Positions 1 through 64,000 of a stretch of 64,000 nucleotides of DNA are shown piece after piece (positions within the stretch are counted from its first letter, which is position 1; every line of letters starts with the position of its first letter). Where the stretch lies: assembly GCF_023913515.1 (NCBI RefSeq), contig NZ_CP099391.1, positions 3,534,001 through 3,598,000 on the forward strand. The letters are read 5' to 3'. Position numbers and translations under genes: made by a program. Source of the stretch: Natronococcus sp. CG52. GTDB taxonomy: Archaea; Halobacteriota; Halobacteria; Halobacteriales; Natrialbaceae. The notes under the pieces were generated by a model that saw nothing but the letters and a program-made list of their open reading frames with translations, did no database searches and was not told the origin of the DNA.

Positions 1-534
1 GTCGAGATGGACTACGACCCCCGCGACGCGGCCGAGATAGAGGCCTTTCTCGAGGAGGCCGACTTCGACTACACGATCGGGAGCGTTCACTCCGTCGAGG
101 ACGAGAACGTCCAAGTCGTCTCGAACTTCGAGGAGCTGACCGAGTCGGACCGCGATGCGGTCGTCGACGACTACGTCGAACAGCTGATCGCGCTCGTCGA
201 ATCGGAACTGTTCGACGTCGCGGCCCACCTCGACCTGATCGAGCGGACGCCCCCGTTGCGCGGGCTGGCAACGGTGGACCACTACGAGGAGGTCGCGCGA
301 GCGTTCGCCGACTCGCGGACGATCCCCGAGATCAACGCCGGGCGGGCGACGACGGCGGCCGAGATCGTCCACCCCGACGAGGAGTTTCTCGAGGCGTTGC
401 GCGAGTACGACGTCCCGATCACGCTCGGCACGGACTCCCATCGGCCCGGCGAGATCGGCGAACGGGCGACGTTTCTCGAGGAATTCGTCGCGACCCACGA
501 CCTCGAGCCGGTCGAACCGCCGGCTCTCCAGTAA
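1..534 (+). CDS. PHP-domain phosphoesterase (histidinol-phosphatase-like), 5' end cut by window
   Basis: The reading frame is open from base 1, so the gene begins upstream of the window and only the C-terminal 177 residues are seen. Visible PHP-family metal-site motifs are GSVHSV near visible residue 30, AHLDLI near 80, EINAGR near 112 and GTDSHRPGEIG near 145; the Asp and His in them match the metal ligands of the polymerase-and-histidinol-phosphatase fold. Such proteins hydrolyse phosphate monoesters with a multinuclear metal centre in the cytoplasm. Whether this one acts on histidinol phosphate is not shown; haloarchaea carry several PHP paralogues of unknown substrate. Confidence 0.8.
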   Translation, partial: VEMDYDPRDAAEIEAFLEEADFDYTIGSVHSVEDENVQVVSNFEELTESDRDAVVDDYVEQLIALVESELFDVAAHLDLIERTPPLRGLATVDHYEEVARAFADSRTIPEINAGRATTAAEIVHPDEEFLEALREYDVPITLGTDSHRPGEIGERATFLEEFVATHDLEPVEPPALQ

Positions 535-596
535 CCGCGTGAGCGGGCGGACGTCGGCGACGCCATCCTTTTCCGCTCCCCGTCCGACGTCCCGGT

Positions 597-1022
597 ATGA
601 CCACCGATCGGAACGTCTTCGGGGGCGAACTCGAGCCCTGTAGCACCGACCCGACGACCGGCTTCCTGCGGGACGGTTGCTGTCGCCGCGTCGAGTCGGA
701 CCGCGGCCGTCACGAGCTCTGTGCCGTCCTCACCGAGGAGTTCCTCCAGTTCAGCGCGGCCCAGGGGAACGATCTCACGACGTCCCGACCCGAACTCGAG
801 TTCCCCGGTCTCGAGCCGGGCGACCGCTGGTGTCTCTGTCTCGCGCGCTGGCTCGAGGCCGAGGAAGAGGGCTGTGCGCCGCCGGTGGTGCTCGAGTCGA
901 CCCACGAGGCCGTCCTCCGGGACGTGGAGCCGGACCTCCTCCGCGAACACGAGTACGACCGGCGAGCGAGCGACGATCGAACGGGGACGGACTCCGACTC
1001 CGGGATGAAGTCGTCGAAGTGA
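597..1022 (+). CDS. DUF2237 family protein
   Basis: 141 residues. The N-terminal half carries the family signature: NVFGGELEPC, then STDPTTGF, RDGCC and a GNDL segment, followed by PGDRWCLC and APPVVLESTH. The conserved Cys-rich and GDRWCLC blocks make the assignment firm, but the biochemical role of DUF2237 is unknown. Full length for the family, with a short haloarchaeal acidic/serine tail from about residue 125. The gene lies 62 bases after the PHP gene on the same strand and may be co-transcribed with it. Confidence 0.85.
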   Translation: MTTDRNVFGGELEPCSTDPTTGFLRDGCCRRVESDRGRHELCAVLTEEFLQFSAAQGNDLTTSRPELEFPGLEPGDRWCLCLARWLEAEEEGCAPPVVLESTHEAVLRDVEPDLLREHEYDRRASDDRTGTDSDSGMKSSK

Positions 1023-1473
1023 ATCGACGAGACGGCCTCGCGGACGACGTCTTCGGAGCGTATCGGACGAACGGCCGTTACGCGTCGGGTGACCACAAAG
1101 TATATTCTACCTACCACTGACCGTCCTGGTAGAAGGGTGGACAGCGGGTAGGGGTACTCGAAATTTCTGTCCACCGATTTATCGACCGCTGAGAGACGTC
1201 TCTCCCTCCGTCCAGTCCGTCATACGAGTCTTCCGACGTCGCCACCGTCGCTCACGGAGCGGATCGGCGCAGCGGTTCGTTCGGACTCCGTATTCGGGAC
1301 CGTGGTCTCGACGGCTATCGGTGAACTCGAGCGAGAAGCGCGGACGATGCGATCGGTGTGGAACTCGTTTCAGTTGGTACGAGAGCACTGCCAACGGATG
1401 ACAGGAGTCGATACCACCGATCCCGGAGCGAGCGGGGAACACCCTTTATACGACGGCTCCGAATGATCGCCCA
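1023..1473. other. 451-base intergenic stretch with a 9-bp inverted repeat
   Basis: No convincing gene on either strand. A perfect 9-base inverted repeat (ggtggacag at 1136-1144, its complement at 1167-1175, 22-base loop) follows an AT-rich stretch agtatattctac at 1099-1110. The repeat could be a hairpin in a transcript or an operator; it is not followed by a T-run in either direction. The right end holds the TATA-like box of the next gene. Confidence 0.4.
1444..1450 (+). promoter_or_regulatory. TATA-like box for the nucleotidyltransferase gene
   Basis: The sequence ctttata is centred 27 bases before the ATG at 1474, the spacing expected for a leaderless haloarchaeal transcript. Confidence 0.5.
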
Positions 1474-1797
1474 ATGAGCGATGGAACGGAACAGACGGAC
1501 GCCCCGGCGGCGTTCGCCGAGCGAGCGCAGGCGGAACACGGCGAGTCGATCCGTCACCTCGTCGCGTTCGGGAGCGCCGTTCGCGGCGACGACCGCGGCG
1601 TCCACGCCGAGGTGGAGATCCTGCTGGTGCTCGAGGAGACCGACTGCGAGCGCGAACTCGAGGCGCTCGCCCGCGACGTCGGGCTCGAGCACGGCGTCGT
1701 GTTCTCGGTTCACGTCCTGCCGGTCGAACGGTACGAGGCCCGCGAGGAGCACTCGTTCATCCGAACGGCCTTCGAGGAAGGGCAGGTGTATGTGTAG
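1474..1797 (+). CDS. MNT-type nucleotidyltransferase-domain protein with altered catalytic motif
   Basis: 107 residues. The segment LVAFGSAVRGDD (about 30-40) is the GS-x-x-RG helix-turn of small minimal nucleotidyltransferases, followed by a beta strand EVEILLVLE where active enzymes have the D-x-D metal pair. Here the acidic pair is Glu-x-Glu, which would weaken or abolish metal-dependent transfer unless Glu suffices. No HEPN partner gene is adjacent, so a MNT/HEPN toxin-antitoxin reading is not supported. The start is the first ATG after a well-placed TATA-like box. The MBL hydrolase follows 72 bases later on the same strand. Confidence 0.65.
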   Translation: MSDGTEQTDAPAAFAERAQAEHGESIRHLVAFGSAVRGDDRGVHAEVEILLVLEETDCERELEALARDVGLEHGVVFSVHVLPVERYEAREEHSFIRTAFEEGQVYV

Positions 1798-1869
1798 CCG
1801 CCGGCGGTTCGACGACGTATCCGAGCCGACGCGTGAGCGCGATGCGACAGGCGACGAGGACGAGTAGCG

Positions 1870-2700
1870 ATGTCGATGCGCGTCACCCTGCTCGGAACCG
1901 GCGACACGACCGGGACGCCGACGGTCGGCTGTGACTGCGAGACCTGTCGACTCGCTCGCGATCGCGACGTCGAACGCACCCGGTTCTCGGTTCACGTCGA
2001 AAACGAGCGCACCGGCGAGTCGCTGCTGGTCGACTTCAGCCCGGACTTTCGCTACCAGTTCCTGCGCGACGACGTTCCCCTGCCCGACGCCGGGATCATC
2101 ACCCACGTCCACTTCGACCACCTCGACGGACTCGGGAACGTCTTCCGGGTGTTCGACTCGCTGGACGTCTACGCGGCGGACGAGACCGATCCCGAGACCG
2201 GTCAGAGCGTCGCGGAGACGGTCGACGACGACTACCACTACCTCAGGACGATCTCGGTTCAGCCGACGACGCCGCTCGAGACGGTCCGCATCTGCGGTCT
2301 CGACGTGACGCTCGTCCCGGTCGACCACCCGCCGCTCGTCTGTTACGGCGTCGCGATCGAGGATCCGGAAACGGGCGCGAAGCTGTCGATCACGGGCGAT
2401 ACGACGTACGACGTTCCCGAACGCTCCCGAGAGGTGCTCGCCGGTCCCGACCTCCTGCTGGCCGACGGAATCGTGCCGGCGAGTCTCTGTTCGTCCCACC
2501 CGATCGGCGGGCGACACGAGGGTCCCGACGGCGTCCCGAGAACGTTCGGCACGAAACACACGACCCGCGAGGGGGCGCTCGCGCTGGCCGAGGAACTGGA
2601 CGCGAGCCGAACGCGGCTCGTCCACGTCGCACACTTTTATCCCGCGAGCGAGGCGTTCGAGGATCCGCTCGCGATCGACGGCGAGGAGTACGTGATCTGA
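1870..2700 (+). CDS. MBL-fold metallo-hydrolase, PhnP-like
   Basis: 276 residues, full length for the PhnP/YycJ-like branch of the metallo-beta-lactamase fold. The first strand MRVTLLGTGDTTGTP leads into a GCDCETC cluster (about 26-32), the extra structural zinc site typical of PhnP-like phosphodiesterases. The catalytic HVHFDH motif is at about residue 78, a conserved VDHPP at about 155, SITGDT at about 176 supplies the bridging Asp, and HVAHFYP near 255 the last His. A cyclic or linear phosphodiester substrate is likely from the family; there are no phn genes nearby. It may be translated from ATG 1870 or 1876. Confidence 0.85.
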   Translation: MSMRVTLLGTGDTTGTPTVGCDCETCRLARDRDVERTRFSVHVENERTGESLLVDFSPDFRYQFLRDDVPLPDAGIITHVHFDHLDGLGNVFRVFDSLDVYAADETDPETGQSVAETVDDDYHYLRTISVQPTTPLETVRICGLDVTLVPVDHPPLVCYGVAIEDPETGAKLSITGDTTYDVPERSREVLAGPDLLLADGIVPASLCSSHPIGGRHEGPDGVPRTFGTKHTTREGALALAEELDASRTRLVHVAHFYPASEAFEDPLAIDGEEYVI

Positions 2701-2727
2701 CGACGCCCCGTACCGACGAATAGGTTT

Positions 2728-3480
2728 ATGTCGACCCCCTCCGAAATCCGGACTATATTGCCGCCACCGAACGCTACTGATCGAGTCGACGTCGGGTCGC
2801 GACTGCAACTCGACATCTGGCATCCCGACTGCTGGACGCTCGAGGTCACGGCGAACGCTCCCGGCGGATTGCTCGGCCACGGCGTCCACCGGATCGACGA
2901 CATGGCGACCGGTCGGTTCACGGCTTACGCCCGGTCGACCGGGGAACTCGAGGAACTCGTCGACGCGGTCGGCGCGTCGTCGCTGGTGGATTCGGTCCGG
3001 ACGGTCGACCAGAACCACGCGACGGAAGCCGTGACGTCCGGAACCGAGAACGCGACGACCGGACTCATCGTGCAGTACGACCTCGCCAACAGCATCAACG
3101 ACGCGCTCGTCTCGCGCGGCTTCATCCCCGACGAACCCGTTCGGATCGCCGACGGGCGCGAGTACTGGACGGTCGTGACGCACGAAGACCGGGAGACGGT
3201 CGCGAAAAAACTGGACGAAGTTCGCGAGGAGCACTCGGCGGACGTGACCGTCGAGTCGATGACGACGCTTCGCGACGACGTTGCGGACGGCATGTTCCGA
3301 ACCGACCGACTCTCGGAGCGCCAGCGGGAGGTGTTCGAACTCGCCCGAAACAGGCACTACTACCGCTGGCCGCGCGAGGTGTCGGCCGCGGAACTCGCCG
3401 CGGACCTCGACATCGCGGAGTCGACGTTTCTCGAGCACCTGCGGAAGGCGGAGGCGAAACTCCTCGATCCCTCACAGTAG
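2728..3480 (+). CDS. HTH_10 (Bat-type) transcriptional regulator
   Basis: 250 residues. The C-terminal 55 residues (LSERQREVFELA, then AAELAADLDIAESTFLEHL) are the helix-turn-helix of the bacterio-opsin activator family, used by haloarchaea as transcription regulators. The first 190 residues form the associated N-terminal domain beginning at LQLDIWHPDCWTLEV; there is no PAS or GAF domain, so the signal it senses is not evident. It stands alone between the MBL hydrolase and an amino-acid permease; its target could be the divergent or downstream genes but the sequence does not show this. The start at 2728 lacks a good TATA-like box at the usual distance, so it is slightly uncertain. Confidence 0.85.
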   Translation: MSTPSEIRTILPPPNATDRVDVGSRLQLDIWHPDCWTLEVTANAPGGLLGHGVHRIDDMATGRFTAYARSTGELEELVDAVGASSLVDSVRTVDQNHATEAVTSGTENATTGLIVQYDLANSINDALVSRGFIPDEPVRIADGREYWTVVTHEDRETVAKKLDEVREEHSADVTVESMTTLRDDVADGMFRTDRLSERQREVFELARNRHYYRWPREVSAAELAADLDIAESTFLEHLRKAEAKLLDPSQ

Positions 3481-3566
3481 GAGGTTCGCCGTCGCTGCAC
3501 CACCGTGCTTCGATCCCGGTGTATCTAGGGAGGGGACATAATCCGCTCCCCGATCCATGTCACCAC

Positions 3567-5012
3567 ATGGCAGAGAACGACTCGAAGTCCGGACGGAGTC
3601 TCTCGCGCGACGTCGGTCCGTTCGCCGCGATCGCGACCGTCGTCGCCGGGACGCTCGGTGCCGGACTGTTCGTGACGATCGGCACGGCCAGTTCGACTAC
3701 CGGACCCAGCGTGATCCTCATCATCGCGCTCTCGGGGCTGATCGCGATGGCCATCGCAATCAACTACAGCTGGCTCGCGACGATTTTCCCGGCGGCGGGA
3801 TCGACGTACTCCTACGTCTCGCGGGCGTTCCGGAACCGCCTCGGCGGGTTCGTCGCGACGTGGTCGCTCTGGCTCGGGTACATGGCCGCCGTCGCCGTGC
3901 TGGCCATCGGATTCGGAAGCTACCTGCAGGTGTTCTATCCCGGCGTCGATCCGCGGTTCGCCGGCGCCGGGCTGATCGCGGTCCTGTTTCTGGTCAACAT
4001 GCTCGGAATCCGTCGATACGGAGTCTCACAGAACGCCATCTTCATCCTCCTGCTCGTCTCGATTCTGGTGCTCGTGGTCCCGGGATCGTTCACCGTCGAG
4101 GCCGGAAACTACGCCCCGTTTTTCACGGGCGGATTCGAGGGCGCTCTCGCGGCCGCAGTGCCGCTGTTTTACGCCTACATCGGGATCGCCGTCGCGGGTG
4201 AAATCGGTGCGGAGGTGAAAAACCCCTCCCGAAACCTGCCGCTGGCGATGGTCGGCGGGACGGTGATTCTCGTCGCCCTGTACATGTGGACCGCCGCCGT
4301 CATCTACGGCGTCGTCGGCGACTACACGATCCTCGCGAACTCCGATCGGCCCCTGTCGACCGCGGCCGAGACGTTCCTCCCCCTGAACGCGACCGCAGTC
4401 GTCGGTTTCGGCGGCCTGCTGGCGACCGCCTCGAGCGTCCACGCCGTGATGGCCGCGGGTATCAAGCTCCCGTACTGCTGGGGATGGGACGAAGTGTTTC
4501 CGGCGCAGTTTTCGGCGGTCAACGACCGCTGGCGGACGCCCCACTGGTCGTTGCTCACCCTCTTTCTGGTCTCGACCGGACTCACCTTCTGGACCAGCGG
4601 ACTCGATCAGGTGATCGCGATCGCGACGTTCAGCTACCTGATCGCCTACGGCGCGACGTCGTTGACTGCGATGTACGTCTACGTCACGAAACCGACGCTG
4701 CGGTCGAAAGCGGCGTTCGACCCGGGTAACTGGATCTTCGTTCCGGGCGTGGTCGGACTCGGTGGCTGTCTCGTCTTGCTATCCCAGGCCTACGAGGGAT
4801 CGCTCACGGTATTCGTGCCGTGGCTCGCCGTCGGCCTCGTCATCTTCGGGATCTACTGGTATCTGGGCCAGCGGTCCGGGACCGACGTCAACTCGATTCT
4901 CGATACGCTCCCCGGCGTCCCGACCGACGAGTACGATCCGAACATCCGCGGCGATCACGAGCCATCCGACGAGTCGAACGTCCCTGACGGCCGCGAACCG
5001 GCCGACGACTGA
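3567..5012 (+). CDS. APC-superfamily amino acid permease
   Basis: 481 residues from ATG 3567; the longer in-frame start at 3519 adds residues outside the family and is rejected. About 12 hydrophobic segments are visible, the first carrying the APC signature GTLGAGLFVTIG near residue 30 that forms the unwound substrate-binding helix. A second conserved block, FYAYIGIAVAGEIGAEVKNPSRNLP near 215-240, is split here only for description and matches the family's TM6 and following loop. The C-terminal 45 residues are acidic and cytoplasmic. The M20 hydrolase starts 8 bases after the stop, so import and hydrolysis are probably co-expressed. Substrate is not readable. Confidence 0.88.
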   Translation: MAENDSKSGRSLSRDVGPFAAIATVVAGTLGAGLFVTIGTASSTTGPSVILIIALSGLIAMAIAINYSWLATIFPAAGSTYSYVSRAFRNRLGGFVATWSLWLGYMAAVAVLAIGFGSYLQVFYPGVDPRFAGAGLIAVLFLVNMLGIRRYGVSQNAIFILLLVSILVLVVPGSFTVEAGNYAPFFTGGFEGALAAAVPLFYAYIGIAVAGEIGAEVKNPSRNLPLAMVGGTVILVALYMWTAAVIYGVVGDYTILANSDRPLSTAAETFLPLNATAVVGFGGLLATASSVHAVMAAGIKLPYCWGWDEVFPAQFSAVNDRWRTPHWSLLTLFLVSTGLTFWTSGLDQVIAIATFSYLIAYGATSLTAMYVYVTKPTLRSKAAFDPGNWIFVPGVVGLGGCLVLLSQAYEGSLTVFVPWLAVGLVIFGIYWYLGQRSGTDVNSILDTLPGVPTDEYDPNIRGDHEPSDESNVPDGREPADD

Positions 5013-5020
5013 GAGCGACG

Positions 5021-6229
5021 ATGACACCAGAGACAATCGAAGACGCCATCGATGCGACGGAGACGATCGACCTGCTCCAGGCGCTGGTCCGAATCGAGAG
5101 CCCCTACTTCGAGGAGGAAGAAATCGTCACGTTCGTCTCCGAGTGGCTCGCGGATAACGGACTCGAGCCCGAGTTCCACCCGGTGTCGGAGCCGGACCTC
5201 ACCGGCTACGAGGGCGCCAACGTCGTGGCGCGTCTCGAGGGCACCGATCCGGACGCTCCGACGCTGCTGTTGAACGCCCACGTCGACACGGTCCAGATAG
5301 TCGACGGCTGGGATGAAGACCCCCTGTCGGGGCGGCTCGAGAACGGGAAGTGCTACGGGCAGGGCGCCTGCGACATGAAAGGCGGACTCGCGGCGGCGAT
5401 GGTCGCGTTTCGGGCGCTTTCCGGCGCCGACCTGCGGGGCGACGTGATCTTCACCGCAGTCGTCGACGAGGAAGGACCCTACGGGCTCGGGACGAACCAG
5501 CTCCTCCGGGACGGGATTACCGACGAGTGCGACGCCGCGATCGTCACGGAACCCGGTCCCGTCCTCGCCCAGTCGGATCTCGAGAACCCGGCGCTCCTGC
5601 TCGGCGCCCGCGGACGATTCCTCTACGAGATCACCGTCCGCGGCCGCGCGGCGCACGGTTCACAGCCGCGGAAGGGAACCAACGCCGTCGTCGACGCCGG
5701 CAAACTGGCCGCCGCACTGTCGGAGATGGACGTCGGCTCTCACCCGAAACTGGGCGAGGGATCGGTCTGTCCGCTGCTGCTCGAGGGCGGCGGCGAGACG
5801 ATCTCGGTTCCCGACGAGTGCCGGCTACTCGTCGATCGGCACGTCGTTATCGGCGAAGATCCCGAAGACGTCCTCGAAGACGCCAGACGGATCGCCGACG
5901 ACCTCGACCTCGACTCGGAGATCGAGATCGGATTCCGCGACGCACCGGCGTCGGACGTCTACTACGGCCCGTACCTCACCGACGAGGACCACCCGCTCGT
6001 TCGCTCGCTCGAGGCCGGAACCGAGTCGGTTACCGGCACGAGCCCGGCGATCGGCTACTTCGCGAGTATCGGGGATTTCAACTACCTCGGTCATCGCGCG
6101 GACCTTCCGACGGTGATCGTCGGACCGGACGGGGAGAACATCCACGGGGCCGGGGAGTTCGTTCACACCGACGAAGTCGTCGACGTGGCTCGAATTCTCG
6201 TCGCCTCCGCGACGGAGTTTCTCGAGTGA
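5021..6229 (+). CDS. M20-family metallopeptidase/deacylase (ArgE/DapE-like)
   Basis: 402 residues, normal length. Metal-site motifs are in order: NAHVDTV near residue 87, ACDMKGG near 117, the catalytic DEEG near 151 and EPG near 177; a dimerisation lid domain with RGRAAHGSQP lies near 208-217. Members remove acyl groups from amino acids or cleave small peptides in the cytoplasm using two zinc ions. The tight 8-base spacing to the upstream permease suggests that it processes the imported compound. A second, more distant M20 gene is at 56188-57309. Confidence 0.88.
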   Translation: MTPETIEDAIDATETIDLLQALVRIESPYFEEEEIVTFVSEWLADNGLEPEFHPVSEPDLTGYEGANVVARLEGTDPDAPTLLLNAHVDTVQIVDGWDEDPLSGRLENGKCYGQGACDMKGGLAAAMVAFRALSGADLRGDVIFTAVVDEEGPYGLGTNQLLRDGITDECDAAIVTEPGPVLAQSDLENPALLLGARGRFLYEITVRGRAAHGSQPRKGTNAVVDAGKLAAALSEMDVGSHPKLGEGSVCPLLLEGGGETISVPDECRLLVDRHVVIGEDPEDVLEDARRIADDLDLDSEIEIGFRDAPASDVYYGPYLTDEDHPLVRSLEAGTESVTGTSPAIGYFASIGDFNYLGHRADLPTVIVGPDGENIHGAGEFVHTDEVVDVARILVASATEFLE

Positions 6230-6319
6230 GCCGCGGCCGGGCAAACTCGCACGGCGCTCACGGGACGGCCGCCGACGCTCGGGATCCGACCGGAGAACGA
6301 TTCGCCGCGAGGGCGGACG

Positions 6320-7591
6320 CTAGAAGCCGCCGCCGAAGAGCAGATCGAGGAAGTCCTGCATCGCGAGGGCGGCGAGAACGATCGCGAGCAGGACGAGCGC
6401 CGCGTTGACGGCGTTCAGCTTCAGGGTGTTGCGGTACTTACCCATCGTCTCGCGGTCGTTGACCGCCCAGAACAGCAGCGTCGCCGCCACCGGCAGCGCG
6501 AAGATGCCGTTGTAAGTCGGGAAGAGGATAACCATGTCGACGACCGACAGGTCGAGCGCGGCGCTGATCAGCGGCGAGGCGAATCCTGACGCCGTCAGGC
6601 CGACGAACGTGAGTTTGAAGAGGCGGTCGCTCTGATCGACCTCGATCCCCATCGCCTCCGGAATGATGTACGCCGGCGCCCACATGATCGGGATGATGCT
6701 GTTGAACGCCGCGGTGATGACGCCGACGATGAACAGCACCATCGCCCACGTGCCGAGCACCTCGACCAGCGCCTCGCCCGGCGTGATGAACGTCTCGAGT
6801 TCGGTGAACCCCATCGGCCGGAGCAACGCGGCCGCCACGATCAGGATCGCGATCGTCGTGATCCCGCCGACGGCGTAGCCGACCGCCAGATCCCGGCGCG
6901 CGGCGGGCAGATCGCTCTCGCCGGTCCAGCCCTTCTCCTCGACGAGGATCGACTCGAGGAAGAAGTTGGGCCAGAGCGCTGTCGTGCCGAGCAGGCCGGC
7001 GGCTATCGTGAGCGCTCCGAGCGCGTCCCCGGTCGGAACGAATCCGAGGGCGACCGCCCCGAGATCGGGGTTGCTCGGCCCCGCGACGACGAGGTAGATG
7101 ACCATCAGCGACAGCATCATCACGATCATCAACTGTTCGACCTTCTGGTAGTTCAGCAGGCCGACGGCGATGGCGATTACCGTGACGACCAGCGAGACCG
7201 GCTGCCAGGCGACGGCGCCGCCCGTCAGAAAGGAGACGCCGGCGCCGACGGCGGCGACGAGGCCGAGCGTCCAGGCGACGCAACCGATCGAAAGGAAGAG
7301 GGCGATACCTACCGCGGGGCCGCGGCCCAGTTTCTTCCGAACGAACGACATCAGCGGAACGCCGTGGATGCCGAGGCGGGCGCTCATGTCCTGGGCCATC
7401 ACGCCCAGCAGCGCCGCTCCGACGACGGCCCACAGCAGCGTGTAGCCGTGCATCACGCCGGCCTGGCTCGCGATGAACACGGATCCCGAGCCGAAGTAGC
7501 TGGCGACCATGACGAACGCCAGTCCGTACTCCTTCACCGCGACCGACAGTTCGCGAGCGATTCGTGTCGTAACGCTTTCATTTACACCCAT
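6320..7591 (-). CDS. NRAMP-related membrane transporter
   Basis: 423 residues with about 11 transmembrane segments. The first helix reads FVMVASYFGSGSVFIASQAG, in the place where true NRAMP metal transporters have Asp-Pro-Gly-Asn; the pattern and the later NFFLESILV helix place it in the NRAMP-related group. Because the metal-binding DPGN is missing, manganese or iron transport should not be assumed. It is convergent with the M20 gene, 90 bases apart, and separated from the next upstream gene on its strand by 140 bases. Confidence 0.75.
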   Translation of the reverse strand: MGVNESVTTRIARELSVAVKEYGLAFVMVASYFGSGSVFIASQAGVMHGYTLLWAVVGAALLGVMAQDMSARLGIHGVPLMSFVRKKLGRGPAVGIALFLSIGCVAWTLGLVAAVGAGVSFLTGGAVAWQPVSLVVTVIAIAVGLLNYQKVEQLMIVMMLSLMVIYLVVAGPSNPDLGAVALGFVPTGDALGALTIAAGLLGTTALWPNFFLESILVEEKGWTGESDLPAARRDLAVGYAVGGITTIAILIVAAALLRPMGFTELETFITPGEALVEVLGTWAMVLFIVGVITAAFNSIIPIMWAPAYIIPEAMGIEVDQSDRLFKLTFVGLTASGFASPLISAALDLSVVDMVILFPTYNGIFALPVAATLLFWAVNDRETMGKYRNTLKLNAVNAALVLLAIVLAALAMQDFLDLLFGGGF

Positions 7592-7731
7592 GGAAACAAA
7601 GCAGACTGCCCGTCAGTTCGCGAGCGATCCGATCAACTCACAGAGATAGTACTGCGAATTCATTCGAATATAGAAGGTCGACACGGAAAAGGGGCGTCTT
7701 TTCAGCTTCTTGGTGAATTTAGGGTCGTCGG

Positions 7732-8709
7732 TCACCCGAATCGGTCGAGGCCGGACTGCCGACGTCGCCTGCCGTCGGGATCGGCGACCCAGGACGTCCG
7801 ACGGTCGCGCTCGATAGCGAGGTCGACGTCGGGTGCGGACGCCGCCTCGTACCCCGGACAGGACGCACCGCAGTCGGAGCCGGCGTCGACGACGCGGCCC
7901 GCCCACTCACAGGAGGGAAGCGTCGTACCGTTCGAGTCGTCGGCTCGGCAGGCCGCACAGTCGGGGAACGCGTAGGTCCGCCAGCCCTTGCCGTACGCTC
8001 GCTCCGCGATCCGCCGTCGCACCCGTGTCTTCTTCGCGGGCGGGACGATCGCGACGTCGGTACGGCCGGGGTGGGTCTCGAGCGGTTCGATCCCCGGTTC
8101 GTCGACCGCGAGCGCCGTCGACCCCCGGATCACCTCGATGTTCTGCACTGCGCCGTCGTCGCGGTGGACGCGCCAGATCCCGACCTCGTCGGGGATCCGG
8201 TTGCGGTGTGCCCCCGTCACGTAGCTCTCGGTCGCCAGGACGACCTCGTCGACCAGTCCGAGACTGACGTCCGTCCGCAACTGCGCCTCGAGGTCGCCCG
8301 GTCGCCCGAGGTCGGGCTTGTTCTCGATTCCGACGATACGGCCGTACCAGTCCGGATAGCGGGCGACCTGTCGGACGTAGTCGCGGCCGTTGCGTCGGTC
8401 GCGTTCGAAGAAGCCGATCTCGAGGGCGCGTTCGGTCGCCCGCCGTGCTCGCTCCGGATGGCAGTCGAACGCGTCCTTCCAGTATCGCGCCCGGCCGGTG
8501 CCGACGGCGGCGTCGATGGCGGCGTCCGGGATCGATTCGGGCGTGATCGCGGCCCGGTCGTCGAACTCGGGACCCAGCTCGACGCAGACGACGTCGAGGA
8601 TTCGCCCGCCGGGGTCAGCCACGCTCGCGCCGAGCTGTCGGGCGAGGAGGTCTTCCTGACGGGACTCGAGATGGGCACACAACTCGAGTTCGAACGCGAA
8701 CTCGCTCAC
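7732..8709 (-). CDS. DUF5787-like haloarchaeal protein, possible nuclease fold
   Basis: 325 residues, not recognised beyond a haloarchaea-restricted family. The central part GIENKPDLG (near 150) followed by QLRTDVSLGLVDEVVLATES resembles the E-x-K strand and following helix of the PD-(D/E)XK nuclease fold, which is an inference. A Cys-rich segment near residues 250-285 (CAACRADD, then CEW, CGASCPG) could bind zinc. No methyltransferase or other restriction partner is adjacent. A small membrane protein gene lies 40 bases upstream on the same strand. Confidence 0.6.
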   Translation of the reverse strand: MSEFAFELELCAHLESRQEDLLARQLGASVADPGGRILDVVCVELGPEFDDRAAITPESIPDAAIDAAVGTGRARYWKDAFDCHPERARRATERALEIGFFERDRRNGRDYVRQVARYPDWYGRIVGIENKPDLGRPGDLEAQLRTDVSLGLVDEVVLATESYVTGAHRNRIPDEVGIWRVHRDDGAVQNIEVIRGSTALAVDEPGIEPLETHPGRTDVAIVPPAKKTRVRRRIAERAYGKGWRTYAFPDCAACRADDSNGTTLPSCEWAGRVVDAGSDCGASCPGYEAASAPDVDLAIERDRRTSWVADPDGRRRRQSGLDRFG

Positions 8710-8749
8710 GGACGCGAAAAGGGCCGGAAGCGAGAAAAGGAATCGGATT

Positions 8750-9070
8750 TCAGCCGCACCCGGGCAGGGGTTTGGATCGCTCTGACGGCGCAGTCGCCGG
8801 CCACCGGCCGCGTCGTCGGAGAGACTCGAGGAATCGGCAAGCGAGGGCGGACACGCCGATCGGAACGGCGAGGGCGGTCGCGAACCCGACGACGAGGGCG
8901 ACCGAGGCGGTGACCAGCGGCGGGCCGCCGACGAACGTTGCGGCGGTGACCGCGGTCAGGAACGCCGCCCCGAACGCGACGACCGTGAGTGCGCTCGAGA
9001 CGAGCGTCGAGCGGAGGCTGCGGTCGGCGGTGAGCGGTGCAGTCGAACGGTGGGGGTCTGGTGGATGCAT
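8750..9070 (-). CDS. Small two-helix membrane protein, unknown
   Basis: 106 residues with two hydrophobic stretches (about 27-47 and 50-73), a short basic loop CRFLESLRRRGR and a polar N-terminus. No family recognised. It precedes the DUF5787-like gene by 40 bases on the same strand and may be co-transcribed. Coding is supported by the strongly hydrophobic segments in this frame and by position; conservation would be the deciding test. Confidence 0.5.
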   Translation of the reverse strand: MHPPDPHRSTAPLTADRSLRSTLVSSALTVVAFGAAFLTAVTAATFVGGPPLVTASVALVVGFATALAVPIGVSALACRFLESLRRRGRWPATAPSERSKPLPGCG

Positions 9071-9142
9071 CGTTCTTCAAACGAAGAGACGGGCCGCGTC
9101 GGCGTAAGTGTAATCTGAAATTCATTTCTGTAGCGCCGATTA

Positions 9143-9158
9143 CTGAAAACGATTTCAG
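9143..9158. repeat. 6-bp inverted repeat in the divergent intergenic region
   Basis: ctgaaa and tttcag separated by acga form a perfect small palindrome between the divergent genes at 9070 and 9300. It may be an operator or a hairpin; the evidence is the symmetry and the position only. Confidence 0.3.
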
Positions 9159-9299
9159 GAAACGGACAGTCAGAACCGGTCGACCGTGGTCAGCGGCGAA
9201 CGAGTCGAGAACTCGGAGACGCGGCGGGGTTGTGGACGATTGCCACGACGGTCCTCGAGAGCAGGATTAATCACGCCGTATCCGAAAGTCGTAGTGAGC

Positions 9300-9443
9300 A
9301 TGGGGGTAATCGAATCGCTGCGGGAACGGGCGTCCAGCACCACCACGCTGTACGAGTGTCGAAACTGTGGCGAGAAGTTCGCGGAGGGCGTAGACGAGTG
9401 CCCTTGTTGCGGTTCAGGGGAGATCGCACACTACGAACTGTAG
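9300..9443 (+). CDS. 47-residue zinc-ribbon protein
   Basis: A very small protein with two Cys pairs, CRNC at about residues 20-23 and CPCC at about 34-37, spaced as in a rubredoxin-like zinc ribbon. The ATG at 9300 is chosen because upstream in-frame sequence has no conserved character and a TATA-like ggattaatc lies near 9264-9272, about 30 bases before. Haloarchaeal genomes carry many such micro zinc-ribbon proteins, several needed for stress or growth responses; the role of this one is unknown. Confidence 0.75.
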   Translation: MGVIESLRERASSTTTLYECRNCGEKFAEGVDECPCCGSGEIAHYEL

Positions 9444-9557
9444 GCGCCCTGGCGGACGGGTGAGGGGGTGACAGCAGTCGTTGCGCGCCGTTTCGAGACG
9501 GATCACTCGTCGAACTCGGTGCGGTCGTGATCGCTCGAGGTGCGACCGGGTTCCGTC

Positions 9558-10511
9558 TCAGCGGTCCGTCCGCAGTCGCGTCTCGAGCACCGCCAGGTCT
9601 TCGTCCATCCGGACTCGAAGTTCGTCGCCGGCCAGCGGCATTCGAACCTCGAGGCGGTAGGGGTCGCGCTCGAGAACGCGCGTGTACTCGGGAGAGACAC
9701 ACCACGGGAGGGTCCAGTAGGGACGCTCGTCGAGCGAGACGCCCCGTTCGTCGTGGAAGGAGACGACCGCCGAGTGGTCGAGCAGTCGGAGTCCGGCGGC
9801 CGAGCAGAGGGCGTGGCCGCACTGGGCGCACTCGTGGTCGACGCGCACGTCGACGCCGAGACAGCACTCGCCCGTCTCGACGATCCGGGTCGCCATCCGC
9901 CCGTTACACTCCGGACAGACGCCGTCGGCCGCCAGACAGTGGAGGTGACGGACCCGCTGGTCGAAAGCGTCGGCGATCTCGTCGTGCGTCCGGTCGTTCA
10001 GTCCGCCCGGCGGGAACGCGTACTCGCCGTGGCACTGGCCGCAGTCGGCACAGTCGATCGCGAGCCGTTCGTCCTCGTAGACGGCCTCGAGCGAGCCGCC
10101 GCAGTCGAAACACTCCCCCTCGACCGGAAACGGCTCGAGCGTGGGGTGCTGGTTGAACGAGCCCGCGATCACCGACCGGACGACCTTCTCGCCGGCGTGT
10201 TTGAACGCGTAGCCGCCGTCGGACCGTCGGTCCGACGAGCCGCCGCTCGCGGAGACCGCCTCGCGCTGCGTGACGAAGTGACCGGTCAGCTTCTGGAGGT
10301 GGTAGTTGAACTGCGCCGAGTCGCGCATACCGACTTCGCGTCGCAGATCCGAAAACGAGACCGGTCGCTCGTCGGCCGCCCACAGCGCCTCGAGGATCGC
10401 GAGTCGGGTCTCGTTCCCGATCAGCGCGAACGCGTCGGCCGGTTCGAGACAGTCCGTACACTCGAGGACCGACTCGCGGTCGGACTCGTTCGAGACGGAT
10501 GAGTTGCTCAT
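9558..10511 (-). CDS. ArsR-type winged-helix regulator with zinc-binding C-terminal domain
   Basis: 317 residues from ATG 10511. The N-terminal part holds an ArsR-like winged helix (DAFALIGNETRLAILEAL near 25-45, then QFNYHLQKLTGHFV). The C-terminal 200 residues contain repeated CxxC pairs (CFDCGG, CADCGQC, CPECNG, CAQCGH) that probably form two zinc ribbons. This architecture recurs in haloarchaea as a transcription regulator of unknown signal. The longer start at 10526 adds five residues only. The next gene upstream is divergent, so the 135-base gap could hold operators for both. Confidence 0.8.
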   Translation of the reverse strand: MSNSSVSNESDRESVLECTDCLEPADAFALIGNETRLAILEALWAADERPVSFSDLRREVGMRDSAQFNYHLQKLTGHFVTQREAVSASGGSSDRRSDGGYAFKHAGEKVVRSVIAGSFNQHPTLEPFPVEGECFDCGGSLEAVYEDERLAIDCADCGQCHGEYAFPPGGLNDRTHDEIADAFDQRVRHLHCLAADGVCPECNGRMATRIVETGECCLGVDVRVDHECAQCGHALCSAAGLRLLDHSAVVSFHDERGVSLDERPYWTLPWCVSPEYTRVLERDPYRLEVRMPLAGDELRVRMDEDLAVLETRLRTDR

Positions 10512-10617
10512 GCGAGCGGCTACCACGCGCGTTCGCTAAAACGTTCGCTCGAGAGGATTTTTGTAATTCGTGCGATACGATCTGCGAGCGAGAGCGAACC
10601 GGCGGGATCGCAACCGC

Positions 10618-10623
10618 TTTATC
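10618..10623 (+). promoter_or_regulatory. TATA-like box of the secreted-protein gene
   Basis: tttatc centred 27 bases before ATG 10647, which supports that start over the upstream GTG at 10638. Confidence 0.5.
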
Positions 10624-10646
10624 GCGGTCACCGTTTCGTGGGATCG

Positions 10647-11192
10647 ATGACGGCAGCTTCGGGCTCGTCGGCGCGTCGACGGCTACTGCTCGGTTCGGGT
10701 TCGCTCGCGACGCTCTGTCTCGGCGACGACGGCTCGGACGAGAGCGAATCGGTGGACGAGGACGGACTCGACGGCGACACCGAGGAAGCGGACTTCGGCG
10801 ACGCCCTGGCGAACGAGTTCGACGAGGCCGATCACGAGGTGGACGTCTCCGAGCCCCCCGTCTACGACCGGGAGAGCAACGAGCCGATCGCGAACTCGCA
10901 CACCGGCCGCTGGCACTGCGAGACGGAAACCGGCGGGCTTCCGGCGATCGAACTCGAGACCGTCTTCACGAAAGACGGCGACGAACTGCCCCTCGGCGCC
11001 GACGAGACGTATCGGCTCGATGTGGTGGTCGCCGACGAGGCGGACGACGCCGTCGTGGATATCGATGCCGAACCGGCTCACGTCTCCCTTTCGGGCGAGG
11101 AAGCCGGCGAAACGGCCGTCCTCTTCCGGCTCCCCGAGGGCGGAAAGATCGTCCGGGAGGCACCGCTGAGCGACACCCTCGTCAAGGAGTGA
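10647..11192 (+). CDS. Secreted protein with atypical Tat/lipoprotein signal, unknown function
   Basis: 181 residues. The N-terminus has an [11 protein letters not shown] stretch resembling a twin-arginine signal followed by [10 protein letters not shown]; the Cys sits where haloarchaeal lipoproteins have their lipobox Cys, but the residues before it do not fit the usual L-A-G-C and the hydrophobic core is only about 12 residues. An acidic linker (about 25-60) precedes a beta-rich domain beginning near [16 protein letters not shown] and containing [11 protein letters not shown] and [17 protein letters not shown]. The protein is probably exported and anchored or extracellular. No enzymatic motif is seen. 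Confidence 0.6.
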
Positions 11193-11307
11193 ACCGCGTC
11201 TCGTCACCGCCTGCCGTCAGCGAGTATTCGTTTCCGTGATACGCCCCGAGAACAGTAGGTTTATCAGGCGCACGGCGGAACTTCTACCTAAGATTACTCA
11301 TCGTCTT

Positions 11308-12537
11308 ATGGAAGGAAATCGACAACCGGAGGTGAACATCGGACTCGTCGGCCACGTCGACCACGGCAAGACGACGCTGGTGCAGGCGCTCAGTGGCTCG
11401 TGGACGGACCAGCACAGCGAGGAGATGAAGCGCGGAATCTCCATTCGTCTCGGCTACGCGGACGCGACGTTCCGCCACTGTCCCGGCGTGGACGAACCCG
11501 AATGTTACACCGTTGAGGAGGAGTGTCCGGACGGCTCGGAAAGCGAGCCGCTGCGGACCGTCTCGTTCGTCGACGCCCCGGGTCACGAGACCCTGATGGC
11601 GACGATGCTCTCGGGCGCCTCGCTGATGGACGGCGCGGTGCTGGTCGTCAGCGCCAACGAACCCGTCCCCCAGCCCCAGACGGAAGAGCACCTGATGGCG
11701 CTCGATATCATCGGCATCGAGAACATCGTCATCGCTCAGAACAAGATCGACCTGGTCGATTCCGAGACCGCTCGAGACAACTACGAGCAGATCCAGGAGT
11801 TCGTCGAGGGAACGGTCGCGGAGGACGCTCCCGTCGTCCCGATCTCCGCGGGCCAGGAGGTCAACGTCGACCTGCTGATCCAGGCGATCCAGGAGGAGAT
11901 CCCGACGCCCGAGCAGGATCCCGACACCGACGCGCGGATGCACGTCGCCCGGAGTTTCGACATCAACAAGCCCGGGACGACCTACGAGAACCTCACCGGG
12001 GGCGTCCTCGGAGGGAGTCTCATCCGGGGCGAACTCGAACTCGACGACGAGATCGAGATTCGTCCCGGCCGCGAGGTCGAGGAGGGCGGCCAGACCGAGT
12101 ACGTTCCGATCCAGACGACGATCCGATCGCTCCAGGCCGGCGGCGAGAACGTCGACTCCGTCACGCCGGGTGGATTGCTCGGCGTCGGGACGGGGCTCGA
12201 CCCGTCGCTGACGAAGGGTGACGCGCTCGCCGGCCGGATCGCCGGCCCGCCGGGTTCGCTCCCGCCGACGTGGGAGGAGTTCACGATGAGCGTCGACCTG
12301 CTGGATCGCATCGTCGGCACCGACGCCGGCGACGTCGAGGAGATCAGTACCGGTGAGCCGCTGATGATGACCGTCGGCACGGCGACGACCGTCGGCGCAG
12401 TCACGAGCGCGCGAAGCGGCGAGTGCGAGGTCCGACTCAAACGTCCGGTCTCGGCCGAACCGGGCGCCAAGATCGCGATCAACCGTCGGATCGGCGCTCG
12501 CTGGCGACTGATCGGACTCGGAACGCTCCAGGAATAA
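11308..12537 (+). CDS. eif2g: Translation initiation factor aIF2, gamma subunit
   Basis: 409 residues, the normal archaeal length, starting at ATG 11308 ([12 protein letters not shown]); the extended frame from 11236 is rejected. G-protein motifs are G1 GHVDHGKT at 15-22, G3 DAPGH near 90 and G4 NKID near 146; Cys residues near 58, 66 and 74 form the zinc knuckle typical of eIF2 gamma. It binds GTP and initiator Met-tRNA as part of the aIF2 trimer on the small ribosomal subunit. It leads a conserved operon with a PIN protein, Rpo7, Spt4 and dephospho-CoA kinase. A TATA-like ggtttatc lies at 11258-11265. Confidence 0.97.
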
Positions 12538-12553
12538 CACGACGACAGCGATC

Positions 12554-12940
12554 ATGAGTACCCCGGTCGCTCTCGATACGAGTGCGCTGATGATGCCGGT
12601 CGAACTCAACGTTCGGCTGTTCGACGAACTCGACAGGCTGCTCGGCGTCTACGAACCGACGACGCCACAGCCCGTCGTCGAGGAGCTTCGGCGGCTGTCG
12701 GAGAAGGGCGGCGCCGAGGGGACGGCGGCGAACGTCGGCCACGACTTGGCGACCGAACGCTGTCTCGTCGTCGACACGGAGGAATCGTACGCCGACGACG
12801 CGCTGGTCGAACTCGCCCGCGAGGGCGTCGTCGACTACGTCGTCACGAACGACCGCCCGCTGCGCGACCGGGTGCTCGAGACGAGCATACCGGTAATTGC
12901 ATTACGCGGGAGAAACAAGTTGGCAATCACTCAACCATAG
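12554..12940 (+). CDS. PIN-domain protein of the aIF2g/Rpo7 operon
   Basis: 128 residues. The fold signature is an N-terminal LDTSALMMPV with catalytic Asp 8, a central VEEL, and TNDRPLRDR near 96 with the last acidic cluster; these match a metal-dependent RNase PIN fold of the Fcf1/VapC9 type. Unlike toxins it has no antitoxin gene beside it; instead it sits in the fixed archaeal order aIF2 gamma - PIN - Rpo7, 16 bases after the factor gene and directly abutting the next ATG. A role in RNA processing or ribosome maturation is plausible by context only. Confidence 0.85.
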   Translation: MSTPVALDTSALMMPVELNVRLFDELDRLLGVYEPTTPQPVVEELRRLSEKGGAEGTAANVGHDLATERCLVVDTEESYADDALVELAREGVVDYVVTNDRPLRDRVLETSIPVIALRGRNKLAITQP

Positions 12941-13510
12941 ATGTACAAACGGGTCAGACTAAAGGATACGGTCGAAGTACCGCCGGAAGCGCTCGGCGAC
13001 GTCTCGCCGAAGCTCGTCAAGCAACTGCTGCAGGACAAACTCGAGGGACGCATGGACGAGGAGGTCGGCAGCATCGTCTCCGTCACCGAGGTCCACGACA
13101 TCGGTGACGGGGCGGTCCTCCCGAACCGTCCGGGTGTCTACTACGAGGCAGATTTCGACGCCGTCACGTTCGATCCGGAGATGCAGGAGGTCATCGACGG
13201 CACGATCGTCGAGGTCGTCGAGTTCGGTGCCTTCGTCGGAATCGGCCCCGTCGACGGGCTGCTCCACGTCTCGCAGATCAGCGACGAATACCTCGCCTTC
13301 GACGGCGAAAACCAGCAACTCGCCTCGAACGAGTCCAATCGGACCCTCGGCGTCGACGACGCCGTCCGGGCCCGCATCGTCACCAAGAGTATCGACGAAC
13401 GGAACCCGCGCGACTCGAAGATCGGCCTGACGGCCAAACAGCCGGGACTCGGCAAGCACGGCTGGCTCGAGGACGAACACGAGAAGCGCGAAGCCGCTAC
13501 GGGTGAATAA
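12941..13510 (+). CDS. rpo7: DNA-directed RNA polymerase subunit Rpo7 (E')
   Basis: 189 residues. The N-terminal RNP-like tip domain (MYKRVRLKDTVEVPP onward) is followed by an S1 RNA-binding domain from about residue 82 (GTIVEVVEFGAFVGIGPVDGLLHVSQ pattern, given here in part). With Rpo4 it forms the stalk of the archaeal polymerase and helps promoter opening and RNA exit. Its ATG directly follows the stop of the PIN gene, and Spt4 starts 2 bases after its stop, so the three are translated from one mRNA. Confidence 0.96.
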   Translation: MYKRVRLKDTVEVPPEALGDVSPKLVKQLLQDKLEGRMDEEVGSIVSVTEVHDIGDGAVLPNRPGVYYEADFDAVTFDPEMQEVIDGTIVEVVEFGAFVGIGPVDGLLHVSQISDEYLAFDGENQQLASNESNRTLGVDDAVRARIVTKSIDERNPRDSKIGLTAKQPGLGKHGWLEDEHEKREAATGE

Positions 13511-13512
13511 CC

Positions 13513-13710
13513 ATGGCCTCCGATCGCCTCGTCTGTCGCGAGTGTCACCGCGTCAACGAACCGACCGCCGACACCTGCGACTCCTGTAACTCCTCGTCGC
13601 TGACCGAGGACTGGGCCGGCTACGTCGTCATCGCCCACCCCGAGGACAGCGAGATCGCCACGGAGATGCAGGTCACAGAACCGGGTGCGTACGCGCTGAA
13701 GGTCCGGTAG
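13513..13710 (+). CDS. spt4: Transcription elongation factor Spt4 (RpoE'')
   Basis: 65 residues. Two Cys pairs, C8-x2-C11 and C22-x2-C25, form the zinc finger, followed by DWAGYVVIAHPEDSEIA, the Spt5-binding surface of Spt4. With Spt5 (not in this window) it makes the processivity clamp of RNA polymerase. Position immediately after rpo7 is the usual archaeal arrangement. Confidence 0.95.
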   Translation: MASDRLVCRECHRVNEPTADTCDSCNSSSLTEDWAGYVVIAHPEDSEIATEMQVTEPGAYALKVR

Positions 13711-13712
13711 AC

Positions 13713-14297
13713 GTGACTCGCGACGACGTTCGAGACGCCGAAATCGGAGACGACCAGCTACTGATTCTGCCCGACGAACTCCGTCACGAACTCAAGGAGC
13801 CGATGGGCCCGATCGAAACCGACGCCGAGCGGTTGCTCGAGACCGTCGAGGGACCGCTGATCGCCGTCGGCGACGTCGTTACCTACCACTTTCTGCAGGC
13901 GGGACGAGCGCCCGACGTCGCGCTCGTCGACGAGCGAACCAAACGGCAGACGGTCGAGGAGGAGATCCGCGAGACCGTCGCGAAGCGGGCCAACGTTGGG
14001 GTGACGAACCCGCCCGCGGAGCTCACGACCGACGTCGTCCGCACGCTCAAGGACGCACTCGAGCGCGACGAGCCGACGACGATCCTGGTCGACGGCGAGG
14101 AGGATCTTGTCGCGCTGCCGGCGATCGTCGTCGCGCCCGACGGCGCGAGCGTCGTCTACGGCCAGCCCGACGAGGGGATGGTCCACGTCGTCGTCGACGA
14201 GGAGGTGCGCGCGGAGGTCCGCGCGCTGCTCGAGCGCTTCGAGGGCGATCAGGACCGGTTCTGGGAGCTCCTCGAGGCGTCCGACGGCGACGAATAA
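13713..14297 (+). CDS. GTP-dependent dephospho-CoA kinase (DUF359)
   Basis: 194 residues with a GTG start at 13713, two bases after the spt4 stop. The core VGDVVTYHFLQAG (near 48-60) and ALVDERTKRQ (near 70) followed by NPPAELT and TILVDGEEDLVALP are signature blocks of the DUF359 family, shown in Thermococcus to phosphorylate dephospho-CoA with GTP, the last step of archaeal CoA synthesis. The enzyme is cytoplasmic. Its location at the end of the transcription/translation operon is conserved in euryarchaea. Confidence 0.9.
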   Translation: MTRDDVRDAEIGDDQLLILPDELRHELKEPMGPIETDAERLLETVEGPLIAVGDVVTYHFLQAGRAPDVALVDERTKRQTVEEEIRETVAKRANVGVTNPPAELTTDVVRTLKDALERDEPTTILVDGEEDLVALPAIVVAPDGASVVYGQPDEGMVHVVVDEEVRAEVRALLERFEGDQDRFWELLEASDGDE

Positions 14298-14410
14298 CGC
14301 GCACCGCGGTCCGGTCTTCGATCGCGGCCGGATCGACCGGGCGGGTCGTCCGGCCGACAGTCCCGCCTCGATACCAGTATCGTCCGGTCCTACGCTCTTT
14401 GGCGGCGAGA

Positions 14411-14420
14411 TCATATACGC
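14411..14420 (+). promoter_or_regulatory. TATA-like box of the DUF5828 gene
   Basis: tcatatacgc centred 26 bases before ATG 14441; supports leaderless expression and the ATG rather than the TTG six bases earlier. Confidence 0.5.
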
Positions 14421-14440
14421 GCTAGCGCCTATTCTTGTCA

Positions 14441-15157
14441 ATGGAAGAACAAATTTCCGGATTCAAGGAAGTCGGTGACTGGGGGACGATCGTCGAGCAC
14501 GGCGAGCGAATCACCGAGGCGCTCCGAGAGCTCGGCGTCCGGAGCGACGACGAGTATCGAGACCGGTTCGCCGGCGCGTTCGACGAGTGGGACGAGTGGC
14601 GCCCGAAAGCCCACGAGAGCTTCGAGCGAGACGTCAAGGAGAAGACCGCCGAAAAGGCGGTCGAGAACGGAAACGAGGACGAACGGGACGAAGCGAAACC
14701 GAGCGAAAACCTGCACGCTACCGGCGAGAAACTCTCGGAATCGTACGGCGCGCTCGAGGACCGCGACGTCGAAGAGGCGGTCGAGAACGGAACGGAGGCC
14801 CTCGACCACGCGGCTCGAGCGGTCGACTCCGCGAGCCGAAAGGCGTTACAAACCGTCGAGAAGGGCGTCTATCGGCACGTGATGACGCAGCTCGCACCGT
14901 GTTACTTCGACAACGAACTCGTCAGCGCGAACGTCGAGCGACCGCTGACCGAGGACGACGACGATCGGTTCAGCTTCGAGGTGAACGTCAACGACGATCA
15001 CCTCAAGGCGGACGTTTCGACCGTACTCTCGCGGTACGAGGACGAGATCGACCGCTGGCACGTCGACACCGAGAAGAACACCGCCCCCGTCGAAACGATC
15101 GAGGGCGTCGAGGTGCCGCCGGAACTCGACGACGAGTCGCGCCCGACGAAAACGTGA
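14441..15157 (+). CDS. DUF5828 haloarchaeal protein
   Basis: 238 residues, beginning MEEQISGFKEVGDWG, which matches the start of a family seen across haloarchaea. The middle (residues about 65-150) is highly charged and helical, with alternating Glu/Lys and Ala segments suggesting a coiled or bundled helix region; the C-terminal part contains RFSFEVNVNDDHLKADV and a final VEVPPELDD. No signal peptide or membrane segment, so cytoplasmic. Function unknown. Monocistronic with its own promoter. Confidence 0.75.
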   Translation: MEEQISGFKEVGDWGTIVEHGERITEALRELGVRSDDEYRDRFAGAFDEWDEWRPKAHESFERDVKEKTAEKAVENGNEDERDEAKPSENLHATGEKLSESYGALEDRDVEEAVENGTEALDHAARAVDSASRKALQTVEKGVYRHVMTQLAPCYFDNELVSANVERPLTEDDDDRFSFEVNVNDDHLKADVSTVLSRYEDEIDRWHVDTEKNTAPVETIEGVEVPPELDDESRPTKT

Positions 15158-15260
15158 ACCGTCGCCGTACCGCCGTCTCCCGGAGAACTGATTCGAACTC
15201 TCGTCTCCTTTCGGGCTCCCGTCGACCGGTACGCGCCGGCTGATCGACGCTACCGTTCGC

Positions 15261-15270
15261 AGTATATTTA
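15261..15270 (+). promoter_or_regulatory. TATA-like box of the geranylgeranyl reductase gene
   Basis: agtatattta centred 30 bases before ATG 15295, one of the best TATA matches in the window. Confidence 0.6.
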
Positions 15271-15294
15271 CCGAACCGCGCGAACCTGTGTGAT

Positions 15295-16386
15295 ATGTAC
15301 GACTTCGTCGTCGTCGGCGTCGGTCCCGCCGGCGCGCGGTTCTCCCGTCGGGCCGCCGAGAACGGCTACGACGTGCTCGCACTCGAGCAGGGAACCATCG
15401 GCACGCCGCTGGCCTGCTCGGGCCACGTCAGCACGGATATCTGGAGCTTTACCGGCGACGGCGCCCGCGACGAACTCTTTCAGAACGAGATCTACGGCGC
15501 GCGGTTTCACGTCGGCGGGCCCCGTAGCGACGCCTACCCCTTCTACAAGCGGGAGGTCGCCTCGAACGTCATCGACCGCGTCGGGCTGGACCGCCACCTC
15601 GCCGACCTCGCCCGCGGGGCCGGCGCCGACGTTCGCGAACGACACACCGTCACCGGCGTCACCGAACGCCGTGACCGCGTCGAGGTCGTCGCCAGCGGTC
15701 CCGACGGTCCCGTCACGCACGAGGCGAAGATGATCGCCGGCTGCGACGGGCCGCGATCCCGGGTTCGCGACGAACTCGGGCTGCCGGAGCCCGACGAACT
15801 CTTACACGGCGTCCTCGCGTTCTCCGAGGAGGAGGACCACCAGAACTTCGTCGACGTCCACCTTACGGCGCCGACGTTCTTCGCGTGGCGCATCCCCCGC
15901 GGCGACGCCGGCGTCGAGTACGGCCTCGCGGCCCCGCCGGGCGTCGAAGTGAACAAGCACTTCGAGGAACTGATCGACGGCTACGAGGTCGACGTCTCCC
16001 GCCGCTGTTCGGGGGCGATTCCGATCGGCCCCGCAGATCGCGTGACGAGCCGTCGCGGCTTTCTTCTCGGGGACGCGGCCGCTCAAACCAAGCCCTTCAC
16101 CGGCGGCGGCATCCTCTACGGGATGACCAGCGCCGACCACGCCGCCCGCGAGATCGACCCCGACCGGCCGACCAGCCTCGCGGCGTACGAACGCGCCTGG
16201 CGCGAGGACCTCGAGCGCGAACAGCAACTCGGCCACTACCTGCGACGAGCGTACTCCCTGCCCGAACCCGTTCAACGGATCGGCCTGAGTTCGGTGTCGG
16301 GAGAGATCGGCGTCCACATGGACCGGCCGACGTCGGTGATTTCGCCCGCCCACCTCAAGGCGATGCTCTCGCGGCTTCGTCCGTGA
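15295..16386 (+). CDS. Geranylgeranyl reductase-family FAD oxidoreductase
   Basis: 363 residues. The FAD-binding Rossmann motif VGVGPAGARFSRRAAE is at 6-21, and the second flavin site GDAAAQTKPFTGGG near 258-271 is diagnostic for the geranylgeranyl reductase group. Such enzymes saturate isoprenoid double bonds of archaeal membrane lipids or quinone side chains. Several paralogues exist in haloarchaea, so assignment to digeranylgeranylglycerophospholipid reduction is not certain. A MATE exporter gene follows 94 bases later on the same strand. Confidence 0.88.
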   Translation: MYDFVVVGVGPAGARFSRRAAENGYDVLALEQGTIGTPLACSGHVSTDIWSFTGDGARDELFQNEIYGARFHVGGPRSDAYPFYKREVASNVIDRVGLDRHLADLARGAGADVRERHTVTGVTERRDRVEVVASGPDGPVTHEAKMIAGCDGPRSRVRDELGLPEPDELLHGVLAFSEEEDHQNFVDVHLTAPTFFAWRIPRGDAGVEYGLAAPPGVEVNKHFEELIDGYEVDVSRRCSGAIPIGPADRVTSRRGFLLGDAAAQTKPFTGGGILYGMTSADHAAREIDPDRPTSLAAYERAWREDLEREQQLGHYLRRAYSLPEPVQRIGLSSVSGEIGVHMDRPTSVISPAHLKAMLSRLRP

Positions 16387-16480
16387 GAACCCCCTCGAGG
16401 CCGCACAGTCGCGCGGACCGCAGCGCGTTTCGTGAGCCCAGACGACAGACCGAAGGCGCGGTACGCGAAACGACCGGTAG

Positions 16481-17911
16481 ATGACGGATCGACTGACGAC
16501 AGCAGTGAGGGTCGTCGCGAGCGCGTTCGAGCGCGCGGGAATCATCGACGCCGAGCGGTTCCGCCCGACGATGGATCTCGCCTGGCCCCGGATCGTCACC
16601 GGATTCGCGATCATGTCAAAACAGACGGCCGACCTCGCGATGGTCGGGATCGCCGTCGGCACGGCGGGAACTGCGGGGCTCGCGTTCGCGCTGGCGTACT
16701 GGGAGGTCGTGACGATGCTGGGGCTGGGTCTGGCGGGCGGAACCGTCAGCCTCGTCTCGCAGAACTACGGCGGCGAGGAGACCGAGCGCGCGTCGCTCGT
16801 CGTCACCCAGAGCGTCCTGCTCGCGGTCGCGTTCGCGATCCCGCTCGTGATCGGCTTCGTCGCGTTCGCCGACCGGTTGATCGGCGTGTTCGGCGCCGGA
16901 TCGACGTCGCTCGAGCACGGGAGCACCTACCTCGTCTTCGTCGCGCCGGCCGTCCTCTTCGAGCTGCTCAATCTCATCGCCAGCCGAACGTACACGGGCG
17001 TCGGCGACACCTTCACCGAGATGATGGCCCGGGCCGGCGGCGCGGTCCTCAACGTCCTGCTCAGCGCGCTCCTCATCTTCGGGTTCGGGCTGGGCGTCGC
17101 CGGGGCGGCGATCGGCACGACCCTCTCGACCGGCTTCGTGACGCTCGTCCTGGCGTGGGGGATGGTCGGTCGGTCGTACGGACGGCTGGGCATGGAGCCG
17201 AGTCCGGTGCCGATCACCCGCGGGGGAACGCGGCTCGAGCCGACGGTGATCCGACAGTTGATCGAGATCTCGACTCCGGAGATCGGCCGACGGCTCGCTC
17301 AAGGGATCGTCGTCTTCCCGCTGCTGTGGATCGCCGCCTCGTTCGGACCGGTGATCGTCACGGCACTCGAGGTCGGTCGACGGGTCCGCAGTCTGATCAA
17401 CAGCGTCAACTGGGGGCTGTCGCTGGCCTCGAGTTCGCTCGTCGGACAACACCTCGGCGCGAACGAGGAAGCCGAAGCGAGCGCCTACGGTGCGGCGATC
17501 ATCCGGCTGTCGACCGTGCTCTACGCCGGTATCGCCGTCCTGGTCGTGGCGTTCGCCGAACCGATCGCGAGCCTGTTCGTGAGCGATTCCGCCGAGGTCG
17601 CCCGGGCCGCGCCGTTCGTCGCCGTCGGCGCCGTCAGCGCGATCGGCTTCGGTCTCGACGGGGCCGCGACCGGCGCGCTCCTGGGCGCCGGCGACACCCG
17701 CTGGCCGTTCGTCGCCGCGCTGGTCGGACGGTACGGGTTCGCGCTGCCGGCCGCCGCCCTGGGGCTCGTCACGCCGCTCGGGATCGGCGGTCTCTACCTC
17801 GCGCTTCTGCTCGAGACGTACGTCCCGGGCGGGATCAACTACTGGCTGTTCAGGCGGGGGCGCTGGAAGGTCGTGAGTCGGCGCTATCGACCCGACGCTG
17901 ACCCCGGCTGA
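16481..17911 (+). CDS. MATE-family efflux transporter
   Basis: 476 residues with about 12 membrane segments in two similar halves, as expected for MATE exporters; LGLAGGTVSLVSQNYGG (near 80) and the corresponding LASSSLVGQHLGANEE (near 310) are the paired half-site motifs. It probably extrudes cationic or neutral organic compounds in exchange for sodium or protons. Substrate unknown. The start at 16481 matches the usual N-terminus and lies 94 bases after the reductase. Confidence 0.9.
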   Translation: MTDRLTTAVRVVASAFERAGIIDAERFRPTMDLAWPRIVTGFAIMSKQTADLAMVGIAVGTAGTAGLAFALAYWEVVTMLGLGLAGGTVSLVSQNYGGEETERASLVVTQSVLLAVAFAIPLVIGFVAFADRLIGVFGAGSTSLEHGSTYLVFVAPAVLFELLNLIASRTYTGVGDTFTEMMARAGGAVLNVLLSALLIFGFGLGVAGAAIGTTLSTGFVTLVLAWGMVGRSYGRLGMEPSPVPITRGGTRLEPTVIRQLIEISTPEIGRRLAQGIVVFPLLWIAASFGPVIVTALEVGRRVRSLINSVNWGLSLASSSLVGQHLGANEEAEASAYGAAIIRLSTVLYAGIAVLVVAFAEPIASLFVSDSAEVARAAPFVAVGAVSAIGFGLDGAATGALLGAGDTRWPFVAALVGRYGFALPAAALGLVTPLGIGGLYLALLLETYVPGGINYWLFRRGRWKVVSRRYRPDADPG

Positions 17912-17928
17912 ATCCGTTCACGATCGGT

Positions 17929-19353
17929 TCAGTCGCCGGTTCGTGGCGCAACCGTCCCCCGGAACAGGTTCTCCGGGTCGTACTGCGTCTTCAGATCGAC
18001 CAGGCGCTCGTAGTTGCCTCCGTAGAGGAGTTTCGCGGGATCTTCGTTCATGCCGGGGAAGTTACCGTACCGGCCCGACGCGACCGACAGCTCCTGCGCT
18101 TCGGCGATTCCGTCGCGGGCCCAGTTCACGTTCGCGTCGTCGTCGGCCGGGCCCTCCCAGTTCGCTTCGAAGGTGAGCATGTGCGGCTTGTCGCGGTGCC
18201 AGAACGCGGTCGCGTCCTTCGGGACCTCGGCGACCGCGCCGCCGAGGTGCCAGAGGTCGATCGTCGAGAGGACCGAGGGCGCCGATTCGTTGTGTCGGAT
18301 CATGAGGTCGACGACCTCGTCGGTCAGTTCCTCGAGGTAGATCGACTTCCAGTAGTACCGGAGCCCGTCCGGGTAGTCCTCGTCGAGCATCGACTGCAGG
18401 TCGACGTAGCCCATCGAACCGCTGAGATCGGCGATCGGCGTCGCGCTCGCGAGCAGCGGACGGAAGACGTCGCCGGCATCCTCGAGGTCGCCCCGGTAGG
18501 AGCCGAGGAAGGCGAGGGCCGGCTCACCCCACGACTCCTCGGGGAACTCCTCGAGTTCGGGGACGCGGGCCGTAAACGCGAGGACGCCCGCGTCTCGAGG
18601 GGGGTCGACGGTCCACTCGCGGAACCGGTCCATCACCGCGGCCGCGTCGTCAGCGTGGAACCACGCGAAAAACGCGTACACTTCCGGCCCGACGTCGCGG
18701 AGGCGGTACTCGAAGGACGTGACGATCCCGAGAGCGCCACCGCCGCCGCGGATCCCCCAGAAGAGGTCCGCGTTCTCGTCGCTGCTCGCGGTGTGGACCT
18801 GACCGTCGGCCGTCACGACGTCGACGCTGACGAGGTTGTCCAGTGCCAGTCCGTACCGGCGACTCAGGTGGCCGTAGCCGCCGTTGAGCGTCAGTCCGGC
18901 GATCCCGGTCTGCGAGACGGCGCCGAGCGCCGTCGCGAGGCCGAACAGCTGCGTCTCGCGGTCGACGTCGCCCAGCGTCGCGCCGCCCTCAGCGCGAACC
19001 GTCCGCGCCCTTCGATCGACGCGCACACTGTTCATTTCCGAGAGATCGACGACGATACCGGCGTCGCAGACGGCCGTCCCGGCGACGTTGTGTCCGCCAC
19101 CCCGGACCGCGAGCCGCAGGTTCTGTTCGCGGGCAAACGTTACCGCCGCGACGACGTCTGCGACGCCGGAGCAACGGGCAATGATCGCGGGATACCTGTC
19201 TATCATGCCGTTCCAGAGCCCTCGAGCATCGTCGTACGCCGGATCGGACGGGAATAGTACGTCGCCGTCGAATCCGTCCGAGAAGGAGCGAACGGCGTCG
19301 CTCGAGAGTTCATCGAACGATTTCTCACCTGGTGACCGACCTGTCGTTCCCAT
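17929..19353 (-). CDS. FAD-linked oxidase (BBE/berberine-bridge type), copy 1
   Basis: 474 residues. The PCMH-type FAD domain shows VRGGGHNVAG near 85, whose His is the covalent flavin attachment residue, then GGATLGDVD, a GLTLNGGYGHLSRRYGLALDNL block and RGGGGALGIVTSFEY. The C-terminal BBE segment ends NYERLVDLKTQYDPENLFR. No Cys is seen in the stretch before the Gly-rich helix, so single rather than double flavin linkage is likely. Substrates of this class are sugars or aromatic alcohols; none can be named. It is divergent from a close paralogue at 19544. Confidence 0.88.
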   Translation of the reverse strand: MGTTGRSPGEKSFDELSSDAVRSFSDGFDGDVLFPSDPAYDDARGLWNGMIDRYPAIIARCSGVADVVAAVTFAREQNLRLAVRGGGHNVAGTAVCDAGIVVDLSEMNSVRVDRRARTVRAEGGATLGDVDRETQLFGLATALGAVSQTGIAGLTLNGGYGHLSRRYGLALDNLVSVDVVTADGQVHTASSDENADLFWGIRGGGGALGIVTSFEYRLRDVGPEVYAFFAWFHADDAAAVMDRFREWTVDPPRDAGVLAFTARVPELEEFPEESWGEPALAFLGSYRGDLEDAGDVFRPLLASATPIADLSGSMGYVDLQSMLDEDYPDGLRYYWKSIYLEELTDEVVDLMIRHNESAPSVLSTIDLWHLGGAVAEVPKDATAFWHRDKPHMLTFEANWEGPADDDANVNWARDGIAEAQELSVASGRYGNFPGMNEDPAKLLYGGNYERLVDLKTQYDPENLFRGTVAPRTGD

Positions 19354-19368
19354 ACAGAGCGTACACCC

Positions 19369-19419
19369 CCGGACGAGATATGGTCGTAGTACGCCTACCC
19401 TTGACGATCACTCGTCCGG
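19369..19419. promoter_or_regulatory. 9-bp inverted repeat between the divergent oxidase genes
   Basis: ccggacgag at 19369-19377 and its exact complement at 19411-19419 flank 33 bases. The left arm lies between the TATA-like ccatatctc (minus strand, about 19377-19385) and the start of copy 1, a typical site for repression. A second palindrome, ccggaa-ac-ttccgg, is at 19440-19453. Both are candidate operators for joint control of the two oxidases. Confidence 0.4.
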
Positions 19420-19543
19420 AGATGTCGGTTCGCGAGACGCCGGAAACTTCCGGATCTCGAGTGCGTCCCGGAACGGAACACATCTTAACTATTAATTGTG
19501 GATAATTATATCGCGGATCGCGACCTACGATCACCGAGGAACA

Positions 19544-20941
19544 ATGTCAGTGACAACCACGCCCACGGACGACGGAGCAGTACGCGAACTCGAAGAACAG
19601 CTCCGTGGTAAGCTGGTGCGCCCCGACGATCCGGGGTACGACGAGGCGCGATCGGTCTGGAACGGAATGATCGATCGATCGCCGGCGATCGTCGTTCGCT
19701 CGCGGGGCGTCTCGGACGTGATCGCCGCGGTGACCTTCGCCCGCGAGCACGACCTGTTATTCGCGGTGCAGGGCGGCGGGCACAACATCGCCGGGAACGG
19801 GGTCTGCGACGGCGGGCTCCTGCTCGACCTCTCGGCGATGCGGTCCGTTCGGGTCGAGCCGGAGCGGAAGATCGCCCACGTCGAACCCGGCGCGACGCTC
19901 GCCGACGTCGACCACGAGACCCAGTCGTTCGGCCTCGCGACCCCGCTCGGCATCAACTCGACGACCGGCGTCGCGGGCCTGACGCTCGGCGGCGGCTTCG
20001 GGTGGCTCACGCGCAAATACGGCATGACCGTTGACAACCTGCGCTCGGTCGACGTCGTCACCGCGGACGGAGAGCTCCGCCACGCGAGCGAGACGGAGAA
20101 CCCGGAGCTCTTCTGGGGGATCCGCGGCGGAGGCGGCAACTTCGGCGTCGTCACGTCCTTCGAGTTCGATCTCCACGAGGTCGGTCCGGAGGTGCTGGCG
20201 GGACCGATCGTCTACCCCGGCGAGGACGCGACCGAGGTACTCCGACGCGTCCGGGACTTCAACGAGGACGCGCCGGACGAATCCTCCGTCTGGGTCGTCC
20301 TCCGCAAGGCGCCGCCGCTCCCGTTCCTTCCCGAGAGCGTCCACGGCGTCGGCGTCGCCATCGTCGTCGCGTTCTACGCCGGCGAGATGGACGTAGGCGA
20401 GGAGGTCCTGGCGCCGATCCGAGAGTTCGGCGACCCCATCGCCGACGGCGTGGGTCCGCACCCGTACGCGGAGTTCCAGCAGGCGTTCGATCCCCTGCTC
20501 ACCGAAGGCGCCCGGAACTACTGGAAGTCGCACAACTTCCGGGAGCTCCCGGACGAGGCCATCGACACCGCCGTCGAGTACGCGGAAACGCTTCCGTCAC
20601 CGCTGTCGGAAATCTTCTTCGGGCAGGTTGGCGGCGCGATGGCACGCGTGCCGGCGGACGCGACGGCGTACCCGCACCGCGATCCCGAGTACGTGATGAA
20701 CGTCCACACCCGGTGGGAGGACCCCGAGATGGACGACCGGTGCATCTCCTGGGCCCGGAAGTTCTACGACGAGATGGGGCAGTACGCGACCGGCGACGTC
20801 TACGTGAACTTCATCAGCGAACGCGAAGGAGAGGAGATCCTCGCCTACGGCGAGAACTACGAGCGCCTCGTCGAACTCAAGACCGAGTACGATCCGGAGA
20901 ACCTGTTCCGGATAAACCAGAACGTCGAGCCGACGGCCTGA
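19544..20941 (+). CDS. FAD-linked oxidase (BBE type), copy 2
   Basis: 465 residues from ATG 19544; the longer frame from 19496 runs through the promoter and is rejected. Motifs parallel copy 1: VQGGGHNIAGNGVCD (His for covalent FAD), LTLGGGFGWLTRKYG, RGGGGNFGVVTSFEF, and the C-terminal NYERLVELKTEYDPENLFR. Overall similarity to the divergent copy 1 indicates a duplication of the family here. Enzymes of this type oxidise an alcohol or sugar and pass electrons to oxygen; the physiological substrate is unknown. An AT-rich segment at 19490-19512 provides promoter elements. Confidence 0.88.
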   Translation: MSVTTTPTDDGAVRELEEQLRGKLVRPDDPGYDEARSVWNGMIDRSPAIVVRSRGVSDVIAAVTFAREHDLLFAVQGGGHNIAGNGVCDGGLLLDLSAMRSVRVEPERKIAHVEPGATLADVDHETQSFGLATPLGINSTTGVAGLTLGGGFGWLTRKYGMTVDNLRSVDVVTADGELRHASETENPELFWGIRGGGGNFGVVTSFEFDLHEVGPEVLAGPIVYPGEDATEVLRRVRDFNEDAPDESSVWVVLRKAPPLPFLPESVHGVGVAIVVAFYAGEMDVGEEVLAPIREFGDPIADGVGPHPYAEFQQAFDPLLTEGARNYWKSHNFRELPDEAIDTAVEYAETLPSPLSEIFFGQVGGAMARVPADATAYPHRDPEYVMNVHTRWEDPEMDDRCISWARKFYDEMGQYATGDVYVNFISEREGEEILAYGENYERLVELKTEYDPENLFRINQNVEPTA

Positions 20942-21012
20942 TCCGGTATTTTCGAGCCATCCGCCGAAAAGCGAGCCCCGAGACGAAGCCAGCGTGACGA
21001 TCTCCCGGTTGG

Positions 21013-22377
21013 TCAGGGGCCGGCATCGGCAAGGGTTGCATCGCCGCTCGAGGCACGAACACTCCCCCGCGGATCGTCGGCGTCGCCCCGTCGTTCGGAC
21101 ACGACGTACTGGACTTCGACGACCAGCGACTCGTCGCCGTGGGGCCGGATCTCGTCGTAGAGCCGATCGGCAAGGCCCGGTTCGGGACCCGTCTCTCGTC
21201 CGGAGACCGTGACGACGACTCGCTCGACCGACTGGATCGGGTAGTCGCCGTCGAGTTCGACCACGACGTCCTCCGCCTCGAGGTGGTCGTACCGTGACTC
21301 CGCGAGCACCGTTTCGACCTCGTCCTCGGCGGACGACTCGAGTTCCGTCGTGTGGAAGTCGAGCAGCGTGACGCCAGCGAGCGGCGCGGCCAGCACCAGC
21401 AGCGCAACGCTGAAGATCGCCGCGTAGGTGTACGTCGGCTTCCGGGTCGGCGACACCTCGAATAGTCCCTGCGGGCGATAGCCGGCGACCCACAGCGTCG
21501 CCAGCGCAGCGAGGTTGATCGACAGGACGTTCACGATCACGAGGATGGTCGCACCGATCGCCGCACCGTACATCCCCCAGGCGACCGTGATCCCGACCGC
21601 GGCCGACGGCGGAATGAGCGCCGCGGCGATCATCACGCCGACGATGGCCTCCGAGAACCCCCGCGTGAGACTCAGGATACCGGCGATCCCGGCACCGAGT
21701 GCGACGGCGAGCGAGAACAGGTTCGGAGCGACCCGCTCCTGGAGTTCGGTGGCGACGACGATGTCGACCCCCGCGGGTTCGAGCCCCGCCAGTCGGGCGA
21801 GGGTGGCGAGCCCGATAGAGGCGACGATGACTATCGTGACACCGACGACCTGGTAGGTGAACCCGGTCGACTTGAGACGGTCGTCGCCGGTGACGATGCC
21901 GACGTTGGCGGCGAGCGCGGGCCCGATCAGCGGGGCGATAACCATCGCCCCGATCACGACCGCCGGCGAGTCGGCCAGCAGCCCGGCGGTGGCGACGACG
22001 GCACTGATGAGCAACATCGCCGTGTAGATTGGAAACGGGGGCGTGAGTTCGTCAGCCTTCGTGCGGAGAACCTGTCTCGAGGTTCGCGACCCCTTCTTCC
22101 CACCCTGGCTGTACTGGTCTCTGAGCGTCGCGAACTCCTCCGAGATGACCGTCTCCGCGTTGATGACGACGACGCTGGCGTCGTCGCTGAGCCCGGCTCG
22201 CCGCAGCCGGTCGAGAACCGGCTCGACGGCCCGGGTCGGGATCGGAAACCGGACGACTGCGGTGTAGCCCCTACCGCTGGTTTCGTCGCTGACGACGTAG
22301 TCGATCCCTTCCTCCTCGAGGATGTCGAGAACGGGCCGCCGCTTCCCCTCCGGCACCGTAATCTCCAGATAGCGCAT
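21013..22377 (-). CDS. DUF389/TIGR00341 membrane protein
   Basis: 454 residues. A cytoplasmic N-terminal domain (1-110) beginning MRYLEITVPEGKRRPVLDIL is followed by roughly eight membrane segments containing SPAVVIGAMVIAPLIGPALA and AALIPPSAAVGI, which are the diagnostic DUF389 blocks. A soluble C-terminal domain (about 330-430) has the form of a small alpha-beta sensor. The family has no settled function; transport or osmotic roles have been suggested. It is transcribed alone, convergent with oxidase copy 2. Confidence 0.85.
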   Translation of the reverse strand: MRYLEITVPEGKRRPVLDILEEEGIDYVVSDETSGRGYTAVVRFPIPTRAVEPVLDRLRRAGLSDDASVVVINAETVISEEFATLRDQYSQGGKKGSRTSRQVLRTKADELTPPFPIYTAMLLISAVVATAGLLADSPAVVIGAMVIAPLIGPALAANVGIVTGDDRLKSTGFTYQVVGVTIVIVASIGLATLARLAGLEPAGVDIVVATELQERVAPNLFSLAVALGAGIAGILSLTRGFSEAIVGVMIAAALIPPSAAVGITVAWGMYGAAIGATILVIVNVLSINLAALATLWVAGYRPQGLFEVSPTRKPTYTYAAIFSVALLVLAAPLAGVTLLDFHTTELESSAEDEVETVLAESRYDHLEAEDVVVELDGDYPIQSVERVVVTVSGRETGPEPGLADRLYDEIRPHGDESLVVEVQYVVSERRGDADDPRGSVRASSGDATLADAGP

Positions 22378-22503
22378 ACTGGGGCCACACCCGACCGCTG
22401 GATAGTATCAGGGGGTGGCGTGGACAAGGTCTGCGACGGTCGGGCGAAAACGGGCGCACGACTGGCACGTTAGCCGAGCAACGGCCCTGCCGCAACGGAA
22501 CCG

Positions 22504-22899
22504 TCAGTGGTCGGCGCCGACGATTCCACACGCGATCGCTTCCGGCTCGAGCAGTTCCTCGCCGTCGACCGCGTCCGGATCCAGCAGCAGAATCGTATCG
22601 TCCGGCATCCCCTCTTCGACCCGCACCTCGCGGCCGAGTTCGTCCTCGAGTTCGGCGACGTCCTCGAGATCGTACTCGCGCTCGAGCAGAAGCTCGGCGT
22701 TGGCCCGGGAGAGCACGAAGACGAGCGAGCCCGGTTCGTCGGCCCCGGTCTCGGCGGCCTCGAGCAGTTCTGACAGCGCGTCGGGGTTGAGCTCCTGGAA
22801 CGAGCGGATCGTCACTCGGTCGGTATCCGATCCGGCGGCGTCTTTCGACTGCGTGCGAACGCGTGAAGCCAACTCCTCGAAATCAGTGCTCGTGTCCAT
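22504..22899 (-). CDS. Small acidic haloarchaeal protein, unknown
   Basis: 131 residues from ATG 22899 (MDTSTDFEELASRV); an upstream ATG at 22929 would add ten residues and, judging by the palindromic promoter just before it, is the alternative start. The protein is acidic, helical in the first half (NPDALSELLEAAE) and has a compact second half with SLVFVLSRANAELLLEREYDL and DDTILLLDPDAVDGEEL. No known domain identified. A perfect 11-bp inverted repeat covers the expected promoter (see separate entry), suggesting control by a dimeric regulator, perhaps itself. Confidence 0.6.
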   Translation of the reverse strand: MDTSTDFEELASRVRTQSKDAAGSDTDRVTIRSFQELNPDALSELLEAAETGADEPGSLVFVLSRANAELLLEREYDLEDVAELEDELGREVRVEEGMPDDTILLLDPDAVDGEELLEPEAIACGIVGADH

Positions 22900-22946
22900 G
22901 GTGGAGGGACCGTCGGCGGCGTCCTTCATGCTGTGCCCGGCCAGTT

Positions 22947-22980
22947 CCGGCCGATACCAATTGGCCTGCGTATCGGCCGG
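22947..22980. promoter_or_regulatory. Perfect 11-bp inverted repeat over a promoter
   Basis: ccggccgatac at 22947-22957 and its complement at 22970-22980, with a 12-base centre. On the minus strand it lies 18-51 bases before the ATG at 22929, where the TATA/BRE region should be. Length and perfection make chance unlikely in a 250-base gap, though GC-rich DNA raises the background. Confidence 0.45.
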
Positions 22981-23174
22981 CGTGGCTGCGACGGCTGCGT
23001 TCTGAACAGCGTCTTCGAGGGGGAACGACTGAAGCGGCGCGTCCTGCTATCGCGGCAACGCGGAGTCGCCACGTCCACCCGCGCCACCGTGTGTTGGAGG
23101 CCAGCTCGAAGTGGGCGTCGTTCTCCCCGGCCGTCGTGGCTTCAGAAGCGGGGGGAACGATAGAACGACGACTG

Positions 23175-24302
23175 CTACTGGTACTCCGGCAGTCGATCCG
23201 AGCGGTCCGACCCGTCGACGAACGGCAGGTCCGTGCGCGTCGCCGGCACCTCCTCGCCCTCGACGCGGACGGTCACCGAAGCAGCCTCGAGACCGTAGTC
23301 GACGACCGCGAGCGCGATCACGTCCTCTAGCAGCGGGCTGGTATCGGCGCGGGTCACCTCGCCGACCGAGGCGTCGCCGTCGAAGACCGCGGCACCGGCG
23401 TCGGGAATCGCTCGCTCCGCGTCCCCATTCCCGTCCCCGTCCTCGTCCGTCCCCTCGAGCGTGATCCCCACGAGCTGCCGGCTCGGCTGGCCCCGGTTCT
23501 CGACGCGGGAGACGACCTCCTGGCCGACGTAACAGCCCTTCTCGAAGTCGAGCGCGTTGCGAAGGCCGAGCACGTTCGGAATACGTCCCTCGAGTTCGGT
23601 CTCGAACAGCGGCGATCCCGCCTCGAGGCAGAGCGTGTCCCAGGTCCGGTAGCCGAAGGGTGCGGCGTTCAGCCCCTGGTTCAGGAGCACGTCGTAGACG
23701 TCCTCGGCGGCGTCGACGGCGCAGATAACCTCGTAGCTCTCCTCGCCGGTGAGCGCGTCGGTCCGGATGACGGTGACGCCCGCGTCGCCCATCGTGCCGC
23801 GAACGAAGGAGAACCGTTCGTCGGGAGAGGCGGCGCCGTTGAGGACGCTCGCGATCTTCTCCGTCGCGTGCGGACCGTGAACCCCGAAGATCGCGTAGTC
23901 GTCGGTCGCGACGCTGATCTCGACGTCCTGGATGAAGACCTTCTCTGACCAGTCCTCGGCGAGCGGGTCGGCGTGGGCCGGCGGCGTAAAGAGCAGCAGT
24001 CGCTCGCCGGCGTTGTAGACGTAGAGTTCGACTTCGATCCCGCCCTGGGGGTCGAGCACCAGCGCGTAACAGCCCCGTTCGTCCTCGGCCGGGACGCGGT
24101 TCGAGACGACGTTGTCGACGTACTCGAGTCGGTCGTCGCCCTCGACGACGATCACGCCGTAGGCGGCCTCGAACAGACCGACGCCGTTGCGGACGGCGCG
24201 GTGGGCGCGCTCGGGTCGCCCGTAGTGTTCGGCGACCGTTCTGCCGGCGCGCTCGCCGAACGTCGCGCCGAGATCCGTATGAATGGCCTCGATAACGCTC
24301 AT
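23175..24302 (-). CDS. ygfZ: YgfZ/GcvT-domain tetrahydrofolate-binding protein
   Basis: 375 residues. The segment KGCYVGQEV near residue 253 is the signature of the YgfZ/Iba57 branch of the GcvT fold, distinguishing it from true glycine-cleavage T protein. The N-terminal two thirds bind folate; the last 70 residues form the barrel domain. Family members assist assembly or repair of iron-sulfur enzymes. There are no gcvH or gcvP genes in the window, consistent with this reading. A Glu/Asp/Gly-rich insertion near 290 is typical of halophilic loops. Confidence 0.85.
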   Translation of the reverse strand: MSVIEAIHTDLGATFGERAGRTVAEHYGRPERAHRAVRNGVGLFEAAYGVIVVEGDDRLEYVDNVVSNRVPAEDERGCYALVLDPQGGIEVELYVYNAGERLLLFTPPAHADPLAEDWSEKVFIQDVEISVATDDYAIFGVHGPHATEKIASVLNGAASPDERFSFVRGTMGDAGVTVIRTDALTGEESYEVICAVDAAEDVYDVLLNQGLNAAPFGYRTWDTLCLEAGSPLFETELEGRIPNVLGLRNALDFEKGCYVGQEVVSRVENRGQPSRQLVGITLEGTDEDGDGNGDAERAIPDAGAAVFDGDASVGEVTRADTSPLLEDVIALAVVDYGLEAASVTVRVEGEEVPATRTDLPFVDGSDRSDRLPEYQ

Positions 24303-24341
24303 GACTACGCTCAGGAGCCAGATCCCCTCAGGCGTTTCGAT

Positions 24342-24644
24342 TCAAAAGGGCATTCGCTCGCGAATCCAGTCGCCGATCGACTGCTCGTCCTCGTCGTCGA
24401 CCGGGGCGTCGGGGACGACGCGCTCGTCGGGCTTGATTACCGCACCGTCGCTGCCGCCCGTCTCGACGACGATCAGGTCGTCCTCCTTGAGCGTCGAGAG
24501 GGCCCGCTCGAGTTCGTCGATCTCGACCTCGACCGCGGCCCGGAGTTCGAAGACCGTCATCCCGTCGTCGATCCGGTCGACGAGCGCGTCGAGTACCGCC
24601 ACCTCCGTCTCCGCGCGGTCCCGGTACTCCCGCTTTGCTTTCAT
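24342..24644 (-). CDS. DUF6432-like small winged-helix protein
   Basis: 100 residues from ATG 24644 (MKAKREYRDRAETEVAVLDALVDR); the frame is open further upstream but those residues look non-conserved. The middle (GMTVFELRAAVEVEIDELERALSTLKEDDLIVVE, given only in outline) has the helix-turn-helix and wing pattern of small DNA- or RNA-binding proteins, which is an inference. The C-terminus ends IGDWIRERMPF. A weak ggag lies before the start. It ends 40 bases after, on the same strand as, the YgfZ gene start and could be its operon leader. Confidence 0.65.
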   Translation of the reverse strand: MKAKREYRDRAETEVAVLDALVDRIDDGMTVFELRAAVEVEIDELERALSTLKEDDLIVVETGGSDGAVIKPDERVVPDAPVDDEDEQSIGDWIRERMPF

Positions 24645-24817
24645 CCGTCTCCCTATTCGTCGACCCGGGATTTGACGTTTGTCGTTCGCCATCGCCGGCT
24701 CACCTTCGGATCCGAGGACGGGCGCCCCCCGGACGGGAGGTTCGCCGAGGAGACGTCACAGTGCGGACACAACCCAGGCAGTACGTTTTTTATGGCGTGA
24801 ATTGATACGGTGAGACA

Positions 24818-25720
24818 ATGGTCCTGCGATGTTCGCTGCTCGGACACGACTACGGTGACACCGATGTCGAACGCGAGCGCGAAGAACGGGGCAGCGAAGT
24901 CGTCGTAACCGTCCGAGAGTACGAAGAGTGTGCCCGCTGTGGCGAGAGACACGTCATCAGCGAGAACACCGAAGTGCGGAGTATCTCGACCGAGACGGGC
25001 GTCGACCCGCGTCCCGACGAACCCGAACCGACGCCGGCACGCGAACCAGCATCCGAACCGGACGGAACGGACGCTACGTTTATCGATGCCGACGAGACCG
25101 AACCGGGCGCGGCCGCGGGCGGTGCATCGCCGGCCGAAGTCGAGACACCGACGGCTGACACACCGGCCGACGACATCGAGATCCCGACCGACGAGAACGG
25201 CGATCCGGTCACTGACGACGGAGAGATCCTCGAAGACGACGGGACGACTACGCGCGACCGCGAACACGGCGAGTGGCCCGACTCCGACGACGTCGGCCCG
25301 CCGGTCGAAGCCGAGCGCGGGCCGACCGACTGGCCGGACGACGAGTCCGAGCCGATCGAAGACGACGACTCCGAACTGATCGACGGCTCCGAACCGATCG
25401 ACGACGACGCCGTCTTACTCGACACCGGAACGACCGACGACGCCGCGACCGCGATCGAGACGGAACCCGCACCCGAAGCGGCGGCTGGCGGCCCTCCCTC
25501 GGCCGAGGAGACGTCCGCCGACCCCGGAAGCGGCATCGAGCGCGCCGGATCGGCACCGACACCCGGCAGCGAGGGCGGAACGCGGGCGGACGACGGCTCG
25601 TCGGAACTGTACTGTCCGCGCTGCGAGTTCGCCGCGGGGAGCGACCGGAGCTCGCTTCGCACCGGCGACATCTGTCCCGACTGCCGGAAGGGGTATCTCA
25701 GCGAACGAGGATATCAGTAG
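24818..25720 (+). CDS. DUF7093-like protein with two zinc ribbons and acidic linker
   Basis: 300 residues. The N-terminal 50 residues (MVLRCSLLGHDYG, then CARCGERHVISEN) and the C-terminal 40 (YCPRCEFAAGS, then CPDCRKGYLS) each hold a zinc-binding Cys set; between them is a long Asp/Glu/Pro/Thr-rich low-complexity linker (about 55-255). This end-to-end zinc-ribbon plan is seen in a haloarchaea-only family. No catalytic motif. Cytoplasmic by absence of a signal. Role unknown, perhaps a scaffold or nucleic-acid-binding protein. Confidence 0.7.
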   Translation: MVLRCSLLGHDYGDTDVEREREERGSEVVVTVREYEECARCGERHVISENTEVRSISTETGVDPRPDEPEPTPAREPASEPDGTDATFIDADETEPGAAAGGASPAEVETPTADTPADDIEIPTDENGDPVTDDGEILEDDGTTTRDREHGEWPDSDDVGPPVEAERGPTDWPDDESEPIEDDDSELIDGSEPIDDDAVLLDTGTTDDAATAIETEPAPEAAAGGPPSAEETSADPGSGIERAGSAPTPGSEGGTRADDGSSELYCPRCEFAAGSDRSSLRTGDICPDCRKGYLSERGYQ

Positions 25721-25905
25721 CGTCCGACGGAGTGTCCCCGCAGCAGCGTCGCTTCTCGAGTGCGTCGAAGTCTTCCTCACTCGTAGATCGACCGCCCTCG
25801 GTAGTGGCCGGACAGCGCGCTGTTCCGCTCACCGGCGTTCCCACTCGTTCTACGGCGACGACGTCTATGAAAAGAGGTAAACACTCCCCCGTGTATCACC
25901 AATTC

Positions 25906-26289
25906 ATGAAGGAGTACAAGATGCGCCGCGGTGAGTATCTCGAGGAGCGAATCCCCGACATGGAGGCCACTGTCGAGGAGTACTTCGGCCCCATTACGGA
26001 GACCGAGGAGTACAAGGGAAGTGACCTGTTCGTCATCGGCGAGCCGGACAACCCCGTCTTCGAGAAAGTCGTCGTCGGTACCATCGAGTACTCGGGCAAG
26101 AAGGACAAACTCGGCGTCGAGTTCTACGAGCGCGACCCCACCGAACTCGGCCCCGACGAACTCGAGGCCGCCGGTGACGCCGTCGACGCGAAGAACGACT
26201 TCCTGCTCGAGGCGACCGGCCGCGACGCCAAATCCCGTCGCGAATCGATGAAGCGGACCGTCGAGGACGACCCGGACCACGACTTCTGA
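25906..26289 (+). CDS. DUF5611 family protein
   Basis: 127 residues. Starting MKEYKMRRGEYLEERIPDM, the sequence continues with GPITETEEYKGSDLFVIGEP and KLGVEFYERDP, matching a family present in nearly all haloarchaea. It has no membrane segment and no known catalytic motif. The ATG at 25906 is chosen because homologues typically begin at that Met; an in-frame ATG at 25867 would add 13 residues. A block of hairpins begins 26 bases after its stop and may act on the 3' end of this mRNA. Confidence 0.8.
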   Translation: MKEYKMRRGEYLEERIPDMEATVEEYFGPITETEEYKGSDLFVIGEPDNPVFEKVVVGTIEYSGKKDKLGVEFYERDPTELGPDELEAAGDAVDAKNDFLLEATGRDAKSRRESMKRTVEDDPDHDF

Positions 26290-26314
26290 AGAACGAACTT
26301 TTACGCTGTCGTTC

Positions 26315-26609
26315 GGAAGACGCTCGGCGTCTTCCGTGACTGAGCAAATCGGAGATTTGCGAGGTCCGCGAAACCTTCGGTTTCGCTTGATGACGAGACG
26401 CCTTCGGCGTCTCGAACCACGTGCGGTCGCTTCGCGACCGCACTCGGTGAAATCTCGAGAGAGCGCAAAGCGCTCTTTTCGACTGGGAGATTCCGGAGGA
26501 ATCGCTTGCAGTCGGCGCGAAGTCGTTCGAAACGGCTTCGCCGTTTCGTGATGCCAAAAACCGGAGATTTTTGAGCACGCCGACGACCTCGCGGGATCTT
26601 CGATCCCGC
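26315..26609. repeat. Array of ten small palindromes with three-base loops
   Basis: Ten inverted repeats: 26315-26335 (9 bp, loop TCG), 26344-26360 (7, GGA), 26368-26386 (8, TTC), 26394-26414 (9, TTC), 26421-26443 (10, TTC), 26460-26476 (7, AAA), 26489-26503 (6, GGA), 26528-26548 (9, TTC), 26555-26573 (one mismatch, GGA), 26591-26609 (8, TTC). The stems share no common sequence, while loops are mostly TTC or GGA, which places the constraint on structure. In RNA the C-UUC-G loops would be stable. It could serve as a transcript end, a processing region or a structured RNA. Confidence 0.85.
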
Positions 26610-26699
26610 TCAGCTTCGATGAAAAGCACACCTCCCTCCGTTCCGAACGCGTAACGTTCTCCACACCGATCGTCGGCTCGCTCGCGGTAAGTATCGTAT

Positions 26700-26755
26700 A
26701 GCCGCCTGCCCTTCCCCGGGTCAGGCGGCTCACCGCATTTCTCGGTGAGCCGCCT
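26700..26755. promoter_or_regulatory. Two mutually exclusive hairpins sharing one arm
   Basis: agccgcctg (26700-26708) can pair with caggcggct (26722-26730). The overlapping arm 26723-26735 can instead pair, perfectly over 13 bp, with 26743-26755 around a seven-base loop. The two pairings cannot coexist, as in attenuators. The element ends about 100 bases before the ATG of the small membrane protein; no T-run follows. A TATA-like gtatcgtata precedes it at 26691-26700. Confidence 0.5.
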
Positions 26756-26857
26756 CCCGGCCATAGCGGATGTCCGGTTACCGATTCTTGAGCGAGTTCG
26801 AGCAGCCGGCGGCGAGGTTCGAAACGGCTATTGGAGGGTCGTCGAACTAGACAGGTA

Positions 26858-27061
26858 ATGGATCTCTACGCGTTTCTGCTCGCGACCGCGGTAGCGCACG
26901 TCGGGTTCTCGATCTTCATCGCCGGGCACGCGTTCCTGACGGACCGGGAGGCCGGCAACTGGCCCTACATCACCCTCGCGTTCGGACTCGCGGGCATCGC
27001 CGGCTACTTCTTCTACGACGAGGCGGACGACGGCCCGATTCGACTCAGTCGTCCGCGGTGA
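26858..27061 (+). CDS. 67-residue two-helix membrane protein
   Basis: Two hydrophobic segments (about 3-25 and 35-52) separated by a short loop TDREAGNW, followed by YDEADDGP and a basic end. ATG 26858 is preferred over the upstream 26831. No family recognised. The last 17 bases overlap the 3' end of the convergent symporter gene, so the two transcripts are antisense at their ends. The unusual hairpin region lies directly upstream. Confidence 0.6.
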   Translation: MDLYAFLLATAVAHVGFSIFIAGHAFLTDREAGNWPYITLAFGLAGIAGYFFYDEADDGPIRLSRPR

Positions 27062-28373
27062 TGCCCTCGTCACCGCCCTCCGGCGCCGGTGCGTCCGTCC
27101 AGACTCCCTCGGTGAAGTCGATTGCATCGGTCCACTTGCCGACGACTGAAGACACCGCGAGATCGCCGGTGACGTTGTTCATCGTCGCGATGCGACCCAG
27201 GATCGGATCGACGCCGGCGACGAAGCCGACGATCGCGAGCGGCAAGCCGAGCGCGCTCAGGATGACCGTGAGCATGATGAGTCCGGCCCCAGGGACGCCG
27301 GCGGTGCCGATACTGATCAGGATCACGGTGAAGAGGACGAGGACCTGCTCGCCGAGTCCCAGCGAGACCCCGACCAAGTTAGCGGCAAACACTGCCGTCA
27401 CCGCCTGCCGAATCGCCGCCCCGTCCATGTTGATCGTCGCGCCGAGAGGGAGCCCGAAGCCGTAAACCGACTCGTCGATCCGGAGGTTCTCCTCCGCGTT
27501 CGTCACCGTCACCGGAAGGGTGCCGCTCGAGGAGCGGATCGTGAACGCCGTCAGCATAGCGTCTTTCGCGCCGTTCAGGAACGCGATCGGGGACTGACCG
27601 AGAATGCCGACGGTCATCACGCCGAGGTAGGTGACGGTCATGTGGATCGCGATCCCGATCGCGATGACGGCGACGAGCGAACCGAGCTGGACGATCGCCC
27701 CGAGCCCTTCGGTGCCGATCGAAGCGGCCATCAGCGCGAAGACGCCGATCACGCCGTACTCCATCACGCCCCAGACGATCTTGAACAGCGCTTCCGTGCC
27801 GGCGTCGACGAACGCGAAGAAGCCGTCGATCGCGTCCTCGATCGACTCCTCGCTCGTCGCCTCGCGGACCATCGTGAGCGCCAGTCCGAACACGATCACG
27901 AAGAAAATCGTCGCGAGGATATCGCCCTCGACCATCGCCGCGAGCGGATTCTCGGGGACGATCCCCAGCAGAACTTCCGCGACCGTCGGCGGTTCGGCTT
28001 CCTGGGCCTCGCCGCCGGTAAACTCGACGGCGCTCCCGGGATCGAACAGGTTCGCGACCGCGAGTCCGATGACGGCCGCGATGGTCGTCGTCACGATGTA
28101 GAGTCCGACCGTGAGTCCGCCGACCTTCCCCAGTCTCGAGGGCGTCAGCTTGCGCATTCCGCCGAGCAAGGTGAAGACGATGATCGGGATGATCAGCATC
28201 TCGAGCAGTCGCAAGAAGAGGTCCCCGAACGGGCTGAGAACCGCCGCTTGTTCGCCGATCGTTGCACCGAGCGCGGTCCCCAGAACGAACGCCGCCGCGA
28301 TACGGTAGATGATCGGTACCGACCGGTATCGACGCCACGTTCGCCCCGGAATCGACCCCTCTGTCTCGTTCAT
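27045..28373 (-). CDS. Dicarboxylate/amino acid:cation symporter (DAACS)
   Basis: 442 residues with eight membrane helices and two re-entrant loops typical of glutamate/dicarboxylate carriers. The hairpin motif SSSGTLPVT near 285 and the unwound helix NMDGAAI near 325, followed by GVPGAG near 370, are the substrate and sodium sites. It would import glutamate, aspartate or C4-dicarboxylates with sodium or protons. An extracellular acidic loop (near 120-140, Glu-rich) is longer than in bacterial homologues. Monocistronic. Confidence 0.92.
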   Translation of the reverse strand: MNETEGSIPGRTWRRYRSVPIIYRIAAAFVLGTALGATIGEQAAVLSPFGDLFLRLLEMLIIPIIVFTLLGGMRKLTPSRLGKVGGLTVGLYIVTTTIAAVIGLAVANLFDPGSAVEFTGGEAQEAEPPTVAEVLLGIVPENPLAAMVEGDILATIFFVIVFGLALTMVREATSEESIEDAIDGFFAFVDAGTEALFKIVWGVMEYGVIGVFALMAASIGTEGLGAIVQLGSLVAVIAIGIAIHMTVTYLGVMTVGILGQSPIAFLNGAKDAMLTAFTIRSSSGTLPVTVTNAEENLRIDESVYGFGLPLGATINMDGAAIRQAVTAVFAANLVGVSLGLGEQVLVLFTVILISIGTAGVPGAGLIMLTVILSALGLPLAIVGFVAGVDPILGRIATMNNVTGDLAVSSVVGKWTDAIDFTEGVWTDAPAPEGGDEGITADD

Positions 28374-28453
28374 CGATTGATGTGTAGAACGGAGGGTATC
28401 AACCGGTGTCGATATCGGAGAGGCTAACCGTCACCCGCGACGGGCGGGCGGCC

Positions 28454-29959
28454 TCAGGCGAGGAAGACGTGTCGCGGACGGTCCTCGAGCACGTCGCGAC
28501 CGAATTCGACGGCGTCGGCGAAGGCGTCGCTGCGGAAGAACGCCATCGCGTCCTCGCGGGAGTCCCAGCGGCTGGCGATGAACATGTCGTTTTCGTCCTC
28601 GCGGTTGACGAGCAGGTCGGTCTTGCGGTGGCCATCCATATCCGCGAGCAGCGATGCGGCGTCGCCGAACGTATCGACGAAGTCCTCGCGGTGTTCCGGC
28701 TTGACCGTGTAGAACATCCCCATCGTCCCCCAGGAACCGTCGTCATTATCGCCCGCCTGTCGAACGATATCCGGCAGGTCGGCGAGGAAGCCGGCGGCCG
28801 TGTTGGCGGCGCGCTCGGTCTCCCAGAGGCTGACGACCGCGTTTTCGCTGTCGTCGTCTCGGGTGCCGTACACCGCCGTCTTCACGTGCGTGTCGTAGTG
28901 GTCGAAGTTCGTCCGCAGTCCATCGACCTCGTCGAAGAGTTCGTCTTCGTCGGCCGCGGAGTAGAGCACGACGGCGTGGACGTCCTCGCCGTGGGGCTGG
29001 CCCGCGTAGACGCCCATCTCCTCGAGTTCGCTGCGGACCTCCTCGCCCTCGTCTTCGTCGTCGCCGTGCGGGTCGTCCGAGCCGCTGGAGTCGCCGTGGT
29101 GGCGGCTTCCCGAATCGCCGTGTGCGGACTCGCCGTCTCCGTGGGGGTGTCCGCCGTGAGGGTCGGCGTCGTCCTGCGGAATCGGCTCGCCGGCGAGGAA
29201 GGCGCCGAGTTGCTCGGGCGGGAACCGCCGCGCGGAGAGAAACCGGCCGAACTCCGCGAAGCGGGAGCTCGAGGGGTCGAACCGCATCTCGTAGAGCAGT
29301 TCCTTCACGTCGGTCGGATCGTCGGCGAACAGCGTCACGCCCCACTCGAAGTCGTCGAGGCCGATACTGCCGGAGATAATCTGGGTGACGCGCCCGGCGT
29401 AGTCGCGGCCGATGTCGCCGTGACTCGAGAGGTGCTCCGCGCGCTCGTCGAACGGCAGATCGTACCAGTTGTCCTCGGGACCGCGGCGCTTGTCCATCGG
29501 GTAGAAGCTGACGAACTCGCTGTCGGGGATCTCCGGTTTGAGCCGGGACTCGATGTAGCGTTTCATCCCGGTGTCCTCGACCTCCGCGTCGTCGTCGAAG
29601 AACTCCTCGGACATGTAGCCCGAGACCTCCGTTACCGAGAGGTAGGAGTCCGCCCGTTCGGTGAACTCGGCGAGCGCCGTCTGCTCGAACCGGCGCTCGA
29701 GGGCGTCGATCTCGGCCAGCGTCGGCCGCAGGTGGAGGACCAGCAGGTCCGCCTTGTGGCCGAGCACCGCGAACGTCGCGGAGTCGCCGGCCTCGGCGTC
29801 GTCGACGCGCTCGGCGGCGGACAGATACTCGATACCCTCGTCGATCGCCCGCGAGCGACGCCGCTCGGGGGCGTCCCGCCAGGCATCCCAGTCGATCGAC
29901 CGGAAATCGTGCAGGACGTACCACCCCTCCTCGGTCTGTGGCGGTTTCCGTCGTTCCAT
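28454..29959 (-). CDS. pitA: Cld-like/ABM fusion heme protein (PitA; likely coproheme decarboxylase)
   Basis: 501 residues from ATG 29959. Residues 1-255 are a chlorite-dismutase-like domain; within it FYPMDKRRG carries the Tyr and Lys that match Tyr145 and Lys149 of Staphylococcus ChdC, and SSHGDIGR supplies the proximal heme His 27 residues after the Tyr. A His/Asp/Gly-rich linker (about 265-305) with many His-Gly and Pro-His steps leads to an antibiotic-biosynthesis-monooxygenase-type domain (about 310-501). The same fusion was described as PitA in Haloferax. The intact residues suggest conversion of coproheme to heme b. The His-rich linker may bind metal. Confidence 0.88.
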   Translation of the reverse strand: MERRKPPQTEEGWYVLHDFRSIDWDAWRDAPERRRSRAIDEGIEYLSAAERVDDAEAGDSATFAVLGHKADLLVLHLRPTLAEIDALERRFEQTALAEFTERADSYLSVTEVSGYMSEEFFDDDAEVEDTGMKRYIESRLKPEIPDSEFVSFYPMDKRRGPEDNWYDLPFDERAEHLSSHGDIGRDYAGRVTQIISGSIGLDDFEWGVTLFADDPTDVKELLYEMRFDPSSSRFAEFGRFLSARRFPPEQLGAFLAGEPIPQDDADPHGGHPHGDGESAHGDSGSRHHGDSSGSDDPHGDDEDEGEEVRSELEEMGVYAGQPHGEDVHAVVLYSAADEDELFDEVDGLRTNFDHYDTHVKTAVYGTRDDDSENAVVSLWETERAANTAAGFLADLPDIVRQAGDNDDGSWGTMGMFYTVKPEHREDFVDTFGDAASLLADMDGHRKTDLLVNREDENDMFIASRWDSREDAMAFFRSDAFADAVEFGRDVLEDRPRHVFLA

Positions 29960-30064
29960 GAGCGCGGGTTGGACCGGCGTCGCCAAGAAGGAACGGGTTT
30001 CGCGACGAACGGGCGGTCGTCCGACCGAAACCCTTTACGCGCGTCCGTTTAAATCTCGGGCCAC

Positions 30065-30589
30065 ATGCGGAAGAGTGGACCGCCGAAGGGTGTGATCGCC
30101 TATCTCGTTCTCGAACTCCTCGAGGAGAAGCCCCGATACGGCTACGAGATACTGAAAGAGATCCGCGACATCAGCGGCGGCCACTGGGAACCGTCCTACG
30201 GCTCCGTCTACCCGATACTCTACAAGTTCGAGGAGAAGGGGTGGACCGAGCGCATCGAACGCGAGGACGAACCCGACCGGAAGTACTTCGAACTCACCGA
30301 CGACGGTCACGAGGAACTCGGAGAGCGCAGAGCGTCCGGCGCGGAGAAGGCCAGGGACTTCGGCGACGTCATCCTCGGCTTCTTCCACGTCTACGCCGCG
30401 TTCTCGACGGACGAGCGCTTCGAGATCCCCGAACAGGAGGGCGAGTGGCACTTCAACGAGGAGTTCAGCGCCTGGATCGTCGAACAGGTCGTTCGTCACC
30501 ACGAGCACTACTTCGACACCGACTTCGAGCGCATCGAGGAGACGCCCGAGGAGTTCTACGAGCGCCACGGGATCGACGAAGAGAACTAG
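30065..30589 (+). CDS. PadR-family transcriptional regulator
   Basis: 174 residues. The winged helix is clear at the N-terminus (KGVIAYLVLELLEEKPRYGYEIL at 7-29, then GSVYPILYKFEEKGW), with ELTDDGHEEL closing the wing; the rest is the helical dimerisation region. PadR proteins repress small stress or efflux operons. It is divergent from pitA (105 bases between starts), so pitA is a natural candidate target. TATA-like ctttacg lies about 29 bases before ATG 30065. Confidence 0.9.
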   Translation: MRKSGPPKGVIAYLVLELLEEKPRYGYEILKEIRDISGGHWEPSYGSVYPILYKFEEKGWTERIEREDEPDRKYFELTDDGHEELGERRASGAEKARDFGDVILGFFHVYAAFSTDERFEIPEQEGEWHFNEEFSAWIVEQVVRHHEHYFDTDFERIEETPEEFYERHGIDEEN

Positions 30590-30699
30590 CGCCGCGGACG
30601 GATCGGATCTCGAGCGCGTGCGACTACTCGAGACGCGTTCGGTCCACAGTTGCCGTTTGGAATCACCACTTTTGTCGGTGATACGTATCCGTAAGCCGC

Positions 30700-30815
30700 G
30701 TTACGTACAGGTCAAGCAGGTAACGGAGAGACGATCAATCTCTCCGATAGCTGTCAAAAACCGCCTGCTGAATACCGAGAGTGTAGTCAGCACGACGACT
30801 CCATTTCTTTCAGAC
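30700..30815 (+). repeat. Dispersed repeat copy A
   Basis: Begins gttacgtacaggt and has gctgaatac at 30767, 67 bases on. It aligns without gaps to copy B (52798-52913, opposite strand) at about 80 of 114 positions, including a perfect first 13 bases. A second internal block gtaacgg is at 30720. The mismatches fall on all three codon positions, so it does not look like a conserved coding tail. The rest of the 307-base gap between padR and the zinc-ribbon gene holds nothing else recognised. Confidence 0.8.
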
Positions 30816-30896
30816 GTTCCTCGCTGAACCGACGCTCAGCATGCGTGCCTATCGAAGGGCTACCTTGACGAAATATTGTTCGAGAGCGACTACCGT

Positions 30897-31166
30897 TCAG
30901 GTAGACACGTGGCCATGCGTCCAGCCAGGGTCGTGGCCGGTGCGGTCTATGAAATCGGACCGACACGCCGGACAGTAATCAGGGGTGACGGATTCGCTTC
31001 GGGGAACGTACACCGCGCCGCCACACTTTACGCACGCATCCGCGACGATGGTCGCGCAGTCCGCACAGACGCTGAAGTCGTCAGCCGTGAGTTCGCGCAG
31101 AGGTTCGAGCTGTTTATCGAGGAGATACTCGTCGATGACCGTCTGGCAGTTATGGCACGGTTTCAT
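30897..31166 (-). CDS. Zinc-ribbon protein with four Cys pairs
   Basis: 89 residues. CHNC (4-7), CADC (near 34), CVKC (near 45) and CPAC (near 66) give two zinc sites. The first half (IDEYLLDKQLEPLRELTADDF) is helical. No signal peptide. A TATA-like gatatttacc on the minus strand (31197-31205) supports the ATG at 31166. Divergent from cspA. Role unknown; such proteins often bind nucleic acids or partner proteins. Confidence 0.75.
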   Translation of the reverse strand: MKPCHNCQTVIDEYLLDKQLEPLRELTADDFSVCADCATIVADACVKCGGAVYVPRSESVTPDYCPACRSDFIDRTGHDPGWTHGHVST

Positions 31167-31347
31167 GGCGATGCATGCTACACTCGTGACCGCCCGGTAA
31201 ATATCTGGCCTCCGAAACCGAACTGATTGCCGAAATCTGAACGAACCGTACGCGCGACCAACCGTTCCACGTGTGTAATAAAACAGGGGCCGTGGTACCG
31301 CGACGCTCGGAAGTGTTATCCGTCACTGGAGACAACGTTTGTTTGTA

Positions 31348-31554
31348 ATGGCAAACGGAAAGGTTGATTTCTTCAACGACACTGGCGGCTACGGTTTCAT
31401 TTCGACTGACGACGGCGACCTCGACGACGACGAAGACGTTTTCTTCCACATGGAAGATGTCGGCGGAGAGGACCTGACGGAAGGTACTGAGGTCGAGTTC
31501 GACATCGAGTCCTCACCGAAGGGGCCTCGCGCATCGAACGTCGTCCGGCAGTAA
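31348..31554 (+). CDS. cspA: Cold-shock-domain protein CspA
   Basis: 68 residues: MANGKVDFFNDTGGYGFIS at the start, then EDVFFHMEDV, the RNP1- and RNP2-like motifs of the single-strand nucleic-acid-binding OB fold, though with the acidic insertion DDGDLDDDED common in haloarchaea. The ATG at 31348 is used, since homologues begin there. It acts as an RNA chaperone. It lies inside the inverted-repeat cassette, so more than ordinary chromosomal inheritance is possible. Confidence 0.93.
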   Translation: MANGKVDFFNDTGGYGFISTDDGDLDDDEDVFFHMEDVGGEDLTEGTEVEFDIESSPKGPRASNVVRQ

Positions 31555-31569
31555 TACTGAGACACACTC

Positions 31570-31606
31570 GTCGCTCACAGCGACAAACAATACCACGGAT
31601 TTTTCA
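31570..31606 (+). terminator. Probable cspA terminator
   Basis: A perfect 6-bp hairpin (gtcgct-cac-agcgac, 31570-31584) is followed by the T-run attttt at 31599-31604, 16 bases after the cspA stop. Archaeal termination needs mainly the T-run, which is present. Confidence 0.45.
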
Positions 31607-31680
31607 GACGGTTACACGTTCCAGCTGAGGCTATCTGCACCTCCAGAAACACCAACATCGAGAACGTTGCGTGACCGATA

Positions 31681-31762
31681 CGCGCTCTGTATTCAGCACG
31701 GCTCTCTAAAACCCCTATTATCTGATGGAAGTGATCGCGTTAGGTTCGCACATCGACGTAAC
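31681..31762 (-). repeat. Dispersed repeat copy C
   Basis: Read on the minus strand it begins gttacgt (ending at 31762) and reaches gctgaatac 65 bases later. The 25 bases at 31681-31705 equal, with one mismatch, the complement of 51463-51487 in copy D. One to two bases are missing in the middle relative to the other copies. It points towards copy A, forming the right boundary of the cspA cassette. Confidence 0.8.
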
Positions 31763-31848
31763 GGCTGGGCCGGACAAGCCCGCGTCCGAAGAACCCGAGT
31801 ATCCGACGGTAGATCGCCGTGTATCCGGGAAAACCGTCCGTCGACGGC

Positions 31849-33681
31849 TCAGTTCAGCAGCTGCGGGCCGAACAGCATCAGCACGAAGCTGGTGAGCATC
31901 GCCAGGCCGACGGTCGTCGTTACGACCCGGACCATGCCGCGGGTCGCGTCGAACGGCAGCCGCGAAACGATCGCCTCCGTACTCGTTCGGAGGATGTGCC
32001 CGCCGTCGAGGGGGAACGCCGGAATGCAGTTGAAGAAGCCGAGCTGGACGTTGATCCAGCCGGTCCAGAACAGCAGGTTGGCGGCCATGAAGATCGTCCA
32101 GTCGCCGACGATCGAGAGCGGCCCCTCCACCTGATAGAAGTTCTCGATACCGCCGGCAAAGCCCGTAAAGTTGTACGGGAGCACCTCGAGAATGCCGGCG
32201 AGCGGGAGGAACAGCGCGAAGCCGATCTTCCCGAGGAACGAGTCGGCGAGCGGACCGAGATCGGTGTCCCCGTCACCGCCGAGCGCGGTCAGGTACGCCT
32301 CCGCGGGGTAGTACTGGATACCGAGTGCCTCCGCGGAGATGCCGGAGATGCCCGAGATCGGGTGGTATCCGGCACTGCCGCCGCCGGTCACCTGGCTCCG
32401 TTCGCCGAGGGTGACCTCGTACTCGACGCGCTCGCCGTCGAGATAGCCGGCGACGGTGACCTCGTCGTCGGGATCGGTCGTTCCGATGCGGTCTTGGAGC
32501 GTCTCCTGTGACTGCGTTCGCTCGCCGTCGAACTCGGTGACGACGAGCATCTCACCGGCCGGTGCGCCGGCATCAGCGAGCGGTCCGCCCTCGGCGATCT
32601 CGACCGCCGCACCGATCGGTAGGTCCCGTTCCGCGGTCTCGCCGTCGGCACCGATCGTCAGCGTGGCGATCTCCTCGTCGCCGACGGCCTCGAGCAGTTC
32701 GCCCTCGGTCGCGACCGACTGGCCGTTGACGGCGAAAATCGAGTCTCCGGTGTCGAGGTCGGCCGGGTTCTCCGAGACGGCGGCCGTCACCACGAGCGAG
32801 CGCTGGACGGATACCGTCTCCTCGCCGTTTCGTTCGACCTCGATCTCCTCGTTGTCGGCCGCCTCGAGTTGCTCGCGGAAGTGGTCGTCGTCCTCGATCT
32901 CCTCGCCGTTGATCGCCGTGATTCGATCGTTTGGCTGGAGACCCGCTTCGGCGGCCGGCGAGTCGGGGGCGACCCCGCCGACGGCAGCGCCGGGGGCGAC
33001 GGCGATCGAGCCCGCGACCGGCCCGAACAGGAGTGCGAACGCGAGGATCGTGATCGCGAAGTTGTTCGTGACGCCGGCGGCGAACATTCGGGTCTGGCCG
33101 CCGCGGGAGGCGTTCTTGCTGCTCTCCTGATCGGGTTCGACGAACGCGCCGATCGGGAGAAACGCGAGCATCGCGACGCCCATCGAGTCGATCTCGATGT
33201 CTTCGACGCGACAGAGCAGCCCGTGGCCGCCCTCGTGGACGACGAGGCCGACGAGCAGCCCGAAGACGATCCCGGGCGTCGCCGAGAGCGGCAGGAAGTC
33301 GTTGACGCCGGGGATGATCAACACGTTACGCGGCTGCTGGACGGACGACGTCGGCTGGGGCGACGAGAGAGCGGCGATCGCTGCAAAGAGCAGAAAGACG
33401 AACATCGCCACCATCACGACGATGGCGATACCGATTCCGAGATTGGCCCACGCTCGCCAGAATCGTTTGGGACTCGCGAGCCAGTCGAGGAAGTCCCGCC
33501 CGCGCTTCGTGTGGAACGTCAGGATCGGGCCCTGCGTCCCGATGTATTCGGGTAGCAGGCCGGCGTTTCGAACCGAAATGATCGCAAACCAGTAGATCGC
33601 GAGCCCGATGAGTACCCACGTGAGCGCCGACGAACCGAAGAGCTCCGGCACCGAGACGAAAGCGGGAGAGCCGTAGTGCAT
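31849..33681 (-). CDS. Site-2 protease family metallopeptidase with two PDZ-like domains
   Basis: 610 residues. The zinc-binding helix VVHEGGHGLLC is near residue 147, and the third ligand loop AFPLDGGHILR near 555. Between them lie membrane helices and a large soluble region with two PDZ-like parts (from about 235 and about 310; GVAPDSPAAEAGLQPNDRI pattern in part). Site-2 proteases cut membrane-embedded regulators. The target is unknown; a second S2P is at 39074. The gene ends close to repeat C. Confidence 0.9.
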   Translation of the reverse strand: MHYGSPAFVSVPELFGSSALTWVLIGLAIYWFAIISVRNAGLLPEYIGTQGPILTFHTKRGRDFLDWLASPKRFWRAWANLGIGIAIVVMVAMFVFLLFAAIAALSSPQPTSSVQQPRNVLIIPGVNDFLPLSATPGIVFGLLVGLVVHEGGHGLLCRVEDIEIDSMGVAMLAFLPIGAFVEPDQESSKNASRGGQTRMFAAGVTNNFAITILAFALLFGPVAGSIAVAPGAAVGGVAPDSPAAEAGLQPNDRITAINGEEIEDDDHFREQLEAADNEEIEVERNGEETVSVQRSLVVTAAVSENPADLDTGDSIFAVNGQSVATEGELLEAVGDEEIATLTIGADGETAERDLPIGAAVEIAEGGPLADAGAPAGEMLVVTEFDGERTQSQETLQDRIGTTDPDDEVTVAGYLDGERVEYEVTLGERSQVTGGGSAGYHPISGISGISAEALGIQYYPAEAYLTALGGDGDTDLGPLADSFLGKIGFALFLPLAGILEVLPYNFTGFAGGIENFYQVEGPLSIVGDWTIFMAANLLFWTGWINVQLGFFNCIPAFPLDGGHILRTSTEAIVSRLPFDATRGMVRVVTTTVGLAMLTSFVLMLFGPQLLN

Positions 33682-33742
33682 CTACACTAACTCCGGGTGG
33701 CGCTGTCAAATGGTTTTTGTTGCCGGGAACGGTCGGGCGGGG

Positions 33743-35440
33743 TTAGCGTTCTCGGCGAAGCCGCGCGACGACGAACTCCCGGTCGACCTTTCCGAGGAAC
33801 GGGCCGAGCTTCGGCCCCTGCTCCTCGTCGAAGAACAGCCGGTAGCCGGCGCCGAAGAACTCCCCGACGTCGACGTCGTGGCGCCTGGCCGTCTCGTAGA
33901 TCTCGCCCTGGATCTCGTCGGGTTCGTGTCCCTCCTCGACGAAGTCGGCCAGCTCCGCGAGCGCCGTCTCCGTCGCGTCGTCGAAGTCGTGAGCCGGGAT
34001 CTCGCTGCGCTTCAGTTCGTAGTCGAACTCGTTTTCGGTCCGTCGGGCCCAGTTCCGAGCCTGTTCGACTCGCTCGAGCGCCCCCTCGACGGCCCACTCG
34101 GGTGCGTCGTCGGGAACGTGGCCCTCGCGACGGGCGATCTCCTCGCGCAGGTCGGGATCGTCGGTCATGCCGAGTACTGCGGCGAAGGTGTAGGGAAGGC
34201 GAACCCGCTCTTCTCGAGGCTCGTCAACGACGAGCGGATAGACCCGATCGGCAAACGCCTTCTCGTCCTCGCCGACCTCGATCTCACCGAAGTAGACCGC
34301 CTCGAAGCGGTCGAACTCGTCGACCAGCTGATCGAGCCGCTCGATGCTGAAGTCTCGGGCCCGCGAGGGATCCTTCGCGAAGAAGTACCGGAGCACCTCG
34401 GGCTCGAGCAGTTCGAGCACGTCCGAGACGAGGATGACGTTCCCCGCCGAGGAGGAGAACGGTTCGCCCTCGAGGGTGAACCACTCGTAGACCATCGGCA
34501 CCGGCGGCTCGATCTCGAGGACGTTGCGCGCGACGTCCTGGCCGCTCGGCCACGACCCTTCCGCGTGGTCCTTGCCGAACGGTTCGAAGTCGACGCCCAG
34601 CGTCTGCCACTGGCCCGGCCACTCGAAGCGCCAGGGCATCTTTCCCTCTCGGATCGTGGCCGTCCCCTCGTGGCCGCAGCCCTCGATGGTACGGTCGCCG
34701 GCGTCCATGTCGGTACAGCGGTAGTCGACGGTCGGCGGCTCACTCGCGAGGTCGACGCTCGTGACGGTCTCGGTGATCTTTCCGCACTCCTCGCAGATCG
34801 GGTTGAACGGGACGTAGTCCTCGTCGACCTTGTCCTGGTATTCGGAGAGAACCTCGCGCGCGCGGTCCTGGTTGGCGAGCACGTGGCGGGTGACGTCGTC
34901 GAGTTCGCCCGACTCGTAGAGTTCGGTGGTCGACACCATCTCGATCGGCACGTCGACGGCGTCCGCGCTGTCCTGGATAATCGTCGAGAAGTGGTCGCCG
35001 TAGGAGTCGCAGCAGTCGAACGGGTCCGGAACGTCCGTGTACGGCGTCCCGAGGTTCCGTCCGAGAGCGCCCGCGTTCACGTCCCCCAGATCGACGAGGT
35101 TGCCCTCGAGATCGCAGAGCGTTCGGGGCAGCTTTCGAAGCGGGTCGCGGTCGTCCGCCGTGAAGACCTGCCGGACCTCGTGGCCGCGCTCGCGGAGCAC
35201 CTCGGCGACGTAGTAGCCCCGCATGACCTCGTTGACGTTCCCCAGGTGCGGGACGCCGGACGGCGAGATGCCGCCCTTGATGACGATCGGCTCGTCGGGC
35301 TCCCGGGCCTCTACGCGGTCAGCGACCGCATCCGCCCAGAAGACGTGGCGGGCCTCGTCTCCCTCCTCTCGTTGCAGGGTGTAGGGACTCTCGGCGTCCG
35401 GCCCGCTCGGCCCGTTCGCGTCGTCTCCGTCGGCACTCAT
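33743..35440 (-). CDS. lysK: Lysyl-tRNA synthetase, class I
   Basis: 565 residues from ATG 35440, which overlaps the pyrH stop by four bases (ATGA). Class I features: the HIGH-like PSGVPHLGN near 57 and the KMSKS-like SSSAGNVILV near 320, with zinc-binding CEECGK near 210 and the following CGHEG. It charges tRNA-Lys in the cytoplasm. Class I LysRS is the archaeal type, unrelated to bacterial class II. The overlap with pyrH indicates coupled translation. Confidence 0.95.
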   Translation of the reverse strand: MSADGDDANGPSGPDAESPYTLQREEGDEARHVFWADAVADRVEAREPDEPIVIKGGISPSGVPHLGNVNEVMRGYYVAEVLRERGHEVRQVFTADDRDPLRKLPRTLCDLEGNLVDLGDVNAGALGRNLGTPYTDVPDPFDCCDSYGDHFSTIIQDSADAVDVPIEMVSTTELYESGELDDVTRHVLANQDRAREVLSEYQDKVDEDYVPFNPICEECGKITETVTSVDLASEPPTVDYRCTDMDAGDRTIEGCGHEGTATIREGKMPWRFEWPGQWQTLGVDFEPFGKDHAEGSWPSGQDVARNVLEIEPPVPMVYEWFTLEGEPFSSSAGNVILVSDVLELLEPEVLRYFFAKDPSRARDFSIERLDQLVDEFDRFEAVYFGEIEVGEDEKAFADRVYPLVVDEPREERVRLPYTFAAVLGMTDDPDLREEIARREGHVPDDAPEWAVEGALERVEQARNWARRTENEFDYELKRSEIPAHDFDDATETALAELADFVEEGHEPDEIQGEIYETARRHDVDVGEFFGAGYRLFFDEEQGPKLGPFLGKVDREFVVARLRRER

Positions 35441-36162
35441 TGTTCGTCGTTCGCCCAGTAGGTCGGTTCCTCCCCGACGGCGTCGGGGATGATGTCCGTC
35501 CCCTCGTGGTCGCCGTGGCGGATCGCGCGGGAGATTCGTTCGGGGTCGGTGCCGTCGAGGACGATCGTTCGCATCCCCGATCGCTCGATGATTTTGGCTG
35601 CAAGCAGGTCGACCGGCGCCGACGCGCCGGCGTTCATCTCGAGGCCGGCGATGACGTCGACGAGATCCGCCGCACTGAGTCGATCGAACTTCGTCGCCCC
35701 GTCGACCTCGTTCGGGTCGTCGCTGTAGACGCCGGGGACGCTCGTCGCGTAGACGAGGAGGTCGGCGTCGACGTACTCCGCGAGCGCGGCGCCGACGGCG
35801 TCCGTCGTCTGTGCGGGCGCGACACCGCCCATAACGGAGACGTCGCCCCGTCGGAGCGCCTCGCTGGCCTCCTCGTAGTCCTTCGCCGGCGCGGTTACGG
35901 CGTCCTCGCCGAGCGCGGCGATGAGGAGTCGTGCATTGAGCCGGGTGACGTCGATCCCCAGCTTGTCGAGTTCGATCTCGTTTGCCCCCAGATCCCGTGC
36001 GGCGCCGATGTACTCGCGGGCGACGCCGCCGCCCCCGACGACGACCCCGACCCCGCAACCGTCCCCGACGAGGTCCTCGACGACCGCGGCGTGTTCAGCA
36101 ACCCGATCGGTCCCGAGCTGGGGAACGAGTACACTCCCGCCGATAGAAACGACCACTTTCAT
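35437..36162 (-). CDS. pyrH: UMP kinase
   Basis: 241 residues from ATG 36162 (MKVVVSIGGSVLVPQ); the upstream extension to 36204 is rejected. The amino-acid-kinase fold shows IGGSV for phosphate binding, VVVGGGGVAREYI near 52 and a DADLLVYATSVPGVYSDDP block near 143, as in archaeal UMP kinases. It makes UDP from UMP and ATP. Four-base overlap with lysK downstream. Confidence 0.94.
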   Translation of the reverse strand: MKVVVSIGGSVLVPQLGTDRVAEHAAVVEDLVGDGCGVGVVVGGGGVAREYIGAARDLGANEIELDKLGIDVTRLNARLLIAALGEDAVTAPAKDYEEASEALRRGDVSVMGGVAPAQTTDAVGAALAEYVDADLLVYATSVPGVYSDDPNEVDGATKFDRLSAADLVDVIAGLEMNAGASAPVDLLAAKIIERSGMRTIVLDGTDPERISRAIRHGDHEGTDIIPDAVGEEPTYWANDEQ

Positions 36163-36252
36163 CCTAACCCGGTGTAACGGGGTTGCTATCTTAAGGATTG
36201 CCAACTGGGCGGCGACTGTGACGGCGTACCGCTCGTCCGTCGCACGAACGAT

Positions 36253-37293
36253 CTATTCTTCGAACGACAGGACGAGCGCTGCACCCTCTCGCTCGAACGC
36301 GGTTCCGAACGCCGCCGACAGCTCTCGCATCCGGTTTCGAGTCCAGGCCGCCGCTTCCGGCCCCGCTTCGTGGACGGCGCAGTCGTCGATCTCGGTTGGA
36401 TGGAGCCGAAGTTCGGTCGGTTCGCCGTCCTCGGTTACCGCGAGCACGAACAGGAAACTCCGGTCGTTTCGCAGACGGGAGTCGACCGCGTAATCGTCGA
36501 CGAAGTCGCCCGCATCGTAGATGATCGGGGACCCCTGGTGAACCTCGATTCCGTGGAAGACGTGGGCGCTGTGGCCGTGGACGACGTCGACGCCCTCTTC
36601 GATCAGCCAGCGGCCGAACTCCCGAAACGACTCGGGCGGCTCCTCGACCATGTTTGGCCCCCAGTGCAGCGAGGCGACGAGCAGGTCGGGATCCGACTCG
36701 CGTGCGCGCTCGAGGGCGTCTCGAACTCGCCGCTCCGTCGCCGCGCTCTCGACGGCGTCGTCGGACTGCGTCCGACCGTTCGAGTCGCGTCGCGACTCGC
36801 TGATCTCGATCCAGGCGGTCCCCGGCGACTCCGCGTCGGCCGCGAACTCGGGCGTGTTGTCCGTGAATGCGACGACCGCGATCTCGAGGCCGCCGACCGA
36901 AACGACCGCCGGTTCGAGCGCCTCGTCGAGCGTCTCGCCCGCACCCGTGCGTGCGATTCCCGCTTCGTCCAGACGGTGTAGCGTGTCGCGCAACGCGATC
37001 GCCTCGTAGTCGAGGACGTGGTTGTTCGCCAGCGCGCAGGCGTCGACGCCGGCGCGTTCGAGGGCGGGCACCGCCCAGTCGGGATCCGCGCGGAAGTGAA
37101 ACGGTCGGTGAGTTCGCTGCCACCGCCGGCCCCGCCTCGAGAGCACGCACTCGAGATTGATGACCAGCGCATCCAACTCGCGAAGTCGCTCGAGAACGGT
37201 CCCCCACACCGCGTCGGCGGGACGGCGTCGCTGACGGTCGTCGACGACCCGTCCGAGCATGACGTCGCCCGTGAAGCCGATCCGACGGGACAT
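36253..37293 (-). CDS. CapA-family (poly-gamma-glutamate synthesis-type) metallophosphatase-like protein
   Basis: 346 residues. The calcineurin-like core is seen as FTGDVMLGR at 7-15, INLECVLS near 45, LANNHVLDY near 88 and HGHSAHVFHGIE near 237-248. Family members include CapA/PgsA, but many archaeal copies act elsewhere; no capB or capC genes are adjacent and there is no signal peptide, so a cytoplasmic phosphoesterase is more likely than capsule synthesis. Divergent from the moaE gene. Confidence 0.85.
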   Translation of the reverse strand: MSRRIGFTGDVMLGRVVDDRQRRRPADAVWGTVLERLRELDALVINLECVLSRRGRRWQRTHRPFHFRADPDWAVPALERAGVDACALANNHVLDYEAIALRDTLHRLDEAGIARTGAGETLDEALEPAVVSVGGLEIAVVAFTDNTPEFAADAESPGTAWIEISESRRDSNGRTQSDDAVESAATERRVRDALERARESDPDLLVASLHWGPNMVEEPPESFREFGRWLIEEGVDVVHGHSAHVFHGIEVHQGSPIIYDAGDFVDDYAVDSRLRNDRSFLFVLAVTEDGEPTELRLHPTEIDDCAVHEAGPEAAAWTRNRMRELSAAFGTAFEREGAALVLSFEE

Positions 37294-37375
37294 ATCCGAC
37301 CTTCGCGCCGCAGGACCAAAGTGTATACTCGCCAGCGGCGACAGCTACAAACCGAAACCCGACCAATCGTCCGAC

Positions 37376-38194
37376 ATGTACGTACTCGGCTGTTTGAACG
37401 GCGACGAGAGCCGTACCGGACTCGAGCGGGTTGTCGACCGCGTCGTCGACCGACTCTCTCGCGAGGGACGCGTCGGCGTCATCCGGTACGATGCGACGAT
37501 CGCGGACGGGACGCACGAGTCGCTCACGATCGGCGGCGACGTCACCTACGGGCTCGGTGCCGACGGCGACTGGACCGCCTCGGGAACCGGGATGTCCGTC
37601 ACGAGCGCGCTGGACGCGCTGGCGACCGATTGCGACTACGCGGTCGTCGTCGGCGTCTCCGGACTGCAGTATCCGACGCTCGTCGTCGGCGATTCGGTCG
37701 ACGAGCGCGAGGAGGTGATCGCGACCGTCTCCGGTCCCGGCGATCTCGACGAAGACGGCCTCGTGACGGCGCTCGAGTCCTCGGAGCCCTACGAGACACT
37801 CGAGTCGCTGGTCGCGCGGGTCAAACGGTCGCCCGACGCCGACCGCGCGGGAGCGATCGCTACCTTCACGGGCCGCGTCCGCGCGAAGGACGATCCCGAC
37901 GACGCGCGCACGGAGTACCTGAAGTTCGAGAAGTACGAGGGCGTCGCCGACCGGCGAATGGAGGCGCTCGAGGCGGATCTCGAGGCTCGCGACGGCGTAC
38001 TGGACGTCGAACTCTACCACCGTACGGGTATCGTCGCGGACGGCGAGGATATCGTCTTCGTCGTCGTGCTCGCGGGACACCGGGAGGAAGCGTTCCGGAC
38101 CGTCGAGGACGGGATCAACCGGCTGAAGGACGAAGTTCCCCTCTTCAAAAAGGAAGTCACCGTCGAGGACGAGTTCTGGGTACACGAGAGGTAA
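37376..38194 (+). CDS. moaE: Molybdopterin synthase catalytic subunit with MobB-like N-terminal domain
   Basis: 272 residues from ATG 37376. The C-terminal half is MoaE: GAIATFTGRVR near 158, LKFEKYEGVADRRM near 180, VELYHRTGIVADGED and the final VPLFKKEVTVEDEFWVHE with the conserved Lys pair. The N-terminal 130 residues resemble a MobB domain but its P-loop is replaced by GCLNGDESRTGLE, lacking the Gly-Lys-Ser/Thr, so nucleotide binding is doubtful. It would transfer sulfur from a MoaD/SAMP protein to make molybdopterin. A TATA-like gtgtatactc is at 37321-37330. Confidence 0.88.
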   Translation: MYVLGCLNGDESRTGLERVVDRVVDRLSREGRVGVIRYDATIADGTHESLTIGGDVTYGLGADGDWTASGTGMSVTSALDALATDCDYAVVVGVSGLQYPTLVVGDSVDEREEVIATVSGPGDLDEDGLVTALESSEPYETLESLVARVKRSPDADRAGAIATFTGRVRAKDDPDDARTEYLKFEKYEGVADRRMEALEADLEARDGVLDVELYHRTGIVADGEDIVFVVVLAGHREEAFRTVEDGINRLKDEVPLFKKEVTVEDEFWVHER

Positions 38195-38514
38195 TAAATG
38201 TTTCTCCAACAATTGTAGGTAATATCGGAACAGCGACGACCACAGTTCCGAGTTCGCTAACAGTGCTACCGTCAGAACCTGCTATTGCAAGCACGGCCGA
38301 AACAATACTACACACCAACACATATATCGTTCTGTATTATATATGGTGAACTAATAAGTTAGAAGTGATTTTAAAACGTCTCGAGCTATTTTAACAGCCC
38401 GTGAAAGGTATCGCGACCACCGGTAAAATGCCGATTATTTCACGAAAGGGTGAACGCAATCGAAACGCCGCTAACCATCCTCTCTTTATAACATATCCCC
38501 ACCACAAGAGGCTG
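38195..38514. other. 320-base AT-rich intergenic region
   Basis: Markedly lower GC than the surroundings. A 7-bp inverted repeat (catatat at 38321-38327, complement at 38339-38345) lies amid several TATA-like stretches. No reading frame is convincing. It could hold promoters for an unannotated RNA or be a decayed insertion; the only assigned element is the TATA box of the next gene. Confidence 0.4.
38485..38490 (+). promoter_or_regulatory. TATA box of the DUF7123-like gene
   Basis: tttata is centred 28 bases before ATG 38515, which selects that start over ATG 38521. Confidence 0.6.
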
Positions 38515-38760
38515 ATGTCGATGAGCACGACAGCCCAACCCTCCACGGAAAGCAAAGAACACCGCCTGAAGAGCTACCTGCGCGAACGCGCAAAAGACGG
38601 AGAGCTGTACTTCAAGGGGAAGTTCATTGCAGACGATGTCGGCATGTCCCCGAAAGAAATCGGCGCGCTGATGGTCAAGCTCTCGGAGTCCGCGACCGAC
38701 CTCGAGATCGAGAAGTGGTCGTACACGAGTGCGACCACCTGGCGCGTCGCACCCGCGTAG
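38515..38760 (+). CDS. DUF7123-like small helix-turn-helix protein
   Basis: 81 residues. The conserved body runs KEHRLKSYLRERAKDGELYF, then KFIADDVGMSPKEIGALMVKL and EIEKWSYTSATTW; the middle piece is a likely helix-turn-helix. The family is found throughout haloarchaea and its members are often strongly expressed. The protein could bind DNA or RNA, by inference from the fold pattern. Leaderless by its TATA spacing. Confidence 0.75.
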   Translation: MSMSTTAQPSTESKEHRLKSYLRERAKDGELYFKGKFIADDVGMSPKEIGALMVKLSESATDLEIEKWSYTSATTWRVAPA

Positions 38761-39073
38761 CTGTCTCGCCATCGACGCAACTCACACGGTGCCGACCACA
38801 CCGGATTACATCCGATTCACCCACCCGCGCCGGCGCGTCATCGACGCCATCCGGTGCGCCCATCCCCCCTGACCGACGAATCGCTAACGACTACCACAGC
38901 CAATTACGGTACCGACGTACCCGCAGTTGTCTCACGCGTGCCCGCACCCACTTCGGGCACGCGATTCCCCATTCATTGCGCTCAGCGCTGGCTCGAGTGC
39001 GACCGTTCTCGACCGCGAGCAGCAGTCGCCGAGAGGGAAGCCGATTTATACGAGCGGCTGATGAACACCGATA
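38761..39073. other. 313-base intergenic region with a strong hairpin
   Basis: Contains a perfect 10-bp stem (38935-38944 with 38954-38963, nine-base loop), 175 bases after the stop of the DUF7123-like gene. No T-run follows directly. It may mark the 3' end of that transcript or a separate RNA. The right end carries the next promoter. No gene seen. Confidence 0.45.
39044..39050 (+). promoter_or_regulatory. TATA box of the second S2P gene
   Basis: atttata centred 27 bases before ATG 39074; the out-of-frame ATG at 39061 is therefore not used. Confidence 0.55.
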
Positions 39074-40231
39074 ATGGACGACGTCGATTCGTCCGGATTC
39101 CGTGCGACCGCCGACGAGACGGCGTCGCTCGAGAACGGCCCGCCGCTCGAGCGCATCGAGTCGGTGTTTACCGTCTACGAGGTCCGAGTCGAGGACGAAC
39201 AGCTCCTGTACTACGGTGATCCGCTGGTCACCCACCAGCCGCTGCTCCAGGAGCTGTGGCCGGTGTTTCGCGAAGCGGGTTACGACGTCGAACTGATGCA
39301 ACGCCGCGGGGAGTACGTCCTCGTCGCTGAACCGACCACCATCGGTATCGACGGGGTTCCGTGGATGAACATCCTCTTGCTGCTCGCGACGGTCGTCTCG
39401 ACGCTGTTCGCCGGGTCGATGTGGTACCACATCGATCCGTTCGCGGATCCGCTGGCGATGTGGGAGGCCTGGCCGTTTATGGTCGCGATCCTCGGCGTGC
39501 TCGGGGTTCACGAGATGGGACACTACGTGCTGAGCCGCTACCACGGAGTCGACGCTTCGCTGCCCTACTTCATCCCCGTCCCGACGCTCATCGGGACCAT
39601 GGGCGCGGTGATCAAGATGAAGGGCCGGATGCCCGACCGGAAAGCGCTGTTCGACATCGGCGTCGCCGGGCCGCTCGCGGGACTGGTCGCGACCGTCGTC
39701 GTGACGATCATCGGACTGCACATGCCTCCGGTTACCGCCCCGGACGACGTCGTCGCCGACCCCAACGCGATCCAGATCGAGCTGGGCTACCCGCTGTTGC
39801 TCGAGTGGCTCGCCCTCGCGTTCGATCAGCCGCTGTACAGGGACGATCCTGCGACGGCGGTGCACCCTGTCGTCATCGGCGGCTGGGTCGGGATGTTCGT
39901 CACGTTCCTCAACCTGATCCCCGTCGGCCAACTCGACGGCGGGCACATCCTCCGGGCGATGGCCGGCGACCTCCAGGAGACGATCGCGGCGCTCGTTCCG
40001 GGCGTGCTGTTCGCGCTCGCCGCGTACCTCTACTACGTGAGCGGCTACAGCGGTAACTCGGTGTTCATATGGGTGTTCTGGGGGATCTTCACCGCGGTGC
40101 TCGCGTCGGTCGGCCCGGCCCGGCCGATCTACGACGAGCGACTCGGTACCGGACGGTTCCTGCTCGGCGTCGTCACGTTCGGGCTGGGCGTCCTCTGTTT
40201 CATGCCGGTTCCGATCGCCATCGTCGGATGA
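39074..40231 (+). CDS. Site-2 protease family metallopeptidase, no PDZ
   Basis: 385 residues. The N-terminal 90 residues are soluble (ERIESVFTVYEVRVEDEQLLYYG pattern in part), followed by about six membrane helices. Zinc motifs are GVHEMGHYVLSRYHG near 147 and IPVGQLDGGHILR near 287. Compared with the 31849-33681 protease it has no PDZ region, matching the archaeal S2P group that resembles plant EGY proteases. It should cleave within membranes; substrate unknown. Confidence 0.9.
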   Translation: MDDVDSSGFRATADETASLENGPPLERIESVFTVYEVRVEDEQLLYYGDPLVTHQPLLQELWPVFREAGYDVELMQRRGEYVLVAEPTTIGIDGVPWMNILLLLATVVSTLFAGSMWYHIDPFADPLAMWEAWPFMVAILGVLGVHEMGHYVLSRYHGVDASLPYFIPVPTLIGTMGAVIKMKGRMPDRKALFDIGVAGPLAGLVATVVVTIIGLHMPPVTAPDDVVADPNAIQIELGYPLLLEWLALAFDQPLYRDDPATAVHPVVIGGWVGMFVTFLNLIPVGQLDGGHILRAMAGDLQETIAALVPGVLFALAAYLYYVSGYSGNSVFIWVFWGIFTAVLASVGPARPIYDERLGTGRFLLGVVTFGLGVLCFMPVPIAIVG

Positions 40232-40261
40232 TCGGCCCGCGAAACTCCGTTCTCCGTCCGT

Positions 40262-41161
40262 TTACTCTCCGTGCGTGTAGCCGCGGTCCTCGAGTCGCGC
40301 TCCGTCGAGCGTAATCCCGTCTTCCCTGTCGACGACCGACCCGACCACCGAGAGGGGAACGTCGGTCGCGTCGCGAGCCGCCTCGAGTTCGGTCTCGGGG
40401 ATCGTGACCACGAGTTCGAAGTCCTCGCCGAACGTCGTTCCGACCTCGAGCGCCTCGTCGTCGCTGTCGGTGACCGCACGGACCGCGTCGTCGATCGGGA
40501 TCGGATCGGCGTCGATCGCGAACCCGCAACCGCTCGCCTCGCCGAGCTGGTGCAGCGAGCGAGCGAGACCGTCGCTCGAGTCCATCATCGCGCTCGCGTG
40601 GGGTGCGAGCGCGCGACCGGCGGCGACGCGCGGCTCGAACTGAAAGAGCGCGTTCGCACGCTCGAGTGCATCTCGGTCGCCGTCGGCGGCTCGGTCGAAG
40701 TACTCGAGGGCCGCCGCACTCCCTCCGAGCGTGCCGGTGACGCAGATCCGGTCGCCGGGTCGCGCGCCGCTGCGCGGAACGGGGTCGTCGGTACGACCGA
40801 TCGCGGTCGTCGCGACGGTAAACTCGTCGTGCCCGTCGAGGTCGCCGCCGACGTACTCGGCGCCGACGAGTTCGCAGACGTCCGTCGCGCCGCGAACGAA
40901 CGCAAGCAGTTCCGCCTCGACGAACTCGGGTGCGGCGTAGGCGGCGACCGCCGCCGTCGCGTCGGCTCCCATGGCGGCCACGTCCGACAGCGAGGCGGCG
41001 ACGGATCGCCAGCCGGCGGTGTATCGGGTCGTCCCCGCCGGAAAGTCCGTCCGCTCGTGGAGCATATCGGTCGTCACGACGAGTCCGTCGACGACGGCGG
41101 CGTCGTCACCGACCGGCTCGAGTTCCCCCTCCAACAGCGCCAGGGCGGCGCGCTCGTCCAT
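40262..41161 (-). CDS. thiL: Thiamine-monophosphate kinase
   Basis: 299 residues. GDDAAVVDG near 18 and the metal site TTDMLHERTDFP near 30, DVAAMGADATAAV near 60, YVGGDLDGHDEF near 104 and MMDSSDGLARSLHQLGE near 190 are all ThiL blocks. It phosphorylates thiamine phosphate to thiamine diphosphate with ATP. Convergent with the S2P gene, and divergent from the S19e gene. Confidence 0.93.
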   Translation of the reverse strand: MDERAALALLEGELEPVGDDAAVVDGLVVTTDMLHERTDFPAGTTRYTAGWRSVAASLSDVAAMGADATAAVAAYAAPEFVEAELLAFVRGATDVCELVGAEYVGGDLDGHDEFTVATTAIGRTDDPVPRSGARPGDRICVTGTLGGSAAALEYFDRAADGDRDALERANALFQFEPRVAAGRALAPHASAMMDSSDGLARSLHQLGEASGCGFAIDADPIPIDDAVRAVTDSDDEALEVGTTFGEDFELVVTIPETELEAARDATDVPLSVVGSVVDREDGITLDGARLEDRGYTHGE

Positions 41162-41252
41162 ACCGGCTATTTCGCCCCCAGGACGAAAAACGACCCGAAC
41201 CGCGATCGGCGCCAGACCGGGCCACGGGATCGATCTCGGGGAACAACGATGG

Positions 41253-41260
41253 CCTTAAAT
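41253..41260 (+). promoter_or_regulatory. TATA box of rps19e
   Basis: ccttaaat centred 28 bases before ATG 41285. Confidence 0.55.
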
Positions 41261-41284
41261 GCCGCGGAAGGAAACCCAACGCCA

Positions 41285-41740
41285 ATGGCTACGATGTACG
41301 ACGTTCCGGCGGACGACCTCATCGAGGCGCTCGCCGAGGACCTCGCCGACCGACTCGACGAACCGGACTGGAGTCAGTTCACCAAGACTGGCGTCGACCG
41401 AGAACTGCCGCCCGAACAGGAGGACTTCTGGGCGACTCGGGCCGCGAGCCTCCTGCGCAAGGTCTCCGACCGCGGTCCCGTCGGCGTCGAACGACTCTCG
41501 ACCGAGTACGGCGGCGGCAAGAACGGCTCGAACCGCTACCGCGTCGCGCCCGACCAGCGCACCGACGGCTCGCGAAACGTGATCCGCACGATCCTCCAGC
41601 AGCTCGAGGAGGAGGACCTCGTCGAGACCGCCGAGGGTGAGGGCCGCCGCATCACCCCGGAGGGACAGAGTCTGCTCGACGACACCGCCGGCAACGTTCT
41701 CGAGGAACTCGACCGACCGGAACTCGAGCGCTACGCGTAA
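41285..41740 (+). CDS. rps19e: Ribosomal protein S19e
   Basis: 151 residues from ATG 41285 (MATMYDVPADDLIEALA). The family blocks WSQFTKTGVDRELPPE near 35, FWATRAASLLRKV near 55 and YGGGKNGSNRYRVAP near 80 are clear. It is part of the archaeal and eukaryotic small ribosomal subunit and absent from bacteria. It leads the cluster S19e - PDCD5-like - PP-loop protein, a frequent archaeal order. Confidence 0.95.
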   Translation: MATMYDVPADDLIEALAEDLADRLDEPDWSQFTKTGVDRELPPEQEDFWATRAASLLRKVSDRGPVGVERLSTEYGGGKNGSNRYRVAPDQRTDGSRNVIRTILQQLEEEDLVETAEGEGRRITPEGQSLLDDTAGNVLEELDRPELERYA

Positions 41741-41845
41741 GACGGAGACCGGAAGCTCGTTTTCGCGGCGCACACCGCACCAGCGGCGTCGCTGCTGTCG
41801 TCCGTAATCATTTTCCGCGTTCCCAAGCAAGGAGTTACTATAGCT

Positions 41846-42196
41846 ATGAGTGGCTCACCAGACGAGGAAAAACTCGAGGAGCTTCGACAGAAGAAGATGG
41901 AGCAGCTTCAGGACCGCGCCGAATCTCAGGGAGGCGAGGGTTCCCAGGAGGCTGCCCAGCAGCAGGCCGAAGCGCAAAAGAAGGCGGTGCTTCGCCAGCA
42001 CCTGACCGACGACGCCCGAAAGCGGCTCAACACCGTCAAGATGAGCAAGCAGCAGTTCGGCGAACAGGTCGAACAACAGGTCGTCGCGCTGGCCCGCAGC
42101 GGTCGCATTCAGGGCAAGATCGACGACGAGAAGATGAAACAGCTCCTACAGGAACTCAAGCCCGACTCGAAGAGCTTCGATATCAAGCGCCGGTAA
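41846..42196 (+). CDS. PDCD5/TFAR19-like DNA-binding protein
   Basis: 116 residues, highly charged and helical. [14 protein letters not shown] near 9, a Gln-rich stretch (about 30-50), [18 protein letters not shown] near 50 and [19 protein letters not shown] near 88 follow the three-helix core of the PDCD5 family. It binds nucleic acid in archaea; exact role unknown. The last base of its stop is the first base of the next ATG, indicating translational coupling. Confidence 0.92.
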
Positions 42197-42786
42197 TGGA
42201 GCTCGGACTGCTCTACAGCGGAGGGAAGGATTCGACGCTCGCGGCGCTCTTGCTCGAGGAGTTCTACGACGTCACGCTGACGACGGCCCAGTTCGGCATC
42301 AGTGACGACTGGAAACACGCCCGCGAAACCGCCGAGACGACGGGGTTCGAGTTCGACCGCCTCGAGCTCGACTCCGACGTGGCCGGCGAGGCGGTCGAGA
42401 TCATCCGCGAGGACGGGTTCCCCCGAAACGGGATTCAGCACGTCCACCTGCACGCGCTCGAGCAACTCGCCGAGCGGGAGTTCGACGCGATCGCCGACGG
42501 AACCCGCCGGGACGACCGCGTGCCGACCGTCTCCCGGGCGCAGGCCCAGAGCCTCGAGGACCGCCACGGCGTCGACTACATCGCGCCGCTGTCCGGCTTC
42601 GGGCGGACGGCGGTGGATCGGCTCGTCGATTCTCGCCTCGAGGTGACCGTCGGCCCGACCGAGGCGATCGACCGGGCGGACTACGAGGCGGAGCTGCGGG
42701 CGCTCATCGCCGAGGAAGACGGTTCGGAAGCCGTCGAAGACCTGTTCCCGGACCACGAACAGACGTACGTAACCGGCATCCGGTAG
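42196..42786 (+). CDS. PP-loop ATP pyrophosphatase-family protein
   Basis: 196 residues. LLYSGGKDSTLAALL at 5-19 holds the SGGxDS ATP-pyrophosphatase motif; IADGTRRDDRVPTVSRAQAQS near 97 is a second conserved site. The overall form fits an N-type ATP pyrophosphatase that activates a substrate by adenylation, as in tRNA thiolation or diphthamide amidation, but it is shorter than those enzymes and lacks recognisable RNA-binding domains. Starts on the stop codon of the PDCD5-like gene. Confidence 0.8.
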   Translation: MELGLLYSGGKDSTLAALLLEEFYDVTLTTAQFGISDDWKHARETAETTGFEFDRLELDSDVAGEAVEIIREDGFPRNGIQHVHLHALEQLAEREFDAIADGTRRDDRVPTVSRAQAQSLEDRHGVDYIAPLSGFGRTAVDRLVDSRLEVTVGPTEAIDRADYEAELRALIAEEDGSEAVEDLFPDHEQTYVTGIR

Positions 42787-42903
42787 GCGACTCGACGGAC
42801 GATTCGCAGCCGCTTTGGCACACGGGTTTCTTCCGACGCTCGGGTCGACGGCGCCGGCTTCCAAACGAAAGGTTAGAAGGCCGCCGTCGCCGAACGGTGT
42901 CGT

Positions 42904-44202
42904 ATGTACGACGGGATCAAGGGCTTTCGTGATTTCTACCCCGGCGAGATGTCCGCCAGGCGGGCGACCATCGACGTTCTGGAGGATACCGCCCGCCGGT
43001 ACGGCTTCCGCGAAATCGGAACGCCGGCCTTAGAGCGCGCGGAAATGTGGACCGACAAGAGCGGCGACGAGATCGTCGAGGAGCTGTACGCCTTCGAGGA
43101 TCAAGGCGGGCGCCACGTCACGCTGACGCCGGAGCTCACCCCGACGGTGGCCCGGATGGTCGTTGCGAAACAACAGGAACTCTCGAAGCCGATCAAGTGG
43201 TTCTCGACGCGACCGTTCTGGCGCTACGAGCAGGTCCAGCAGGGCCGTCAGCGCGAGTTCTACCAGACCAACGTCGACATCTTCGGTTCGACCGAACCCG
43301 AGGCCGACGCCGAAATCCTCGCGTGGGCCGCGGACGCGCTGACCGGACTCGGTCTGACCGGCGACCACTTCGAGTTCCGGATCTCCCACCGGGACATCCT
43401 CGGCGGCGTGCTCGAGACCTACGAGGCGGACGTCGACGTCGACGAGGCCATTCGCGCGGTCGACAAGTCGGACAAGATTTCGCAGGCCGAGTACCACGAC
43501 CTGCTGTTCGAGGCCGGCCTCACGTACGATCAGGCGGCCGAGTTCGACGACCTCGTCGCGAGCGGCGACCTGGAGGCCGTCGAGTCCTTCGCCAGTACTG
43601 AGCGCGTCACCGCGGCCGTCGAGAACCTCCAGAACGTGCTCGCGGCCGCCGAGGACTTCGGCGCTCGAGAGTACTGTACGATCTCGCTCGAGACGGCCCG
43701 AGGACTCGACTACTACACGGGCGTCGTCTTCGAGTGTTTCGACTCCGCGGGCGAAGTCTCGCGGTCGATCTTCGGCGGCGGCCGCTACGACGACCTCATC
43801 GAGAGCTTCGGCGGCCAGCCGACGCCCGCCGTCGGCGTCGCCCCCGGCCACGCGACCCTCCCGCTCCTGATGCAGCGGGCGGGCGTCTGGCCCGAGGAAG
43901 AAGTGACGACCGACTACTACGTCCTTCAGGTCGGCGACACGCGCTCCGAGGCCGCCCGGATCACGCGAGCGCTGCGCGAGCGCGACCACGTCGTCGAGAC
44001 CGACGTCGCCGGCCGATCGTTCGGCTCGCAGCTCAACTACGCCGACTCCATCAACGCCGAGACGGTCGTCATCGTCGGCGAACAGGACCTCGAGAACGAC
44101 GAGGTGACGATCAAGGACATGGAGTCGGGCGACCAGGTCCAGACCGCCGTCGACGAATTCCCCGGCGATATCGAGCGGCCGACGTTCGAAGACTTCGCGT
44201 AA
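42904..44202 (+). CDS. hisS: Histidyl-tRNA synthetase
   Basis: 432 residues. Class II motifs are IKWFSTRPFWRYEQ near 98-111 (motif 2) and the final GGGRYDDLIESFGG near 297; LETARGLDYYTG near 263 is the HisRS-specific histidine site. The C-terminal 95 residues form the anticodon-binding domain (DYYVLQVGDTRSEA onward). A TATA-like ggttagaa lies 29 bases before the ATG. Confidence 0.95.
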   Translation: MYDGIKGFRDFYPGEMSARRATIDVLEDTARRYGFREIGTPALERAEMWTDKSGDEIVEELYAFEDQGGRHVTLTPELTPTVARMVVAKQQELSKPIKWFSTRPFWRYEQVQQGRQREFYQTNVDIFGSTEPEADAEILAWAADALTGLGLTGDHFEFRISHRDILGGVLETYEADVDVDEAIRAVDKSDKISQAEYHDLLFEAGLTYDQAAEFDDLVASGDLEAVESFASTERVTAAVENLQNVLAAAEDFGAREYCTISLETARGLDYYTGVVFECFDSAGEVSRSIFGGGRYDDLIESFGGQPTPAVGVAPGHATLPLLMQRAGVWPEEEVTTDYYVLQVGDTRSEAARITRALRERDHVVETDVAGRSFGSQLNYADSINAETVVIVGEQDLENDEVTIKDMESGDQVQTAVDEFPGDIERPTFEDFA

Positions 44203-44517
44203 CGGGAGTCGGAAGCCGCTCTCCTGGCCCGTCCGGTGCGGATCTCCGGGCGACTCCTTCAGGACGCTCCCGTGCGACCCGAGTAATCAGCACGCTTTTT
44301 GTTAGACGCTCTTCGGACTGCCGTTTCTCGCCGCTGTCGTGCCCGCATCGTACGCCGGAACGACGATGGCACTACAGCGGTTTTTCGAGAAGAACACCGA
44401 GAGCGACAGGCGGTGAGCACCGAGAACGAACCGTCTCGCCCGTAACAGCTGATTTCGAACGGTGAGATGGTTCTACGGCCGAAAGGCGACCCGCACGAGC
44501 GGGCGAGATATCACCGT
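44203..44517. other. 315-base intergenic stretch
   Basis: Contains a T-run (cttttt, 44295-44300) about 95 bases after the hisS stop that could end the hisS transcript. Otherwise only short open frames without recognisable character, including a 16-codon frame at 44365. Nothing else seen. Confidence 0.4.
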
Positions 44518-44766
44518 CTACGACTCGAGCTCGCGACTCGCCCGTCGCTCGTCGGCATCCTCGCGCTGTTCGACCGAGTGGCCGGTCTCGACGTGGTGGT
44601 CGATCATCGCCTGGTTGAGTTCGGCACTCGAGTCGTCGTCCCGGTGGGTCCAGTCGCACTCCTCACAGTACGCGATCGGCACACGGAGAATCTCGAACAG
44701 AGGGCTCTTGAACGGTACGGTTTGTGCCGGGGGAGACGTCTGACCTCGACGGACGGCGAGGACCAC
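44518..44766 (-). CDS. Small Cys2-His-type zinc-finger protein, start uncertain
   Basis: The conserved-looking core is YCEECDWTHRDD followed by AELNQAMIDHHVETGHSVEQ, a Cys pair and two His residues spaced as in a C2H2-like finger. No ATG exists in this frame; GTG is available at 44766 (82 residues) or 44682 (54 residues). The shorter form contains the whole core and is as likely. The opposite strand also has an open frame, but it lacks any motif. It is divergent from the sulfatase gene. Confidence 0.55.
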   Translation of the reverse strand: MVLAVRRGQTSPPAQTVPFKSPLFEILRVPIAYCEECDWTHRDDDSSAELNQAMIDHHVETGHSVEQREDADERRASRELES

Positions 44767-44797
44767 CGTTAACTACGCCCCTGCCGTACGTCGTCCG

Positions 44798-46252
44798 ATG
44801 GCTGACGCTGACGGTCGCCCGAACGTACTGTTCGTCCTCACCGACCAGGAGCGCTACGACTGTTCCGCACCCGACGGCCCGCCCGTCGAGACGCCCGCGA
44901 TGGACCGCCTCTCGAGCGACGGGATGCGCTTCGAACGGGCCTTCACGCCGATCAGTATCTGTACGAGCGCCCGCGCGTCGCTGCTGACCGGGCAGTTCCC
45001 CCACGGCCACGGCATGCTGAACAACAGTCACGAGGCCGACGCGATTCAGGCGAACCTCCCCACGGAGCTACCGACGTTCTCCGAGGCGCTCGCCGAGGCG
45101 GGCTACGATCTCACCTACACCGGGAAGTGGCACGTCGGCGACGACCAGACGCCCGAAGACTTCGGCTTCTCCTATCTCGGCGGCAGCGACAAACACCACG
45201 ACGACATCGACGAGGCGTTCCGCGAGTACCGGGAGGAACGCGGCACGCCGCTCGAGGAGACCGAACTCGAGGACGAGATCTACACGCGCGGCGGGAAAGA
45301 GGACGGCACGTTCGTAGCGGCGACGACGACCGTCGACGTCGAGGACACCCGGGCGTACTTCCTCGCCGAGCGGACGATCGACGCGATCGAGTCCCACGCG
45401 GACGCCGCCGCCGGGCCCTTCTTCCACCGGGCCGACTTCTACGGCCCGCACCACCCCTACGTCGTCCCCGAGCCCTACGCCTCGACGTACGATCCGGCGG
45501 ACGTCGAGCGCCCCGAGAGTTACGCCGAGACCTACGAGGGGAAGCCGCAGGTTCACGAGAACTTTCTCCACTATCGAGGCGTCGCCGATTTCGACTGGGA
45601 GATCTGGGCCGAGGCTATCGCGAAGTACTGGGGCTTCGTGACCATGATCGACGACCAGTTCGATCGAATCCTCGCGGCGCTCGAGGAGAACGGCCTCGCG
45701 GAGGAGACGGCCGTCGTCCACGCCTCGGATCACGGCGACTTCGTCGGCGCACACCGCCAGTTCAACAAGGGGCCGCTGATGTACGACGATACCTATCACA
45801 TTCCGCTGCAGGTGCGCTGGCCCGGCGTCGTCGACCCGGGATCGGTCTGCGAAGCGCCCGTCCACCTGCACGATCTGGCGGCGACGTTCCTCGAGATGGG
45901 CGACGTCCCGGTACCGGACTCGTTCGACTCGCGGAGCCTCGTTCCGCTGCTCGAGAACGGCGGCGACGCGCCCGCGGAGCGGCCCGACTCCGTCTTCGCG
46001 CAGTACCACGGCGACGAGTTCGGACTCTACACCCAGCGGATGGTCCGCACGGATCGCTACAAGTACGTCTACAACGGGCCGGATATCGACGAACTGTACG
46101 ATCTCGAGGACGATCCGGCGGAGCTACAGAACCTGATCGACCACCCCGACTACGAGGACGCTCGCCGGGAGATGCGGGATCGACTGATCGACTGGATGGA
46201 CGAAACCGGGGATCCGAACCGGAAGTGGGTGCCGGACGTCCTCTCCGACTGA
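44798..46252 (+). CDS. Sulfatase (alkaline-phosphatase superfamily)
   Basis: 484 residues. NVLFVLTDQERYDC near 9 gives the first metal ligands, and ICTSARASLLTG near 66-77 contains the C-x-A-x-R sequence in which the Cys is converted to formylglycine. TGKWHVGDD near 109 and the later ASDHGDFVGAH near 308 complete the active site. No signal peptide is seen, so it acts in the cytoplasm on sulfate esters or phosphonates. Activity would require a formylglycine-generating enzyme, not present in the window. No sulfated-sugar transport genes adjoin. Confidence 0.9.
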   Translation: MADADGRPNVLFVLTDQERYDCSAPDGPPVETPAMDRLSSDGMRFERAFTPISICTSARASLLTGQFPHGHGMLNNSHEADAIQANLPTELPTFSEALAEAGYDLTYTGKWHVGDDQTPEDFGFSYLGGSDKHHDDIDEAFREYREERGTPLEETELEDEIYTRGGKEDGTFVAATTTVDVEDTRAYFLAERTIDAIESHADAAAGPFFHRADFYGPHHPYVVPEPYASTYDPADVERPESYAETYEGKPQVHENFLHYRGVADFDWEIWAEAIAKYWGFVTMIDDQFDRILAALEENGLAEETAVVHASDHGDFVGAHRQFNKGPLMYDDTYHIPLQVRWPGVVDPGSVCEAPVHLHDLAATFLEMGDVPVPDSFDSRSLVPLLENGGDAPAERPDSVFAQYHGDEFGLYTQRMVRTDRYKYVYNGPDIDELYDLEDDPAELQNLIDHPDYEDARREMRDRLIDWMDETGDPNRKWVPDVLSD

Positions 46253-46287
46253 GGGATCGCCGACCGGCATCGGGTGTGGAAGCGTAC

Positions 46288-46294
46288 GTTTACA
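46288..46294 (+). promoter_or_regulatory. TATA-like box for the 46319/46354 transcript
   Basis: cgtttac centred 28 bases before ATG 46319, the first codon of a short leader frame rather than of the main gene. Confidence 0.45.
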
Positions 46295-46318
46295 GTTCCG
46301 AGGCGGCTACCATCGATC

Positions 46319-46354
46319 ATGACTGTCGACGCAGCCAAAACGGAGGGGAGCTGA
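46319..46354 (+). CDS. 11-residue leader peptide overlapping the next start
   Basis: ATG 46319 opens MTVDAAKTEGS and stops at TGA 46352-46354, the final A of which is the A of the main ATG (TGATG). The promoter spacing suits a leaderless transcript beginning here. A ggaggggag Shine-Dalgarno-like run (46342-46350) inside this frame precedes the main start. This arrangement suggests translation of the main gene is coupled to the leader. Confidence 0.4.
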   Translation: MTVDAAKTEGS

Positions 46355-46803
46355 TGACGGGTATCGGGAGCGACGATCCGGACCCGGAGGAGCTTCGCGA
46401 GCGGGCGGACGAGTACGAGGCGATCGCCGACGCGCTCACGGACCTGGTTATAGAACTGCGGGACGAACCCGTCAGAGAGTCGCGACTCGAGGGGCTGTTC
46501 GACGAGGCGACGACGAGCAACCCGCAGATCTGGAACATCGTGACGGCCTTCATCGACGTCGAGGACGGCGAGGCGGTCGTTACCGACGAGTCGAAGCTCG
46601 CGGAAGGCAAGTGGGCGCCCGAGATCGTCGAGGGCTGCGACGCGATGGTTACGGTCGACGTCCAGCGCGGGTTGATGCCGGACGATTTCAAGTACCTCGT
46701 CGGGAGTAAACTCGAGGACGAGATCACGGAGTTCGGCGAGCGAGCGGCCGAGGCGAGACAGCGGGCGGCCGAACTCGAGGGAACTGAAGATTCGGTAGAG
46801 TAA
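46354..46803 (+). CDS. Acidic haloarchaeal protein of unknown function
   Basis: 149 residues. Helical N-terminal part (ELRERADEYEAIADALTDLVIEL, outline) then a central region PQIWNIVTAFIDVEDGEAVV, a segment EIVEGCDAMVTVDVQRGLMPDDF and a coiled C-terminus rich in Ala/Glu/Arg. No family identified, no signal peptide. The start is fixed by the overlap with the leader frame and by a Shine-Dalgarno-like run seven bases upstream, uncommon in this mostly leaderless genome. Confidence 0.6.
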   Translation: MTGIGSDDPDPEELRERADEYEAIADALTDLVIELRDEPVRESRLEGLFDEATTSNPQIWNIVTAFIDVEDGEAVVTDESKLAEGKWAPEIVEGCDAMVTVDVQRGLMPDDFKYLVGSKLEDEITEFGERAAEARQRAAELEGTEDSVE

Positions 46804-46825
46804 CCGGGCACCGAAGCGCCCTGAA

Positions 46826-47248
46826 TTACTCGAGCACGACGTCTTCTCGTTCGAATCGTCTGTCACCGTCCTCGGACTCACGCCAGCGCCAGGACCCGAT
46901 CTCGAAGGGGCCGAGCGAGACGATCAGATAGGAGCGATCAGGCCACGTCGCATTGGCCGCGTCGGTCTCGCTCGGCCGCGTCGGGCCGCGCGGGTGGGAG
47001 TGGTAGAAGCCGACGATCTCCTCGCCGCGGCCCTCGAGGCGCTCGAAGATCTCGAGCTGTTCCTCGGGGTCGATCCGGTACCGCGTCCGGGGGGTCTCGG
47101 CGACGTTCGCGGCGGGGTACTGCGAGCGAACGATACTCCGGCCCGTCTTCTCGTACTCGCCGCCGAAGATCCCGGAGATTTCCTCGGGCCGCCCCTCTCG
47201 AGCGCGACTCACGATCGCGTCCCGAACTTCGGGTGGGAGGACCAGCAC
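46826..47248 (-). CDS. JAMM/MPN metalloprotease, desampylase-like
   Basis: 140 residues, the length of Haloferax HvJAMM1. The zinc motif reads FYHSHPRGPTRPSETDAA (near 80-97), the JAMM His-x-His plus distal Ser-x2-Asp; the upstream catalytic Glu is in EEISGIFGGEY near 22. Such enzymes remove ubiquitin-like SAMP proteins from conjugates or make them ready for use. It starts two bases after the stop of the BtuF-like gene, so the two share an mRNA. Confidence 0.88.
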   Translation of the reverse strand: MLVLPPEVRDAIVSRAREGRPEEISGIFGGEYEKTGRSIVRSQYPAANVAETPRTRYRIDPEEQLEIFERLEGRGEEIVGFYHSHPRGPTRPSETDAANATWPDRSYLIVSLGPFEIGSWRWRESEDGDRRFEREDVVLE

Positions 47249-47250
47249 GG

Positions 47251-48222
47251 CTACGGCGTCGGATCGGCTCGCGATCCGGACGGGGAGGCGTCACTCGACT
47301 CGAGCGCCTCGAGTCCGTCGAACGGCACCGCGACCGATTCCGGCGGCCCCTCGAACAGATCCGGCTGGACGATCGGTGCGAGCGCCTCGAGCGTGTCCAC
47401 GAGCCGCGGCCCGGGTCGGTTGAGGTAGTGGTGGCCGTCCATCGCCCAGACTCGGTCGTTTCGAACCGCTGTGAGGTCGTCCCAGCCGTCTCGGTCGGTG
47501 AGATCGGCGCGGTTCGCGGCGGTTTGCTCGAGGTCGAACCCGCAGGGCGCGACGATCGCGAGTTCGGGATCGTACTCGCGGATCTCCTCCCACTCCCGCG
47601 GCCGCGACGGTTCGCCGACATCGGCCAGCCCGTACGCGCCGCCGGCCCAGTCGACGAGTTCGGCGGTCCAGTGGCCCGCGATCATGACGGGGTCCGTCCA
47701 GTCGAAGATCGCCACCCGCGGCCGATCGTCGGCGTCGATGTCAGTGGTCCCCTCCCGGACGGTGGCGATCCGGCTCTCCAGCTCCGACCGAACCTCCCGA
47801 GCACACTCTTCGCGGCCCGTCGCGCGCCCGAGGCGCTCGAGGTCTTCGAGAACGTCCTCGACGGTGTGAGGATCGACGGTCAACACCTCGGGATCGGCTT
47901 CGATCTCTTCGAGCGCCGCACCGATAACGGCCTCGTCGACCGCGCAGACGTCGCACATTCCCTGCGTGACGATCAGGTCCGGCTCGAGGTCGTCCAGGAG
48001 ATCGACGTCGACCTCGTAGACGCCGTCGTCGGTTTCGCCGATCTCGAGGACCTGCCGGTCGATCTCGCCGCTCGAGGCGTCGGCGTCGACGCGCGAGCGC
48101 GTGATCGAGGGGATCGACTCGGCGCCGGGGGGGTAGTCGCACTCGTGGGAGACGCCGATCGGCTCGAGGCCGAGCGCGGCGACGAGTTCCGTCGCCGAGG
48201 GGAGCGTCGTAACGATTCGCAT
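47251..48222 (-). CDS. Cobalamin-binding BtuF-like protein without signal peptide
   Basis: 323 residues. It begins MRIVTTLPSATELVAALGL, the start of the mature periplasmic-binding-protein fold (Fe/B12 type), with EPDLIVTQGMCDVCA near 79 and the second lobe from about 165 (RVAIFDWTDPVMIAGHW). No signal peptide or lipobox precedes it, so it appears cytoplasmic, unlike the exported BtuF. There is no BtuC or BtuD in the window. Joined to the JAMM gene by a two-base gap. Role unclear; may handle a corrinoid intracellularly. Confidence 0.82.
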   Translation of the reverse strand: MRIVTTLPSATELVAALGLEPIGVSHECDYPPGAESIPSITRSRVDADASSGEIDRQVLEIGETDDGVYEVDVDLLDDLEPDLIVTQGMCDVCAVDEAVIGAALEEIEADPEVLTVDPHTVEDVLEDLERLGRATGREECAREVRSELESRIATVREGTTDIDADDRPRVAIFDWTDPVMIAGHWTAELVDWAGGAYGLADVGEPSRPREWEEIREYDPELAIVAPCGFDLEQTAANRADLTDRDGWDDLTAVRNDRVWAMDGHHYLNRPGPRLVDTLEALAPIVQPDLFEGPPESVAVPFDGLEALESSDASPSGSRADPTP

Positions 48223-48276
48223 ACCTGCCGTAGGAGCGGCAGGGCCAAAAACAGCAGCCTCTGGACGGGCGCTCCG

Positions 48277-48882
48277 TCAGAGTTCGTCCGGCTGGAAGTC
48301 GTCCGTACTGTCGAACTCGTCGGAATCCGGCTCGTCGGACTCGGAGTCGTCTGCGTCCGACTGATCGGTGTCCGGCGTTTCGTCAACGGGGCCCTCCTCG
48401 ATCTCGATCGTCGTTTCGGTGCTCGAACCGGTCGAACCCGGTTCATCGTCGATGTCGAACTCGTTCGTCTCGAGTTCCGATCCATCGACGCCGACACTGC
48501 CGTCGGTAATCTCGATGGTGACGCCGTCGTGCGTGCGCTCCTTGCCGACGAGTTTCCCGGTCGCCGACTCGACCTCGTCGTTGACCGCCCAGACGAACTG
48601 CAGGACGGATTCGAGTTCGGCGCCGGCCTGCCGGATCCCCCGCTCGGCGGGGAGTTCGGCCAGGCTCTGTGCGCCCTCCGGGTGAAGGTACTGGATCGGA
48701 TGATCGTTCGGCACCTCCCGCAGGTCGACGTCGAACGACCAGAGGTACGGAAGCAGTTGGACGGCGTACCCTTGCGGTTTCGGCGCTCGTCGGCCGGCCG
48801 CAGTCAGGGCGACCGTCACGGCGGGCGATTCCGCGTCGGTGTCGTAGTAGAGGCCCCTGAAGCCGGGAATCGAGATACGCAT
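48277..48882 (-). CDS. Haloarchaeal protein with acidic tail, unknown
   Basis: 201 residues. The first 130 are ordered (MRISIPGFRGLYYD, then PYLWSFDVDLREVPNDHPIQYLHPEG and ESVLQFVWAVNDEVESATG), the last 60 are Asp/Glu/Ser-rich and probably disordered. No known family or catalytic motif. It precedes the BtuF-like gene by 54 bases on the same strand and could be in that operon. Confidence 0.65.
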   Translation of the reverse strand: MRISIPGFRGLYYDTDAESPAVTVALTAAGRRAPKPQGYAVQLLPYLWSFDVDLREVPNDHPIQYLHPEGAQSLAELPAERGIRQAGAELESVLQFVWAVNDEVESATGKLVGKERTHDGVTIEITDGSVGVDGSELETNEFDIDDEPGSTGSSTETTIEIEEGPVDETPDTDQSDADDSESDEPDSDEFDSTDDFQPDEL

Positions 48883-48949
48883 ACTCGAGCGGTGGCACGC
48901 GCCGGGGGTGAGTCTGCACCCGGCACTCCCATCCTCCTTTTAACGGGGG

Positions 48950-49690
48950 TCAGAAACTGTCGGCGAACTTGTCCCGGCGGTTGATGTCGAGTTCGCTCAC
49001 GCTCGAGTGGTCCCGGCTCGCGGCGAAGACGATCGCGTCGGCGACTTCCTCGGGTTCGCTGGCCTCGTTCGCGTCGAAGGCTTCGGCGAACGTCCGGCCA
49101 TCGGTCGTCTCGAACTCCGAACGGACCTCCGCCGGATTGATTACGGTGACGCCGACGCCGTCGTCGCCGACCTGGGCCGCGACGCTCTTGGCGAATCCGC
49201 GCACCCACCACTTCGTGGCGGCGTAGATCGGGTTGAACGACCGCGGGTACTGGCCGGCGAAGCTCCCGACGAAGATCAGGTGACCGCCGCGCTCGCGAAC
49301 GTGGGGGATCGCCGCCCGCGTCGCGTAGAAGACGCCGTCGACGTTGGTCTCCTGCATCGTCTCGTACTCCTCGGTCGTCATCTCCGCGATCTCGCTGCCG
49401 CGAGAGAGCCCCGCGTTGTTCACCAGGACGTCGAAGCCGCCGAACCGGTCGACGGCCGCCTCGATGAGGACGTCGACGTCGTCCTCATCGCGAACGTTCG
49501 TCGGCACGACCAGCGTCTCGACGCCGTGGTTCCGCTCGATGTCGGTCGCCAGTTCTTCGAGGTCGTCCTCGCTGCGAGAGGCGAGGACGACGTTCGCTCC
49601 CTCGCTCGCGAGCGCGCGACAGGTGGCCGCGCCGATGCCGGCGCTCGCACCGGTGACGATCGCGGTCCGTTGCTCGAGTGAGTCGGTCAT
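48950..49690 (-). CDS. Short-chain dehydrogenase/reductase
   Basis: 246 residues, classical SDR length. The cofactor motif TGASAGIG is at 14-21, NNAG near 91, and the catalytic Tyr-x3-Lys (YAATKWW) near 158 with its Ser in VGSFAGQ. An NADP-like arginine follows the second strand (ASRSEDD). It reduces or oxidises a small alcohol or ketone; the substrate is unknown. Confidence 0.92.
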   Translation of the reverse strand: MTDSLEQRTAIVTGASAGIGAATCRALASEGANVVLASRSEDDLEELATDIERNHGVETLVVPTNVRDEDDVDVLIEAAVDRFGGFDVLVNNAGLSRGSEIAEMTTEEYETMQETNVDGVFYATRAAIPHVRERGGHLIFVGSFAGQYPRSFNPIYAATKWWVRGFAKSVAAQVGDDGVGVTVINPAEVRSEFETTDGRTFAEAFDANEASEPEEVADAIVFAASRDHSSVSELDINRRDKFADSF

Positions 49691-49764
49691 CGTGTACTGA
49701 CGGAGGATCGCTCGCTCCTAAGCGTTTCTGCAAGCGGTGATCGGAGACCAACGGACGGTCGGTC

Positions 49765-51294
49765 TCAGTAGCCCTCGAGGTCGTACAGATCGCCGTACTT
49801 CGACTCGACGTGCTCGAGGAAGTAGTCGGCGGTGAGCGGTTCCCCCGTCGCGACCTCGATCAGTTCTTCCGTCGGATAGCGCTGTCCGTGACGGTGAACG
49901 TGCTCGGTCATCCACTCCCAGAGCGGTTCGAACTCGCCCTCGCGGATCAGGCCGTCGACGTCCAGGTCCTCTCGGATCGCGGCGTCGAGCTGTGCGGCCA
50001 GCACGCTGCCGACGGTGTAGCCCTGGAAGGCGGCGAAGCTGGCCGACCAGTGGGTGTCCTGGAGACAGCCGTCCGCGTCGGTCTCGGGGGTGACGCCCAG
50101 GTAGTCGCCCATCTTCTCGTTCCAGACGCGGGGGACCTCGGAGACCGGAAGATCGCCCTCGACGAACGCCCGGTCGATCTCGCACCGGAGGATGATGTGG
50201 AGGTGGTAGGTGAGTTCGTCGGCTTCGACGCGGATCAGGTTCTCCGGGTAGATCCGATTCGCCGCGGCGTAGGCTTCGTCGACGGTGACGTCCTCGAGGT
50301 GGGGGAAGTGATCTTTCATCGTCGGGAGGAACAGCTCCCAGAAGGCCTTCGTGCGACCGACGTGGTTCTCCCAGAACCGCGACTGGGACTCGTGGACGCC
50401 CGAAGAGCGGGATGCGCCGAGGGGGGTTCCGTACTCCTCCGCCGGCAGTCCGAGCTGGTAGCTCGCGTGGCCGAACTCGTGAATCGTCGCCATCAGGGCG
50501 TCGATCGGATCGTCCTCCCTGAACCGGGTGGTAATCCGAGCGTCGAACTGGTTGCCGGACATGAACGGGTGCGGGGCGGTGTCGAGGCGGCCGTGCTCTC
50601 GAGGGTACCCGAGCAGGTCGACGACCTCCTGAGAGAGGGCCATCTGGTCGTCCTCGTCGTAGCTGTGGCCCGTGAACACCGAGGGGAGCTCCCGCCCTTC
50701 CGTTTTGATCTCCTCGATCAGCGGAACGAGACCCTCGCGAAGCTCTTCGAAGATTCCCTCGACGGTCTCGAGCGGGAGGTACGGCTGGCCGTCCTCGTAG
50801 AGCACCCGGTAGGGGTTCGCGTCGGGATCGATGGCTCCCGCCCGTTCGCGGTGGAGGTCGACCAGCTCTTCCAGGGCGGGCGCGAACTGCTCGAAGGCGT
50901 CCTCGGCTTTCGCCTCCTGCCAGACCTGCTGGGTTTCCGCCTGGTGGGCCGCCACTCGCTCGATCACGTCCGAAGGAACCTCGGCGGAGCGGTCGTACTC
51001 CCGGCGGAACTCCCGGACGACGGCCGCCTGTTCGTCGGTCAGATCAGCCGATTCCGATTCACTCAGCCACTCTCCGACCTCCTCGTCGACGAGGAGCTCG
51101 TGACCCAGCCCGGAGAGCGTCGAGAGCTGTCCGGCCCGGGCGGGCGTCCCGCCTTCGGGCATCATCACGCGCTGGTCCCAGCCCAGCACCATCGAGGCCA
51201 TCTGTACGTCTGTGAGTTTCTCCGATCGCTCGAGGAGGTCGCGATAGGCGCCGGGGGCGTCGTCGGTGTCGTGGGGCTCGTCAGCGGTTGCCAT
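49765..51294 (-). CDS. M32-family metallocarboxypeptidase, copy 1
   Basis: 509 residues, all helical. The zinc motif HEFGH near 268 with a downstream HESQSRFWENHVG near 300 are the M32 (Taq carboxypeptidase) signatures; SRSSGVHES precedes it. It removes C-terminal amino acids broadly in the cytoplasm. A paralogue of identical length lies at 52964-54493 on the same strand, with the cassette 51404-52913 between them. A TATA-like gttacatatt precedes the ATG. Confidence 0.95.
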   Translation of the reverse strand: MATADEPHDTDDAPGAYRDLLERSEKLTDVQMASMVLGWDQRVMMPEGGTPARAGQLSTLSGLGHELLVDEEVGEWLSESESADLTDEQAAVVREFRREYDRSAEVPSDVIERVAAHQAETQQVWQEAKAEDAFEQFAPALEELVDLHRERAGAIDPDANPYRVLYEDGQPYLPLETVEGIFEELREGLVPLIEEIKTEGRELPSVFTGHSYDEDDQMALSQEVVDLLGYPREHGRLDTAPHPFMSGNQFDARITTRFREDDPIDALMATIHEFGHASYQLGLPAEEYGTPLGASRSSGVHESQSRFWENHVGRTKAFWELFLPTMKDHFPHLEDVTVDEAYAAANRIYPENLIRVEADELTYHLHIILRCEIDRAFVEGDLPVSEVPRVWNEKMGDYLGVTPETDADGCLQDTHWSASFAAFQGYTVGSVLAAQLDAAIREDLDVDGLIREGEFEPLWEWMTEHVHRHGQRYPTEELIEVATGEPLTADYFLEHVESKYGDLYDLEGY

Positions 51295-51403
51295 GTTTCG
51301 GTTCGAAATATGTAACAGGCGGTACTAAAGCCTCGGGTCGAGGCGACGACCGAACCGTACGGTGTCAGCAGTCGAGTTCGAAAACAGTCTGTTGGGGCAG
51401 TTC

Positions 51404-51488
51404 GTTACGCAGAGGGTGCGTATGTAACGCCGTGGATTCTATCAGATATCGGTGATGGTGGCAGAGCCGTGCTGAATACACAGCGCGA
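51404..51488 (+). repeat. Dispersed repeat copy D
   Basis: Begins gttacgc and has gctgaatac at 51471, 67 bases on, with a second gtaacg block 21 bases from the start. It is closest to copy C, sharing 25 bases with one mismatch at 51463-51487. The rest of the 328-base gap from 51295 to 51622 holds only the copy-1 carboxypeptidase promoter. Confidence 0.8.
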
Positions 51489-51622
51489 ATGTCGCATGAG
51501 ATCGGGCACGATTTGTGAAGGTGGTGATCGCTCAGTACAGGAGAAACGACGAGTGATCCAGCGTGAAGGTATAGTTAGCCTGTGACAACGCTATTTAGCC
51601 GTCGGAACTGAGTGGTGGAGTG

Positions 51623-52381
51623 ATGGCAGAGAGTGACACCTGTTTGCGGAATCCGACGCTGGAGTGTATCGCGTCCCGTCACCGACGCGAGTGCCTTCTC
51701 GCCCTAAACAGGTGGGGATCGACGCTCCCCGTGAAGCAACTTGCCGCCTACCTTGCTGCCGCGGAGCGGGGGACGTCGTCGCTCGGTACAACAGAGATCG
51801 AGGCGATGCAGATGCAACTCTCCCATGTTCATCTGCCAGCACTGGAGGCTGCAGGCTTCATTTCGTGGGAGGAAAATGATGGCGTCGTTCAAATCGCGAC
51901 GCACCCGGCGCTCGATGATCCACGGTTTGAACGGTTGCTCAAGATCAACGCCGACGATGTGGATGCGATACTCTCAGCGCTTTCCCACGAATATCGTCGG
52001 ATCACGCTGACCGTTCTCGAAGCCGAACAGACGAAGTCGCGAACCGAACTGGCACACGAGATTCGCCACCGTCTGCCAGTAACGGTTCGTCGTGAGTTAC
52101 CGTCAGCCGAGGAGATCGGCCTCTTGCTGTACCACGTGCATCTTCCGAGCCTCGACGAGATCAACGTCATCAATTTTGACCCCGCCACTGGTGACGTCTC
52201 CTACATCGATCATCCTGTTCTCGAGCGGGTCTTCACGATCATCTTCGAACGTGACGACTCCGCTGTTGAGAAGCTGGACGGATTCTTAAACGGGCTTGCT
52301 GACTCCTACCAAGAGGCGAGTCGGGGAACGAATAGCAAGGCGGACTGGCCGCACTTCTGGAACGATCCGTACTATGGATAG
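51623..52381 (+). CDS. Two-domain DUF7344-type winged-helix protein
   Basis: 252 residues from ATG 51623. Two similar halves are visible: an N-terminal unit from about residue 10 (ASRHRRECLLALNRWG, later MQLSHVHLPALEAAGFISWE) and a second from about 115 (LSHEYRRITLTVLEAEQ, later LLYHVHLPSLDEINVINFD). Both match the haloarchaeal DUF7344 winged helix with its HVHLP strand-turn. It is probably a DNA-binding regulator. Its codons and base composition are lower in GC than neighbouring genes, and it overlaps the next gene by eight bases. Confidence 0.78.
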   Translation: MAESDTCLRNPTLECIASRHRRECLLALNRWGSTLPVKQLAAYLAAAERGTSSLGTTEIEAMQMQLSHVHLPALEAAGFISWEENDGVVQIATHPALDDPRFERLLKINADDVDAILSALSHEYRRITLTVLEAEQTKSRTELAHEIRHRLPVTVRRELPSAEEIGLLLYHVHLPSLDEINVINFDPATGDVSYIDHPVLERVFTIIFERDDSAVEKLDGFLNGLADSYQEASRGTNSKADWPHFWNDPYYG

Positions 52382-52763
52382 CACGCTGGAATTGTGGGCG
52401 TACGTCTTCAGTAACATCGGGGCAGTCGCGGTCGGGAGTCTCTTGACCGCGCTGAGTTTCCTCGCGTATCGACGAAACAGCGATCAGGCGTCGTATTGGT
52501 TTGCCACCCTGGGATTCGGCCTGCTCGTCCTAGGGACGCTCGTTGACCCAGTCTACTTCCTCTGGATGTCGATCGACTATCGCTTGACGTTCACCGAGAT
52601 CTTACTCCTTCAGGTCAGTGAAGACCTCTTGTTCGCGGCTGGACTCGGACTGCTCTTCTATGCAATTCTCCGGTTCGACACTTCGACTGATTCGACGGCG
52701 GATAAACCTGCTCCATCCGAGGACGAGTTACTTTGGGGCCAGCAGTCCCAGAATGATAATTAA
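52374..52763 (+). CDS. DUF7521-type four-helix membrane protein
   Basis: 129 residues from ATG 52374, overlapping the end of the DUF7344 gene by eight bases. Four hydrophobic segments are seen (about 10-32, 41-62, 73-85, 88-100), followed by a polar tail. The pairing of a DUF7344 regulator with a DUF7521 membrane protein recurs in haloarchaea and suggests a signalling or transport unit. No function is known. Confidence 0.7.
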   Translation: MDSTLELWAYVFSNIGAVAVGSLLTALSFLAYRRNSDQASYWFATLGFGLLVLGTLVDPVYFLWMSIDYRLTFTEILLLQVSEDLLFAAGLGLLFYAILRFDTSTDSTADKPAPSEDELLWGQQSQNDN

Positions 52764-52797
52764 GCAAATCTACGGGACGCCTGATTCATTGAATTCA

Positions 52798-52913
52798 GGC
52801 TGAAATAAATAGGTCCATTGTGCTGGACTCATCCTCTGTATTCAACACACCGCTCCTGACAGCTTTCAGTGAAATCAAACGCCGTTCCGTTATCTCTTTG
52901 ACCTGTACGTAAC
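52798..52913 (-). repeat. Dispersed repeat copy B
   Basis: Minus-strand copy beginning gttacgtacaggt at 52913 and carrying gttgaatac 67 bases on; ungapped alignment to copy A over 114 bases with about 80 matches. It forms the right border of the DUF7344 cassette and ends 50 bases before the copy-2 carboxypeptidase stop. Confidence 0.8.
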
Positions 52914-52963
52914 AGTCGTCCCACACGAAAGAACAGAGAACCGGTATCGGCGACCGGCCGATT

Positions 52964-54493
52964 TCAGTACTCGTCGAGGTCGTACAGCTCGCCGTACTTC
53001 GATTTCGCGTACTCGAGGAAGTAGTCGGCCGTGTACGCCTCGCCGGTCGCGTGCTCGACCAGGTCGGGGGTCGTGTAGCGCGCGCCGTGCTGGTGGATGT
53101 TCTCGCGTAGCCAGCCGTTGAGTTCACCGAACTCGCCCTCTCGGACGTTCTCGTCGATATCGCCGAGTTCGTCCTCGGCCGCGGCGTACAGCTGTGCGGC
53201 GAGCACCGATCCCAGCGAGTACGTCGGGAAGTAGCCGAAGGAGCCGTGGGACCAGTGGATGTCCTGTAGACAGCCCTCGGCGTCGGTCTCGGGCCGGACG
53301 CCCAGGTACTCCTCGTACTTGTCGTTCCAGACTTCGGGAACGTCCTCGACCTCGAGGTCTCCCGAGATCAGGTCGCGCTCGATCTCGAAGCGGATCACGA
53401 TGTGGAGGTGGTAGGTGAGTTCGTCCGCCTCGACCCGGATGAGGTTGTCGTCGTAGACCTGGTTCGCGGCCTCGTAGGCGTCCTCGGGCGTGGCGTCCTC
53501 GAGTTCCGAGAACCGGCCGGCGACGGTCGGCAGGAACTGCTCCCAGAACGGCTGCGAGCGGCCGACGTGGTTCTCCCAGAGCCGAGACTGAGACTCGTGG
53601 ACCGTCAGGTCGCGCGAGTCGCCCAGCGGCGTGCCGTAGGCCTCGTCGGGGAGCCCGAGCGTGTAGTTAGCGTGGCCGAACTCGTGGACCGTCGAGGTGA
53701 GCGAGCCGAGCAGGTCGTCCTCCTCGAACCGGGTGGTGACGCGGGCGTCGAATTGCGTCCCCGAGGAGAACGGGTGGGGCGCAGTGTCGAGGCGGCCGCG
53801 GCCCCAGTCGTAGCCCAGCGAGTCGAGGACGTCCCGGGCCAGCGCCTCCTGGTCGTCGTCATCGAACTGGCCGGTGAACGTCTCGGTGGCCAGATCGGCG
53901 TCGCTGTTCTGGATCGCGTCGATCAGCGGGACGAGCTCCTCGCGCAGCCGCTCGAGGACTCGTTCGGCCGTCTCGAGGTCGAGGTACGGCTCGTAGTCGG
54001 CGAAGAGCACGGCGTACGGGTCGGCGTCGGGGTCGATGTGGTTCGCGTACTCGCGTTTGAGTTCGACCAGCTTCTCGAGGGTCGGCGCGAACTGCTCGAA
54101 GTCGTCCTCCTCCCTGGCCTGCTTCCACGTCGGGTGGGCGTTGGCGGTCGTCTCGGAGATCTCCTCGACGAGTTCCTGCGGGACGCTGGTCTCGCGGTCG
54201 TACTGTCGGCGGATCTCGCGGACGACGGCCTGTCGCTCCTCGGGGAGCTCTTCGGATTCGAGCCGCTCGAGCAACTCGCCCGTCTCGTCGGCGGTCAGCA
54301 GTTCGTGGCTGATCGAGGACAGCGCCGAGAGCTGCTGTGCGCGGGCCGGCGTCCCCTCTTCGGGCATGACGACCTCCTGATCCCACCGGAGGATGCCGGC
54401 GGCGTTCCCGACGTTCGTGATCCGCTCGATTCGGTCTTCGAACTGTTCGTAGGCATCGGTGCGCTGCTCGCTTTGCGCCTGGTCGGTTGCCAT
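52964..54493 (-). CDS. M32-family metallocarboxypeptidase, copy 2
   Basis: 509 residues. HEFGHANYTLGL near 268 and VHESQSRLWENHVGR near 300 carry the zinc and substrate residues. It aligns throughout with copy 1 (same length, same motif spacing), so the two arose by duplication. Both look active. Why a cell needs two is unknown. Its promoter region abuts the first of two duplicated membrane-protein genes. Confidence 0.95.
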   Translation of the reverse strand: MATDQAQSEQRTDAYEQFEDRIERITNVGNAAGILRWDQEVVMPEEGTPARAQQLSALSSISHELLTADETGELLERLESEELPEERQAVVREIRRQYDRETSVPQELVEEISETTANAHPTWKQAREEDDFEQFAPTLEKLVELKREYANHIDPDADPYAVLFADYEPYLDLETAERVLERLREELVPLIDAIQNSDADLATETFTGQFDDDDQEALARDVLDSLGYDWGRGRLDTAPHPFSSGTQFDARVTTRFEEDDLLGSLTSTVHEFGHANYTLGLPDEAYGTPLGDSRDLTVHESQSRLWENHVGRSQPFWEQFLPTVAGRFSELEDATPEDAYEAANQVYDDNLIRVEADELTYHLHIVIRFEIERDLISGDLEVEDVPEVWNDKYEEYLGVRPETDAEGCLQDIHWSHGSFGYFPTYSLGSVLAAQLYAAAEDELGDIDENVREGEFGELNGWLRENIHQHGARYTTPDLVEHATGEAYTADYFLEYAKSKYGELYDLDEY

Positions 54494-54696
54494 TGGCTGG
54501 CAATACTTACGGAAGCGACATCAACGTCGTGGTTCTGGTAGCACGGCGAGTCCGGAAATCGAGCGCGCACGTACCGCGAACCGCGGTCGATTCTCTGGGC
54601 CTCGGTTCGACCGTCGTCGAAAGCCGGACAGATGATAGAATTGTGGAACGTGCAAGCCACGAACTGTTCGCTTCCGCCGAGAGATACTGTGACGAA

Positions 54697-55053
54697 ATGG
54701 TCCTGGCATCACTCGTCGTATTCCTCGTCAGCCTGCTGATCGGCGCGGTCGGCATCTTCGTCGGCGCGAAAGTCGTCGTCGACACCGAAGACTACACGTA
54801 CGCGCTAGTGACCGCGCTCATCGGTGCGATCGTCTGGGCACTTGTCGGATTCTTCCTCGGCTGGATTCCGTTGTTGGGCCCGATACTGGTGTTCCTCGCG
54901 TACCTCGCGGTCATCAACTCCCGGTACCCCGGCGGCTGGATAGAGGCGATCGCGATCACCGTCATCGCCTGGCTGTCGGTGCTGGTCGTCCTCTACGTGC
55001 TCGCGCTCCTCGGCGTCACCGGGTTCGAGGCCGTCGGCGTCCCAGGAGTCTGA
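54697..55053 (+). CDS. Four-helix membrane protein, tandem copy 1
   Basis: 118 residues with four hydrophobic segments (about 2-24, 34-54, 59-72, 83-110) and the shared pieces VVFLVSLLIGA, ALIGAIVWALVGFF and LGVTGFEAVGVPGV. No family recognised. It is a tandem duplicate of the gene at 55317, with the 66 bases before each ATG also alignable without gaps, including tggaacgtgcaagc. The ATG at 54697 is the only start consistent with both copies. Confidence 0.8.
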   Translation: MVLASLVVFLVSLLIGAVGIFVGAKVVVDTEDYTYALVTALIGAIVWALVGFFLGWIPLLGPILVFLAYLAVINSRYPGGWIEAIAITVIAWLSVLVVLYVLALLGVTGFEAVGVPGV

Positions 55054-55316
55054 CGCCTCGACGCACCGGCACCCGCTGCGCGGCGAACGGAGGATCCGTA
55101 CTCGCCGTTTCACCGAGTACCGCGGAGCGCCGGTAGCGTTGGCGTCGCGGTTCCGGTATCCCGAACGAGGAAGGCATCTCGAGAGAGTTACCGTTCGAGA
55201 TCGGGAACTGTAGTCTGTCTCCGCCCCGAACGGGAGCGAGAAAGCCGACCCGTGATAGGAATCTGGAACGTGCAAGCGATGGGCTGTTCGTCGGGACCGA
55301 CGAGAATCGTCACGCA

Positions 55317-55673
55317 ATGGTCCTAGCATCAGCCGTCGTGTTCCTCGTCAGCCTGCTGATCGGTGCGCTCGGCATCTACGTCGGTGCGCGAGTCATCGTC
55401 GGCGCAGGAGACTACGACCACGCCATCGTCACGGCGTTGATCGGTGCGATCGTGTGGGCCGTCGTCGGCTTTTTCGTCGGCTGGATACCGCTCCTCGGCC
55501 CCGTGCTGGCCCTGCTCGCGTACATCGCCGTGATCAACTTCCGGTACCCGGGCGAGTGGACGGCCGCCGCGATGATCGGTCTGCTCGCGTGGGTCACCGT
55601 GCTGATCGTGCTGTACGTCCTCGCGGCGCTCGGTATCACCGGGTTCGAGGCCGTCGGCGTCCCCGGCGTCTAG
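55317..55673 (+). CDS. Four-helix membrane protein, tandem copy 2
   Basis: 118 residues, same length and topology as copy 1 and very similar (VVFLVSLLIGALGIYVGA, ITGFEAVGVPGV). Divergence is mostly conservative. The spacing from the copy 1 stop is 263 bases. Conservation of the upstream 66 bases argues for shared regulation rather than a decayed copy. Confidence 0.8.
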   Translation: MVLASAVVFLVSLLIGALGIYVGARVIVGAGDYDHAIVTALIGAIVWAVVGFFVGWIPLLGPVLALLAYIAVINFRYPGEWTAAAMIGLLAWVTVLIVLYVLAALGITGFEAVGVPGV

Positions 55674-55865
55674 CGTCGGATCGACGGATGGTCAGCGATC
55701 GGTCGCTCGCCGGTCGCGTTTCGCGATCGGTAGAGCGACCTGCGGCCCGTTTTCACTCGAGACGTCGCGTTCGACGGAGAGAGCCTGACCCGGGGCCGTT
55801 CGCGGTACGATCACGCCGGAGAGCGTGGTGAAGAGTTATCCGATTCGATCGTCAACGTATCCCAA

Positions 55866-56180
55866 ATGGGATTCTTCGAGAACCTCGGTCGGAAAGTCGG
55901 GCAGTTCACGCACGAGGCCAAGGAGGCCGCCGCCGACGAGGCTGGATACGTCTGCGAGGACTGCGGAACGCAGTTCTACACGGAGCAGGCGTGTCCGGAG
56001 TGCGGAAGCGAGAACGTAACCGAGCGCGAGGAGACGGCGGACGCGGGCGGCGACGGTCCGGAGACGCAAGATGCGGTGGAAGCCGACGACACCGCCGAAT
56101 CAACCGAGCGCGGGGAACCTCCCGAGACGACCGAATCGAACGACGCGGCCGACGTTGACGGCGAACCGAAACGCGAATGA
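55866..56180 (+). CDS. Zinc-ribbon protein with acidic tail
   Basis: 104 residues. MGFFENLGRKVGQFTHEAKEAA at the start is amphipathic; CEDCGTQFYTEQACPECGS (about 30-48) is a zinc ribbon; the rest is acidic and low complexity. Start ATG 55866. Homologues occur widely in haloarchaea. Function unknown; could bind a membrane or a partner through the N-terminal helix. Confidence 0.75.
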   Translation: MGFFENLGRKVGQFTHEAKEAAADEAGYVCEDCGTQFYTEQACPECGSENVTEREETADAGGDGPETQDAVEADDTAESTERGEPPETTESNDAADVDGEPKRE

Positions 56181-56187
56181 GAGTCTC

Positions 56188-57309
56188 TTACTGCGGCCAG
56201 CGCTCCGCCGCTCGCCGATAGAGCTCCGCACAGCGCTCGAGCACCGCGATCGAAACGCTCTCGTCGTCCGTGTGCGCCTCGCCGGGCTCCGCGGCTCCAC
56301 AGACGACGCACTCCGTCCCGGCCGCCGCGAGCCAGCCGGCGTCGGTCGCGTGCGGCTTCGTCACGAGCGCCGGCGAGTCGGGCTGGACGGCGGCGGCCGC
56401 CTCGAGCACGGTCCGGGCGAAGCCCGCGTCCTCACACCGCATCGGCGGTAGATCCTGATCGATCACCCACTCCACGCCCGCGAGATCCTCGACGGACTCG
56501 AGGGCGACGCGCTCGCCGGGGACCGTCCGTTCGTCGACGGTGATCTCGCAGCGATCGGGAACGACGTTCATCGCCGTTCCGCCCTCGATCTCCGTGACGA
56601 CGACGCTGCCCTCGAGCGTTTCGCCGCCGACCTCGACGGCCGGCGGCTCGAGCTTTCGGACGACGTCGACGGCGTCCGTCGCGCGGTAGATCGCGTTCTC
56701 GCCGGCCTCCTGCTCGCTCGCGTGGGCGCGCTCGCCGCGGGCCGTGATCGTGCTTCCGCGGCGTCCCTTGTGGGCGACGGCGACGTCGGTGACGCCGGGC
56801 GCCGAGTACCCCGTCGATCCCTCGCCGACGATCGCGTAGTCGGGCGCGAATCCCTGATCGATGGCGTGACGAGCGCCGACGCCGCCGACCTCTTCGCCGA
56901 CGAAACTCGCGAAGACGAGTTCTCCCGCCGGCCGTTCGTCGCCGGACTGCGTCCGGCTGCTCGAGGTGCGTGGCACCTCGCTGTCCCGGAACGCGAGCGC
57001 CGCCGCGGCGACTGCGCCCTTCATGTCCGCCGTGCCGCGTCCGTAGAGGCGGCCGCCGCGCTCCTCGAGGGCGTACGCGTCGCCGGCGTCGAGCTGCGAC
57101 GCGGCCGGTTCGACGACGTCGTGGTGGCCGACGAGTGCGAGGGTTTCCGTCCCCGCTCCCTTCCGGGCGATCACGTTTCCGGCGCCGTCTCGGGTCACTT
57201 CGGCCGCGGTCTCGCGGCGAAGCCACTCCTCGAGGAAGTCACCCGCAGCCGTCTCGTCCTCGTGGCTCGGAATCGCCACGAGTTCACGCGTTAGATCGGT
57301 AACCGACAT
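56188..57309 (-). CDS. M20-family metallopeptidase/deacylase, second gene
   Basis: 373 residues. ALVGHHDVVEPA near 59 with GHHD in place of the usual GHxD, GRGTADMKGAVA near 93 and SFVGEEVGGVGA near 134 supply the zinc and catalytic residues. RGERAHASEQ marks the lid domain. Probably an acyl-amino acid or peptide hydrolase. Its start lies 113 bases from the divergent PIN-ATPase gene. Confidence 0.86.
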   Translation of the reverse strand: MSVTDLTRELVAIPSHEDETAAGDFLEEWLRRETAAEVTRDGAGNVIARKGAGTETLALVGHHDVVEPAASQLDAGDAYALEERGGRLYGRGTADMKGAVAAAALAFRDSEVPRTSSSRTQSGDERPAGELVFASFVGEEVGGVGARHAIDQGFAPDYAIVGEGSTGYSAPGVTDVAVAHKGRRGSTITARGERAHASEQEAGENAIYRATDAVDVVRKLEPPAVEVGGETLEGSVVVTEIEGGTAMNVVPDRCEITVDERTVPGERVALESVEDLAGVEWVIDQDLPPMRCEDAGFARTVLEAAAAVQPDSPALVTKPHATDAGWLAAAGTECVVCGAAEPGEAHTDDESVSIAVLERCAELYRRAAERWPQ

Positions 57310-57422
57310 GCCGGAACGATCGACCGCAACCGAGTTGAGTGCACCGCAATCGGCGAACCCGACGACGTCGACCCTTAATATGCTTGAACATCCTTATTGC
57401 CGTTCGGGATCCAGTGTGAGGT

Positions 57423-59306
57423 ATGAATGTCGTGCCGGATACGAGCGTGGTCATCGACGGCCGCGTCTCGGCGACGATCGAAGACGGGCAGTTCGAGGGA
57501 GCGACGATCTCCGTACCGGAAGCCGTCGTCGCGGAACTCGAGGCGCAGGCGAACGACGGGCTCGACAGCGGCTGGGACGGCCTCTCGGAGCTCCAGCGAC
57601 TCGCCGAGCTGGCCGACGAGGGCGTCATCAGCCTCGAGTACGTCGGTGAACGACCCAGCGCGATCGAGCGCGGACACGCCTCCGAGGGCGAGATCGACGC
57701 GCTGATCCGCGACCTCGCGGAGGAATTCGACGCCACCTTCCTCACCAGCGATATCGTCCAGTCCGAGGTCGCCCAGGCCAAGGGACTCGAGGTCGAGCAC
57801 GTCTCGCCGGAGATCCGAGAGGTCGGAACGCTGACCGTCGAGGAGTTCTTCGACGAGGACACGATGAGCGTCCACCTCAGGACCGACGCCGTCCCGATGG
57901 CCAAGCGGGGCGAACTCGGCGAGATGCGCTACGAGGAGATCGCCGACCAGCCCCTGGACGAGGAGACGATGGACGAGTACGCTCGCGAGGTCGTCGACGG
58001 CGCCAAGGAGGCCCCCGGCGGCTTCATCGAGCTCTCGGAGCCGGGCATGAAGATCGTCCAGTTCCGGGACTACCGGATCGCCATCGGTCGACCCCCGTTC
58101 TCGGACGGCATCGAGATCACCGCCGTCCGACCCATCGCCCAGACCGACATCGACGACTACGAGAACGCCGAGGAGCTGAAGGACCGGCTCCTCGAGCGCC
58201 AGCGCGGCGTCCTGATCTCGGGTGCGCCGGGCGCCGGGAAGTCGACGTTTGCGCAGGCGGTCGCGCGCTTCATCTCCGATCACGACTACGCGGTCAAGAC
58301 GATGGAGAAACCGCGGGACCTGCAGGTCGGCCCCGAGATCACTCAGTACACGGAACTGGCCGGCGAGATGGAGAAGACCGCCGACGCCCTGCTGATGGTC
58401 CGGCCGGACTACACCATCTACGACGAGGTCCGCAAGACCAACGACTTCGAGGTGTTCGCGGACATGCGCCTGGCCGGCGTCGGCATGATCGGCGTCGTCC
58501 ACGCGACGCGACCGATCGACGCGCTCCAGCGACTCGTCGGCCGCGTCGAACTCGGGATGATCCCGCAGGTCGTCGACACCGTCGTCTACATCGAAGCCGG
58601 CGAGGTCGAGACCGTCTACGACGTGCAGACGGAGGTCAAGGTCCCCGCCGGCCTCACCGAGGAGGACCTCGCCCGTCCCGTGATCCAGGTCACTAACTTC
58701 GAGACTGGCGAGCCGGAGTACGAGATCTACACCTTCAACCGACAGGTCGTCACCGTCCCCCTCAAGGACGACGAGGGCGGTCCCGGAACCGAATCCGGCG
58801 TCGACCGCATCGCCAAACAGGAGATCGAACGCGAGATCCGTTCGATCGCGCGCGGATACGTCGACGTCGAACTCAGGAGCCAGGACAAGGCCGTCGTCTA
58901 CGTCGAGGACGACGACATCTCGAGCGTGATCGGCAAGGGCGGCGGTCGCATCACCGACGTCGAGAACCGACTGGGTATCGACATCGACGTTCGCACCCAC
59001 GACGAGAATCCCAACTACGGGGCGAACGCCGGAGCGGCTGGCGGCGGCGGCGGTGCCGGTGGGAACACCGACGGCGGCTCCCAGCCCGGCCAGATGGTTC
59101 AGCCGGAGATCACCTCGAGACACATCGTCATCCCCGTCGACGGCAATCAGGGGGAGACCGTCGAGGTCCAGGCCGGCGGCGAGTACCTCTTCACCGCGAC
59201 GGTGAGTCGCGGCGGCGAGATCCAGGTCTCGAGAGGGAGCGCCATCGCGGACGACCTCGAGCACGCCATCGACCGCAAGGATCCGGTTACGGTTGTTCCT
59301 TCGTAG
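57423..59306 (+). CDS. PIN domain - ATPase - KH protein (PilT-like)
   Basis: 627 residues. Domain order: PIN (1-150; VVPDTSVVIDGR with catalytic Asp, TSDIVQSEV), an ATPase resembling secretion-type PilT (Walker A SGAPGAGKST near 265, TIYDEVRKTNDF near 335), then a KH RNA-binding domain (SVIGKGGGRI near 500) and a small C-terminal beta unit. A Gly/Ala/Asn/Ser-rich linker (about 530-560) precedes the end. Widely conserved in archaea, thought to act in RNA processing or degradation; direct activity unproven. Confidence 0.9.
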   Translation: MNVVPDTSVVIDGRVSATIEDGQFEGATISVPEAVVAELEAQANDGLDSGWDGLSELQRLAELADEGVISLEYVGERPSAIERGHASEGEIDALIRDLAEEFDATFLTSDIVQSEVAQAKGLEVEHVSPEIREVGTLTVEEFFDEDTMSVHLRTDAVPMAKRGELGEMRYEEIADQPLDEETMDEYAREVVDGAKEAPGGFIELSEPGMKIVQFRDYRIAIGRPPFSDGIEITAVRPIAQTDIDDYENAEELKDRLLERQRGVLISGAPGAGKSTFAQAVARFISDHDYAVKTMEKPRDLQVGPEITQYTELAGEMEKTADALLMVRPDYTIYDEVRKTNDFEVFADMRLAGVGMIGVVHATRPIDALQRLVGRVELGMIPQVVDTVVYIEAGEVETVYDVQTEVKVPAGLTEEDLARPVIQVTNFETGEPEYEIYTFNRQVVTVPLKDDEGGPGTESGVDRIAKQEIEREIRSIARGYVDVELRSQDKAVVYVEDDDISSVIGKGGGRITDVENRLGIDIDVRTHDENPNYGANAGAAGGGGGAGGNTDGGSQPGQMVQPEITSRHIVIPVDGNQGETVEVQAGGEYLFTATVSRGGEIQVSRGSAIADDLEHAIDRKDPVTVVPS

Positions 59307-59532
59307 GGAAGCGGCCGCGAGCAAAGGGAGCAACCGCGAGCGAGTGAAGACGAGCGATAGTTCATTTTCCGTGTCTTCTGCGAGCGACGCGAGCAACGGC
59401 GACGAGAGAATCGCGTTTTGTTACGGCAGGTGTCGCGACGAGAATCGTCTGATCGGCTCTACAGGGTCGACGATGGGATCGATACCCACACCGAGAGTAC
59501 TAGTTGTTTAACCAAAAGTCACTTATCTCAGA

Positions 59533-59540
59533 CAGATATA
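59533..59540 (+). promoter_or_regulatory. TATA-like box of nadE
   Basis: cagatata centred about 30 bases before ATG 59567; this selects the internal ATG over the earlier frame at 59504. Confidence 0.5.
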
Positions 59541-59566
59541 GCGATATCTATGAGGAATGTGCAGGA

Positions 59567-60472
59567 ATGAGTGGAAGTATCGGAGATGGGAAGACATTCG
59601 TATACTCGAGTGTGGGGCAAGAGAACGGCTCCTTTATCACGAGCGATAGCGGGGTCGAGACGATCCGCGAGCGCATCGTCACAGAGATACAGCGGCTCGT
59701 CGCTACCGCGGATGCAGACGGTGTCGTCGTCGCGATGAGCGGCGGCATCGATTCGACGGTGACGGCGGCACTGGCAGTCGAAGCGCTGGGAGGAGACCGC
59801 GTGCTCGGACTCGGTCTACCCTGTCACAAGGCCGACCAACAACACGTCAACGACGCCCGTACGATCGCCGACGGACTCGGCATCTCGTTCCACGAGATTC
59901 AGCTACGGCCGTTGCTCACCGCGTTCGAGGAGACGATCACGGCAGAACTCGAGCCGGAATCGGACGATCGTCCGAACGAGCGTAACCGAACGATCGGCAA
60001 CGTGATCGCTCGACTGCGGATGTGCTGTGCGTACTACGCGGCGAACCGCCAGTCTCGAGTCGTGCTCGGTACCGCGAACCGCTCGGAGTTGTTGCTCGGA
60101 TACGTTACGAAGTACGGGGACGGCGCGGCCGACGCCTATCCGATCGGAGACCTGTACAAAACTGAGGTCCGCGCCCTCGCGAAACGACTCGGCGTTCCAC
60201 GACGAATCGTCAGCAAGGATCCGACGGCGGGCTTCTGGGCCGACCAGACGGACGCGGCCGAACTCGGCGCCACTTACGACGTGATCGATCCGCTGTTGCA
60301 GCGACTCGTCGACGAGGGCGAATCGATCGCGGAAGTCACCGCTGCGCTCGAGGTCGATTCACGAACCGCTCGCGCGATCGCATCCATGTACGTCGAGACG
60401 GCTCACAAACGGACGATGCCTCGAACCCCCGGAGTCGCGGGTCGTGAGAACGTCACCGAGAGAGAGCCCTGA
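59567..60472 (+). CDS. nadE: NAD synthetase, ammonia-dependent
   Basis: 301 residues from ATG 59567. VVVAMSGGIDSTVTAALA near 54 is the ATP-pyrophosphatase loop, GLPCHKADQQHVNDA near 84, VVLGTANRSELLLGYVTKYGDGAADAYPIGDLYKTEVRAL (outline) near 165-200 is the NadE deamido-NAD site. No glutaminase domain, so ammonia is the nitrogen source. It completes NAD synthesis. Terminates 16 bases before the convergent membrane protein. Confidence 0.93.
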   Translation: MSGSIGDGKTFVYSSVGQENGSFITSDSGVETIRERIVTEIQRLVATADADGVVVAMSGGIDSTVTAALAVEALGGDRVLGLGLPCHKADQQHVNDARTIADGLGISFHEIQLRPLLTAFEETITAELEPESDDRPNERNRTIGNVIARLRMCCAYYAANRQSRVVLGTANRSELLLGYVTKYGDGAADAYPIGDLYKTEVRALAKRLGVPRRIVSKDPTAGFWADQTDAAELGATYDVIDPLLQRLVDEGESIAEVTAALEVDSRTARAIASMYVETAHKRTMPRTPGVAGRENVTEREP

Positions 60473-60487
60473 CCGTTCGACGGTCTC

Positions 60488-60895
60488 TCAGTCGAGACCG
60501 CGGTAGACGTCCGGATTGCGCCACCAGAACAGCCCCCACGAGAGCATGAAGCCGACGGCCATCGCGACGATGTCCTGTAACATCGGCCAGAGGCCCGTAT
60601 CGACGATCGCGACCAGCGTGATCGCCGAGCCCAGCGCTGCGCTAGCGACGATGAAGACCACGTCACCGACGATCTGCTCCTGCGATTGCTCCCAGTAGTG
60701 CTGGCGGTCCTCGTCGTACCAGACGCCGATGTAGATCAACACCGGCGACATGAGCGTGATGACCGTGATCGACTGGTACGCCCTCGGCAGTCCGGCCGGA
60801 TAGAGAACGAGTTGATTGATCAGCTGTGCGATAAGTGACATCGCAAACAGCCCAGCCAGCAGCCAGCCCCACCGTGGTAACCGTTCCTTGTCCAT
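60488..60895 (-). CDS. Four-helix membrane protein, unknown
   Basis: 135 residues. Hydrophobic segments about 9-30, 42-58, 75-95 and 105-125; a short cytoplasmic region DEDRQHYWEQSQEQ between helices 2 and 3. No known family. Its operon position is upstream-free; the following gene on this strand, the winged-helix protein, ends 47 bases before its start, so the two may share a transcript. Confidence 0.65.
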   Translation of the reverse strand: MDKERLPRWGWLLAGLFAMSLIAQLINQLVLYPAGLPRAYQSITVITLMSPVLIYIGVWYDEDRQHYWEQSQEQIVGDVVFIVASAALGSAITLVAIVDTGLWPMLQDIVAMAVGFMLSWGLFWWRNPDVYRGLD

Positions 60896-60941
60896 GTAGG
60901 AGGGCGGTCACCACTGGAAAATAATCCTGCCGCTTTCCCGA

Positions 60942-61235
60942 CTACTCCGCGCAGCAGGCGTCTTTCTTCGGCGACTCCTCGACGCCGCTGCCGTCGGCCG
61001 CGACGGGTTCCTCGAGTCGGTAGAGGCTCTGGCGAGCGTCTGCAAAGTAGATATCCTCGTCGACGATGCCGATCTCCTCGAGCCGTTCGAGCGCGTAGCG
61101 AACGGTTCGAGCCGAGAGCATCGACTCCTCGACGATCTGTTTTTGAGTTAGCGGGCCGTCATATTCGAGGACCTTGAAAACGAGTTTCGCGCTCGGTGGC
61201 AAGTCTTCGATGTTCTCCCCGTCAGTCGCATCCAT
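60942..61235 (-). CDS. MarR/TrmB-like winged-helix regulator
   Basis: 97 residues from ATG 61235, chosen from a TATA box (tataaaag, 61261-61268) 30 bases upstream. LPPSAKLVFKVLEYDGPLTQKQIVEESMLSARTVRYALERLEEIGIV (outline) is a winged helix; a C-terminal CCAE could bind metal or thiol. Small regulators of this kind are common in haloarchaea. It may control the downstream membrane gene. Confidence 0.75.
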   Translation of the reverse strand: MDATDGENIEDLPPSAKLVFKVLEYDGPLTQKQIVEESMLSARTVRYALERLEEIGIVDEDIYFADARQSLYRLEEPVAADGSGVEESPKKDACCAE

Positions 61236-61260
61236 ACTACGATTCGAAAGCACCCAACAG

Positions 61261-61267
61261 TATAAAA
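61261..61267 (-). promoter_or_regulatory. TATA box of the winged-helix gene
   Basis: Read on the minus strand as ttttata; centred 30 bases before the ATG at 61235, so the mRNA is probably leaderless. Confidence 0.6.
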
Positions 61268-61502
61268 GTTGAGCCTTACTGGGTGGGTAACTAGCATATT
61301 ATTCACATCTAATGAAAATGAAAATTGTGCCTTTACCGGTCAGAACTCCGATACCGACACGTTTTGACCAGTCAGTCAGTTCGCGACGAACGAAAGCGAT
61401 GAGCGCGGATCATCGACGGTCGCGTTAGATTCGAACTACCGGGAGTAGCCGTTGGTTACCGCACTCGAGGATTCGAACGATCGAAACGACTCGTCTACCG
61501 GG

Positions 61503-62636
61503 CTAGATCTGCTCCCACGCATCGTCGTCGTCCGGATCCGGAAGGTCGTCCGCGAGCTCCTCTCGAGGCGTCGGGACCGTCGGTGGCTCGTCGGCCTCGT
61601 CGCTGGCGGACTCCCCGAGTTCCAGCTCCGGCCAGGCGGTCTGCTCCCACTGACCGCGCTCGGCGTAGTAGTAGACGACCTCGCCGTTGACGACCGCGAA
61701 CAGCCGCCGCTGTTCGTCGTGAACGACGCGCTCGTTCGTATCGATCGCGACGTCGACGACGTCCTCGAGGCTGTCGAGCGCGACGTGGTAGTCGCCGACC
61801 CACATCGGGATCGATCCGCGGGAGATCCACTCTGCGTAGCGGTGTTCGTGTATCGACCGCCGGGCCGCCTCGACGTCGACCGGGCCGCGCGCAATGACGA
61901 CGGCGGCACCCGCGAGTGCGAGCGCTGCAGCCAGCGAGAGTCCGCCGATCACCGCGGTGTTCGGTGACTCCTGTACCTCGATCTGGGCGGTCTGGCTGTG
62001 CTCGGCCGAGTCGGCAAGTGGCCCCTCGAGCCAGTAGGCCTCCTCGGTCATCTGAAGCGACGTCTCCAGTACCTGTTCGTCGGTGTAGGTCCCCGTCTCG
62101 TACTCGACGACGACCTCGACGACGGTTCCGATCGTTCCGATGCCGTCGAACTCCTCCTTAAGTTCCGTCTGCCGGTCGCGGGCGGCCTCGACGTCGATCG
62201 TCGTCTCGGAACTGGCGACACCGTCCTCGACGGACGCCGACGTCCGTGACCGCTGGTCGGTTTCCTCCCAGAAGACCGACCCGTCGCGTTCCGCCTCGTG
62301 ATGGACTCGTACTTCGTGTGTAACCGTCGTCTCGTCGGTCGGGACGGACGTCTCGGGCGTGAGCGTCAACTCGGGTGTCGCAGACAGGACGTAGACCGGG
62401 CTATCCTCGAGTTCCGTCCCCTCGTCCCAGGGGCTGTCCTCGACGACGACGGCGCTCGTCGTCGTCTCGGTCGCGATCGACTCCCGGTCGACCTCCTGGG
62501 TAGTCATCGATGTCGACGGCGTGGCGGCGACCCAGCCGGTCGCGACGAGCGCGAGGATGCCCATCCCCACGAGTAAAATGGTGAGCGCGCGGCCGTGCTC
62601 CGCGATCAACAGATCCAGCCGCGGGTTCTCGATCAC
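61503..62636 (-). CDS. DUF5305 membrane protein
   Basis: 377 residues, GTG start at 62636 preceded by ggggggagagg, an unusually strong Shine-Dalgarno-like run for this genome. One membrane helix near 18-36, a large extracellular beta-rich part (about 40-215), a second helix near 228-250 and a cytoplasmic C-terminus with YHVALDSLEDVV and a Pro/Glu/Asp-rich end. DUF5305 genes are usually beside SipW-like signal peptidases in haloarchaea, as here, and are thought to help export or assembly of surface fibres. Confidence 0.8.
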   Translation of the reverse strand: MIENPRLDLLIAEHGRALTILLVGMGILALVATGWVAATPSTSMTTQEVDRESIATETTTSAVVVEDSPWDEGTELEDSPVYVLSATPELTLTPETSVPTDETTVTHEVRVHHEAERDGSVFWEETDQRSRTSASVEDGVASSETTIDVEAARDRQTELKEEFDGIGTIGTVVEVVVEYETGTYTDEQVLETSLQMTEEAYWLEGPLADSAEHSQTAQIEVQESPNTAVIGGLSLAAALALAGAAVVIARGPVDVEAARRSIHEHRYAEWISRGSIPMWVGDYHVALDSLEDVVDVAIDTNERVVHDEQRRLFAVVNGEVVYYYAERGQWEQTAWPELELGESASDEADEPPTVPTPREELADDLPDPDDDDAWEQI

Positions 62637-62640
62637 GCCT

Positions 62641-62651
62641 CTCCCCCCGGA
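62641..62651 (-). promoter_or_regulatory. Shine-Dalgarno-like run before a GTG start
   Basis: On the minus strand ccggggggag followed by aggc precedes the GTG at 62636. The nearest TATA-like sequence (62740-62753) is about 105 bases upstream, so this mRNA likely has a real 5' leader. Confidence 0.45.
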
Positions 62652-62801
62652 GTGTGATGCCGTTTGCTCGCATACCCCCTCCCTCGAGCCGTCTCCGAAC
62701 GGAAAGTTCGGATGACGGAACAGTTCATACGAACATTCAGTATATCAAATACTATAACAGTAGTGGTTCCACCCCGTCTGTGTCGCCGTTACACGCCCCT
62801 C

Positions 62802-63971
62802 TCAGCGCCACCGTCGAAGTCGCCGCCGAATTCGTGTCGAGAAGGGGACGTGATCACCGGCGGTGCGGATCCGGAAGTCGCTCCGTCCGAACAGGAGGAG
62901 CGTCGTCCCGACGACGAGACCGACGACGACCAGGTCGACGGCGGCGATCGCGAAGAGGGGGTGGACGCCGTGCAACCAGACGAGCACCGACGGCGGGAGC
63001 ACGGCGAGATACCGATACTCTCCGAGGTGACGACTGTACTCGCCGGTCGACTCCGGCGCGGACAGCGACAGCGTCGTCTCGCTACTGTCACGAGGACCGA
63101 CCGTCTGCCAGTGCAGGTCGCTCTCGACGCCACTACTCTCGGCCTCGTGGACGACGACGACCGGAACGTAGCCCGCGTTGTCGACGGTTCGAGTCAGTTC
63201 GGCGGTCTCACCCGGGGCGAGGACCTGCGGATCGTCGGTCGGTGACTCCGTGCTCACGACCGCGTACTCGTACGTACCCGCGGGAACCACCATCGCCGCC
63301 GTCGCGAGTCCCACGACCACGAACAGCACCAGCGCGATCGTCCCCCAGAAGGCGTAGACGTTCTCTCGAGACGTCGACCGCGTCGTGTCGCGTCTGTGCG
63401 GTCCCGCGTGATCGAGGAGGAACCCGACCCCGAACAGCGAGATCCCCAGCGCGACCAGCATCGCTCCGAGGTTGTCGCCCTCGAGCGCCGTCGTGATGCC
63501 GAGGGCCGAGGCGACCAGTCCGTACCCCGACTCCATCGCGCCGTGGACGGCCATGATTGCGGTTCCGAGGTGGGGAATCGTCACGACATCGCCGTTCACC
63601 TGCCAGGCGGCGGCGACGATCTGGCCCTCCGTCACCGGCGGCTCGCCGCCGTCCTGGTCGGTGAACGGATTCGCGTCCCCTTTCGTGACGTACCCCGCGT
63701 CCGTCTCGCCGACGATCCGGTGGGTCGTGAGCCCGCCGTCGTGGAGCTCTCGAGCGTCGAACACCGCGACGTCGCCCTCGCTCGGCGAGCCGGTCACCGC
63801 GCTCGGAATCGCGACGAAGCCGTCGCCGGCGTCCATCGCCGGCTCCATGCTCCCCGTCGCGACGTAGCCGAGCAGGATCGGCTGGCCGAGTAGCTGGCCG
63901 AGAACGAGCAGGAGGACGGCGAGCGCGACGGCGACGGCTAGCCCCCGTTTGACGAGCCCCGTCGTTGTCAT
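62802..63971 (-). CDS. Signal peptidase I, archaeal SipW-like, with membrane extension
   Basis: 389 residues. The catalytic Ser is in GYVATGSMEPAMDAG near 41, the His in LTTHRIVGE near 83 and the Asp in GDANPF near 98; this Ser-His-Asp set is the archaeal/ER type rather than Ser-Lys. After the catalytic domain (to about 160) there are extra membrane helices and an extracellular beta domain (about 230-320), longer than a plain signal peptidase. It would mature exported proteins carrying SipW-type signals. The ATG is at 63971, 29 bases from the window edge. Confidence 0.88.
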   Translation of the reverse strand: MTTTGLVKRGLAVAVALAVLLLVLGQLLGQPILLGYVATGSMEPAMDAGDGFVAIPSAVTGSPSEGDVAVFDARELHDGGLTTHRIVGETDAGYVTKGDANPFTDQDGGEPPVTEGQIVAAAWQVNGDVVTIPHLGTAIMAVHGAMESGYGLVASALGITTALEGDNLGAMLVALGISLFGVGFLLDHAGPHRRDTTRSTSRENVYAFWGTIALVLFVVVGLATAAMVVPAGTYEYAVVSTESPTDDPQVLAPGETAELTRTVDNAGYVPVVVVHEAESSGVESDLHWQTVGPRDSSETTLSLSAPESTGEYSRHLGEYRYLAVLPPSVLVWLHGVHPLFAIAAVDLVVVGLVVGTTLLLFGRSDFRIRTAGDHVPFSTRIRRRLRRWR

Positions 63972-64000
63972 GTGTCGCCTCGAGAGAGTATCATGGTCGA

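Follow-up and report, generated by a model that had tools for sequence, protein, structure and literature searches.

Behind a protein-coding gene of Natronococcus sp. CG52, ten short palindromes follow one another within about 0.3 kb, and the locus raises the question of what kind of element such an array belongs to and what it may do at the end of a gene. The window analyzed here is a 64,000-nucleotide stretch of the genome, to which positions refer. The palindromes, each with a three-base loop, are present at 26314-26609 as the initial annotation had described them; nine are perfect, one contains a mismatch, and the loops agree. The upstream gene (25867-26289, plus strand) encodes a DUF5611 protein (PF18446, Pfam E-value 3.4e-24). 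Its TGA stop codon at 26287-26289 is the gene end that the element follows, and the first hairpin starts 24 bases 3′ of this codon. Nine perfect palindromes with a 3-nt loop and arms of at least 6 bp were counted in the region 26291-26640, whereas 1000 dinucleotide shuffles averaged 0.2 and never exceeded 2. When arms of at least 7 bp are required, 8 of the 20 triloop palindromes of the window fall in the 0.3 kb of the array.

The hairpins are arranged in two groups between conserved blocks. Block A opens the element on the plus strand with its 5′ outer arm, CGAACTTTTAC, at 26294-26304, which contains a T4 tract (26299-26302). Five hairpins follow at 26314-26443, where most copies have one: hairpin 1 (26314-26336, 10 bp arms, TCG loop), hairpin 2 (26344-26360, 7 bp arms, GGA loop), hairpin 3 (26368-26386, 8 bp arms, TTC loop), hairpin 4 (26394-26414, 9 bp arms, TTC loop), and hairpin 5 (26421-26443, 10 bp arms, TTC loop). 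The 3′ outer arm of block A, GGTGAAATC (26446-26454, plus strand), pairs with the T tract through one T·G wobble. A second, optional group of five occupies 26460-26609 and consists of hairpin 6 (26460-26476, 7 bp arms, AAA loop), hairpin 7 (26489-26503, 6 bp arms, GGA loop), hairpin 8 (26528-26548, 9 bp arms, TTC loop), hairpin 9 (26556-26572, 7 bp arms with one C·A mismatch, GGA loop), and hairpin 10 (26591-26609, 8 bp arms, TTC loop). Three further blocks lie downstream on the plus strand. Block B, GATGAAAAGCACACCTCCCTCC (26618-26639), supplies on its minus strand one of two T4 tracts, and palindrome P2 (GAACG-CGTAA-CGTTC, 26645-26659) separates it from block C (26663-26688), which is weakened, reading CACACCGATCGTCGGCTCGCTCGCGG against a consensus of CACATCGGTCGTCGGCCCGCTC; the match to our sequence model R1 covers 26618-26683. 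Block D (26701-26765) contains a 13-bp palindrome (26723-26735/26743-26755). The conserved blocks thus span approximately 26292 to 26765, beyond the palindromes originally noted.

Searching the window against Rfam 15 at gathering thresholds returned no match, and no tRNA or tmRNA was found in it. Long open reading frames cross both large copies of the array, the one described above and a second one described below, but hairpins of unequal arm length (7 to 10 bp) keep no frame, and we judge a protein-coding reading of the block to be probably spurious. A different palindromic element does occur within predicted reading frames. It has the pattern GTCG[CT]CGGACTGCGTCCG[GA]C.G.TCGAG, with a second, variable palindrome next to it in most copies, and is found twice in the window (36757-36799 and 56938-56980) and at C1:299551, 826017, 897686, and 1699853 elsewhere in the genome (L259-L264). 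All six copies lie inside predicted open reading frames, in the same frame and orientation, encoding approximately SSSRTQSGD. At least one match was present in 44 of 101 Natrialbaceae genomes, and a reversed control pattern gave none. This element recalls the in-frame palindromic elements of Rickettsia (PMC10969869).

Comparison across genomes supports well the view that the ten-hairpin array is a member, with an enlarged middle, of a dispersed modular palindromic element found at 3′ ends of genes in Halobacteria. In its usual form the element has one hairpin, and the order is gene end, TTTT tract, hairpin, AAAA tract, and GAT[G/C]AAAAGCACTCCTCC, after which additional blocks come with palindromes of their own. 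Its 5′ part consists, after the gene end, of the block A 5′ arm (CGAACTTTTGC or variants), CTGC, hairpin P1, TCG, and the block A 3′ arm (GCAAAACTTCG or variants). The optional second hairpin group comes next, followed by block B (GAT[G/C]AAAAGCACTCCTCC[C/T]TCC) and P2, and the 3′ part is formed by block C (CACATCGGTCGTCGGCCCGCTC), palindrome P3, and block D (GCCTGCCCTYCCCCGGGT, a palindrome, and TCCCGGCCA). The simplest copies have a single hairpin at the P1 place, where the window copy has five in addition to the five at the optional place. Between the stop codon and block B, 91 other copies carry from zero to six perfect triloop hairpins, and the window copy is among the largest observed. 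In alignment A2 and at further aligned loci, the base after GAT in block B appears to track the outer stem, with GATG accompanying a C·C mismatch beside the T tract and GATC occurring where these positions are paired.

The whole array occurs a second time in the same genome, 629 kb away and 3′ of ilvE, with 87% identity. Identity between the two begins just past both stop codons and stops at GATGAAAAGCACNCCTCCCTCC in block B; the block A 3′ arm of the second copy has a perfect GTAAAA in place of the wobble-containing arm of the window copy. The same search of the genome returned approximately 20 partial matches, and related pieces occur in all nine genomes of the genus. An exact search for the end motif in 84,980 species genomes recovered 45 stretches, all in Natrialbaceae, among them Natrinema, Haloterrigena, Natrialba, Natronorubrum, Natronolimnohabitans, Halovivax, Natronococcus, Halopiger, Saliphagus, and other genera. 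Using a sequence model built on blocks B-C, we found 15 copies in the Natronococcus sp. CG52 genome and matches in 120 of 292 sampled Halobacteria genomes, made up of 65 of 74 Natrialbaceae and 55 of 218 genomes from other families, where the matches were weaker. The order of parts in these other families is identical and plain by eye. The suggestion that such blocks are seen in haloarchaea is borne out by this wide distribution. We found no published name or description of the family in the open-access papers searched.

The element begins close to gene ends, with the T tract starting no more than approximately 10 nt past the stop codon of the upstream gene. This gene is on the same strand as the element in 79 of 92 cases, and in 102 of 117 in a larger set, counts that use a simple gene finder based on codon-position GC with heuristic gene calls and that, like our other counts, include partly orthologous loci; the downstream gene may point either way. 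Two copies sit directly 3′ of tRNA genes, which implies that the position of the element does not depend on translation. On an annotated plasmid record one copy lies 3′ of purF, in sense. Another plasmid copy lies between divergent genes, and the exceptions, some of them not located at a gene end, belong mainly to an AT-rich/plasmid subfamily (L039, L040, L057, L066, L075, and L076). This subfamily starts with ACTAC[AG]..TGC, ends near CTGTACT, is often away from gene ends, and may be a mobile form. Its terminal inverted repeats looked promising by eye; a systematic check yielded only six, with inconsistent pairing.

Orthologous loci of close relatives show the element both present and absent. 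The ilvE copy is missing from G004, a congener with 98% protein identity, and from six further readable congeners. The G004 site can be followed on both flanks, and the element starts at the stop codon, where the ilvE copy was recently gained. This one filled/empty site compared shows no target duplication. The DUF5611 locus of G004 contains a weaker array of a different makeup, along with an orthologous block D in which one pair is compensated; in three further congeners the array is missing. The gyrB-gyrA intergenic region provides a natural on/off series over close relatives. Among 69 Natrialbaceae loci (L146-L215), 24 carry the element and 45 lack it; the genes are separated by 166-419 nt in the former and by at most 59 nt in the latter. 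The gyrB stop codon is TAA in 19 of the 24 loci with the element and in 8 of the 45 without (p = 1e-6), which suggests that the 5′ boundary of the gained unit includes the stop codon. In a wider count, genes bearing the element end in TAA (38), TAG (15), or TGA (2), with TAA or TAG thus in 53 of 55, as opposed to other genes, where TGA is the stop in 154 of 303.

The proposal that selection acts on folding is supported by the pattern of substitutions. The outer arms of block A co-vary across 40 distinct arm pairs from several families, including CGAA/TTCG, CAAC/GTTG, CCAA/TTGG, CAAA/TTTG, CGAC/GTCG, CCA/TGG, GCA/TGC, and GTA/TAC, and the arms containing the T tract pair as TTTTGC/GCAAAA, TTTTAC/GTAAAA, or TTTTTC/GAAAAA. 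At arm positions 1, 2, 4, and 10 of 11, none of 2000 shuffles, which retain the relatedness of the sequences, reached the observed pairing. Since the same co-variation occurs at unrelated loci and in several families, descent alone is an unlikely source. The outer stem is otherwise paired, but a C·C mismatch commonly interrupts it one or two positions away from the T tract. The P1 stems differ by compensated changes, with several pair types at most levels, and 229 of 282 element palindromes are perfect, with few one-sided intermediates.

Selection on loop identity, the other half of that proposal, fails as it was worded. The loops recur within the window copy, as had been noted; between copies, stem types recur but loops change. 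The stem GTGCGGTCGC carries TTC, GAA, AGA, GTA, TGC, TCC, GGA, and AA loops in different copies, and between the window and ilvE copies the stems are kept while loops switch from TTC to GGA and from TTC to GAA. On the basis of this free exchange on one stem we reject selection on the identity of the loop. What is kept is a loop class, GNA or TNC closed by C-G. The elements show a 15-fold enrichment of triloop palindromes, with no clear enrichment for loops of 4 to 8 bases; the closing pair is C-G in 206 of 218 element triloops, and the loop is GNA or its complement TNC in 138 of 218, compared with 65 of 260 outside (p = 2e-17). C(GNA)G mini-hairpins of DNA are exceptionally stable (PMC4686876).

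Alternatively, the palindromes could be part of a structured RNA, a 3′-UTR or intercistronic element whose sense transcript folds and, for example, protects the upstream mRNA or sets the gyrB:gyrA ratio. The sense orientation, the strong fold, and the location between gyrB and gyrA, which are closely spaced when the element is absent, would agree with this. However, GNA loops show no strand preference (66 sense, 73 antisense), and both strands fold about equally well. Mismatches show no sense-strand excess of G·U (G·T) over A·C (14 against 10 in one count, 3 against 4 in P1 stems). With these results and the lack of an Rfam match, an RNA folding on one strand, one of the original suggestions, is not favored, and we consider this explanation improbable. 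Arms that co-vary around C(GNA)G-class loops inverted as often as not point to a folding unit that is DNA-like, and the palindromes were probably shaped as DNA, or by a DNA process, although the RNA may also fold. One such process is hairpin-templated DNA synthesis, which might have made and perfected palindromes that are retained merely for lying between genes. The near-perfect arms, the scarcity of one-sided intermediates, the inverted loops, and the preference for the most stable DNA triloops are as expected of such a by-product of mutation; such a by-product would leave unexplained why the intervening blocks B, C, and D are conserved over families and why the elements keep fixed locations at the ends of genes, and we regard it as distinctly improbable. 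The same synthesis may explain the multiplication of hairpins, though not the element. Sites for a nucleoid protein or another protein that binds DNA structure would accommodate the strand symmetry of the loops and the recurrent C·C mismatch of the outer stem, yet neither a candidate protein nor a spacing rule was found; we consider this explanation highly improbable.

The leading alternative is a selfish, miniature mobile element of MITE or REP type that is confined to gene ends, where it persists as a harmless insertion and serves no host function. Its presence or absence between close relatives, its copies across chromosomes and plasmids, and the gain behind ilvE all speak for it. Against it stand the empty-site comparison at ilvE, where no target duplication was seen, and the consistent sense orientation relative to the upstream gene, although integration targeted to stop codons could mimic such a bias. 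Conserved blocks and retention at gene ends over several families also fit less well. In addition, a search with PF01797 for a Y1 (IS200/IS605-type) transposase found no match in the Natronococcus sp. CG52 genome, while control genomes including Haloferax volcanii did match. A purely selfish element is, in our judgment, unlikely.

Like REP/BIME sequences, for which roles in transcription termination and mRNA stability have been proposed, the palindromes are short, extragenic, grouped, and present in many copies per genome (PMC3733652). They differ from REP/BIME and the associated RAYT system in their many stem types, C(GNA)G-class triloops, and long conserved blocks between palindromes (PMC3733652). 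By eye, no GTAG head was noticed at the hairpins, and the linkers of the window array (TGACTGA, GAGGTCC, TTGATGA, AACCAC, and others) share no common GTAG or CGTC. Without a Y1 transposase in the genome, the evidence does not support a REP/RAYT system. Prokaryotic MITEs are similarly small, dispersed, polymorphic between relatives, and equipped with inverted arms, and one of them, SPRITE of Streptococcus pneumoniae, resembles a terminator (PMC10969869). Unlike MITEs, the present element is sense-anchored behind genes in several Halobacteria families, with no transposase or target duplication found (PMC10969869); as to terminal repeats, the block A arms pair but lie inside the element, and the ends of the plasmid subfamily pair inconsistently. 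In copy number and polymorphism the element is MITE-like, which does not imply transposition. The IS605-derived PATEs of Haloquadratum are likewise haloarchaeal, non-coding, and palindrome-bearing, but their palindromes are near-terminal in IS605-type elements, in contrast to the internal, modular ones here, which occur with no Y1_Tnp match (PMC3119063). Termination sites of Haloferax volcanii also have a T stretch behind genes and hairpins near some sites; their motif is a T stretch ending in C, with no repeat family and no blocks B-D (PMC7237163). We conclude that the element belongs to a known kind, dispersed extragenic palindromes, in a form that is not described in the open-access literature searched.

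A bare U tract is the usual description of an archaeal terminator. The corresponding feature is present here in the T tract conserved in block A close to the stop codon. Of the functions suggested for the array, a transcription end agrees best with its location behind genes, and we infer that the element is best read as a semi-mobile 3′-end element, a terminator or insulator. That this hairpin-expanded, dispersed element of Halobacteria serves to end and insulate transcription has, in our estimate, about an even chance of being correct. The U tract immediately 3′ of the gene would release RNA polymerase, and the two further T4 tracts of the antisense strand (GCTTTTCATCGAAGTTTTGC in the usual form) would halt transcription from the opposite side. 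A two-way barrier is suggested by the TTTT start directly behind genes and tRNAs, in sense, together with these two antisense tracts. Either extruded from the DNA or folded in the nascent RNA, the hairpins would pause or roadblock the polymerase or protect the 3′ end. Their high stability would permit template switching and exchange between copies, which would correct arms, invert loops, and multiply hairpins, and could have turned a one-hairpin form into the ten-hairpin array. In Haloferax volcanii a T stretch (T5C) terminated 95% and a tested hairpin sequence 59% (PMC7237163). Against a terminator, the tract has just four T, and the hairpins lie 3′ of it, unlike those of bacterial intrinsic terminators. 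No clear promoter was seen after the element at gyrB-gyrA, so read-through may be needed there. In its fullest form the terminator reading describes an unnamed modular palindromic family of several Halobacteria families that arrives with a TAA stop at gene ends, acts as a two-way transcription barrier through extruded C(GNA)G DNA hairpins, and grows by template switching at the DNA level, as a mobile, self-repairing terminator; this whole chain is unlikely to be right as it stands.

If real across archaeal families, a co-varying, partly mobile gene-end element would provide the transcripts of haloarchaea with defined 3′ ends and account for gyrB and gyrA being close together in some relatives and apart in others. 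The same places with and without the element, and with one to ten hairpins, would serve as natural replicas for the role of hairpins at archaeal gene ends, and the copies would document the evolution of perfect palindromes and inverted loops at the DNA level.
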